Source of the DNA: an uncultured Lachnospiraceae bacterium
GTDB taxonomy: Bacteria; Bacillota; Clostridia; Lachnospirales; Lachnospiraceae
Assembly (NCBI GenBank): GCA_947586255.1
Contig: CANPXP010000024.1
Location: 1 to 40,385 of the forward strand
DNA: 40,385 bases
Reading direction: 5' to 3'
Both the position numbers and the translations under genes were made by a program. Of the stretch, positions 1-40,385 are shown in pieces (within the stretch, counting starts at the first letter, position 1; each line of letters starts with the position of its first letter). Below the pieces are notes generated by a model that saw only the letters and a program-made list of their open reading frames with translations, was not told the origin of the DNA and ran no database searches.

Positions 1-543
1 CAGTGGACGGATTACGGCATATCGGGGATACCGGTTTTTCAGATCAGCAGGGAGGCGGCCTACGCTCTGCGGGACGGGCGCCAGGTGACAGCGGGGATAG
101 ATCTTATGCCGGATATGGCGGACGCTGCGGCGGAGCGGGCATTCTGGGAGGCGAGATGGGAGCGGAACGCCGGTCAGACGGCGGAACAGTTTGTGACCGG
201 GCTGGTCAATAAAAAGTTAGGACTGCTTCTCCTAAAGCTGGCCGGCATCAGGGAGACGGCGCGGGTGTCGGAGACTCCGGCATCCGCCGGAAGAAAGCTG
301 GAGCGGCTGTGCCGTTCTCTCACCTTGACGGTACGAGGGACGAATCCCTATGCCCAAGCGCAGGTGTGCGCCGGCGGTGTGGACTGTGCGCAGGTGACGG
401 AAACGCTGGAGTCGCGCATCGTTCCGCATGTCTTTTTTGCGGGAGAGATACTGGATATCGACGGGATCTGCGGCGGCTACAATCTGCAGTGGGCCTGGAG
501 CAGCGGCGCGGTGGCGGGTTGCGCGGCCGCAGGGTGTGACTGA
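1..543 (+). CDS. BaiN/HI0933-family NAD(P)/FAD-dependent oxidoreductase, C-terminal part (partial)
   Basis: The reading frame is open from the first base to the TGA at 541-543, so the gene begins outside the window and only about 180 residues are seen. Early in the fragment is the segment YGISGIPVFQISR, typical of the middle of the BaiN/RdsA (HI0933) flavoprotein family. Near the end is a VFFAGEILDIDG segment followed by GGYNLQWAWSSG, the FAD-contacting C-terminal signature of that family. Members are flavoproteins of poorly defined role; some reduce unsaturated bile-acid intermediates, but that specific activity cannot be assigned here. An ABC transporter operon begins 70 bases downstream. 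Family assignment is firm, substrate unknown. Confidence 0.85.
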   Translation, partial: QWTDYGISGIPVFQISREAAYALRDGRQVTAGIDLMPDMADAAAERAFWEARWERNAGQTAEQFVTGLVNKKLGLLLLKLAGIRETARVSETPASAGRKLERLCRSLTLTVRGTNPYAQAQVCAGGVDCAQVTETLESRIVPHVFFAGEILDIDGICGGYNLQWAWSSGAVAGCAAAGCD

Positions 544-613
544 ACGCCGTGCGTGAACGTACACAGAGCGGGGCGCGGCGCACGCGGAAATATACAGAAA
601 GACGGAGATTCAC

Positions 614-1726
614 ATGGAAGTGACATTGAAGGGACTGACGAAGAAATTTCCCGGCAGGGACAGGAAGAATCGCAGTGAAGTGACCGCGGTGGACCACATG
701 ACACTCGCGATTCCGGACGGACAGCTCTTGGCGCTGCTAGGGCCTTCCGGCTGCGGGAAGAGCACGGTGCTCAACCTGATCAGCGGGCTTCTTGCGCCCA
801 CGGAGGGAAAAATCTTTTTCGGGGAGGACGACGTCACGGAGCTTCCGCCCGAGAAGCGCGGCATCGGCCTGGTCTTTCAGAATTACGCGCTCTATCCCCA
901 CCTGACCGTGAGGCAGAACATTCTGTTTCCCCTGGAGAATTTGAAGGGGAAGGAGAAGCTGACCAGAGAGGAGATGCTCCGGAAGGCGGATGAGGCGGCG
1001 AAACTCGTGCAGATCGAGAGTCTGATGGACAGGAAGCCCGCGGAGCTGTCGGGCGGCCAGCAGCAGCGTGTGGCTATTGCGAGAGCGCTTGTCAAGAGGC
1101 CGCGGGTGCTTCTTTTGGACGAGCCGCTGTCCAATCTGGACGCAAGACTGCGCATCCAGACCAGGGAGGAGATCCGGCGCATCCAGCGGGAGACGAAGAT
1201 CACCACCGTGTTTGTGACCCACGATCAGGAGGAGGCCATGAGCATCTCGGATCTGATTGTGGTGATGAAGGAGGGCGTCGTGCAGCAGATCGGCAGGCCG
1301 CAGGAGGTCTATGACAGCCCGGAGAATCTCTTTGTCGCGAAATTCCTCGGCACGCCTCCCATCAATGTGTTCGAGGGACAGGTCCGCGGGCACAGGCTGT
1401 ATATCGGGGAAGACGCCGTGCTGCAGGCGAATGTGCCCGACGCCCCGGTGTATGTGGGCGTGCGGCCCGAGGGCTTTCTGATGTGTGAGACGGGGGCGCT
1501 CTCCTGCAGGCTGAACAGAGTCGAGGTGACGGGGCGCGACGTCAGCGTGGTGTCCGAGAACGCCGCGGCGGTCAGCCGGACCGTGCGGTCGCTGATCGGG
1601 GCGGAGAACGGCGGGGAGGCGGTTTCCGGCAGAGAGGGCGGAGAGATCCGTTTTGATCTCGTCCCGCGCAAGGTGTTTCTCTTTGACAGAGAGACAGAGA
1701 GACGCATCTTTTTGGAGGAGAGCTGA
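614..1726 (+). CDS. Carbohydrate ABC transporter ATP-binding protein (UgpC/MsmK/MalK type)
   Basis: This 370-residue protein is the cytoplasmic ATPase of the sugar importer encoded by the next three genes. Walker A (GPSGCGKST) is at residues 43-51. The signature LSGGQQQRVAIARAL, Walker B VLLLDEPLSNLDA and H-loop VTHDQEEAM follow in order. After about residue 235 comes a regulatory TOBE/OB-type tail, as in MalK and UgpC. A CGGAG ribosome site precedes the ATG. The stop is separated from the next start by two bases, which indicates translational coupling. MalK/MsmK-type ATPases can serve several permeases, but here the gene sits first in a complete operon. The sugar is not determinable from sequence. 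Confidence 0.93.
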   Translation: MEVTLKGLTKKFPGRDRKNRSEVTAVDHMTLAIPDGQLLALLGPSGCGKSTVLNLISGLLAPTEGKIFFGEDDVTELPPEKRGIGLVFQNYALYPHLTVRQNILFPLENLKGKEKLTREEMLRKADEAAKLVQIESLMDRKPAELSGGQQQRVAIARALVKRPRVLLLDEPLSNLDARLRIQTREEIRRIQRETKITTVFVTHDQEEAMSISDLIVVMKEGVVQQIGRPQEVYDSPENLFVAKFLGTPPINVFEGQVRGHRLYIGEDAVLQANVPDAPVYVGVRPEGFLMCETGALSCRLNRVEVTGRDVSVVSENAAAVSRTVRSLIGAENGGEAVSGREGGEIRFDLVPRKVFLFDRETERRIFLEES

Positions 1727-1728
1727 CG

Positions 1729-2631
1729 ATGGATGGAAAAAGCGTAAACGGCAGCCTGAAGGGCTGGCTGTACCTTCTGCCCGCGCTTCTTTTTCTGGGC
1801 GTATTCATGGTGTACCCGCTGGTCGACGTCTTTGTCTACTCCTTTGAGGAGGGGTACAATTCCGCGTCCCAGACTTATTTCGGCGTGGGTACATACAATT
1901 ACGCCTATGTGCTGCGCGACCCGTATTTCCTGCAGGCGGTGAAGAATACCTTCCTTCTGGTGGTGATCACCGTGCCGCTGTCCACGGGAATCGCGCTTCT
2001 CATCTCCGTGGGCCTGCACTCCATCGGGCCGCTTCGCCGCTTCCTGCAGACCGTGTATTTCCTGCCCTATGTGACCAACACGCTGGCGGTGGGCATGGTG
2101 TTCATGATTCTGTTCAAGAAGACCCCTTACTCGGACGGCTTCATCAATCTGCTGATCACCTGGTTCGGCGGGGAGGGAGTGGATTTTATCGACGGGCCGT
2201 ACTGGGCGAAGATGTTTGTGCTCTGCCTGTACACTGTCTGGGTGGTCATGCCTTTCAAGATTCTGATTCTGACCAGCGCGCTGGCCTCCGTCGATCCGGC
2301 CTACTACAAGGCGGCCAGGGTGGACGGCACATCGAAACTCAGGATGTTTGTGCGGATCACGCTGCCCATGATATCCCCCATGATCTTTTATCTCGTCATC
2401 ACGGGCTTCATCGGCGCTTTCAAGGCGTACAGCGACGTGGTGGCGCTGTTTGGCACGAACTTAAACGCCGCGGGCATGAATACCATTGTCGGCTATGTGT
2501 ATGACATGCTCTACGGCGACAGCGGCGGTTATCCGTCTTATGCCTCGGCGGCGGCCATCATCCTGTTCGCCATTGTCTTCACGATCACCTGCATCAATCT
2601 GCTGGTGAGCGGAAGCAGGCTGCGGCGGTAG
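1729..2631 (+). CDS. Sugar ABC transporter permease (MalF/UgpA type)
   Basis: The 300-residue product is an inner-membrane subunit with about six hydrophobic segments, the first at residues 12-32 (WLYLLPALLFLGVFMVYPLV). The EAA loop that contacts the ATPase is visible as YYKAARVDGTSKLRMFVRI followed by TLPMISP. The start lies 8-9 bases after a GGAGGAG ribosome site embedded in the end of the ATPase gene. Length and topology match the first permease of CUT1 carbohydrate importers. It pairs with the second permease at 2644 to form the channel. Function is clear at family level; substrate is unknown. Confidence 0.92.
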   Translation: MDGKSVNGSLKGWLYLLPALLFLGVFMVYPLVDVFVYSFEEGYNSASQTYFGVGTYNYAYVLRDPYFLQAVKNTFLLVVITVPLSTGIALLISVGLHSIGPLRRFLQTVYFLPYVTNTLAVGMVFMILFKKTPYSDGFINLLITWFGGEGVDFIDGPYWAKMFVLCLYTVWVVMPFKILILTSALASVDPAYYKAARVDGTSKLRMFVRITLPMISPMIFYLVITGFIGAFKAYSDVVALFGTNLNAAGMNTIVGYVYDMLYGDSGGYPSYASAAAIILFAIVFTITCINLLVSGSRLRR

Positions 2632-2643
2632 GAGGCCTGCCCT

Positions 2644-3636
2644 GTGGAGCATGGGGACGACGAGAGGCGTCGGCCGGACGGTATCGCGGTCCGCAGACGG
2701 GATTCGCGGGAGAGGACAGAGGTACAATCGGAAATGGCTGAGGAGAGAGGAAAGCAGGTTGTGAAAAACGAATCCGGTGAGCAGAAAGTGAGATCTCAGA
2801 GAAAAGGGCGCATGTCCGCTGCGGGTATCGTCACATACGCGCTGCTGGGCGTATGGGCGCTTGTCGTGCTGTTTCCCTTTTACTGGATGATACTGACCTC
2901 GATCAAGAGTTACAGCGCCTACAACGGAGAGTACATTCCGAAGCTGTACACGCTGTCGCCCACGCTGCAGAATTATGCGGACGCCTTCACAGCCGTGCCG
3001 CTCGGAAGATATCTGTGCAACACGCTGCTCTTTACGGTGCTCACGACGTTTATCATGCTGGCGGTGATCGTGCTCGCGGCCTTTGCCTTCGCGAGACTGG
3101 AGTTTCGGGGAAAGAACGCGGTGTTCGTGCTGTTCCTGTCCATGATGATGATTCCCAACGAGCTGGTAGTCATCACGAACTTCATCACGGTCACGAACCT
3201 CGATCTGCGCAATACCTTCGCGGGGCTGATTCTGCCCTCGGTCACCTCCGTGTTCTATCTCTATCTGCTGAAGGAGAATTTTGAGCAGATACCGGACAAT
3301 CTCTACTATGCGGCCAAGGTGGACGGCACATCGGATCTGCGCTATCTGTTCCGGGTGATGATCCCGATCGCCAGACCGACCCTTGTCACCGTCACAATCC
3401 TGAAGGTGATCGAGTGCTGGAATTCCTATGTATGGCCCAGGTTGATCACGGACGACGCAGACTATTTCCTGGTTTCCAACGGCATCCAGGAGATTCGGGA
3501 AAACGGCTTCGGACGGGAGAACATTCCGGCGATGATGGCGGCGGTGGTGGTGATTTCCGCGCCGTTGATCGTCCTGTTCCTGCTTTTTCGCGACAAGGTG
3601 ATGGAGGGCGTATCCAGAGGAGGGACGAAGGGCTGA
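2644..3636 (+). CDS. Sugar ABC transporter permease (MalG/UgpE type)
   Basis: This is the second membrane subunit of the importer, with hydrophobic segments from about residue 60 onward and the EAA loop YYAAKVDGTSDLRYLFRV followed by MIPIARP. The frame begins at a GTG at 2644 that sits 8 bases after a GGAGG overlapping the previous stop codon, which supports this start. However, the first 50-odd residues are polar and poorly like the family. Internal starts at ATG 2734 or GTG 2761, the latter behind AGGAGAGAGG, would give a normal-length permease of about 290-300 residues. The stop overlaps the start of the binding-protein gene (TGATG). Confidence 0.9.
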   Translation: MEHGDDERRRPDGIAVRRRDSRERTEVQSEMAEERGKQVVKNESGEQKVRSQRKGRMSAAGIVTYALLGVWALVVLFPFYWMILTSIKSYSAYNGEYIPKLYTLSPTLQNYADAFTAVPLGRYLCNTLLFTVLTTFIMLAVIVLAAFAFARLEFRGKNAVFVLFLSMMMIPNELVVITNFITVTNLDLRNTFAGLILPSVTSVFYLYLLKENFEQIPDNLYYAAKVDGTSDLRYLFRVMIPIARPTLVTVTILKVIECWNSYVWPRLITDDADYFLVSNGIQEIRENGFGRENIPAMMAAVVVISAPLIVLFLLFRDKVMEGVSRGGTKG

Positions 3637-5264
3637 TGAAGAAGCGGAGAGAAACCTGGATCCGAAAAAGCGGCTGCGCCGCCGCGCTCCTGAGCCTGTG
3701 TCTTCTGTGCCTTGCGGGCTGCCACGGACGGGAGGGTTACGCGCCCTACGAGATGCCGGAGACCTTCGACGAGACGCGGCATTATGAGATTACCTTCTGG
3801 GCGAAGAACGATACGAACAAGACCCAGACGGCGATCTACGAGCAGGCCATCGAGGACTTTGAGACGCTGTATCCGAACATCACGGTGAATCTGCGGCTGT
3901 ACACGGATTACGGCAGGATCTACAACGACGTGATCACAAATATCGCCACGGACACCACGCCCAACGTGTGCATCACCTATCCGGATCATATTGCCACCTA
4001 TCTGACGGGCTCAAACAACGTGGTCTGTCTGGACGAGCTGGCTGCCGATCCGGACTATGGTCTGGGCGGGGAGAAGGTCAGGTTCGACGGGCCTGCCAGC
4101 GATGAGCTGATTCCGGATTTCCTGGAGGAGTGCAGGATCGACGGGCGGCTGTATGCGCTGCCCTACATGCGCTCCACGGAGGCCTGCTATGTCAACAAGA
4201 CTTACGTGGAAGCTCTGGGCTACACGCTGCCGGAGGTTCTGACATGGGACTTCGTGTGGGAGGTCTCCGAGGCGGCCATGGCGCAGGATGGGGACGGCAA
4301 TTATCTGCTCAACGGGCAGAAGGTGATGATCCCTTTTATCTATAAATCCACCGACAATATGATGATCCAGATGCTGCGGCAGAAGGGGGCCGGATATTCC
4401 GACGCGGACGGCCGGGTGGCTATCTTCAACGACACCACGGCTTCGTTTCTGTCGGATATCGCGAAACATACCGAGACGGGCGCTTTTTCCACCTTCAAAA
4501 TCTCAGGATACCCGGCCAATTTCCTGAACGCGGGGCAGTGCGTCTTCGCGGTGGACTCCACGGCGGGCGCGACCTGGATGGGGACGGACGCGCCGCTCCT
4601 CGACATCAGCGAGGACAAGCTGGTGCGGTTTGAGACGGCGGTGTTCCCCGTGCCGCAGTTTGACACAAGCCACCCGCAGATGATCTCGCAGGGACCGTCG
4701 GTCTGTGTCTTCAACAAAAAAGACCCCCAGGAGGTCATGGCGTCCTGGCTTTTCGCCCAGTATCTTCTCACGAATGAGGTGCAGATCGCCTATGCCCAGA
4801 CGGAAGGGTATGTGCCCGTGACCGACAAGGCGCTGCGCTCCGAGGCCTATCAGGAATACCTGGCGGCGGGCGGCCGGGACAACGAGCTGCACTACGGCGT
4901 GAAGATCGAGGCGGCCAGGCTCCTTCTCGATCATGTGGACGACACCTTCGTGACACCCGTATTTGCCGGCAGCGCATCCCTGCGCGACGCGGCGGGACAG
5001 CTTGTGGAGAATACCGTGAAGGCCGTCAGGAGGGGGCAGCCGGCGGACGGGCTGGATATCGACGCCATATACGGCGAGGTTGCTTCCCTGTACAGGCTGG
5101 ATCAGCTGGGCGCGCAGCGGGAGCGCGTGTCCGCGGACAGGGAGGAGATGGGAGAGCTGCCCGGGACGGCGGTGATTCTGCTTGCGTCTCTGGCCCTCGC
5201 CTGGGCGATGATCCTTCTGTACGCGGCGGTCAGCCTGATAAAAAGGAGGAGAAATCAAGGCTGA
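3636..5264 (+). CDS. Extracellular sugar-binding lipoprotein of the ABC importer, with C-terminal membrane segment
   Basis: I chose the ATG at 3636, which overlaps the permease stop as TGATG, giving 542 residues. The N-terminus is a lipoprotein signal peptide with lipobox LAGC (Cys29). The body carries family-1 solute-binding features: an ITFWAKNDTN strand near the start and a segment around AYAQTEGYVPVT near the end. It should capture the sugar outside the membrane and deliver it to the two permeases. Unusually, residues about 508-535 form a second hydrophobic stretch (PGTAVILLASLALAWAMILL) followed by KRRRNQ. The protein may therefore be anchored at both ends. Binding proteins of this class are normally about 420-450 residues and lack such a tail. 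Confidence 0.9.
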   Translation: MKKRRETWIRKSGCAAALLSLCLLCLAGCHGREGYAPYEMPETFDETRHYEITFWAKNDTNKTQTAIYEQAIEDFETLYPNITVNLRLYTDYGRIYNDVITNIATDTTPNVCITYPDHIATYLTGSNNVVCLDELAADPDYGLGGEKVRFDGPASDELIPDFLEECRIDGRLYALPYMRSTEACYVNKTYVEALGYTLPEVLTWDFVWEVSEAAMAQDGDGNYLLNGQKVMIPFIYKSTDNMMIQMLRQKGAGYSDADGRVAIFNDTTASFLSDIAKHTETGAFSTFKISGYPANFLNAGQCVFAVDSTAGATWMGTDAPLLDISEDKLVRFETAVFPVPQFDTSHPQMISQGPSVCVFNKKDPQEVMASWLFAQYLLTNEVQIAYAQTEGYVPVTDKALRSEAYQEYLAAGGRDNELHYGVKIEAARLLLDHVDDTFVTPVFAGSASLRDAAGQLVENTVKAVRRGQPADGLDIDAIYGEVASLYRLDQLGAQRERVSADREEMGELPGTAVILLASLALAWAMILLYAAVSLIKRRRNQG

Positions 5265-5268
5265 CGTA

Positions 5269-5296
5269 TTGATTTATCGAAAATTTCATGTATACT
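5269..5296 (+). promoter_or_regulatory. Predicted promoter for the lipoprotein gene at 5376
   Basis: TTGATT at 5269-5274 and TATACT at 5291-5296 are separated by 16 bases, close to the sigma-A consensus. The transcript would have a leader of about 75 bases. It suggests the lipoprotein gene is transcribed separately from the upstream ABC operon. Confidence 0.6.
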
Positions 5297-5338
5297 TATG
5301 ATGTTGTCTGAAGACAGCGGATCTTATCAATTTTACCA

Positions 5339-5361
5339 TGAAGCGTCAATCGGGCGCTTCA
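5339..5361 (+). other. Inverted repeat in the 5' leader of the lipoprotein gene
   Basis: TGAAGCG at 5339-5345 is exactly complementary to CGCTTCA at 5355-5361, with a 9-base loop. It ends only a few bases before the CGGAGG ribosome site at 5365-5370. It could shape translation initiation or be a residual transcription signal; no T-tract follows. Confidence 0.4.
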
Positions 5362-5375
5362 GAACGGAGGAAATT

Positions 5376-6116
5376 ATGAAAAAATTGACGGCACTGTTGC
5401 TGGCGGGCGCGATGGTTCTTACCTGTGCCGGCTGCGGAAAGAGCGGCGCGGGCGCGGACGAGAAGTCCGAGGGCGTCATGACCTACGAGGAGTATGCGGC
5501 GGCGGCTCTGGATTCCCAGGTTGTGGTTGAGACTTATGTGCAGGCGAAGCAGTCCTGGTGGGAGGACAAGGCGACGGTCTATACGCAGGACAAGGACGGC
5601 GCTTACTTCCTCTACGATATGGCCTGCTCGGAAGAGGATTATGAGAAGCTGACGCCCGGCACGAAGATCAAGGTGACGGGCTACAAGTCGGAGTGGGAGG
5701 GTGAGATCGAGATCACCGACGCCACATTTGAGATTGAGGACGGCAATTATGTCGCGGCGGCCGAGGATGTGACGGCGCTTCTCGGCAAGGATGAGCTGAT
5801 CGACCACCAGAATGAATTCGTCTCCTTCAAGGGTATGACCGTGGAGGCGGCGGGGCAGGACGCGGACGGCAACGATGTGGCGTACCTGTACAAATATGAC
5901 GGATCGGGGCAGGACGGCGACGACCTGTACTTCAATGTCTCCCTCGACGGCAACACCTACACTTTCACGGTGGAGTCCTATCTGTGCGACAATACGACGG
6001 AGGTGTACAACGCGGTGAAAGCGCTGAACATCGGCGACAAAATCGATATGGAAGGTTTTCTGTACTGGTATGAGGGCGTGAACCCGCACATCACTTCCGT
6101 GACGGCGGCGCAGTAA
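5376..6116 (+). CDS. Putative lipoprotein with OB-fold-like repeats, function unknown
   Basis: The ATG at 5376 follows GGAGGAAATT and gives 246 residues; an earlier in-frame ATG at 5298 lies inside the promoter and is unlikely. The N-terminus MKKLTALLLAGAMVLTCAGC is a lipoprotein signal with the lipid-bearing Cys at residue 20. The mature part is acidic. It appears to contain two related beta-rich units: one around KLTPGTKIKVTGYKSEWEGE with ITDATFEIEDG, the other around LNIGDKIDMEGFLYWYEG with NPHITSV. This pattern of strand, 'G-x-K-I-x-V/M-x-G' and 'ITDATFE' resembles OB-fold lipoproteins common in clostridia. I cannot name a ligand. It has its own promoter and stands between a transporter operon and a dehydrogenase gene. 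Confidence 0.75.
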   Translation: MKKLTALLLAGAMVLTCAGCGKSGAGADEKSEGVMTYEEYAAAALDSQVVVETYVQAKQSWWEDKATVYTQDKDGAYFLYDMACSEEDYEKLTPGTKIKVTGYKSEWEGEIEITDATFEIEDGNYVAAAEDVTALLGKDELIDHQNEFVSFKGMTVEAAGQDADGNDVAYLYKYDGSGQDGDDLYFNVSLDGNTYTFTVESYLCDNTTEVYNAVKALNIGDKIDMEGFLYWYEGVNPHITSVTAAQ

Positions 6117-6153
6117 GAGCCTCGGCAATATCAAGGGAATGGCCTGACAGGAG

Positions 6154-6187
6154 AAGGGCGGGAGCATTTTTATGTTTTCCCGTCCTT
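6154..6187 (+). terminator. Hairpin after the lipoprotein gene, possible weak terminator
   Basis: AAGGGCGGGA at 6154-6163 pairs with TCCCGTCCTT at 6178-6187 (ten pairs, one G-U), with a T-rich 14-base loop. No run of T follows, so termination is uncertain. Confidence 0.35.
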
Positions 6188-6206
6188 GTTGTGATAGGAG
6201 TTTTGT

Positions 6207-7877
6207 ATGCATGAGTCCGAAATGATCAGGGTAAATCAGGTCAGACTTCCGCTGGACCACAGGCGGGAGGATATTATCCGCAAGGCGGCGAAGCTTTTGC
6301 GGATTTCTCCAGGCGAGGTCCTGTCATGGCGGATCGCAAGGAAGTCCATAGACGCCAGGAAGAAGCCGGAGATTGCCGTTGTTTATTCGGTGGACGTAAG
6401 CGTGCAGGAGCCGGCTAAGGTTCTGGCGCGCTGTCACAGCGCGCAGGTGCAGGCGGTGACGGAGCACGCCTACGCCTTTGCAGAGCCCGGCGCGGCGCGG
6501 TTGTCTCACAGGCCGGTCGTCATCGGCAGCGGACCGGCGGGGCTTTTCTGTGCGTATCTGCTGGCGAAGCACGGCTACAGACCGTTAGTCTTAGAGCGCG
6601 GCAGATGCGTGGAAGAGCGGCGGGAGGACGTGGAGCGGTTCTGGCGGGAAGGCGTGCTTAACCCCGCGTCCAACGTGCAGTTCGGAGAGGGCGGCGCGGG
6701 CACGTTTTCCGATGGCAAGCTGAATACCCTGGTGAAGGATAAATACGGCAGAAACCGGGAGGTGCTGCGCATCTTTGCGGAGGCGGGCGCGCCGGAGGAG
6801 ATTCTGTACGATGCGAAGCCGCACATCGGCACGGATGTTCTGTGCAGGGTGGTGCGCCGGCTCAGAGAGCAGATCATCGCCTGGGGCGGCGAGGTGCGCT
6901 TTGGGGCGCAGGTGACGGACATCTGTCATGCGGACGGGCGGATTGCGGGCGTCGTGGTAAACGGCGCGGAGACGATCCCGTGCGAGACGGCAGTTCTCGC
7001 CGTGGGGCACAGCGCCAGAGATACCTTTGCCATGCTGCATGAAAAGCATATTCCGATGGAGGCGAAGGCTTTTGCCGTGGGACTGCGCATGGAGCATCCC
7101 AGACAGATGATCGACGAGATGCAGTACGGGCGATCGTCCGATCCGCGTCTCCCGGCGGCGAGCTACAAGGTGACGGCGCAGACCTCGTCGGGCAGAGGCG
7201 TCTATTCCTTCTGCATGTGTCCGGGCGGCTACGTGGTGAACGCCTCCTCCGAGCGGGAGCGGCTGGCGGTGAACGGCATGAGCTACAGCGGGCGTGACGG
7301 CATCAACAGCAACAGCGCCGTGATCGTCACGGTGACGCCGGAGGACTACGGGGAAGATTCGCCGTTGGCGGGGGTTGCCTTTCAGAGGCGGCTGGAGGAG
7401 CGGGCGTACCGGATCGGCGGCGGCAGCGTGCCTGTGGAGACTTATGGCGATTACAGGAGGGCCGTGACGGGAACGGACGCGGGAGCGTCGGCGATTGCGC
7501 GGGATTATCCGGATTTCGCGCCGGCCATCAAGGGCGCGCACCGGATGGCGGCGGTGCACGATATCCTGCCGCGGGAGCTGAGCGAGGCCCTCGTCGAGGG
7601 GATTGACCTAATTGGTCAGTCTGTGCGCGGCTTCGCGGACGGCGGCGCCTACCTGTCGGGCGTGGAGAGCCGGACTTCCTCGCCCGTTCGGATCACGCGG
7701 GATGAGACGGGCCAGTCGGCCCTGCGGGGACTGTATCCCTGCGGCGAGGGCGCGGGCTATGCGGGCGGTATCACCTCCGCGGCCATGGACGGTATGCTGA
7801 TCGCGGAGAAGATAGCGGCGAGATACCGCCCATTTACACAAGTATCGGAGAGAATGGATATAAGGGATGGAGAGTGA
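6207..7877 (+). CDS. FAD-dependent dehydrogenase of the COG2509 type
   Basis: The 556-residue protein has an N-terminal domain of about 95 residues (VNQVRLPLDHRREDI, then LRISPGEVLSWRIARKSIDA), characteristic of uncharacterised FAD-dependent dehydrogenases of COG2509. A Rossmann dinucleotide fold follows, with VVIGSGPAGLFCAYLLAKHG from about residue 104. Further family marks are SNVQFGEGGAGTFSDGKLNT and, near the C-terminus, YPCGEGAGYAGGITSAAMDG, which contacts FAD. The ATG lies six bases after TAGGAG. The 3' end abuts the proB start. It presumably catalyses a redox reaction in the cytoplasm, but the substrate is not established for the family and the proB neighbourhood does not settle it. 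Confidence 0.9.
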   Translation: MHESEMIRVNQVRLPLDHRREDIIRKAAKLLRISPGEVLSWRIARKSIDARKKPEIAVVYSVDVSVQEPAKVLARCHSAQVQAVTEHAYAFAEPGAARLSHRPVVIGSGPAGLFCAYLLAKHGYRPLVLERGRCVEERREDVERFWREGVLNPASNVQFGEGGAGTFSDGKLNTLVKDKYGRNREVLRIFAEAGAPEEILYDAKPHIGTDVLCRVVRRLREQIIAWGGEVRFGAQVTDICHADGRIAGVVVNGAETIPCETAVLAVGHSARDTFAMLHEKHIPMEAKAFAVGLRMEHPRQMIDEMQYGRSSDPRLPAASYKVTAQTSSGRGVYSFCMCPGGYVVNASSERERLAVNGMSYSGRDGINSNSAVIVTVTPEDYGEDSPLAGVAFQRRLEERAYRIGGGSVPVETYGDYRRAVTGTDAGASAIARDYPDFAPAIKGAHRMAAVHDILPRELSEALVEGIDLIGQSVRGFADGGAYLSGVESRTSSPVRITRDETGQSALRGLYPCGEGAGYAGGITSAAMDGMLIAEKIAARYRPFTQVSERMDIRDGE

Positions 7878-7878
7878 C

Positions 7879-8736
7879 ATGGCAGACATCAGAGAAAGGC
7901 TGAAGGATAAGAAGCGGATCGTGATCAAGATCGGTTCCTCTTCCCTGCAGCACAAGGAGACGGGAGATTTTGACTACACGAAGCTGGACGTGCTGGTGCG
8001 GGAACTGTGCGATCTCAGAAACCGCGGCAGGGATGTGGTGCTGGTGACCTCGGGGGCGATCGCAGCGGGCAGGAAGGCGATCATGATGCAGGATACCGGC
8101 GAGGACAATCCCACGGCGGTGAAACAGGCCTGCGCGGCCATCGGGCAGGCGCGGTTGATGATGACTTATCAGAAGATTTTCGCGGAGTACAATCAGGTGG
8201 CGGCGCAGATTCTGATGACGAAGAATACGATCATCGACAACCTGAACCGCTTCAACGCGCGCAACACGTTCATGGAACTTTTCAAGCTTGGCGTGGTGCC
8301 GATCGTGAACGAGAACGATACCATCGCGACCTACGAGCTGGGCATCGGCGACAACGACACGCTGTCGGCCATCGTGGCCTCTCTGATTGACGCGGATATG
8401 CTGCTGCTCTTGTCGGATATCGACGGTCTCTACACGGATGATCCGCGAAAGAACCCAAACGCAAAATATATCGAGGTGGTGGAGCGGCTGACGAATGAGC
8501 TGATGGAGATGGGCAAGGCCTCCACGGGCAGCGATTCCGGCACGGGCGGCATGAACACCAAGCTGCAGGCTGCGAAGATTGCCAACAATATGGGCGTCGA
8601 CATGGTGATCGCCAACAGCGCGGATATCAAGGTGATTCATCGGATTCTGGCGGGACAGAATATCGGCACGCTGTTTCTGGCGCATAAGGAAGAGGGCTTC
8701 GACCTGCCGCTGTATGTGCAGCAGATGCACGAGTGA
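7879..8736 (+). CDS. proB: Glutamate 5-kinase
   Basis: ProB phosphorylates L-glutamate to glutamyl 5-phosphate, the first step of proline synthesis. The amino-acid-kinase fold is evident from IVIKIGSSSL at the N-terminus, VLVTSGAIAAGRKAI, VPIVNENDTIAT, DNDTLSAIVASLIDADMLLL and GTGGMNTKLQAA, all in family order. I place the start at ATG 7879, six bases after GGAG, rather than at ATG 7867, which has a poorly spaced site and overlaps the previous gene. The product is 285 residues and lacks the C-terminal PUA domain present in longer ProB proteins; short forms are known in Firmicutes. The proA partner follows one gene later. Feedback inhibition by proline is usual for the family. Confidence 0.95.
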   Translation: MADIRERLKDKKRIVIKIGSSSLQHKETGDFDYTKLDVLVRELCDLRNRGRDVVLVTSGAIAAGRKAIMMQDTGEDNPTAVKQACAAIGQARLMMTYQKIFAEYNQVAAQILMTKNTIIDNLNRFNARNTFMELFKLGVVPIVNENDTIATYELGIGDNDTLSAIVASLIDADMLLLLSDIDGLYTDDPRKNPNAKYIEVVERLTNELMEMGKASTGSDSGTGGMNTKLQAAKIANNMGVDMVIANSADIKVIHRILAGQNIGTLFLAHKEEGFDLPLYVQQMHE

Positions 8737-8771
8737 GAACGTATTCGGACAGAGAGGGCGGAGGTGTCGGT

Positions 8772-9596
8772 ATGACCGTGGCGGAGATGACCAGACGTAT
8801 CAATGAGCTGTATCACAAATCCAAAGAAGTGGGGCTGACCGAGGCTGAGAAGGAAGAACAGCAGCGCCTCAGGCAGGCTTACGTGGCCAATGTGCGGGCG
8901 AATCTGCGGGGACAGCTCGACAATATCTCCATTGTGGAGAAGGACGGCTCGGTCACCGATCTGGGCAAGAGCGCCGCGCGGAAACGTGCGCTGGCAAAGA
9001 GAGAGAGCATATCCGCGCAGGACAGGACGGCGTATGACGCCGCCATCGCAGAGAACGTCACAGCCATGCGCGAGTATCGCGAGGCCGGGATAATTCTCGC
9101 TTATGCAGGTTATCGCAGCGAGGTCGATACGAAGGGACTGATCGAGAGCGCTCTGCGGGACGGGAAAACTGTGTTTGCGCCCAGAGTGTCCGGGGAGGAT
9201 ATGGAGTTCTGGCGCATTGCGTCATTGGCGGATCTGCGGGAGGGATACCGGGGGATTCCGGAGCCGGAACAGACGGTCTCCTTTCCGGAATGGCTCGAAA
9301 GGGAGAGCGACGGCCGAGACGGGGGCGGCGTGATGATGTGGATGCCGGGGGCCGCCTTTGACAGAGAGAGACATCGCATCGGTTACGGCGGCGGCTTTTA
9401 TGACCGATACCTGGCGCGCTATGTCGGGGAAGACCAGGACGGCGGGAAGAATCCGGAAACGCGCGGAGAGGGAAGGCGCTTTCGGCTGTGTACGGCGGCG
9501 CTGGCCTACAGCTGCCAGGTGTCGGAGAAGATTCCCTTCGAGGCGCACGATATCCGTCCCGACAGGATTGTGACGGAGCAGGGAATAATATGCTGA
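8772..9596 (+). CDS. DUF896 (YnzC-like) domain fused to 5-formyltetrahydrofolate cyclo-ligase
   Basis: I chose ATG 8772, six bases after CGGAGGT; the open frame also extends to a GTG at 8733 overlapping the proB stop. Residues about 3-60 match the small DUF896/YnzC family (INELYHKSKEVGLTEAEKEE, then QQRLRQAYVANVRANLRGQL). From about residue 66 the protein becomes a 5-formyl-THF cyclo-ligase: ARKRALAKRESIS, YAGYRSEVDT for folate binding, and the ATP/Mg loop IGYGGGFYDRYL at 203-214. This enzyme converts 5-formyl-THF to 5,10-methenyl-THF using ATP. The two parts are in one continuous frame of 274 residues, whereas they are usually separate genes. The gene sits inside the proB-proA pair with short spacing, so it is probably co-transcribed. 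Confidence 0.9.
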   Translation: MTVAEMTRRINELYHKSKEVGLTEAEKEEQQRLRQAYVANVRANLRGQLDNISIVEKDGSVTDLGKSAARKRALAKRESISAQDRTAYDAAIAENVTAMREYREAGIILAYAGYRSEVDTKGLIESALRDGKTVFAPRVSGEDMEFWRIASLADLREGYRGIPEPEQTVSFPEWLERESDGRDGGGVMMWMPGAAFDRERHRIGYGGGFYDRYLARYVGEDQDGGKNPETRGEGRRFRLCTAALAYSCQVSEKIPFEAHDIRPDRIVTEQGIIC

Positions 9597-9603
9597 GGCG
9601 GAA

Positions 9604-10866
9604 ATGGAGAGCGGAATGATGGAATATCTGGAACAGTTAGGGGAAAAGGCGGTCGCGGCGAAATACGCGCTGCAGAGACTGACCACAGAGGACAAAAACA
9701 GAGGTTTGGAAGCGGCGGCGGCTGCGCTTGTGCGGCAGACGGAGCGCATTCTTGCGGCCAACGGACAGGATTATCAGACCGCCCAGGCAGGCGGCATGTC
9801 GGAGGCGATGCTGGACCGCCTGAAGCTGACGCCGGAGAGAATCGGGGCGATGGCGGAGGGACTCAGACAGATCGCGGCCCTTCCCGATCCCGTCGGCGAG
9901 GTGATGGAGCGCTTCGACAGGCCCAACGGACTGCACATTGATAAGGTCAGGGTGCCCATGGGCGTGATCGGCATTATTTATGAGGCGCGCCCCAATGTGA
10001 CGGCGGACGCTTTCGGACTGTGCTTCAAGGCGGGCAGCGCGGTCATCCTGAAGGGCGGCAGTGACGCGGCTCGTTCCAACGGGGCCATCACGCAGATCAT
10101 TCGTGAGGCGCTGTCCGGCGCCGGCATCACGCCGGACGCGGTGCAGCTGATTGAGGACAACGACAGGGCGGTGACCACCGCCTTCATGAAGCTGAAACAG
10201 TATGTGGATCTTCTGATTCCGCGGGGCGGGGCAGGGCTGATCCGCGCGGTGGTGGAGAACAGCACCATCCCCGTGATTGAGACGGGGACGGGCAACTGTC
10301 ATATCTATGTGGATGAGGACGCGGACCTGGACAGGGCGATCCCCATTATCCTCAACGCCAAGACGCAGCGCATCGGCGTGTGCAATGCCTGCGAGTCCCT
10401 GCTGGTCCATGAGAAAATTGCGGAGCGTTTCCTGCCGGCGCTCGGCGAGGCGCTGCAGAAAAAGCACGTACAGGTGCGCGGCGACGAGACGGTGCGGCGG
10501 CTGATTCCCGACGCCGTGGCGGCTTCCGAGGAGGACTACGGGACAGAGTATCTGGACTATATTGTATCCATGAAGACGGTGGGTTCCGTGGAGGAGGCGG
10601 TGGAGCATATCAACCGCTATAACACCAGGCATTCCGACGCCATACTCACAGAGAACAAGGAGCACGCTGAACAGTTCCTGCAGGGAGTGGACGCGGCCTG
10701 CGTCTATGTCAACGCCTCCACGCGCTTCACGGACGGCTTTGAGTTCGGCTTCGGCGCGGAGATCGGCATCAGCACGCAGAAGCTGCACGCCAGGGGGCCG
10801 ATGGGCCTGAGGGAGCTGACCACTTACAAATATCTGATCCGCGGAGACGGGCAGATCCGCGCATAG
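9604..10866 (+). CDS. proA: Glutamate-5-semialdehyde dehydrogenase (gamma-glutamyl phosphate reductase)
   Basis: ProA reduces glutamyl 5-phosphate with NADPH to glutamate semialdehyde, the second step of proline synthesis. The 420-residue length is normal. Diagnostic segments include GVIGIIYEARPNVTADAFGL, LIPRGGAGLIRAVVENS, the catalytic cysteine region RIGVCNACESLLVH (Cys260) and FGFGAEIGISTQKLHARGPM. The start lies seven bases after the preceding stop; ATGs at 9616 and 9619 are alternative starts that would shorten it by four or five residues. No terminator separates it from the promoter of the arsR-type gene at 10888. Confidence 0.96.
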   Translation: MESGMMEYLEQLGEKAVAAKYALQRLTTEDKNRGLEAAAAALVRQTERILAANGQDYQTAQAGGMSEAMLDRLKLTPERIGAMAEGLRQIAALPDPVGEVMERFDRPNGLHIDKVRVPMGVIGIIYEARPNVTADAFGLCFKAGSAVILKGGSDAARSNGAITQIIREALSGAGITPDAVQLIEDNDRAVTTAFMKLKQYVDLLIPRGGAGLIRAVVENSTIPVIETGTGNCHIYVDEDADLDRAIPIILNAKTQRIGVCNACESLLVHEKIAERFLPALGEALQKKHVQVRGDETVRRLIPDAVAASEEDYGTEYLDYIVSMKTVGSVEEAVEHINRYNTRHSDAILTENKEHAEQFLQGVDAACVYVNASTRFTDGFEFGFGAEIGISTQKLHARGPMGLRELTTYKYLIRGDGQIRA

Positions 10867-10887
10867 AAGTTAATTTTCCGAAAAAGG

Positions 10888-10916
10888 TTGACATATCCCG
10901 CAAAATGAAATATTAT
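10888..10916 (+). promoter_or_regulatory. Predicted promoter of the metal-regulator operon
   Basis: A perfect TTGACA (10888-10893) and TATTAT (10911-10916) are 17 bases apart. The -10 adjoins the operator-like palindrome at 10915-10941, so a bound repressor would block transcription start. Confidence 0.75.
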
Positions 10917-10941
10917 ACATATGAACAAGTAAACATATGTA
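10915..10941 (+). promoter_or_regulatory. ArsR/SmtB-type operator (imperfect palindrome)
   Basis: ACATATG at 10917-10923 and CATATGT at 10934-10940 are mirror arms around the core AACAAGTAAA. The half-site ATATGAACAA is the recognisable motif of SmtB/CzrA/CadC-class operators. Its position over the -10 and transcription start fits autorepression of the gene that starts at 10960. Confidence 0.7.
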
Positions 10942-10959
10942 AGCGAAAGGGAAGGCAGT

Positions 10960-11334
10960 ATGGCAAAGGAGCGCGAAGACAGAGAAGAGCATATGCGAAA
11001 GGAAGCGGAAGCGGCGCGGGAGGATATTGTGGAGCAGGTGTCCAGACAGCAGCCCGACGACGAGATCCTGTATGATCTCGCGGAGCTTTTTAAGGTGTTC
11101 GGAGATTCCACGAGGATCAAGATTCTGTATTCCATGTTCGAGAACGAGCTGTGTGTGAACGATATCGCGAATCTGCTGCATTTAAGCCAGTCCTCCGTGA
11201 GCCATCAGCTGCGTATCCTGAAGACCTCCAAGCTGGTGAAATTCAGGCGGGAGGGCAAATCCGTCTACTATTCGCTGGACGACGAACATGTCAGAGCGAT
11301 CATAAGCATGGGCATGGAACACGTGGAGGAATAG
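10960..11334 (+). CDS. ArsR/SmtB-family metal-responsive repressor
   Basis: The 124-residue protein has the winged-helix core LFKVFGDSTRIKILYSMF, recognition helix LSQSSVSHQLRILK and wing VKFRREGKSVYYSL. It retains ELCVND (Cys65) where metal sensors of the CadC/ArsR branch carry a thiolate motif. At the C-terminal helix I read Asp108-x-His110, ten residues, His121-x-x-Glu124. This is the exact spacing of the alpha-5 zinc site of SmtB and CzrA (Asp, His, His, Glu). Zinc or cobalt sensing is therefore likely: metal binding would release the operator upstream. A charged 30-residue N-terminal extension precedes the core. It is followed 46 bases later by a small metal-binding protein gene. Confidence 0.92.
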   Translation: MAKEREDREEHMRKEAEAAREDIVEQVSRQQPDDEILYDLAELFKVFGDSTRIKILYSMFENELCVNDIANLLHLSQSSVSHQLRILKTSKLVKFRREGKSVYYSLDDEHVRAIISMGMEHVEE

Positions 11335-11380
11335 GCGCGCATATGGGAATGCGGGAAATGGAAAAACGGAGGGAAGAGAT

Positions 11381-11599
11381 ATGACGAAAACGTATAAGAT
11401 CGAAGTGGACTGTGCCAACTGCGCCGAGAAGATGCAGGAGGCGGCAGGAAAGACAGAGGGCGTGGTCAGTGCGGTGGTGAGCTTTATGACCCAGAAGATG
11501 AAGGTGGATTTCGCCGAGGGCGTCGATGAGAAGGCGGTCATGAAGCAGGTGCTGAAGGCCTGCCGCAAGGTGGAGCCCGACTGCGAAATCGAGCTGTAG
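11381..11599 (+). CDS. Small heavy-metal-associated (HMA) domain protein
   Basis: The 72-residue protein is a single HMA fold with the metal motif DCANCAEK (Cys11 and Cys14), close to CopZ and to the N-terminal domains of metal-exporting P-type ATPases. The aspartate before the first cysteine and the C-terminal EPDCEIEL resemble the N-terminal domains of ZntA/CadA-type ATPases more than a typical copper chaperone. A GGAGGGAAGAG ribosome site precedes the ATG. It follows the ArsR-type gene and probably shares its promoter. In related clostridia such a pair usually precedes a P-type ATPase gene; none is present here, and the next gene is a sensor kinase with its own promoter. Role may be zinc or cadmium buffering. 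Confidence 0.87.
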   Translation: MTKTYKIEVDCANCAEKMQEAAGKTEGVVSAVVSFMTQKMKVDFAEGVDEKAVMKQVLKACRKVEPDCEIEL

Positions 11600-11634
11600 A
11601 ACGCTCGGAATGACTGATAAATCCGGTCTGACTG

Positions 11635-11663
11635 TTGCAACATCAAATTCCACATGGTAAAAT
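11635..11663 (+). promoter_or_regulatory. Predicted promoter of the sensor-kinase/metH/ilv gene run
   Basis: TTGCAA (11635-11640) and TAAAAT (11658-11663) are 17 bases apart, about 48 bases before the kinase start. It is the only clear promoter I see ahead of the contiguous genes that run to 19874. Confidence 0.6.
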
Positions 11664-11710
11664 AGAAAAATATCGGGATAAAACAGCGTGGATACAGTGC
11701 GGGAGGATTT

Positions 11711-14659
11711 ATGAAGACTTCGGGCAAAAAGGAAAATAAAGCCATTGTTTGGGAGATCGTCTTTATATGCGCACTGCTGGCATTTATATCTTTCTCCTTT
11801 TTTACTTTCGCAAGGGATAACAGCAGGCGTGTGCAGGAGCAGAACGACAGCTTTATCGAGTCTGCCACGATGCAGTCCGCGGCGCGCATGAACGATCTGC
11901 TCTCCCTTGCGGGCAACAATGTGGAAATCTTGGCACATCTGTACGGTTCCATCATGACCGAGCCGGTCGTGGACGCGGCGATGCTTAAGGATATGACGGA
12001 CCGGTCTTTCTTCGACTATGTAGAATTCATCTCGCCCGACGGAATGGATCTGGCTGCGGACGGCAGGCAGGCGGATCTGGCGGATCGGGCTTATTTTCAG
12101 GACGGTATGCGGGGCAACAGCGGCAGAAGCGTTGTCTACAATTCCAGAATCACCAATGAGACGCTGCTGATTTTTTATACGCCCTTCTATTATGACGGCG
12201 AGATTATCGGCGTCCTGAGCGGTATTCTGCGAGAGGAGACGATACCGGCGCATTTGGCGGATGTGGACTATTTCGGTATGCAGGGCAGCGCCTATCTTCT
12301 GGAGGCGAACGGGAATGTAGTCAGCTATGTGGGCAGCGGCGAGAAGCCTGCGAATCTGCTGGAGCAGCTTAAGAGCAACGGCAAGCTCTCCGGAGAAGAG
12401 TGGGGCAGACTGGAGAACGCCCTCGCCACGGGCACATCGGCCAGATTTAACTATATCGGCGGAAGCGGCGCGGGCAGCGCTTATGTCACGGCGCTGGAGG
12501 GCGGAGATCTCTTCCTGGTGCAGAGCCTGCCTTCGCGGCTCAACAAGGGCATGACGCAGAGCGCCAATTCCGCCGGGATTCGTCTGGAAATCAAGCTGTT
12601 CATAGCTTTTCTTCTGTATATCGGATATCTCCTGGTCAAGAACTGGCTGCAGAGAAGACAGCTGCTTACCGAAAAGCAGGAGATTTCCCGCGTGGCGGAC
12701 GCCGTGCCGCATCTGTTCACGCGGTTTGCGCTGGTAGATCTGGAGAACGACACGTACGAATACCTGGAGGGCAAGAAGGGCGACGCGCCGGAGAAGGGAA
12801 AATACACGGAGCTGATCGAACATCTCCAGCCCAAGTATATCGCGGAGGACGACAGCGGCCGGACGATGGCCGACATTATCACCGCGGAACAGATACAGAA
12901 GCGGCTGACCGTGGATACGCCGTTTCTGCAGTATGAATATCAGATCGATATGGACGGCCATAGGTGGGAGAACATGTCCGTCATGTGCCTGGGACGCGAG
13001 GAGGACAGGGCGGTCAAGGTCCTGTTTGCCATTCAGGATGTGACGGCGATCAAGGAGCGGGAAATCGAGATCCGCATGGCGCTCAGGAGCGCGTCGGAGG
13101 CCGCGGAGGCCGCCAACCGCGCCAAGTCGGACTTCCTGGCGAGAATGTCTCACGATATCCGCACGCCCATGAACGCCATCATGGGCATGACCGCCGTGGC
13201 GGCGATGCATATGGACGATCAGGAGAGACTTGCGGACTGTCTGGGTAAAATCACAATCTCCAGCAGGCATCTGCTGGCGCTGATTAACGACGTGCTGGAT
13301 ATGTCCAAGATCGAGAGCGGCAAAGTCACCCTGAGCGAGGAGCCGTTTACGATGTCCGATCTGGTGGAGAGCGTTGCCACGATCATCAAGGCGCAGGTGA
13401 ACGACAAGCACCAGCAGCTGCGGGTGCACATCTCGGATATCGTCCATGAGGACGTCATCGGCGACACGCTTCGCCTGCGGCAGATTTTCGTCAATATTCT
13501 CGGCAACGCCGTGAAGTTCACGCCGGAGGGCGGGATTATCACCTTCAACATCAGAGAGCGGAAAAGCCGTATCCACGGCATGGGCTGTTATGAGTTTGTC
13601 TGCGAGGACACCGGAATCGGCATGAAGCCGGACTTCATAAAGACGATTTTTGATCCCTTTACGAGAGCGCAGGACTCGGTCAGCAGCAAGATTGAGGGGA
13701 CCGGGCTCGGCATGTCCATCACCCGCAATATTGTCCGCATGATGGAGGGCGATATCCAGGTGGAGAGTGTGCCGGGGCAGGGTTCCAAGTTTACCGTTCA
13801 GGTCCATCTGAAGCTGCAGGCCGTGGCCGCGGATGATGTGAAGGAGCTGGAGAATCTGCGGGTTCTGGTGGCGGACGACGACCAGAACTCCTGCATCAGC
13901 ACCTGCGATATTCTGGAGAGCATCGGCATGGAGGCGGAATGGGTGCTGAGCGGAGACGGGGCGATCGAGAAGACCGTGGCGGCCCATGAGGCTAAGGAGG
14001 ATTACGCGGCAGTCATTCTGGACTGGAAGATGCCGCCGGGAAGAGACGGCGTTGACACGGCCCGCGAGATCCGCAGGCTTATCGGCGATGAAATCCCGAT
14101 TATCATTCTGTCGGCCTACGACTGGACGGAGATCGAGACGGAGGCGCGCGAGGCGGGGATTCAGGCGTTTATTGAGAAGCCGCTGTTCCGTTCCAGACTG
14201 ATCTACGCGCTCAAATCCGTTCTGGGTCAGGGTGAGCAGCAAAAGCCTGGTTACGGGGAACTGGAGAAGCAGAGCCATGAAGGGAAGCGGATTCTTCTGG
14301 TGGAGGACAACGAACTCAACCGTGAGATCGCAGGGGAATTGCTCTCTTACATCGGCGTTACAGTAGAGCAGGCGGCGGACGGACAGGAGGCCGTTGATAT
14401 GGTGACGGCGCATGAGCCGTATTACTACGATTTGATTTTTATGGATATACAGATGCCTGTCCTGAACGGGTATGAGGCGGCGAGACAGATACGGGCGATG
14501 CAGCGCGAGGATGCGGCGTCCGTCCCGATTGTCGCGATGACGGCGAACGCCTTTGCGGACGATATACGGGATGCGCATGAGGCCGGTATGAACGATCACA
14601 TAGCGAAGCCCGTGGAGGTAGAGAAGCTGCAGGAAGCCCTGAATAAATGGTTGGCATGA
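11711..14659 (+). CDS. Hybrid sensor histidine kinase with extracellular Cache-like domain and two receiver domains
   Basis: The 982-residue membrane protein begins with a transmembrane segment (about 13-35). An extracellular region of about 260 residues resembles a double-Cache/PDC sensor (DRAYFQDGMRGNSG, IIGVLSGIL). A second membrane segment follows at about 295-313. The cytoplasm holds a PAS-like region, a HisKA helix FLARMSHDIRTPMNAIMG (phospho-His481), an ATPase domain (NILGNAVKFTPEGG, DTGIGM, GTGLGMSI), and two receivers with Asp771 (ILDWKMPPG) and Asp912 (FMDIQMP). No DNA-binding or other output domain is present, so the signal must pass to another protein or end in protein contacts. 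It is followed closely by a lipoprotein gene and metH. Confidence 0.93.
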   Translation: MKTSGKKENKAIVWEIVFICALLAFISFSFFTFARDNSRRVQEQNDSFIESATMQSAARMNDLLSLAGNNVEILAHLYGSIMTEPVVDAAMLKDMTDRSFFDYVEFISPDGMDLAADGRQADLADRAYFQDGMRGNSGRSVVYNSRITNETLLIFYTPFYYDGEIIGVLSGILREETIPAHLADVDYFGMQGSAYLLEANGNVVSYVGSGEKPANLLEQLKSNGKLSGEEWGRLENALATGTSARFNYIGGSGAGSAYVTALEGGDLFLVQSLPSRLNKGMTQSANSAGIRLEIKLFIAFLLYIGYLLVKNWLQRRQLLTEKQEISRVADAVPHLFTRFALVDLENDTYEYLEGKKGDAPEKGKYTELIEHLQPKYIAEDDSGRTMADIITAEQIQKRLTVDTPFLQYEYQIDMDGHRWENMSVMCLGREEDRAVKVLFAIQDVTAIKEREIEIRMALRSASEAAEAANRAKSDFLARMSHDIRTPMNAIMGMTAVAAMHMDDQERLADCLGKITISSRHLLALINDVLDMSKIESGKVTLSEEPFTMSDLVESVATIIKAQVNDKHQQLRVHISDIVHEDVIGDTLRLRQIFVNILGNAVKFTPEGGIITFNIRERKSRIHGMGCYEFVCEDTGIGMKPDFIKTIFDPFTRAQDSVSSKIEGTGLGMSITRNIVRMMEGDIQVESVPGQGSKFTVQVHLKLQAVAADDVKELENLRVLVADDDQNSCISTCDILESIGMEAEWVLSGDGAIEKTVAAHEAKEDYAAVILDWKMPPGRDGVDTAREIRRLIGDEIPIIILSAYDWTEIETEAREAGIQAFIEKPLFRSRLIYALKSVLGQGEQQKPGYGELEKQSHEGKRILLVEDNELNREIAGELLSYIGVTVEQAADGQEAVDMVTAHEPYYYDLIFMDIQMPVLNGYEAARQIRAMQREDAASVPIVAMTANAFADDIRDAHEAGMNDHIAKPVEVEKLQEALNKWLA

Positions 14660-14700
14660 CCGGCGTCCGCGTCCGGTTGGAGATACAGGAGGGAATTGTT

Positions 14701-15270
14701 TTGAAGAGGATAAAAAAATTGGCAATGCTGTGCATGTGCATATGCGGCTGCCTGCTGCTTGGCGCCTGCGGGGAGGACGAGGCGCTGAACGCGTATCAGG
14801 AGGATATGAATACCTTTTTTGCGCAGGTTGCGAACTGTAATGACGGCATGAACGCGATCGACCCCGCGGCGGAGGACGCCACGGAGCAGCTGCTCGGTTA
14901 TCTGGATCAGCTGCAGGAGGAAATCGCGTGGATGGCGGAACTGGAGACGCCGGATCAGTTCTCGGCGGCGGACAGTCTGGCGGATGAGGCGGATGAGAAT
15001 ATGCGGCAGGCGGTGGAACTGTATCACAGAGCCTACGAGTCGGAGACCTTCGACGAGGCGGCCGCGGAGGCGGCGCGGGAGTATTACGACAGAGCCAATC
15101 TCCGCATTCAATATATTATTATGATTCTGCATGGGGAGATCCCGGAAGGAGACGGAATCACCTATACAGAGGAAAACGAAATCCTCGGCGGCGGTTATCT
15201 GAATCAGACGGAAGACGGCGAAGAGCCCGCGGAGGAGGACGAGGACGGCGGTCAGGAGAGCGAGCAGTAA
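14701..15270 (+). CDS. Small acidic lipoprotein, function unknown
   Basis: I place the start at TTG 14701 because an AGGAGGG lies seven bases upstream and the resulting N-terminus (MKRIKKLAMLCMCICGCLLL) is a proper lipoprotein signal with lipobox LGAC and lipid-bearing Cys23. The frame stays open upstream into the kinase gene, but that part has no signal sequence. The 189-residue product is predicted mainly helical and very acidic, with a low-complexity tail rich in Glu, Asp and Gly after about residue 160. It may be a surface partner of the adjacent sensor kinase. I recognise no family. The stop is one base before the metH start. Confidence 0.75.
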   Translation: MKRIKKLAMLCMCICGCLLLGACGEDEALNAYQEDMNTFFAQVANCNDGMNAIDPAAEDATEQLLGYLDQLQEEIAWMAELETPDQFSAADSLADEADENMRQAVELYHRAYESETFDEAAAEAAREYYDRANLRIQYIIMILHGEIPEGDGITYTEENEILGGGYLNQTEDGEEPAEEDEDGGQESEQ

Positions 15271-15271
15271 G

Positions 15272-17740
15272 ATGAACAGGCAGGAATTTCGAACACTGAT
15301 CAAGGATCACCCTGTTTTTCTGGACGGCGCTACGGGTTCCAATCTCCAGAGGGAGGGTATGCCCGCGGGCGTGTGCCCGGAAAAGTGGATATTAGAGCAC
15401 GGCGAGGTTTTGAAGGCGCTTCAGCGGTCTTTCGTGGAGGCGGGCAGCAGCATCGTCTACGCGCCCACGTTTACGGCCAACCGCATTAAGCTGCGGGAGT
15501 ATGGTCTGGATGGGGAGATACAGAGAATCAACCGGGAACTTGTGGCGCTGTCTGTGGAGGCGGTGAGCGGCAGAGCCTATGTGGCGGGCGACATCACCAT
15601 GACGGGGGAGCAGCTTGCGCCGATCGGCCGGCTTGACTTCGAGGAGCTGGTCGATGTCTACAAGGAGCAGATCGGCTATCTCGCGGAGGCAGGCGTGGAC
15701 CTCCTCGTGGTGGAGACGATGATGAGCCTGCAGGAGACACGAGCGGCGCTGATTGCGGCGCGGGAGGTCTGCGAGCTCCCCGTAATGGCGACCATGACGT
15801 TTGAGAAGGACGGCAGGACGCTGTACGGAACGGACGCGGTCACCGCGGCGGTGGTGCTGGAGAGTCTCGGCGCCGACGCGGTCGGCACAAACTGTTCCGC
15901 AGGGCCGGATCAGATGACGGAGATTGTCAGGCAGATCGCCTCCGTGACTTCGGTTCCCGTGATCGCCAAGCCGAATGCCGGGCTTCCGTCCCTTGACGAA
16001 AACGGAAACACGGTCTATGATATGGGGGCGGAAGAGTTCGGCGAGTGCATGAGAGCGCTGGTGGAGGCCGGGGCGTCCATTGTGGGCGGCTGCTGCGGGA
16101 CGACGCCGGAACATATCCGCAGGGCGGTCCGGGCCGTGGGCGACATGAAGCTTCGTGTGCGCGAGACAGACGGCAGGCGTTTCCTGGCAAGCGAGCGCAG
16201 AACCGTGGCGTTTGACCTGGATGACCGGTTTATCATCGTCGGTGAGCGCATCAATCCCACCGGCAAGAAGAAGCTGCAGGAGCAGCTGCGGGAAGGCTCC
16301 ATGGAGATGGTGTCCGATTTCGCCGAGGAACAGGAAGCCTGCGGCGCGGAAGTGCTCGACATCAATATGGGCATGAGCGGCATCGACGAGAAGGAGATGA
16401 TGCTTCGCGCCATCGAGACCGTGAGCGGCGTGACGAATCTGCCGCTGTCGCTGGATTCCAGTCATGTGGACGTGCTGGAGGCAGCGCTTCGCAGATATCC
16501 GGGGCGGGCGCTGATCAACTCCATCTCTTATGAAAAGGTAAAATTTGACAATCTGCTTCCGCTGGCGAAGAAGTACGGGGCCATGTTCGTGCTGCTTCCT
16601 CTCTCGGACGAGGGACTTCCGGGGAGCCTGGAAGAAAAGATCGAGATCATCGATAAGATTGTGGAGCGCGCGCTGGAGCTGGGGATGCGCAGAGAAGATA
16701 TCGTGGTGGACGGTCTGGTGACCACCGTGGGCGCCAACAAGGGCGCCGCGCTGGAAACGCTGGAGACCATCCGCTACTGCCGGGCGAACGGCCTTGCGAC
16801 CATCTGCGGGCTGTCCAACATTTCCTTCGGTCTGCCGGAGAGGAGCTTTGTCAATACCGCTTTTCTGACGATGGCGATTCAGGCGGGGTTGTCCATGGCC
16901 ATCGCCAATCCCTCCCAGGAGCTTCTGGTGAGCTGTGCCTTCGCGGCGGATCTTCTGCTGAACAAGGACGGCGCTGATATCAGATATATCAGGCTGGCGG
17001 ATGCCCTGAAAACGGAGCGTGAGGCGGACGGCAAGTCTGCGCAGGCGGCGTCCGGGATTCATCTGAACAGGGCGCAGAAGCAGGAGGAGGCGCCGGCGTC
17101 CGTCACGGACAGGCTCTACGCGGATGTGCTCAAAGGCAATGGCGGCGCCATCGTGGAGGATACGAAGCGGGCGTTAGAGGAAGGGCACGAGGCGAGAGCC
17201 CTCCTGGACGATGTGCTGCTTCGGGCCATCAACGAGGTGGGCGAGCTCTTCGATCAGGGGAAATATTTCCTGCCGCAGCTGATTGCCAGCGCGGAGGCGA
17301 TGAAAGCCTCCATAGAGTATCTGGAGCCAATGCTGATGACAGGACAGACCGGGCGTAAGATGCCCACGGTGGTGATTGCCACGGTGGAGGGCGATATTCA
17401 CGATATCGGCAAGAATCTGGTGGCGCTCATGCTTAAGAATTACGGGTTTCAGGTGATCGACCTCGGCAAGGACGTGCCGAAGGAGAAGATCATAGAGGCG
17501 GCCAGAGAACATCACGCGCAGGTCATCGCGCTGTCGGCCCTCATGACGACCACGATGCAGCAGATGCGGCATGTGATCGAGTACGCGCGCGAGGAGAAGG
17601 TGGACGCCAAGATCATTGTGGGCGGCGCGGTGATTACGCAGGAGTATGCGGATGAGATCGGCGCGGACGGTTACTCCAAGGACGCCGCGGACGCCGTGAA
17701 GCTGACGAAGAGAATTTTGCACATAGATCAGGAAGCGTAA
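15272..17740 (+). CDS. metH: Cobalamin-dependent methionine synthase, short form lacking the reactivation domain
   Basis: The enzyme transfers the methyl group of 5-methyl-THF through cobalamin to homocysteine. Three modules are visible in 822 residues. The homocysteine domain (1-290) has zinc ligands Cys208 (GTNCSAG) and Cys274-Cys275 (GGCCGTTPEHI). The pterin domain (about 315-580) has FIIVGERINPTGKKK and DINMGMSG. The cobalamin unit (about 610-820) has a helical cap and the His ligand in GDIHDIGKN (His710). The C-terminal SAM-dependent activation domain of E. coli-type MetH is absent, as in many anaerobes, so reactivation would need another protein. The gene is one base after the lipoprotein gene and 13 before ilvB. 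No cobalamin riboswitch fits in these gaps. Confidence 0.92.
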   Translation: MNRQEFRTLIKDHPVFLDGATGSNLQREGMPAGVCPEKWILEHGEVLKALQRSFVEAGSSIVYAPTFTANRIKLREYGLDGEIQRINRELVALSVEAVSGRAYVAGDITMTGEQLAPIGRLDFEELVDVYKEQIGYLAEAGVDLLVVETMMSLQETRAALIAAREVCELPVMATMTFEKDGRTLYGTDAVTAAVVLESLGADAVGTNCSAGPDQMTEIVRQIASVTSVPVIAKPNAGLPSLDENGNTVYDMGAEEFGECMRALVEAGASIVGGCCGTTPEHIRRAVRAVGDMKLRVRETDGRRFLASERRTVAFDLDDRFIIVGERINPTGKKKLQEQLREGSMEMVSDFAEEQEACGAEVLDINMGMSGIDEKEMMLRAIETVSGVTNLPLSLDSSHVDVLEAALRRYPGRALINSISYEKVKFDNLLPLAKKYGAMFVLLPLSDEGLPGSLEEKIEIIDKIVERALELGMRREDIVVDGLVTTVGANKGAALETLETIRYCRANGLATICGLSNISFGLPERSFVNTAFLTMAIQAGLSMAIANPSQELLVSCAFAADLLLNKDGADIRYIRLADALKTEREADGKSAQAASGIHLNRAQKQEEAPASVTDRLYADVLKGNGGAIVEDTKRALEEGHEARALLDDVLLRAINEVGELFDQGKYFLPQLIASAEAMKASIEYLEPMLMTGQTGRKMPTVVIATVEGDIHDIGKNLVALMLKNYGFQVIDLGKDVPKEKIIEAAREHHAQVIALSALMTTTMQQMRHVIEYAREEKVDAKIIVGGAVITQEYADEIGADGYSKDAADAVKLTKRILHIDQEA

Positions 17741-17753
17741 GGAGAGTGTGGAT

Positions 17754-19370
17754 ATGTTAGGTGCAGATGCTATGGTAAAATGCCTTGAGGAAGAAGGCGT
17801 AAAATATGTATTCGGCTATCCGGGAGTCGCGATATGCCCTTTTTACAACAGTATACTGGAATCGCGGATCGACACGATTCTGATCCGCACGGAGCAGAAC
17901 GCGGCGCATGCGGCCAGCGGGCTCGCGCGCGTGACGGGGAACGTGGGCGTGTGCGCCGTGACCTCCGGCCCCGGCGCGACCAACGTGATCACCGGCATCG
18001 CCACCGCTTTTGCGGACAGCATTCCGCTCGTGTGCATCACAGGGCAGGTGAACAGCGCGCTGCTGGGGTCCGACGTGTTCCAGGAGGCGGACATTACCGG
18101 CGCGGTGGAATCCTTTGTGAAATACAGCTATCTCGTCAAGGACGCGGAGGAGATCCCGAGAATCTTCAAGGAGGCCTTCCATATCGCCAACACCGGCAGA
18201 AAAGGGCCCGTGCTGATCGATGTGCCCATCGACGTACAGAATGCGCCGGTTTCCAGATTCAAATATCCTGACGAGGTGAATATGCGCACCTACAAGCCGA
18301 CGGTCAAGGGCAATGCGGTGCAGATCCGGAAAGTGGTGAAGGAACTTTCCAAAGCGAAAAGACCCATTATCTGCGCCGGCGGCGGCGTGCTGCTCGGCGG
18401 GGCGGAGCATGCGCTGCGCGCCTTTGTGGAGCGCTACCGGATCCCCGTGGTCTCCACGATGATGGGCATCGGCGTGATGCCGACGAAGCACCCGATGTAC
18501 TACGGCATGGTCGGCAACAACGGACACCCCTACGCGAATCGGGCCATGAACGAGTCTGATCTGCTCCTTATGGTGGGCGCCAGAGTGGCGGACCGGGCGG
18601 TGAACCAGCCGGATCTGATCACGGAGAATAAGGTGCTCGTACACATCGACGTGGATCCGGCGGAGATCGGCAAGAACGTGGGGCCGACGATTCCGCTGGT
18701 GGGCGACGCCAGACATATCATCGAAGATTTTATGGAGGAAGAATTCACCTGCGAGCATGAGGCGTGGATCGATACGCTGAACGGCTATCGGGATACGATG
18801 GGCCGCGTCAGGAAGCCGAACCCCTCCTATGTGGATCCGGCGCAGTTTATCCGGATGCTGTCGGAGCGTATGCAGGACGACGCCGTCTATGTGGCGGACG
18901 TGGGGCAGAACCAGATCTGGTCGTGCAATTATCATATTGTCAAAAACGGCAGATTCCTGACCACCGGCGGCATGGGGACGATGGGATATTCCATTCCGGC
19001 TGCCATGGGCGTGAAGCTGGCGGAGCCCGAAAAACAGGTGGTTGCCGTGTGCGGCGACGGCTCCTTCCAGATGTCCATGATGGAACTTGCCACCATGCGG
19101 CAGTTTGGCGTTCCCGTGAAGATTATCGTGTTAAAGAACAATTATCTCGGCATGGTGCGCGAATATCAGCACTACACCTACAAGGACAACTACTCTGTCG
19201 TGGATCTTTCCGGCAGCCCGGATCTGGAGAAGCTGGCGGCCGCGTATGATATGAGATTTATGCGTCTTCGCACCATGGAGGGCGCGCAGGAGACCATCGA
19301 CGCTTTCCTTGAAAAGGACGAGGCCGTGCTGCTCGAATGTCTGATTGATCCGATGGATCTGGTGAAATAA
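17754..19370 (+). CDS. ilvB: Acetolactate synthase large subunit, biosynthetic type
   Basis: The enzyme condenses pyruvate to acetolactate (or with 2-oxobutyrate) using thiamine diphosphate, the first common step of valine, leucine and isoleucine synthesis. I chose ATG 17754, nine bases after GGAG; GTG 17748 lies too close to the site. The 538-residue protein shows the catalytic glutamate Glu47 in IRTEQNAAHAASG (usually RHEQ), the stretch TSGPGATNVITGIATAFADS, GSDVFQEADITG, and the thiamine/Mg motif CGDGSFQMSMMEL through NNYLGM. Two small-subunit genes follow. The histidine before the conserved Glu-Gln is a threonine here, a mild departure from most acetohydroxyacid synthases. Confidence 0.93.
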   Translation: MLGADAMVKCLEEEGVKYVFGYPGVAICPFYNSILESRIDTILIRTEQNAAHAASGLARVTGNVGVCAVTSGPGATNVITGIATAFADSIPLVCITGQVNSALLGSDVFQEADITGAVESFVKYSYLVKDAEEIPRIFKEAFHIANTGRKGPVLIDVPIDVQNAPVSRFKYPDEVNMRTYKPTVKGNAVQIRKVVKELSKAKRPIICAGGGVLLGGAEHALRAFVERYRIPVVSTMMGIGVMPTKHPMYYGMVGNNGHPYANRAMNESDLLLMVGARVADRAVNQPDLITENKVLVHIDVDPAEIGKNVGPTIPLVGDARHIIEDFMEEEFTCEHEAWIDTLNGYRDTMGRVRKPNPSYVDPAQFIRMLSERMQDDAVYVADVGQNQIWSCNYHIVKNGRFLTTGGMGTMGYSIPAAMGVKLAEPEKQVVAVCGDGSFQMSMMELATMRQFGVPVKIIVLKNNYLGMVREYQHYTYKDNYSVVDLSGSPDLEKLAAAYDMRFMRLRTMEGAQETIDAFLEKDEAVLLECLIDPMDLVK

Positions 19371-19385
19371 CGGGAGGAAAAGGTC

Positions 19386-19874
19386 ATGAAAAAAATATAT
19401 TCGGTCCTGGTGGAAAACCGTTCCGGCGTACTGTGCAAGGTGGCGGGACTTTTTTCCAGAAGATGCTTCAATATCGAGAGTCTGGCGGTGGGGGAGACGG
19501 ACGATCCGACGACCTCCTGCATGACTATCGTCAGCAGCGGCGATCAGCGCACCATGGAGCAGATCGAAAAACAGCTCAACAAGAAGCTCGACGTCATCAA
19601 GGTGAAGACCTTTGACGAGAGCGCGAGTATCAGCAGGGAGCTGATGCTGATGAAGGTGAAATACAACAGAAACAACAGGCGGGATATCATGGAGATCTGC
19701 GACGTCATGAAGGCGCAGATTGTGGATATGTCCAAGAAGACCATGATCATTCAGATCTGCGATGTGCCGGAGAAGACGCGGCTCTTGATCGATATGATGC
19801 AGTCGATCAGCATCGTGGAGGTCGCGAGAACGGGCACGCTGGCGCTGCAGAAATGTCTGGAGACGGACGTGTAG
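19386..19874 (+). CDS. ilvN: Acetolactate synthase small (regulatory) subunit, first copy
   Basis: The 162-residue protein carries an N-terminal ACT domain (YSVLVENRSGVLCKVAGLFS, then RRCFNIESLAVG) and the C-terminal small-subunit domain (ISRELMLMKVKYN, MQSISIVEVARTGTLAL). Such subunits activate IlvB and mediate feedback inhibition by branched-chain amino acids. A GGGAGGAAAAGG site precedes the ATG, and the gene is 15 bases after ilvB, so it is almost surely its operon partner. A second copy follows at 19957 behind its own promoter. The two are clearly paralogous but diverged, for example at the second half of the ACT domain (DDPTTSCM here, ADPRFTRI in the other). Confidence 0.92.
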   Translation: MKKIYSVLVENRSGVLCKVAGLFSRRCFNIESLAVGETDDPTTSCMTIVSSGDQRTMEQIEKQLNKKLDVIKVKTFDESASISRELMLMKVKYNRNNRRDIMEICDVMKAQIVDMSKKTMIIQICDVPEKTRLLIDMMQSISIVEVARTGTLALQKCLETDV

Positions 19875-19879
19875 ACAGG

Positions 19880-19908
19880 TTGACTTTTTATAGCGGAATT
19901 GATACAAT
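19880..19908 (+). promoter_or_regulatory. Predicted promoter between the two small-subunit genes
   Basis: TTGACT (19880-19885) and TACAAT (19903-19908) are 17 bases apart and lie just after the first ilvN stop. It would transcribe the second small-subunit gene with ilvC independently of the long upstream run. Confidence 0.7.
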
Positions 19909-19956
19909 AATTGACGGTGCGTAAAGGAATCCGTGCGCACGGAAAGGTTTCGGGCT

Positions 19957-21520
<1,564 letters not shown>

Positions 21521-21542
21521 GACAACAGGAAACAGAGTGCGC

Positions 21543-21573
21543 AAAGGCCCACCGGCACATGCCGATGGGCTTT
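21543..21573 (+). terminator. Hairpin after ilvC, probable terminator or attenuating structure
   Basis: An arm at 21543-21557 (containing GCCCACCGGCA) pairs with 21560-21573 (containing TGCCGATGGGC) with one bulge and one mismatch, and ends in TTTG. The following T-tract is weak, so some read-through into leuC is likely. The ilvC-leuC gap of 118 bases shows no T-box signature. Confidence 0.5.
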
Positions 21574-21638
21574 GTAATATAAATACTACGAACATATCGG
21601 GAAAGAAACAATAAACCCAATGACAGGAGGTATCATTC

Positions 21639-22904
21639 ATGGGAATGACAATGACGCAGAAAATTCTCGCGGCGCACGCGGGACTCGATAAAGTGGAGGC
21701 CGGACAGCTCATTGAGGCGAATCTGGACCTGGTGCTCGGCAACGACATCACAAGCCCGGTGGCGATTAAAGAGATGGAAAAGATGAAGGTGGACGGCGTC
21801 TTCGACAGGGACAAGATCGCCCTCGTGCCGGATCACTTCGTGCCGAACAAGGACATCAAATCCGCCGAGCACTGCAAGTGTGTCAGGGAGTTTGCGTACC
21901 GCAATAAGATCACCAACTATTTCGAGGTGGGCGAGATGGGCATCGAGCACGCGCTGCTCCCGGAGAAAGGGCTGACGGTGGCGGGCGACGTGATCATCGG
22001 CGCGGACTCCCACACCTGCACCTACGGGGCGCTGGGCGCGTTCTCCACGGGCGTCGGAAGCACGGACATGGCGGCCGGCATGGCGACGGGCAAGGCCTGG
22101 TTCAAGGTGCCATCCGCAATTAAGTTCAATCTGATCGGCAAGCCCTCCGAGTGGGTGAGCGGCAAGGATGTGATCTTACATATCATCGGCATGATCGGCG
22201 TGGACGGCGCGCTGTACAAGTCCATGGAGTTTGTGGGGGAGGGCGTTGCGAACCTCACCATGGACGACCGCTTCACGATCGCCAACATGGCCATTGAGGC
22301 GGGCGGCAAGAACGGCATCTTCCCGGTGGATGAGCTGGCGGTCGCCTACATGAAAGAACATTCCGACAGGCCTTACACCGTCTACGAGGCGGATGAGGAC
22401 GCGGTTTACGACGCGGAGTATACGATCGATCTGAGCGCTCTGCGGCCTACGATCGCCTTCCCGCATCTGCCGGAGAACACGAAAACGATAGACGAGATCA
22501 GGGAGGATATCAGAATCGATCAGGTGGTGATCGGCTCCTGCACCAACGGGCGCATCGACGATATGCGGATCGCGGCGAAAGTGCTGAAGGGCAGACATGT
22601 GGCGAAAGGGCTCCGCTGTATCGTGATTCCCGCGACTCAGGCGGTCTATCTGCAGGCGATGGAGGAGGGACTGTTAAAGACCTTCATCGAGGCGGGCGCT
22701 GTGGTCAGCACACCCACCTGCGGGCCGTGTCTGGGCGGCTACATGGGTATTCTGGCTCAGGGAGAGAGGTGCGTGTCCACCACCAACCGCAACTTCGTGG
22801 GGCGCATGGGACACGTGGAATCCGAGATTTATCTGGCGAGTCCGGCGGTGGCGGCGGCCAGCGCGGTGGCGGGCAAAATTTCCTGTCCGTGCCGTTTAGA
22901 CTGA
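21639..22904 (+). CDS. leuC: 3-isopropylmalate dehydratase large subunit
   Basis: LeuC with LeuD isomerises 2- to 3-isopropylmalate in leucine synthesis and carries a 4Fe-4S cluster. The cluster cysteines are visible as Cys301 (VIGSCTNGR) and Cys361 and Cys364 ([10 protein letters not shown]). The N-terminal half has the aconitase segments [20 protein letters not shown]. The 421-residue size is that of the shorter LeuC/HacA subfamily common in clostridia and archaea rather than the 460-residue enterobacterial form. ACAGGAGG precedes the ATG. LeuD follows after 60 bases. LeuA and LeuB are not in the window. Confidence 0.94.
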
Positions 22905-22964
22905 GCGGCTTAAGCGTGTCTTGTAAAATCAGCAGCACAGAACAGAAGGAGCGAGGTTAGTGAT

Positions 22965-23453
22965 ATGAAAGCAGCAAAGGGAACAGTTTTTAAATACGGG
23001 GACAATGTGGATACGGATGTGATCATTCCGGCGCGTTATCTGAATTCTTCCGATCCGGCGGAGCTTGCGACACACTGCATGGAGGATATCGACAAGGACT
23101 TTATCCGGCGGGTGTCGAAGGGAGACATCATCGTGGCGACCAGGAATTTCGGCTGCGGCTCGTCCAGGGAGCACGCGCCCATCGCGATCAAGGCGGCGGG
23201 CGTGAGCTGTGTGATCGCGGAGACCTTCGCCAGAATCTTTTACAGAAACGCCATCAATATCGGCCTGCCGATCGTGGAGTGTCCGGAAGCGGCGAGAGAG
23301 ATCGAGGCGGGGGACACGGTGGAGGTGAACTTTGACACGGGCGTGATCACGGATGTGACGAAGGGGACGACCTATCAGGGACAGGCGTTTCCGGAGTTCA
23401 TGCAGAGAATCATCGATGCGGAAGGACTTGTAAACTATATTAACGGCAGGTAG
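22965..23453 (+). CDS. leuD: 3-isopropylmalate dehydratase small subunit
   Basis: The 162-residue protein is the swivel domain that completes LeuC. Marks are [19 protein letters not shown] at the N-terminus and the substrate loop [19 protein letters not shown]. The length fits the small clostridial/archaeal form. Two possible ribosome sites (AAGGAG, GAGG) precede the ATG. It ends the recognisable branched-chain block; the next gene, 37 bases on, is of unknown function and not obviously metabolic. Confidence 0.94.
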
Positions 23454-23490
23454 CGGACGGCGGCGCGGCAGCGTTCGGGAAGTATGATAT

Positions 23491-24246
23491 ATGGTAAACA
23501 GAATCGATAACAATAGTCCGTACGAATATCCGAGAATGCAGAATGCCGGTTCCGGCAAGAGGATAGAGGCGGAGGAAAAGTTCAGCCTGGATTATGGGAA
23601 GGGAAACAATCTTTCCGGGGAAGAGCAGGGAGAAAAGCTCGATCAGACTGCGCCGGACGTAAGTCATGACAGGAAGACGGAGCGGGACGGCGTCAGACTG
23701 GAACTGTCGGGACAGGGACAGAAGACGCTTCGCAATGTGGGAGAGAGCGCGCCGGGCGTCAGGCCGGCGGACACAGAGAAGGCGCAGCCGTCCCTGTGGG
23801 CGTCTCTTCGCGATGCGGCGCGCCGGGCGGCGGATTGGATCAAAGCGCTGTTTCAGAGGCTGTGGTACGACGCGCCGCGGGAGGCGGACGCCGGCGCTGT
23901 GACGGATGCGGAGACGGCAGGCGCAGCGGAAGATGCGGCAGAGAGCATACAGAACGCAGACGCCGCACAGGAAACGCAGGCGGCCGATGTTCCCGCGCCT
24001 ACCGCGGAGGAACTGACATACCGGATGCGCAGTGAGGAGGCCCGCATCGACAGGGAGGTGCAGCCCTATCTGAAGAGCGGCAATCTGTCCCAGGTGGTGA
24101 GCCTGCTGACGGACAATGGCAAGAAGACGTTGGCGAACAATTCCACGCTCCTGACGTACTATGACAGGAGAGGAAACATGGTCGAGCTGAGCGCCTCGGA
24201 CAGGGAGAGAATACTGCACGGAGACAGAAACGTCCGGCGGCTGTGA
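23491..24246 (+). CDS. Uncharacterised cytoplasmic protein
   Basis: I do not recognise the family. The 251-residue product has no signal peptide or membrane segment. The first 100 residues are polar and probably disordered. A central Trp-containing amphipathic stretch (WASLRDAARRAADWIKALFQ, about 108-127) is followed by an Ala/Glu/Asp-rich linker (about 136-175). A C-terminal part from about 176 looks folded (SEEARIDREVQPYLKSGNLS, then LTDNGKKTLANNSTLLTYYD). The C-terminal end looks the most constrained. The ribosome site is weak (GGGAAG). It may be translated from leuD read-through. A clear terminator lies 45 bases after the stop. Confidence 0.65.
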   Translation: MVNRIDNNSPYEYPRMQNAGSGKRIEAEEKFSLDYGKGNNLSGEEQGEKLDQTAPDVSHDRKTERDGVRLELSGQGQKTLRNVGESAPGVRPADTEKAQPSLWASLRDAARRAADWIKALFQRLWYDAPREADAGAVTDAETAGAAEDAAESIQNADAAQETQAADVPAPTAEELTYRMRSEEARIDREVQPYLKSGNLSQVVSLLTDNGKKTLANNSTLLTYYDRRGNMVELSASDRERILHGDRNVRRL

Positions 24247-24290
24247 CAGGGATTTGATGAAAAGCGGAAGCGGACAGGAACATTGTGTTG

Positions 24291-24325
24291 AAAACAGGGC
24301 GGTTGTGCAACCATCCTGTTTTTTA
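24291..24325 (+). terminator. Rho-independent terminator
   Basis: AAAACAGG (24291-24298) pairs with CCTGTTTT (24315-24322), and an inner stem GGTTG/CAACC (24301-24312) extends it. A run of T follows the stem. This closes the ilvC-leuCD-hypothetical gene block. Confidence 0.85.
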
Positions 24326-24359
24326 TCGGCGCGGTAAGATGGAACGGTGAGGAAGCGGA

Positions 24360-25106
24360 ATGGACAGGGAGGCTTTTGAGAGAGCCAAAATAAAGGTGCT
24401 TTTGAAGCAGCATGATCCCCACGGCTTTGGCACCCTGCAGGAGAAGACGGTACATGCCGTGATGAAGCTGTACTATGAGCCGAACGAGGATTATCACGAG
24501 GTGCCCATCGAGGGCTATATCGCGGATATCTACACAGGCGAGAGAATCATTGAGATACAGAACGGCAATTTCAACAGGCTGCGGCCGAAGCTGGAGGCGT
24601 TTCTGCCGCTGTACCGGGTGACCGTGGTGCTGCCGATCGCGCACCACAAATGGGTGATCTGGATGGATGAGGAGACGGGGGAACTCTCACCGCGGCACAA
24701 GTCGCCGGTGACCGGAAGCGCCTACAGCGCCTTCCCGGAGCTGTACCGTATCAAACAGTATCTCGGGCATCCCAATCTGTCCCTTGTCTTTCCACTCGTG
24801 GATATGGACGAATACAGACTCCTGAACGGGTGGAGCAAAAACCGCAAGAGGGGCTCCAGCCGCTATGACCGGATGCCGCTGGCGCTCTATGACGAGGTGA
24901 GCATCGAGCGGAAGGAGGACTTTCTGCAGCTCGTGCCCTATGAGCTGGAGGAAGCATTTACGGTAAAGGAATTCGCGCAGGCGGCGGGCATACACAGAGA
25001 CCTGGCGGGCGAGGTACTGCCGCTTTTGACCCACCTGGGGCTTTTGGACAGATGCGGAAAGCGGGGCCGGGAGTATCTGTACGGGATCAGGGAGCGGTAT
25101 CGGTAG
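24360..25106 (+). CDS. Uncharacterised protein with PD-(D/E)XK-like motif and C-terminal winged-helix-like region
   Basis: The 248-residue protein has no signal or membrane segment. Residues 50-95 read as beta strands with conserved acids: Asp56 (YIADIYTG), then Glu65-x-Gln67 (IIEIQNGNF), followed by a helix (LRPKLEAFLPLY) and a strand (VTVVLPIAH). This order matches the core of PD-(D/E)XK nucleases, with Gln in place of the usual Lys. After about residue 195 an alpha-helical region (FTVKEFAQAAGIHRDLAGEV, then LTHLGLLDRCGKRGREYLYG) looks like a winged helix that could bind DNA. A nuclease or DNA-processing role is an inference. GAGGAAGCGGA precedes the ATG. It is flanked by a terminator and a promoter, so it is likely a single-gene unit. 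Confidence 0.7.
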   Translation: MDREAFERAKIKVLLKQHDPHGFGTLQEKTVHAVMKLYYEPNEDYHEVPIEGYIADIYTGERIIEIQNGNFNRLRPKLEAFLPLYRVTVVLPIAHHKWVIWMDEETGELSPRHKSPVTGSAYSAFPELYRIKQYLGHPNLSLVFPLVDMDEYRLLNGWSKNRKRGSSRYDRMPLALYDEVSIERKEDFLQLVPYELEEAFTVKEFAQAAGIHRDLAGEVLPLLTHLGLLDRCGKRGREYLYGIRERYR

Positions 25107-25152
25107 ACGGCGGGAGAAGGTGCGGCGTGGGCGGGAAACCTGCAAATATTTC

Positions 25153-25181
25153 TTGTCTCGCCGCGGTTTGTCCGCTATAAT
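25153..25181 (+). promoter_or_regulatory. Predicted promoter of the kinase-parE-parC-rsmD run
   Basis: TTGTCT (25153-25158) and a perfect TATAAT (25176-25181) are 17 bases apart, about 38 bases before the kinase start. No other promoter is evident before parE, which begins 27 bases after the kinase gene. Confidence 0.75.
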
Positions 25182-25219
25182 AATGGAGTACATCGAACTT
25201 AGTGGCAAGAGGTTATGCG

Positions 25220-27415
25220 ATGAATGCAATAGTTGTACTGCACGGCGTGGGAACGGTCGTCGCCTTTATCCTGATGCTGTCAGTGTACCGGGCGAAGCCC
25301 TCGGAACAGCAGAAAATTTTGTTTGCGGGCACAGTGTTTACTTTTCTGGATGTGTCGGGATACTTTTTTGAACTGCAGGGGCAGAGTCTGGAGGCGATCT
25401 GCCTGGCGGTGAAGATGGAGTATGTCGGCACGACCATGGGGCTGCTCAGCTTTCTTTATTTTACCTGTCTGTACAGCAATCACCTGCACGGCAGAGGGAT
25501 CCGCTTTATCAAGGGTTTCTACGCGGTCAACAATGTCTTTATTCTGGCTTTGATCTTTACGATGGAATATCATCCGCTGTACTATAAGAGCGTTGATTAT
25601 ACGGTGGAGGACGGGATCCGTCTGCTCACCTTCGAGCCGGGGATCTTTTACCGCTGGTGGACCGTGTCCGTCACGGTGATGGGAATCGTGATCGCGCTGA
25701 TCATGGTGCAGTCCGTGCTGGAGCACAAGGGGGAGAAGAGGCCGGAACTTCTTTTTATCCTCATGGCCTCGATCGTTCCGATCGTGATGTGGCTGCTGCG
25801 GATCGCCGGCGTCTTCGGGCATTATGACTCTTATCCGTTCTCCATGCTGATCACGGAATGCTTCCTGGTGTTCGTCATGTACCGCTACCGGCTGTTCGAC
25901 GCGGTAAACCGCGCGAAGGACAGAGTGCTTGACGACATCAAGGAGGGTATCCTTGTGGCCGACGAGCTGGGGACGCTGATCTATGTCAATCAGGAGGCGG
26001 GAAAGATCTTCCCCGACGTGGACTGGAAGGACAGGGAGATGGTCGAAGAGCAGGTGTTTCACTTTATGGACACGCATGCGGACGGCTTTATCATTCAGGA
26101 ACACTTTTACGAGTGGCAGCAGAGCGATATCTATGACGACAAGAAGCGCAAGGCCGGCATTCTGTACCGTATTTCCGACACCACTGACAACTATCTGTAC
26201 ACGAAGCAGCTGATCGAGCTGAAGGAGGAGGCGGAGCGGGCCAACGAGGCGAAGAGTTCTTTCCTCGCGCGCATGTCCCACGAGATCCGGACGCCGATCA
26301 ACGCGATTCTCGGCATGAACGAGATGATCCTGCGGGAGACGGAGCTGGGGAGCGTGCGGGAGTACGCGACGAACATTTACAGCGCCAGCAAGGTGCTCTT
26401 ATCCATCATCAACGATATTCTGGATCTGTCCAAAATTGAGTCCAGCAAGATGGAACTGATGGAGGCGGATTACAATATGGGCAATCTGCTTTTGGACATC
26501 GAAAATATGATCTCCCTGCGGGCGGAAGAGAAGAATCTGAACTTCCGGATCGTGACGGACGAGAGCATGCCGAAGATGCTGCACGGCGACGAGAAGCGCA
26601 TCAAGCAGTGTATCGTGAATTTGTTGACCAATTCAGTCAAATATACGCACGAGGGCTCCGTCTCCATGCAGGTGGATTACGTCAAAAACGACGACGATTC
26701 CATCAATCTGTGGGTTTCCGTGTCCGACACGGGCATCGGCATCAAGGAGGATGATCTGTATCTGCTCTTTGATCCCTTCACCCGCTTGGATATGCGCAGG
26801 AATAAGACCATCGAGGGCACAGGGCTGGGGCTGAGTATCACGAAGCGCCTCCTGGAGATGATGGGCGGCAATCTGACCGTGGAGAGCATTTACGGCAAGG
26901 GAAGCACCTTCTCTTTCGTGGTCCCGCAGAAGGTCGCGGGAGACGAGCCTCTGGGGGATTACCGGAAGTCCGCCGACGATGTGACGCTGCCGGGCGCGCA
27001 GGAGCGCAAGGCTTACGTGGCGCCGAACGCGAAGATTCTCGCGGTGGACGACACGCGGGTGAACATCACGGTCGTCAAGGGCCTGCTGAAGCGGCTGAAG
27101 GTGCAGTTTGACTCCGCGCTGAGCGGACAGGAATGTCTGGACAAGGTGAAGGAGAACCGCTACGACATTATTCTGCTGGATCACATGATGCCCGAGATGG
27201 ACGGCATCGAGACGCTTCACAACATGCAGAAGATGGAGGAATATACACAGAATAAGCCCGTCGTCATCGCGCTGACCGCCAACGCGATCGTGGGGGCGAA
27301 GGAGGAGTATCTGAAGGAGGGCTTTGAGGATTATCTGTCCAAGCCGATTGATTCCGCGCAGCTGGAGGAGATGATCCGCAGGTATCTGCCGGAGGAACTG
27401 ATCGAGTATATATAA
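25220..27415 (+). CDS. Hybrid sensor histidine kinase with 7TM N-terminal domain and one receiver domain
   Basis: I chose ATG 25220, seven bases after AGAGG; a GTG at 25202 is in frame. The 731-residue protein starts with seven hydrophobic segments (to about residue 230), matching the 7TM histidine-kinase N-terminal region. A PAS-like part (VLDDIKEGILVADELGTLIY) follows. Then come HisKA (FLARMSHEIRTPINAILGMN, His354), the ATPase domain (NLLTNSVKYTHEG, DTGIGI, GTGLGLSI) and a receiver (ILAVDDTRVN, ILLDHMMPEMDG with Asp654). There is no output domain. It is the first gene of a run with the topoisomerase genes, which is an odd partnership. Confidence 0.92.
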   Translation: MNAIVVLHGVGTVVAFILMLSVYRAKPSEQQKILFAGTVFTFLDVSGYFFELQGQSLEAICLAVKMEYVGTTMGLLSFLYFTCLYSNHLHGRGIRFIKGFYAVNNVFILALIFTMEYHPLYYKSVDYTVEDGIRLLTFEPGIFYRWWTVSVTVMGIVIALIMVQSVLEHKGEKRPELLFILMASIVPIVMWLLRIAGVFGHYDSYPFSMLITECFLVFVMYRYRLFDAVNRAKDRVLDDIKEGILVADELGTLIYVNQEAGKIFPDVDWKDREMVEEQVFHFMDTHADGFIIQEHFYEWQQSDIYDDKKRKAGILYRISDTTDNYLYTKQLIELKEEAERANEAKSSFLARMSHEIRTPINAILGMNEMILRETELGSVREYATNIYSASKVLLSIINDILDLSKIESSKMELMEADYNMGNLLLDIENMISLRAEEKNLNFRIVTDESMPKMLHGDEKRIKQCIVNLLTNSVKYTHEGSVSMQVDYVKNDDDSINLWVSVSDTGIGIKEDDLYLLFDPFTRLDMRRNKTIEGTGLGLSITKRLLEMMGGNLTVESIYGKGSTFSFVVPQKVAGDEPLGDYRKSADDVTLPGAQERKAYVAPNAKILAVDDTRVNITVVKGLLKRLKVQFDSALSGQECLDKVKENRYDIILLDHMMPEMDGIETLHNMQKMEEYTQNKPVVIALTANAIVGAKEEYLKEGFEDYLSKPIDSAQLEEMIRRYLPEELIEYI

Positions 27416-27442
27416 CCGCAGAGTAAAACAGAGGTAAACAGT

Positions 27443-29374
27443 ATGGCGAAAGCAAATACGGAAAATAATTACGACGCCTCCAGCATCACCGTCCTGGAAG
27501 GGCTTGAGGCGGTCCGCGTGCGGCCCGGCATGTATATCGGCAGCGTTTCCACAAAAGGGCTGAATCATCTGATTTATGAGATTATGGACAACGCCGTGGA
27601 CGAGCATCTGGCGGGGTATTGTTCCGAGATCCGGGTGACACTGGAGGCGGACGGCTCCGCCACCGTGTCGGACAACGGGCGGGGAATTCCCGTGGGGATG
27701 CACGAGAAGGGTATGAGCGCCGAGCGTCTGGTGTTCACGACGCTCCACGCGGGCGGCAAGTTTGACAACGAGGCCTACAAGACCAGCGGCGGCCTGCACG
27801 GCGTCGGTTCCTCCGTGGTGAACGCGCTGTCCGCGCACATGCACGTGACGGTTAAGACGGGCGGATTCATCTATGAGGACGACTATGAGCGGGGCATTCC
27901 GACGCTGGAGCTGGACAACGGTCTGCTGCCCGTGACCGGTAAGACGAAGGAGACGGGCACGACCATCAATTTCCTGCCGGACGACACGATCTTTGACAGG
28001 ACCAGATTCAAGGAGGATGAGGTCAAGAGCCGCCTGCACGAGACGGCATACCTGAATCCGGAGCTGACGATCATCTACGAGGATAAGCGCGGCGAGGAAA
28101 TCGAGCATGTCGAGTATCACGAGCCGGAGGGGATCATCGGCTTCATCAAGGACATGAATAAATCCAGGGAAGCGATTCACGACGTGATCTACTATAAGGG
28201 GGAGGCAGAGGGGATCACGGTGGAGGTCGCTTTTCAGTACGTGAACGAATTCCACGAGAACGTGCTGGGCTTCTGCAACAATATCTACAACGCCGAGGGC
28301 GGCACGCACCTGACGGGCTTTAAGACCATGTTCACCAATGTGATTAACACTTATGCCAGAGGGCTGAACATCCTGAAGGAGAAGGACGTCAACTTTACCG
28401 GCGCGGACGTGCGCAACGGCATGACGGCGGTGGTTTCCATCAAGCACCCCGATCCGCGCTTCGAGGGGCAGACCAAGACGAAGCTGGACAATCAGGACGC
28501 CGCCAAGATCGTGAGCAAGGTGACGGGAGACGAGATCGTGCGCTTTTTTGACCGCAACCTGGATACGCTGAAAAGCATTATCGGCTGCGCGGAGAAGGCG
28601 GCGAAGATCCGCAAGACGGAGGAGAAGGCCAAGACCAACATGCTGACCAAGCAGAAATTCTCCTTCGACTCCAACGGAAAACTTGCCAACTGTGAGTCTA
28701 AGGACGCCTCCAAATGCGAGATTTTCATCGTGGAGGGCGATTCCGCGGGAGGCAGCGCCAAGATGGCCAGGAACCGCATGTATCAGGCGATCCTGCCGAT
28801 CCGCGGCAAGATCTTAAATGTGGAGAAGGCGAGTATCGACAAGGTCCTGGCCAATGCCGAGATCAAGACGATGATCAACGCCTTCGGCTGCGGTTTCTCC
28901 GAGGGCTACGGCAACGATTTCGATATCAGCAGACTGCGCTACGACAAGATTATCATCATGGCCGATGCGGATGTGGACGGCGCACACATCTCCACGCTGC
29001 TTCTGACGCTGTTCTATCGTTTTATGCCGGAACTGATCTACGAGGGGCATGTCTATATCGCTATGCCGCCGCTCTACAAGGCGATGCCGAGCAAGGGCGA
29101 GGAGGAATACCTCTACGACGACACGGCGCTGGAGCGGTACCGCAAAAGGCACAAGGGGCCCTTTACCCTGCAGCGCTACAAGGGACTCGGCGAGATGGAC
29201 CCGGAGCAGCTCTGGGAGACGACGCTCGACCCGGAGAGGCGGCTTCTCAAGCTGGTGGAGATCGAGGACGCCCGCATGGCCAGCGAGATGACGGAGCTTC
29301 TGATGGGCACGGACGTGTCGCCGAGGAAGGCTTTTATCTACAAGAACGCGCTGGAGGCGGAACTGGATGTCTGA
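27443..29374 (+). CDS. parE: Type II DNA topoisomerase subunit B (ParE/topoisomerase IV, or GyrB paralogue)
   Basis: The 643-residue ATPase subunit shows VLEGLEAVRVRPGMYIG, the Bergerat-fold motifs EIMDNAVDEHLAG and DNGRGIPVG, and GGLHGVGSSVVNALS. The TOPRIM domain has IVEGDSAGGSAKMARNR and DADVDGAHI, and the C-terminus has the QRYKGLGEMDPEQLWETT motif. With the A subunit it passes one duplex through another, in topoisomerase IV chiefly to unlink daughter chromosomes. I favour ParE over GyrB because no dnaA, dnaN or recF lies nearby and the A subunit has no canonical GyrA box. The distinction is not secure from sequence alone. Confidence 0.9.
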   Translation: MAKANTENNYDASSITVLEGLEAVRVRPGMYIGSVSTKGLNHLIYEIMDNAVDEHLAGYCSEIRVTLEADGSATVSDNGRGIPVGMHEKGMSAERLVFTTLHAGGKFDNEAYKTSGGLHGVGSSVVNALSAHMHVTVKTGGFIYEDDYERGIPTLELDNGLLPVTGKTKETGTTINFLPDDTIFDRTRFKEDEVKSRLHETAYLNPELTIIYEDKRGEEIEHVEYHEPEGIIGFIKDMNKSREAIHDVIYYKGEAEGITVEVAFQYVNEFHENVLGFCNNIYNAEGGTHLTGFKTMFTNVINTYARGLNILKEKDVNFTGADVRNGMTAVVSIKHPDPRFEGQTKTKLDNQDAAKIVSKVTGDEIVRFFDRNLDTLKSIIGCAEKAAKIRKTEEKAKTNMLTKQKFSFDSNGKLANCESKDASKCEIFIVEGDSAGGSAKMARNRMYQAILPIRGKILNVEKASIDKVLANAEIKTMINAFGCGFSEGYGNDFDISRLRYDKIIIMADADVDGAHISTLLLTLFYRFMPELIYEGHVYIAMPPLYKAMPSKGEEEYLYDDTALERYRKRHKGPFTLQRYKGLGEMDPEQLWETTLDPERRLLKLVEIEDARMASEMTELLMGTDVSPRKAFIYKNALEAELDV

Positions 29375-29393
29375 CGCGGGAAGGAGCAGCAAT

Positions 29394-31631
29394 ATGGACG
29401 ACAGGATCATCAAAACCGAATACTCTGACATCATGCAGAAATCTTTTATCGATTATGCCATGAGCGTCATTATCGCGAGAGCGCTGCCGGACGTGCGGGA
29501 CGGCCTGAAGCCCGTGCAGCGCAGAACCCTGTACGATATGTATGAACTGGGCATACGCTACGACAGACCTTACCGCAAGGCGGCGCGTATCGTGGGCGAC
29601 ACGATGGGTAAGTACCATCCCCACGGCGACAGCTCCATCTACGAGGCGCTGGTCGTCATGGCGCAGGACTTCAAGAAGGAGCTGCCGCTGGTGGACGGGC
29701 ACGGCAATTTCGGCAATATTGAGGGCGACGGCGCGGCAGCCATGCGTTACACCGAGGCGCGGCTGGCACAGATCACACAGGAGGCGTTTCTGGCCGATCT
29801 GGACAAGGACGTGGTGGACTTCGTCCCCAACTTTGACGAGACGGAGAAGGAACCCGGCGTCCTGCCCGTGAAGATACCGAATTTCCTCATCAACGGCTCC
29901 GAGGGAATCGCGGTGGGCATGACCACCAGCACGCCGCCCCACAATCTGGCGGAGGTGATCGAGGCGACCAAGGCCTACATGCTGGACGAGAACATTACGA
30001 CGCGGGAGCTGATGCGGTATGTGAAGGGACCGGATTTCCCCACCGGCGGCATCGTCATCAACGAGGACGAGCTGGAGGAGATCTACGAGACGGGCACCGG
30101 CAAGATCAGGCTGCGCGGCAAGGTGGAGGTGGAGAAAGCCAAGGGCGGCAGGATCAATCTGGTGATCACGGAGATCCCCTACACCATGATCGGCGCCAAC
30201 ATTGCCAAGTTCCTGACGGATGTGGCGGCGCTTGCGGAGACGAAGAAGACGCAGGATATCGTGGATATCACCAACCAGTCATCCAAGGAGGGAATCCGCA
30301 TCGTTATCGAGCTGCGCAAGGACGCGGATGTGGAGAATTTCAAGAATCTCCTCTACAAGAAGACGCGGCTGGAGGACACCTTCGGCGTGAACATGCTGGC
30401 CATCGCCAACGGCAGGCCGGAGACGATGGGCTTAAAGCAGATTATACAGGAGTGCGTCAAGTTCCAGTATGAGGTCGCCGCCAGAAAATACAGCAATCTT
30501 CTGGAGAAGGAGCTGGAGCGCAAGGAGATTCAGGAAGGGCTCATCCGGGCGTGCAATGTGATCGATCTCATCATCGAGATCCTGCGCGGTTCCAAGGACA
30601 GAAATATGGCGAAGGCCTGTCTGATCGAGGGCAAGACCGATGGCATCCGCTTTAAATCCAAGGAGTCCAAGATCATGGCGGCACAGCTCATGTTCACGGA
30701 GAAGCAGGCGAACGCGATCCTGGACATGCGCCTGTACAAGCTGATCGGCCTGGAGCTGGAGGCGCTGATCGCCGAGCACGAGGAGACGATGGCCAACATC
30801 TACCGCTATGAGGATATTCTGGCAAGAAGGGATTCCATGGCGCAGGTCATCATCAATGAGCTGAATGAGATCAAGGAGCGCTACAAGCGGCCCAGACGGA
30901 CGCAGATCACTACCCAGAGCGAGGCGGTCTATGTGGAGAAGCCGCTCGAGGAGATGGATATCGTATTCCTGATGGATCGTTTCGGCTACGCCAGAACGAT
31001 CGACACCGCCACCTACGAGAGAAATAGGGAGGCGGCGGACGCCGAGAACAGGTATGTGTTCATCTGCAAAAATACCGGCAAGGTATGCCTTTTTACAAAT
31101 ACAGGACAGCTTCACACGCTGAAGGTGACGGATCTTCCCATGGGAAAGCTGCGCGACAAGGGCGTGCCCGTGGACAATATCAGCAATTACGACTCCGCCA
31201 GGGAGAGCATTGTCTATGTGGCCAGCCAGAGCGACTTGAATCTCTACCGCGTGATCTTCGCCACGAAGCAGGCTATGCTCAAGGTGGTGGACGGCGGAGA
31301 GTTCGATGTGGCGAAGCGGACGGTGGCGGCGACGAAGCTGCAGGAGGGCGACGAAGTCGTGAGCGTCGCGACGCTCAAGGAGCAGCGCAATATCGTGCTG
31401 CAGTCCGCGGAGGGTTACTTCCTGCGCTTTGCGGTGGAGGAGATTCCGGAGAAGAAGAAGGGAGCCATCGGCGTGCGCGGCATGAAGCTGGGCGCAAAGG
31501 ACAGCGTGGAAGCCGTCTACTACACGCAGAACGCCGTGGAGCAGACCATCGAGTACGGCGGCAGACAGCTGGAGCTCAACAGGCTGAAGCCGGGACACCG
31601 CGACAGCAAGGGCGTCAAGGTCAGGATTTGA
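29394..31631 (+). CDS. parC: Type II DNA topoisomerase subunit A (ParC/topoisomerase IV, or GyrA paralogue)
   Basis: I chose ATG 29394, seven bases after AAGGAG, giving 745 residues; an ATG at 29367 overlapping the parE end is less likely. The breakage-reunion domain shows YAMSVIIARALPDVRDGLKP, HPHGDSSIYEALVVMAQDF and the catalytic tyrosine in AAMRYTEARL. The quinolone-determining stretch has Ser and Glu at the key positions, as in susceptible enzymes. The C-terminal beta-pinwheel is short, and where gyrase has a QRRGGRG box this protein reads KKKGAIGVRG (near 31452-31481). That favours a decatenating rather than supercoiling enzyme. Confidence 0.9.
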   Translation: MDDRIIKTEYSDIMQKSFIDYAMSVIIARALPDVRDGLKPVQRRTLYDMYELGIRYDRPYRKAARIVGDTMGKYHPHGDSSIYEALVVMAQDFKKELPLVDGHGNFGNIEGDGAAAMRYTEARLAQITQEAFLADLDKDVVDFVPNFDETEKEPGVLPVKIPNFLINGSEGIAVGMTTSTPPHNLAEVIEATKAYMLDENITTRELMRYVKGPDFPTGGIVINEDELEEIYETGTGKIRLRGKVEVEKAKGGRINLVITEIPYTMIGANIAKFLTDVAALAETKKTQDIVDITNQSSKEGIRIVIELRKDADVENFKNLLYKKTRLEDTFGVNMLAIANGRPETMGLKQIIQECVKFQYEVAARKYSNLLEKELERKEIQEGLIRACNVIDLIIEILRGSKDRNMAKACLIEGKTDGIRFKSKESKIMAAQLMFTEKQANAILDMRLYKLIGLELEALIAEHEETMANIYRYEDILARRDSMAQVIINELNEIKERYKRPRRTQITTQSEAVYVEKPLEEMDIVFLMDRFGYARTIDTATYERNREAADAENRYVFICKNTGKVCLFTNTGQLHTLKVTDLPMGKLRDKGVPVDNISNYDSARESIVYVASQSDLNLYRVIFATKQAMLKVVDGGEFDVAKRTVAATKLQEGDEVVSVATLKEQRNIVLQSAEGYFLRFAVEEIPEKKKGAIGVRGMKLGAKDSVEAVYYTQNAVEQTIEYGGRQLELNRLKPGHRDSKGVKVRI

Positions 31632-31646
31632 CAGGGGACAGGACAT

Positions 31647-32207
31647 ATGAGAGTGATAGCGGGAACCGCGAGAAGCCTGCGGCTGAAGACGCCGGAAGGC
31701 ATGGATACAAGACCGACCACGGACAGGATCAAGGAGACGCTGTTCAATATGCTGCAGCCCGATCTGCCGGACGCGGTGTTTGTCGATTTGTACAGCGGCA
31801 GCGGCGGCATCGGTATCGAGGCCCTGAGCCGCGGCGCGCGGCACGCCTACTTCGTGGAGAACAATAAGAGCGCCATCGCCTGCATCACGGACAATCTGCG
31901 CTTTACAAGACTGGCGGACCGCGCCACCGTCCTGAAGCAGGACGCGCTTGCGGCGCTGCAGAGTATTCACGAGAAGGAGGCGGATATCGTTTTCATGGAT
32001 CCGCCCTACGGCTTTGGATACGAGAGGGCAGTCCTGCAGTGCCTGCGGCAGGCGTCCTACGTGACGGCGCACACGCTGATCGTCATAGAGGCGTCTCTTG
32101 ACACGGATTTTGGCTGGCTGCCGGAGTTGGGCTTTCAGACAGTCAAAGAAAAGCGCTATAAGACCAACAAGCATGTATTCTGCCGCAGACAAGTGCCCGC
32201 CGTATAG
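31647..32207 (+). CDS. rsmD: 16S rRNA (guanine966-N2)-methyltransferase
   Basis: RsmD methylates G966 of 16S rRNA using SAM. The 186-residue protein starts with the typical MRVIAGTARSLRLKTPEG and RPTTDRIKETLFNML, has the SAM-binding strand VDLYSGSGGIGIEALSRGA, and the catalytic DPPYG motif (Asp118). It is 15 bases after parC and probably the last gene of that transcript. In many Firmicutes rsmD is directly followed by coaD; here coaD lies 4.6 kb downstream, beyond the module at 32370-36650. Confidence 0.95.
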   Translation: MRVIAGTARSLRLKTPEGMDTRPTTDRIKETLFNMLQPDLPDAVFVDLYSGSGGIGIEALSRGARHAYFVENNKSAIACITDNLRFTRLADRATVLKQDALAALQSIHEKEADIVFMDPPYGFGYERAVLQCLRQASYVTAHTLIVIEASLDTDFGWLPELGFQTVKEKRYKTNKHVFCRRQVPAV

Positions 32208-32220
32208 GTCCCCAGAGATA

Positions 32221-32251
32221 ACTTTTCACGACGCACAGGAGACTTTTCACG
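32221..32251 (+). repeat. Ten-base direct repeat spaced 21 bp upstream of the STAS gene
   Basis: ACTTTTCACG occurs at 32221-32230 and again at 32242-32251. The centre-to-centre distance of 21 bp is two DNA helix turns, so a dimeric or paired regulator could bind both copies on one face. It lies about 60-90 bases upstream of the predicted -10. Confidence 0.5.
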
Positions 32252-32283
32252 CCAACGGCTTGTTTTTGGTACTGCAAATGTTA

Positions 32284-32298
32284 TCCTATTGCATAGGA
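32284..32298 (+). promoter_or_regulatory. Palindrome overlapping the -35 region (possible operator)
   Basis: TCCTAT and ATAGGA form a 6-bp inverted repeat around TGC. The predicted -35 element TTGCAT (32289-32294) lies inside it, so a bound protein would compete with RNA polymerase. Confidence 0.45.
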
Positions 32299-32319
32299 GT
32301 CTATACCGTTTATTATAAT
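32289..32319 (+). promoter_or_regulatory. Predicted promoter of the STAS/phosphotransferase/MATE-ATPase/acyltransferase module
   Basis: A perfect TATAAT is at 32314-32319. The best -35 is TTGCAT at 32289-32294, giving a long 19-base spacer. Suboptimal spacing and an overlapping palindrome suggest an activated or repressed promoter. Confidence 0.6.
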
Positions 32320-32369
32320 GCTGAAAAGCAGACAGACCCCATTTTATTTCAATGCGAGGAGGAACGACT

Positions 32370-32675
32370 ATGACGATCGACGGAAAAAAAGAGGGAACGA
32401 CCCTTGGGATCGCTCTGGAGGGACGTCTGGACACGGCGACCGGCCCGGAGCTGGAGAAGTATCTGAAGGAGAATCTGGGAGCGGAAATCACGGAGGTGTG
32501 CTTTGATTTTGAGAAGCTTTCCTATATTTCCAGCGCGGGTCTGCGCATCCTGTTATCGACGCGGAAGCAGGTGGGCGACCGCTCCGGCTCGGTTAAGCTG
32601 AAGAATATGAACGATCTTGTCATGGATATTTTTAACGCGGTCGGATTTGCGGAATTCTTTGAGATAGAGAAGTAG
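32370..32675 (+). CDS. STAS-domain protein, anti-sigma-factor-antagonist-like (SpoIIAA/RsbV type)
   Basis: The 101-residue protein is a lone STAS domain: IALEGRLDTATGPELEKYLK at the start, then FDFEKLSYISSAGLRILLST, which holds the phosphorylation loop with Ser54-Ser55. Ser55 aligns with the serine phosphorylated in RsbV. ATG 32370 lies seven bases after a perfect AGGAGG. In known systems such proteins bind an RsbW/SpoIIAB-type ATPase/kinase and are released by phosphorylation. A kinase domain of that type is present two genes downstream, fused to a MATE transporter. No PP2C phosphatase or sigma factor is in the window. Confidence 0.88.
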   Translation: MTIDGKKEGTTLGIALEGRLDTATGPELEKYLKENLGAEITEVCFDFEKLSYISSAGLRILLSTRKQVGDRSGSVKLKNMNDLVMDIFNAVGFAEFFEIEK

Positions 32676-32726
32676 GAAATTCCGATACTGTCGGACAATT
32701 ATTATATAATCAAGGAGGATATATTG

Positions 32727-33713
32727 ATGGATGAGAAACTGAAACAGGCGATGAGAATGTTGTTGCTGGAGTACTATGATATGGACGTCGCGGAGGCGAT
32801 CTGCAAGTATTCCACACAGAACTATGCGTTTATCTTTCCGGATAAGCCCTACATGATCCGTGTCAGCATGAGCCCGAAGAAGACGAAGAACGAGATTCTG
32901 AGCGAGCTGATGTGGGTCGACGATCTGAAGAGAGTAAAGCAGACGATCTGCGAGCCGGAGCCTTCCCTGCGCAACAAAATCATGGAAGAGTTCGAGATCG
33001 ACGGCACAATGTACCGCGCGAGCATGTTCCGCACCGCGAGAGGAAACGTGCAGACCGCTACGGAGATCACGCCGCTGTTCTTTATCTGTGTGGGCGATCT
33101 GCTCGGCATCATACACAAGACCAGCGCGGAAGAGCAGGCGCTGGGTATGCACTACCAGAGGCAGACCAAGCAGGAGAACTTTGACGCGCTGAAGGCGGCC
33201 TGCTGGGACAGACTGAGCGATCAGGCCAAGGACAAGATTACGCAGATCGAGTCGGAAATTGAGGCTATGCCCAAGGAGATGGGCGTCTACGGTCTTATAC
33301 ACGGCGATTTCCACCTGAATAACTTCTTTGTGGAGGCCAACAATATCTGGCTTTTCGATTTTGACAGCTGCGGCTATGCGCACTATCTGTACGATGTAGC
33401 CACGTTTATCACGGACTGCCTGCAGAAGGGATATATGAAGGGGAAGGACTGCCGCAAGGTCGTGTTCGAGGATATCCTGCCTTACTTCAAGATCGGATAC
33501 TGCCTGAATAAGGAGTGCGACGAGCACTACTGGGATAATCTGGAGGTCTTCATAGAGTATCGAATTGCGGTGACGGTACTGGCGCTGCAGGACATCAAGG
33601 AATGCGGAGTCAGCGATCATCTGGATGACATCAAGCGCTACTACGAGATGCTGCTGGTTGCCGATAACTGTCTGGATGAAATGACACGTTTGTCAATAGG
33701 AGCCGGAAAATGA
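32727..33713 (+). CDS. Phosphotransferase of the APH/choline-kinase fold, substrate unknown
   Basis: The 328-residue protein has a kinase-like fold with the Brenner motif LIHGDFHLNN (His192, catalytic Asp194, Asn199) and the Mg-binding WLFDFDSCGYAHYLYDVATF (Asp211). These match the aminoglycoside phosphotransferase/homoserine kinase/choline kinase group. The N-terminal nucleotide-binding lobe is recognisable but divergent (YAFIFPDKPYMIRVSM). It starts at ATG 32727, eight bases after AAGGAGG. Its stop overlaps the next start as ATGA, so it is translationally coupled to the MATE fusion gene. Substrate could be a small molecule that is exported, a sugar or a lipid head group; nothing in the sequence decides. 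Confidence 0.85.
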   Translation: MDEKLKQAMRMLLLEYYDMDVAEAICKYSTQNYAFIFPDKPYMIRVSMSPKKTKNEILSELMWVDDLKRVKQTICEPEPSLRNKIMEEFEIDGTMYRASMFRTARGNVQTATEITPLFFICVGDLLGIIHKTSAEEQALGMHYQRQTKQENFDALKAACWDRLSDQAKDKITQIESEIEAMPKEMGVYGLIHGDFHLNNFFVEANNIWLFDFDSCGYAHYLYDVATFITDCLQKGYMKGKDCRKVVFEDILPYFKIGYCLNKECDEHYWDNLEVFIEYRIAVTVLALQDIKECGVSDHLDDIKRYYEMLLVADNCLDEMTRLSIGAGK

Positions 33714-35497
33714 GAAACGATTACATTGTAAAAAAAGTATACCAATCCTTCCTGCTGATTTCCATTCTGTCGGCGCTGACGGTCACGGCGGGCATGCTGA
33801 TCGACAATATCGTGATCGGGCAATTCCTCGGAACGGACGCGCTGGGCGCTATGGGTGTAGTCAGCCCGGTCGGGCTGATCTTCTCGGCGGTGGGCAATAT
33901 CTCGTCGGCTGGCGGTACGGCGCTGGCCGCACAGGCGCTCGGAAAGCGTGACAAGGAGAAGCTCAACCAGATTTTCTCCCTGTGCCTCTGGTATGTGTTT
34001 GCGCTGGGCGGTATCCTGACCGTAGTTGGTCTGGTGTTTACGCCGCAGATCGCATCCATCCTCGGCGCCAGGGGGGAACTGGCGGAGCCGACGGTGCAGT
34101 ATCTGAGAGGATATTTCCTGGGAGCGATTCCGACGATCATGATGCCGACGCTGAGCGGTTTTGTAAAGATTGACGGTTCCGCCAAGACGCCGCTTGCCGC
34201 TATGGCGGTGATGTCGATTGCGGACGTCCTTCTCGATCTGGTGATGGCCCTCGTGGTCCGCTGGGGAATGTTCGGTATGGCGCTCGCCACGACGATCAGC
34301 TATTGCCTGGCGGTCGGCGTCTGCCTGCTGCATTTTAAGAAGGATTTCTGCACGTTAAAATTTATCATGCCGAAAAATATCATGCGGCAGATGAGGTCGT
34401 TAGTGGTGTCCGGTGCGCCGACCGCGGTCAGCCGTATCTGCAATACCTTTGAGACGATGATCTTCAACAATCTGCTCGTCACGTTTGTGGGCGTCGGCGC
34501 TGTGACGGCGCTGAATGTCAGGACGCAGACGTATAATATCGCGGGAACCGTCGCGCTGGGCGTCGGACAGGCGCTTCTGCCGGTGGCCGGCATGTTTTAC
34601 GGGGAAGAGGATGAAGGCTCGCTCAAGGATACCATGCGGGTGACGCTGCGGACCGGTTTCGTGCTGTGTATTGTCGTGGCCGTGGCGCTGTTTATCGGGG
34701 CGTCGTTTTTCGGCGGTCTTCTGGGCGTGAAAGATCCGGAAATTATGGAGATGGCCAATATAGCGATCCGCCTGTACGCCGTGAGTATGCCGTTCCAGCT
34801 GTTCAATCTGGTCTGGATGAATTTCTATCAGAGTACCAAGCAGGGCGGGCTGGCGATCATGATATGCGTTCTGCAGTCTTTTGTGTATGCGGTGCTCGCG
34901 GGACTTGGCCTGATACGGCCGCTCGGCAGCAACGGCATCTGGCTGGCTCTCCTGATCGGAGAAGTGCTGACGGCGCTGACGCTGTATATTTATATTGCCT
35001 GCAAAAACAAGAAGGTGAAGATCGGCGTTCCGGATTATATGCTGCTCAGGGATAACTTCGGCGAAGAGGCGCTGCACATGTGGGAACACTCCATCGGAAA
35101 CGATATGGAAGAGGTTATGAAGATCTCCGAGAAGATCACGCAGCACGCCGACGAGGATGAACTGAATGAGGATACAAGAGAACTGCTGCGCATGCTGGCG
35201 CTGATCATAGAGGAGATGGCGGGCAATATCATACAGCATGCCTTTAAAGAGGGAGAGAAGCGGTGGTTTGACTTAAAGATACTGGATAAGGAAGAGTGCA
35301 TGATCGTGCGTCTTCGCGACAACGGGCAGGCATTTGATCCCCGTAAGTATCTGCAGGAGAATAAGGAGGCGGGTCCGGAAGAGAATCTGGGACTGCGCAT
35401 GATCTCAAATCTTGTTTTTGATATGGAATACAGCAGAACGCTCAGCCTGAACAATCTGCTGATCACGGTACAGAAGCAGAGTAGACACCACAGCTGA
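33710..35497 (+). CDS. MATE-family efflux transporter fused to an RsbW/SpoIIAB-like ATP-binding domain
   Basis: The first about 450 of 595 residues form a MATE multidrug-type exporter with about 12 membrane segments (ILSALTVTAGMLIDNIVIGQ; ALGAMGVVSPVGLIFSAVGN). From about 460 to 590 lies a cytoplasmic GHKL ATPase domain of the serine-kinase anti-sigma kind. It has an N box EEMAGNIIQHAF (Glu502, Asn506), G1 box RDNGQAFDPR (Asp537, Gly539) and G2-like NLGLRMI (559-565). MATE proteins are normally about 450 residues and lack this tail. There is no histidine-kinase HisKA part, so STAS or small-molecule regulation is more likely than a two-component role. The STAS gene lies two genes upstream in the same unit. 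Confidence 0.9.
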   Translation: MRNDYIVKKVYQSFLLISILSALTVTAGMLIDNIVIGQFLGTDALGAMGVVSPVGLIFSAVGNISSAGGTALAAQALGKRDKEKLNQIFSLCLWYVFALGGILTVVGLVFTPQIASILGARGELAEPTVQYLRGYFLGAIPTIMMPTLSGFVKIDGSAKTPLAAMAVMSIADVLLDLVMALVVRWGMFGMALATTISYCLAVGVCLLHFKKDFCTLKFIMPKNIMRQMRSLVVSGAPTAVSRICNTFETMIFNNLLVTFVGVGAVTALNVRTQTYNIAGTVALGVGQALLPVAGMFYGEEDEGSLKDTMRVTLRTGFVLCIVVAVALFIGASFFGGLLGVKDPEIMEMANIAIRLYAVSMPFQLFNLVWMNFYQSTKQGGLAIMICVLQSFVYAVLAGLGLIRPLGSNGIWLALLIGEVLTALTLYIYIACKNKKVKIGVPDYMLLRDNFGEEALHMWEHSIGNDMEEVMKISEKITQHADEDELNEDTRELLRMLALIIEEMAGNIIQHAFKEGEKRWFDLKILDKEECMIVRLRDNGQAFDPRKYLQENKEAGPEENLGLRMISNLVFDMEYSRTLSLNNLLITVQKQSRHHS

Positions 35498-35513
35498 AGC
35501 GGGAGGAAATATT

Positions 35514-36650
35514 ATGGGAAAAAGCATGGACGGGACAGCACCGGCAAAGCAGCGCATGGCGCAGCAGGATATCGCTAAAGGAATCGCCATACTGGTCGTT
35601 CTCGTAGTGCATACGATGTCGCTGCCGACCGTTTTTTACAATCGGTTTATGGCCTGTCTGGGCTATGTGCTGCCGTTCTTCTTTTTCATGTCCGGTTACA
35701 ATTACAGGCCGCACCGTGCCAGCTATGCCGAGAATATCCGCAAGCGCGCCCGTCAGCTGATCGTGCCGTTTCTGGTGTACACGATCGGCGTGGGTGTCGT
35801 GATGGGAGCTTATCTGATTCTGCGCGGCGAGGCGACCCTGCGGCAGGTGTCTTTGTCGATTGTGCAGACGCTGCTGACCAGATATACGTTTGTGCTGTTT
35901 GGCGTGACGATAGATTATTCCATGACGCTGTATGTTCTCATGGCGCCTTTCTGGTTTCTTCAGTACATGATGGTCGGCTATCTGATCTTCTATGCGGTGG
36001 CGGATTATGCGCTGGAAAACATGGGCCGTTTCGCCTCGGTGAATGGCTGCCTGATCGGTGTGACGATGATTCTGGAAGCCTTCGGCCTGCATCTGCCGTG
36101 GGGAATCGATGTGGCGCCGGCGATTGCGAGCTTTATGCTGTTCGGCGCGCTGTTCGGACAGCATCGGGTGCTGCACAGCGGCACGACGCGGACGCGCTAT
36201 GTCGTGCTCAACGCGGTTGTGGCGTTTGCCATCTGTCTTGTTCTGGGTCTGATGCATCCGCTGGCGGGGATGATGATAGCCGGGCGCATCGCATGGCAGC
36301 TCGGCCCCTGGGAGGTGCCGCTCACCCTGCTGATGTCGATACTCAGTTCCTATACTCTGAACAATGTGGGCCGGCTGATCGACAGGATTCCGGTAGTCAA
36401 CGGCCTGCTTGGCTGGATCGGGCGCAACACTTTGCCGATCTTGCTGCTGCACCAGAGTTTCGCGCAGCTGATCTCCGATGTTACCGGGTTTAAGAAGGGC
36501 AGCAACATGATGGAAGAGGGCACCGTCGAGACGATGGACTGGAGCCAGCTTGCGCTGTATGTGCTGATGCTGATTCTGGTGTGCGTTTATGTATGGCTGT
36601 GGGGCAAGTGCAAGAGTGCGATTATGCGGAAACGCTCTGCATCGAAATAG
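35514..36650 (+). CDS. Integral membrane acyltransferase (acyltransferase-3 family)
   Basis: The 378-residue protein has about ten hydrophobic segments and the N-terminal signature DIAKGIAILVVLVVHTMSLP, where the family has its conserved histidine. A second mark is LPFFFFMSGYNYRP. Members transfer acyl groups such as acetyl or succinyl to sugars, peptidoglycan or surface glycans. GGGAGGAAAT precedes the ATG, 16 bases after the MATE fusion stop, so it is the last gene of the module. The acceptor is unknown. An AT-rich stretch of about 60 bases follows and marks the boundary to coaD. Confidence 0.88.
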   Translation: MGKSMDGTAPAKQRMAQQDIAKGIAILVVLVVHTMSLPTVFYNRFMACLGYVLPFFFFMSGYNYRPHRASYAENIRKRARQLIVPFLVYTIGVGVVMGAYLILRGEATLRQVSLSIVQTLLTRYTFVLFGVTIDYSMTLYVLMAPFWFLQYMMVGYLIFYAVADYALENMGRFASVNGCLIGVTMILEAFGLHLPWGIDVAPAIASFMLFGALFGQHRVLHSGTTRTRYVVLNAVVAFAICLVLGLMHPLAGMMIAGRIAWQLGPWEVPLTLLMSILSSYTLNNVGRLIDRIPVVNGLLGWIGRNTLPILLLHQSFAQLISDVTGFKKGSNMMEEGTVETMDWSQLALYVLMLILVCVYVWLWGKCKSAIMRKRSASK

Positions 36651-36663
36651 TCTGGTCCGCAAG

Positions 36664-36733
36664 TCTTATCAAACAAAATTCTTAAAAAAAATTTAAAAAA
36701 GATAGAGACTTTTTCCGAAAATTGATTTATTAT
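36664..36733 (+). promoter_or_regulatory. AT-rich spacer with possible coaD promoter
   Basis: This stretch contains long A and T runs (CTTAAAAAAAATTTAAAAAA) and a -10-like TATTAT at 36728-36733; no convincing -35 is seen. It is much more AT-rich than its surroundings. It may act as an UP-element-like region or be the edge of the inserted module. Confidence 0.35.
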
Positions 36734-36776
36734 GGTTAAGACAGCATCAAAATGAGGGAAGGGTAATCTGTCTTAT

Positions 36777-37265
36777 ATGAAAGCGGCAATTTATCCGGGC
36801 AGCTTTGATCCGGTGACCTACGGGCATCTGGATATCATCAGGCGCGCGGCGGAAATTTTTGACGAATTAACGGTCAGTGTACTGAACAATAAAATTAAGA
36901 CTCCATTGTTTTCTGTGGAAGAACGTGTTAAGATGTTAGAGGAGGCCACGAAGGATCTGCCCAATGTCAGGATAGATTCTTTCAGCGGCCTGTTGATCGA
37001 TTATGCCAGGGAGCAGAATATCCACGTGGCGATCAGGGGACTCCGCGCCATCACGGATTTCGAGTATGAGCTGCAGATCGCCCAGACCAACAGAAAGTTT
37101 TCAAACGGAGAGCTGGACACGATGTTTCTGACGACCAGTCTGGAATACGCGTACCTGAGTTCCTCCACGGTGAAGGAAATCGCCAGCTTTAACGGGGACA
37201 TTTCGCAGTGTGTACCGGAGTTTGTAGCCAGATCGATCTATGCAAAATACGGATATGGCAGATAG
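36777..37265 (+). CDS. coaD: Pantetheine-phosphate adenylyltransferase
   Basis: CoaD adenylates 4'-phosphopantetheine, the penultimate step of coenzyme A synthesis. The 162-residue protein has the nucleotidyltransferase start [20 protein letters not shown], with the HxGH-like TYGHLD, then [20 protein letters not shown] and the C-terminal [19 protein letters not shown]. All are typical and the length is normal. A coiled-coil protein gene overlaps its stop codon through a ribosome site. Confidence 0.96.
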
Positions 37266-37273
37266 GAGCAAGA

Positions 37274-37879
37274 ATGAGCAGTAGAATCGAACAACTGATC
37301 GACGAGATCGAGGATTATATTGACGGCTGCAAGTATCAGCCCTTGTCCAAGACGAATATTATCGTCAACAAGGAGGAGATCGACGAGCTCCTGCGTGAGC
37401 TGCGCATGAAGACGCCGGACGAGATCAAGCGCTACCAGAAGATCATCAGCAACAAGGAGGCGATCCTGAACGACGCGCGCGCCAAGGCGGAGGCGCTCAT
37501 CAAGGACGCGACCGCCCAGACGACGGAACTGATCAATGAGCATGAGATCATGCAGCAGGCGTATGCGCAGGCGAACGAGGTTGTCCGGATGGCGACGCAG
37601 CAGGCGCAGGAGATTCTCAACAACGCCACGGCGGAGGCCAACGGCGTCAGGACGTCGGCGATGCAGTACCTGGACGATATGCTGGCGAATCTGGAGAGCG
37701 CCATGACGGCGACGCTTGCCACGACTACCGAGCACTACGAGAGTTTTTACAATACGATCAACGGATACAATGAGACTGTCAAGGCGAACCGCGCGGAACT
37801 CAGGCCCGCACAGGTGGAGCAGATGCTCAAGGAGGCGGAGGGCGACGGAGACATCGACGGCGCAGGCCTGCGGAATTGA
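37274..37879 (+). CDS. Coiled-coil cytoplasmic protein (DivIVA/ATP-synthase-stalk-like), function unknown
   Basis: ATG 37274 follows AGGAG, which overlaps the coaD stop. The 201-residue protein is highly helical: an N-terminal IEQLIDEIEDYIDGCKYQPL, then a long heptad-like coiled coil (about 60-150) rich in Ala, Glu, Gln and Lys, with pieces such as KDATAQTTELINEHEIMQQA. Such proteins follow coaD in many Lachnospiraceae and are often labelled only as ATPase-like. The N-terminal part recalls DivIVA-like scaffold proteins. No signal or membrane segment is present. A terminator closes the unit. Confidence 0.75.
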   Translation: MSSRIEQLIDEIEDYIDGCKYQPLSKTNIIVNKEEIDELLRELRMKTPDEIKRYQKIISNKEAILNDARAKAEALIKDATAQTTELINEHEIMQQAYAQANEVVRMATQQAQEILNNATAEANGVRTSAMQYLDDMLANLESAMTATLATTTEHYESFYNTINGYNETVKANRAELRPAQVEQMLKEAEGDGDIDGAGLRN

Positions 37880-37937
37880 TTTTCGGGGAGGGCGGCTGCC
37901 TGTCCCGACAGATACATATGAGAGAACATGAGAGAAT

Positions 37938-37969
37938 AAACAAGCCGGTTTCTATAAACCGGCTTGTTT
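37938..37969 (+). terminator. Strong rho-independent terminator
   Basis: A perfect 14-bp stem AAACAAGCCGGTTT (37938-37951) and its complement (37956-37969) enclose the loop CTAT and end in TTT. Because the stem has A and T runs at both feet it could work in both directions. It ends the coaD unit. Confidence 0.88.
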
Positions 37970-38006
37970 CGGTCAGCCGGTCGGCTGCGTTTGATGGAGT
38001 GATTGT

Positions 38007-39416
38007 GTGAGAGGGAAGAGACAGGGCCGGATTCGCATATACAGAGCGATACTGGCGGCATTTTTGGCGATCGGTATATTGTATATGGCGCCGGTCGGCG
38101 CCGCTTACGCGGAGAATCCGGATCCGCCGGAGGCGGCGCCGGTCGTCGTGGTGATCGATCCGGGACACGGCGGAGAGAACCTGGGCGCGGAGTACGAAGA
38201 TTACACGGAAAAAGAGATGACAATGACCGTGGCGAAAGCCATGAAGGAGGAGCTGGAGAAATATGAGGGCGTCGTCGTCTATCTCACGAGAGAGGGCGAC
38301 GAGGAACTCTCCCTGGATGATCGCTGCGCCTATGCCGAGAGCGTCGGCGCGGATTTTATGTTCTGCCTGCACTTCAATATGTCCGGGGAACATGATCTGT
38401 TCGGCGCGGAGTGCTGGGTGTCGGCCTTCGGGGAGTATTATAGCAAGGGCTACAGCTTTGCGAGTATCGAGATCGGTATGCTGAAGGAACTGGGGCTGTA
38501 TTCCCGCGGGATCAAGACGAGACTCAACAGCAGGGGGAGCGATTACTACGGTATCATCAATCACTCCGTGGAGCGAGGATTGCCCTGCGTGCTCATCGAA
38601 CACTGTCACCTCGATCAGGCGAACGATCAGCCCTTCTATGACCACGATGAGAAGCTGAAAGCCTTCGGCAGACTGGACGCCACGGCGGCGGCGAAATATT
38701 TCCGGCTGCGCTCCGGGAAACTCGGTGTGGATTACAGCGACTACGAGGTTGTCTCCGTGCCTGTCCCGTCGGGCGTGGTGCGCCCGGACCAGACAGAGCC
38801 GGACGTGTGCGTGATCGACGTGACGGATCAGGATATGGAGACGGGAGAAGTGACGGTGGAGGTGTCCGCTGCGGATTACGACAGCGGGATGCTGTATTAC
38901 ACCTACAGTTACGACAACGGCGAGACCTTTTCCGAGCGGCAGAGATGGCCCGACGAGGAGGTGGACACCTTTCGTTTCACCATGCAGGTGCCGCCCCATA
39001 TCGTGCCGCAGATCGTTGTGAACGCGTACAACGGCTATGACCTGTACACAGCCAGCAATATGGTGTCTCTGCCATCGATGGACTACAAGACGGCCGAGGA
39101 GCTTGCGGCCGAGCAGGCGCAGAAGGAGGCGTTGGAGAGCGCCGCCGACAATGTGGCGGAGGGCGCGGAAGGCGAGAACGGCGATGCCGCCGAGCGCAAG
39201 CGGGAAAACGCCAGACTGAAGCAGGTCGATTTGCCTCAAACGGAGGAGAAATCCCTGTCGTTTGGCTATTTTCTGGGCGTCTGCGGCGTGTGCGTGCTGC
39301 TCGTGCTGGGTATGATGCTCTCCATGATTCTGATTCTGCGCGGTTATCGGCGAAAGAGGCGGTGCCGGAGACGGTCTAACAGACAGCGCGGAGCGCGAGA
39401 TAGCACAGGGCGGTGA
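38007..39416 (+). CDS. N-acetylmuramoyl-L-alanine amidase (Amidase_3) with C-terminal membrane anchor
   Basis: The 469-residue protein starts at GTG 38007, eight bases after GGAG. A signal segment (about 12-36, ending near AYAEN) leads to an Amidase_3 domain that cleaves the link between MurNAc and the stem peptide. Zinc and catalytic residues are visible: His54 (DPGHGGE), Glu70, His122 (CLHFNMSG) and Glu198 (LIEHCHLD). A beta-sandwich-like region (about 255-360) follows, then a charged helical linker and a membrane segment (about 418-443) before a very basic tail (RRKRRCRRRSNRQR). The enzyme is thus probably held at the outer face of the membrane. The 3' end overlaps the convergent gene by 41 bases. 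Confidence 0.9.
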   Translation: MRGKRQGRIRIYRAILAAFLAIGILYMAPVGAAYAENPDPPEAAPVVVVIDPGHGGENLGAEYEDYTEKEMTMTVAKAMKEELEKYEGVVVYLTREGDEELSLDDRCAYAESVGADFMFCLHFNMSGEHDLFGAECWVSAFGEYYSKGYSFASIEIGMLKELGLYSRGIKTRLNSRGSDYYGIINHSVERGLPCVLIEHCHLDQANDQPFYDHDEKLKAFGRLDATAAAKYFRLRSGKLGVDYSDYEVVSVPVPSGVVRPDQTEPDVCVIDVTDQDMETGEVTVEVSAADYDSGMLYYTYSYDNGETFSERQRWPDEEVDTFRFTMQVPPHIVPQIVVNAYNGYDLYTASNMVSLPSMDYKTAEELAAEQAQKEALESAADNVAEGAEGENGDAAERKRENARLKQVDLPQTEEKSLSFGYFLGVCGVCVLLVLGMMLSMILILRGYRRKRRCRRRSNRQRGARDSTGR

Positions 39417-40380
39417 GAAGAGTCTGCATGACCTTGTGAAAGACATAAGGGCGCAGGGACAGATCCGTGCGGCTGATCATGCTGTAGGTCTGGGCGATAC
39501 AGGAGAAACCGCCGAAGGGAAGCAGGATCAGGATCGGATAAAAAAGTGATTGACCGGAGCAGTCGATACCGCTCGTGATTTCCAAAAGACACCGAAAAAT
39601 GTGTAAAACTGTGTTACCGGCGTGCGGAAACGGCAGGAAGACGATGCTCAGCAGGTTGAAGAAAATCATGTAACCGCCCAGTCTTGCAATGCCAATCAGC
39701 CCCGACAGCACGGCGGCGTCGACAGCGGCCGTCAGAGGCATGGGAGCCGCAGCGCCTGCGGGGATACGGGCTGTCTTTTCCTCCGAAGCGGCGCCCATCG
39801 AAGCGGCCTGTGCGATGCCCGCAAGCCTGCGTCTGCGGACCGGAGGGGAAAGCAGGCGGCGAAAGAGCGGCAGGATGCGGCACAGGACAAAACCGTACAC
39901 AAGCGGGACGCCGTACATGATCAGGAAGGGAAGAAGCGGCTTGTCGATGGCGAGAGCGGGCACCACGTAACTTAAGAAGTAGATCGGCCCGATATTGTTG
40001 CAGAAATAAAGAAGGCGCGCGCCCTCCTCGCGGGAGAGCTGTCCCGTCTCACACAGTTCGCCGACGATTCTGGCGCCCATCGGGAAACCGCAGAGGAAGC
40101 CCATGACGATCGTGTAGGAACCGTTTTTGGAGACGCCGAACAGCGTGTGCAGGAGCGGGTGGAGCAGACTGACGAAGCCTTCCGTCAGGTGCATCCGGAT
40201 CATGACGCCGGAGAGAATCATGAAGGGGAGCAGCGTGGGCACCATTTTTTCAAGCCAGAGCGCAAGTCCATTGGAGGCGTACTCAACGGCAAGAGCGGGA
40301 AAGCGGAGAAGAAGCGCGATCAGGTAGAGAGACAGGGCGGTGAACAGCAGGCGGTACAGCTTGTCGGCGGTCTGGCGCAT
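39376..40380 (-). CDS. ylbJ: YlbJ-like nucleoside-recognition (GATE) domain membrane protein
   Basis: The 334-residue minus-strand gene encodes about eight hydrophobic segments with the GATE-type signatures LPFMILSGVMIRM, MGFLCGFPMGARIVGELCE and YFCNNIGPIYFLSYVV. The order coaD then ylbJ is seen in Bacillus, where YlbJ is a sporulation membrane protein; here a coiled-coil gene and the amidase lie between them and the direction is reversed. It may be a sporulation-associated channel or transporter component; no substrate can be named. The start codon ATG is five bases from the window end, so the ribosome site is only partly visible. Confidence 0.82.
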   Translation of the reverse strand: MRQTADKLYRLLFTALSLYLIALLLRFPALAVEYASNGLALWLEKMVPTLLPFMILSGVMIRMHLTEGFVSLLHPLLHTLFGVSKNGSYTIVMGFLCGFPMGARIVGELCETGQLSREEGARLLYFCNNIGPIYFLSYVVPALAIDKPLLPFLIMYGVPLVYGFVLCRILPLFRRLLSPPVRRRRLAGIAQAASMGAASEEKTARIPAGAAAPMPLTAAVDAAVLSGLIGIARLGGYMIFFNLLSIVFLPFPHAGNTVLHIFRCLLEITSGIDCSGQSLFYPILILLPFGGFSCIAQTYSMISRTDLSLRPYVFHKVMQTLLTALCYLALRAVC

Positions 40381-40385
40381 TGGGG

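Follow-up and report, generated by a model that had tools for sequence, protein, structure and literature searches.

Control of sigma factors is the textbook role of partner switches, and to our knowledge few of them have other outputs. The output of HsbA-HsbD is second-messenger synthesis, which separates it from the locus described here, and we know of no transporter fusion in that pair. Its likeness lies in a STAS protein of Pseudomonas aeruginosa that switches to an enzyme, a diguanylate cyclase, and not to a sigma factor (PMC5085249). The classical SpoIIAA-SpoIIAB-SpoIIE and RsbV-RsbW-RsbU systems resemble our module in the three domain types and the STAS phospho-serine, and the RsbW-type kinase of the latter has the same conserved glutamate contacting that serine (PMC7340262). 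Unlike these switches, the kinase domain studied here lies inside a MATE transporter and falls below the RsbW equivalog cut-offs, the STAS protein is tied to an APH kinase, and no sigma factor was found among the scanned neighbours. CapK-CapS and VapK-VapS-VapC likewise pair a GHKL kinase with a STAS protein, act on a non-sigma target and have kinase or output domains to which STAS is fused, but what they control is a DNA-binding repressor and a PIN-nuclease toxin, their kinase is activated by single-stranded DNA, and the available part of the report describes no membrane transporter or small-molecule kinase (PMC13373217). In MlaB-MlaF (PMC7367683) and SLC26/SulP (PMC8256260) a STAS domain is attached to a transporter, by binding or by fusion, and offers a possible phospho-regulation site; however, these are ABC or anion transporters rather than MATE proteins, and the portions of the two papers available describe neither a transporter-borne GHKL kinase nor a PP2C partner. 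In amicoumacin clusters an NRPS-type pathway comes with AmiN, a putative kinase, or, in the X. bovienii cluster that lacks amiN, with AmiQ, a MATE drug transporter, but the accessible text describes no STAS, GHKL or PP2C protein (PMC5055758). In the literature searched, no description was found of a partner switch with a metabolite kinase-exporter pair as its output.

The window, meaning the whole 40,385-nucleotide stretch that was analysed (a 40 kb contig of a Lachnospiraceae-like genome), carries at 32370-36650 four head-to-tail genes, all on the + strand and flanked by rsmD and coaD. Eight ORFs were scanned, comprising the four genes and four flanking ORFs, and the features of the locus are as follows.

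32370..32675, + strand: RsbV/SpoIIAA-type single-domain STAS protein, 101 aa (Pfam STAS/STAS_2, TIGR00377)
32532..32534, + strand: predicted phospho-acceptor serine codon (Ser55) in YIS-S-AGLR, aligned with RsbV Ser56
32727..33713, + strand: APH-fold kinase, 328 aa (Pfam APH, 5.5e-13); a TTG start at 32724 is possible
33300..33323, + strand: APH catalytic loop HGDFHLNN (HGDFHxxN in 17/17 subfamily members, window included)
33710-35497, + strand: MATE-GHKL gene (Pfam MatE 4.2e-36, HATPase_c_2 8.3e-12)
33710..35029, + strand: MATE transporter domain, residues 1-440 (MatE)
35060..35497, + strand: C-terminal RsbW-type GHKL domain (HATPase_c_2 8.3e-12, residues 465-577)
35210..35227, + strand: N-box EEMAGN with Glu502 and Asn506, Glu502 aligned with RsbW Glu49
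35514..36650, + strand: membrane acyltransferase-3 (AT3), 378 aa (Pfam Acyl_transf_3, 4.9e-25)

The four-gene make-up given in the initial annotation was confirmed, with every ORF found and its domains assigned by Pfam, and the coordinates reproduce the claimed junctions: 51 bp between STAS and APH (48 bp from the TTG start), a 4-bp ATGA overlap between APH and MATE-GHKL, and 16 bp between MATE-GHKL and AT3. The STAS-APH gap contains a weak terminator-like hairpin at 32681-32695. A known anti-phage defence system was rejected as an identity for the locus, since the PADLOC models gave no match at E up to 0.001 for the four proteins or for one STAS-APH-GHKL protein. Sequence comparison leads us to put only just short of an even chance on the locus encoding one portion of a partner switch that controls a metabolite kinase-exporter pair in place of a sigma factor.

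The STAS protein and the MATE-borne GHKL domain look like partner-switch parts. The former scores 2.6e-14 against Pfam STAS and 64.7 bits against TIGR00377 (cut-off 53.45), and the solved structures closest to it by sequence include 4hyl and RsbV (6m36_B). When aligned with RsbV, whose phospho-serine is Ser56 (PMC7340262), it displays the D/S-S-S/T/A-G loop expected of a phospho-acceptor serine. The motif SSAGL was present in 24 of 25 STAS regions near MATE-GHKL genes; the sole exception, L157, is a false match that Pfam assigns to the alpha/beta hydrolases, and it was taken out of the counts. The window STAS is not placed as a SpoIIAA orthologue, reaching 39.9 bits against the 114.75 of the TIGR02886 equivalog. 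The MATE part has the MatE repeats and MOP fold of its family and a TIGR00797 score of 150.3 (cut-off 147.4), and a fold search with the whole MATE-GHKL model returned only MATE or other MOP folds, a result that bears on the MATE part. The GHKL domain has a predicted beta-alpha-alpha-beta-beta topology and, within HATPase_c_2, both the N-box Glu/Asn and the G1-box Asp/Gly of RsbW/SpoIIAB-type kinases. In profile searches RsbW (6m36_A, E 2.8e-5) was its top natural match; two designed repeat proteins ranked above it owe their match to repetition. The RsbW glutamate aligned with Glu502, Glu49, contacts RsbV Ser56 (PMC7340262). As an RsbW orthologue the domain was not recognised (NF003144, 18.4 against 145 bits; TIGR01924, 17.2 against 155), and it is fused to a transporter.

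Full-length MATE-GHKL fusions were found repeatedly across many genomes. The set of 81 analysed here includes a 315-aa fragment (L060 11782) and one gene cut by a contig end (L070), while two rows were excluded, L043 for sharing a contig with L064 and L153 for having no fusion gene called. Glu502 was kept in 80 of the 81 proteins, the remaining one being cut, and Asn506 in 55. A reading that we regard as distinctly unlikely treats the GHKL and STAS domains purely as assembly tags that would keep the kinase, the transporter and the enzymes in a constitutive complex, with no phosphorylation switch. It would account for the loss of the ATP-box Asn506 in 24 of the 79 domains that align there, the L170 domain among them, all 24 of which retain the glutamate predicted to contact STAS (a retention that also counts for the switch), and for the degenerate GHKL domains appended to SDF and ABC transporters. 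These latter domains were identified mainly by profile-profile comparison (98.3% for SDF and 97.9% for ABC, against 0.1-0.2% for negative controls, with the SDF domain reaching only 45% against the window's own subfamily); Pfam detected HATPase_c_2 in three of eight such pieces, at 0.0033-0.2, and in five detected none. Tags without a switch are at odds with the kinase boxes, which are undamaged in all 19 of the window's clade members that can be read, and with the PP2C phosphatases that are recurrent neighbours. An apparent tie between Asn506 loss and a nearby PP2C (17/24 against 13/55) was rejected as not independent of phylogeny; a related test on the tree, made with earlier PP2C labels, counted 5 changes with a median sign-test p of 1.

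The partner-switch reading also draws on gene order. In one relative set of 21 MATE-GHKL loci, 16 have APH immediately upstream, at gaps of -11 to +40 bp, and the conserved core is APH plus MATE-GHKL, in 16 of the 17 testable relatives (at least 45% identity). Four of the 21 fall outside that test, L076 because its sequence begins within the gene, and L077, L081 and L082 at only 39%, 29% and 29% identity. In the exception, L064, no APH end occurs within the 188 bp of available upstream sequence, and a STAS-APH fusion lies 52 bp downstream instead. The kinase was upheld as a core member of the module, but the four-gene order proposed at the outset was not conserved, since the full order with AT3 was seen in the window only. 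That restriction is what speaks for a chance association of operon neighbours, which we consider extremely improbable given how constantly APH accompanies MATE-GHKL and that fusions join STAS, APH and GHKL. STAS-APH-MATE-GHKL recurs in L072, where an NRPS precedes it, and in L169, from a separate relative search, where a STAS-APH fusion sits 49 bp upstream of MATE-GHKL. STAS and APH shared a single ORF in all 30 loci examined from a search that matched 43 of 397 genomes; six of these loci, in six genomes, encode STAS-APH-GHKL single chains, and ten have a PP2C within the same 4 kb.

AT3 is perhaps co-transcribed with the locus because it follows MATE-GHKL by 16 bp, but its claimed role in the module did not hold up. 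Outside the window, AT3 profile matches lie near three of the 81 MATE-GHKL genes and none is directly downstream on the same strand. In L062 and L063 the AT3 lies on the opposite strand and is only 27% and 24% identical to the window's, although the MATE proteins are 61-62% identical, and AT3 was rejected as a core member on these grounds. The L054 AT3, upstream on the same strand, is a profile match only, with no blastp match at 1e-3.

APH is the most constant neighbour of the window's transporter subfamily and appears to be an intact kinase by its catalytic loop. The window protein is 53-67% identical to 16 relatives and has the APH fold with HGDxxxxN and DFD motifs, as in APH/AmiN-type kinases. 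Both protein families, MATE pumps and APH kinases, are classically associated with resistance, and the solved structure closest to APH by sequence is an amicoumacin kinase (6sum, E 6.4e-19). The locus could thus be an ordinary detoxification pair, an antibiotic-type kinase and a MATE pump, with STAS merely adjoining. We judge this improbable, as it leaves unexplained the GHKL domain, the STAS-APH and STAS-APH-GHKL fusions and the PP2C linkage.

That linkage was assessed with a PP2C-only profile, which excluded five sensor-only proteins, including one from the control set. A STAS or PP2C gene occurred within 8 kb of 36 of the 81 MATE-GHKL genes but in no case that close to the 20 plain MATE genes taken for comparison from those genomes or related ones (Fisher p 5e-5, on rows that are not phylogenetically independent and with the window among the 36). 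The remaining 45 have neither gene within 8 kb, some of them lying at contig ends. A broader count with a whole-sensor-phosphatase profile (47/81 against 1/20 with any switch gene) included sensor-only proteins and was superseded. Gene content of the window and of L067 was set by hand, the simple gene caller having taken antisense ORFs in the window. In the window's clade of 20, nine members have a same-strand STAS and five a PP2C within 8 kb. In L170, STAS, MATE-GHKL and a dCache-HAMP-PP2C are closely packed, with 23 and 24 bp between them; this triad has no intact kinase of its own because its GHKL domain has lost Asn506. Same-strand NRPS genes lie within 8 kb of 9 of the 81 fusions and of none of the 20 plain MATE genes, and in some relatives NRPS, GH3 or ATP-grasp enzymes adjoin the module.

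The initial annotation had stated that neither a PP2C nor a sigma factor lies nearby. This agrees with the eight scanned window ORFs, but for PP2C the absence is local, as PP2C genes occur in the clade members just counted and beside this genome's second MATE-GHKL. Within this genome PP2C matches lie on C13, C29 and, weakly, C6. Contig C17 holds what was recognised by eye as the genome's own spoIIAA-like gene beside a spoIIAB-like gene and a sigma gene. Contig C10 holds a separate STAS and RsbW-like pair, so cross-talk is possible. Transporter-like domains are known as kinase sensors, for example in CbrA, and the MATE domain might serve as one: substrate occupancy would set GHKL kinase activity, and STAS would signal elsewhere, to a free RsbW such as that on C10 and then to an unseen sigma factor. 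This alternative, which we hold to be unlikely though worth serious weight, is consistent with the C10 pair and with the intact kinase motifs in the window's subfamily. It is opposed by the effector-type genes in the clusters (APH, NRPS, GH3, ATP-grasp), and by the fusion of STAS to APH. Also against it, no sigma gene was recognised by eye among the ORFs in 3.3 kb around the C10 pair or found in the eight scanned window ORFs.

The earlier proposal of a partner switch acting on transport stands in part, favoured by the intact kinase motifs and predicted phospho-serine, by STAS beside MATE-GHKL or fused to APH, and by PP2C in relatives. Against it count the 45 fusions with neither switch gene nearby, the incomplete STAS and PP2C linkage in the window's own clade, the lost Asn506 of the L170 triad and the hairpin between the STAS and APH genes. 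Under this partner-switch reading, the membrane-tethered GHKL domain would phosphorylate STAS and so hold it off. A sensor PP2C, encoded in this genome beside the second MATE-GHKL and in some relatives next to the module, would dephosphorylate STAS on sensing an outside ligand. Unphosphorylated STAS could then dock on the GHKL domain beneath the transporter, and docking would gate the transporter, bring the APH kinase to it, or both; in STAS-APH single chains it would itself bring in the kinase. Upon the signal, a small molecule would be phosphorylated and exported, in some relatives plausibly the product of the neighbouring NRPS, and the acyltransferase would be an incidental or species-specific addition.

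In many gut-bacterial genomes, some with peptide-making enzymes alongside, a transporter and a small-molecule kinase appear to carry partner-switch domains in physical fusion. We tentatively propose, at somewhat under an even chance, a class of signal-gated export modules in Lachnospiraceae and other Bacillota, in which RsbW-type domains, as active kinases or ATP-dead docks, are built into MATE, SDF or ABC transporters and STAS domains into small-molecule kinases, and a sensor PP2C post-translationally switches the assembly and activity of a synthesis-phosphorylation-export complex, no sigma factor being involved. If true, gut metabolite export would be under post-translational on/off control, and modification and export of a compound would be gated without going through gene expression. 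The biochemistry would be tractable, with three small soluble parts (STAS, the GHKL domain and PP2C) and two activities as readout. The present genome, at 85% completeness, shows one condensation domain only, in a 528-aa frame.

The genome that carries the module amounts to 2.78 Mb in 88 contigs (85% complete), and the window is the whole of its contig C24. Re-reading of the open reading frames placed the four genes where the initial annotation had put them, with the junctions it had described:

32370-32675: STAS protein
32727-33713: APH-fold kinase (APH)
33710-35497: MATE transporter with a C-terminal RsbW-type GHKL domain (MATE-GHKL)
35514-36650: acyltransferase-3 protein (AT3)

The set is flanked by rsmD and coaD. 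A promoter and terminator scan returned nine promoter-like sites (4.7 expected) and nine terminator-like sites (3.7 expected), both mostly intragenic, and the gap between STAS and APH contains a weak terminator-like hairpin.

The MATE-GHKL fusion is widespread. Full-length fusions were found repeatedly among 98 relatives, 51 of whose genomes match at 1e-30, a count that takes in plain MATE genes without GHKL. Of 397 family genomes, 31 carry the full-length fusion, own genome counted (E up to 1e-55). A phylum draw of 398 genomes, in which at most three candidates were scored per genome and the genome count is accordingly a lower bound, gave it in at least seven genomes beyond our own, from four families (G507, G626, G357, G760, G521, G303 and G805 among the matches listed). 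The GHKL domain was present in 21 of 23 loci taken from named records. A search of titles and abstract openings in the open-access literature, with subscription papers mostly outside its reach, returned no description of a MATE-GHKL fusion, of a STAS-APH fusion, or of a partner switch on a transporter of the MATE-GHKL kind. The nearest published logic is that of CapK-CapS/VapK-VapS-VapC (PMC13373217) and of STAS-regulated transporters such as MlaFB (PMC7367683).

The neighbourhoods of MATE-GHKL genes were compared with those of 20 plain MATE controls (13 from fusion-bearing genomes, 5 from other genus members and 2 from the order). Searches with cleaned profiles placed STAS or PP2C within 8 kb of 36 of the 81 MATE-GHKL genes (75 loci) versus 0 of the 20 controls, where the p value of 5e-5 serves as a guide only, the 81 genes being related, one a fragment and several near contig ends. 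Among the 76 fusion loci given, L153 was dropped because no fusion gene was called in it; L043, which shares a contig with L064, was left out, and the neighbours of the window and of L067 were assigned manually. On a tree with 80 rows, at least 19 changes are needed to explain where STAS is present and 17 to explain where PP2C is (PP2C labels before correction); the linkage is therefore patchy and repeated, not a single inherited operon.

The proposed four-gene order is not conserved. APH upstream of MATE-GHKL recurs, directly adjoining it in 16 of 21 loci (spacing -11 to +40 bp, 53-67% identity to the window's APH), whereas the position of STAS varies and AT3 is not conserved. No APH end was found in the 188 bp of sequence available upstream of MATE-GHKL in L064, which carries a STAS-APH fusion 52 bp downstream; the L076 sequence starts inside the MATE-GHKL gene and lacks its upstream side; and L077, L081 and L082 (39%, 29% and 29% identity) have no upstream APH. 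STAS lies upstream of APH in the window and L072, overlaps the MATE-GHKL 3' end in L067, follows 14 bp downstream in L076, and is fused to APH 49 bp upstream of MATE-GHKL in L169. L074, L075 and L079 each combine STAS, PP2C, GHKL, APH and MATE-GHKL. Within the window's own MATE-GHKL clade of 20, nine have a same-strand STAS and five a PP2C within 8 kb. Membership of the acyltransferase in the module, as initially annotated, was rejected: besides the window's own, AT3 profile matches lie near only 3 of 81 MATE-GHKL genes, two on the opposite strand (L062 and L063, 27% and 24% identity to the window's AT3) and one upstream on the same strand, detected by iterated profile only (L054). The partner-switch clusters of L074 (3434-6334) and L075 (5749-8682) also encode proteins of 966-977 aa; that of L074, the one scanned, has an MFS domain at its C terminus, preceded by a long N-terminal stretch without domain assignment.

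STAS, APH and GHKL are joined to each other in fusion proteins. A four-protein STAS-APH alignment matched 43 of 397 family genomes (E up to 1e-40), some of these matches, an HD-APH protein for one, having APH but no STAS; it gave no match in the window's own genome. Both domains lie within one reading frame in 30 of 30 loci returned, and a simple motif search found the phospho-serine motif in 28 and the APH loop in 29. STAS-APH-GHKL proteins occur in six of these loci (one of them truncated at the end of its contig), and PP2C lies inside the same 4 kb in ten. APH kinases of some 490-530 aa whose N terminus is extended occur at L232 (1051-2550) and, in similar form, in L233-L239; the extension is an HD domain by Pfam in L232, the only one scanned.

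Among the 79 MATE-GHKL domains aligning there, the ATP-box Asn506 is kept in 55 and lost in 24. The G1-box Asp537 is likewise gone from 22 of these 24, but all 24 retain Glu502, the predicted STAS-serine contact of the N box, which suggests that STAS docking is conserved and kinase activity optional. The tree shows about five separate changes of this kind, and in a tree test the link between loss of Asn506 and nearby PP2C genes was not independent of phylogeny. L170, from another family, is a tight three-gene set of STAS, MATE-GHKL and dCache-HAMP-PP2C whose GHKL lacks the ATP-box Asn, so that this set would have to rely on a kinase encoded elsewhere. RsbW-like GHKL domains occur on other transporters, those on ABC proteins being compared as a group of four in which L073 by itself is weak:

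L055 16128-17717, L060 4475-6082, L156 6065-7708, L161 11219-12814: sodium:dicarboxylate symporters, N-terminal GHKL, mostly degenerate
L053 2092-3243, L073 1263-2387, L055 13414-16131, L059 1339-4752: ABC transporter proteins, C-terminal GHKL

The L055 and L059 ABC proteins join binding protein, permease and ATPase in a single chain.

Enzymes beside the module are consistent with a small molecule that would be made, modified and exported. Of 81 MATE-GHKL genes, 9 have NRPS condensation domains on their own strand no more than 8 kb away, as against 0 of 20 controls. The gene order is NRPS, STAS, APH, MATE-GHKL in L072, where the sequenced part of the NRPS has three adenylation and two condensation domains and a terminal reductase, and NRPS, APH, MATE-GHKL in L080. 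GH3-type and ATP-grasp enzymes adjoin the module in L055, L057 and L061. ClbM, likewise a MATE, is among the structural matches of MATE-GHKL and has a role in the colibactin pathway. Amicoumacin clusters offer a parallel, with AmiN as a putative kinase and, in one species, a transporter of the MATE family (PMC5055758). In the window's own genome, 85% complete, a single condensation domain was found, inside a 528-aa frame. The clusters holding the GH3-family enzymes of L055 (6502-8172) and L057 (6077-7681) also contain STAS, PP2C and MATE-GHKL.

This genome has three STAS genes, on C17, on C10 and in the window. That of C17 is spoIIAA-like and sits beside spoIIAB-like and sigma genes; that of C10 is paired with an RsbW-like gene, and no sigma gene was recognised in 3.3 kb. 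C13 (locus L042) carries a second fusion and a sensor phosphatase one gene away, separated by a GNAT protein gene:

L042 9367-11139: second MATE-GHKL, ATP box degenerate, Asn lost
L042 6131-8284: dCache sensor PP2C

At L042 11296-13119 lies a gene for a 607-aa protein with an RNA polymerase alpha C-terminal domain, an AAA ATPase and an AAA lid.
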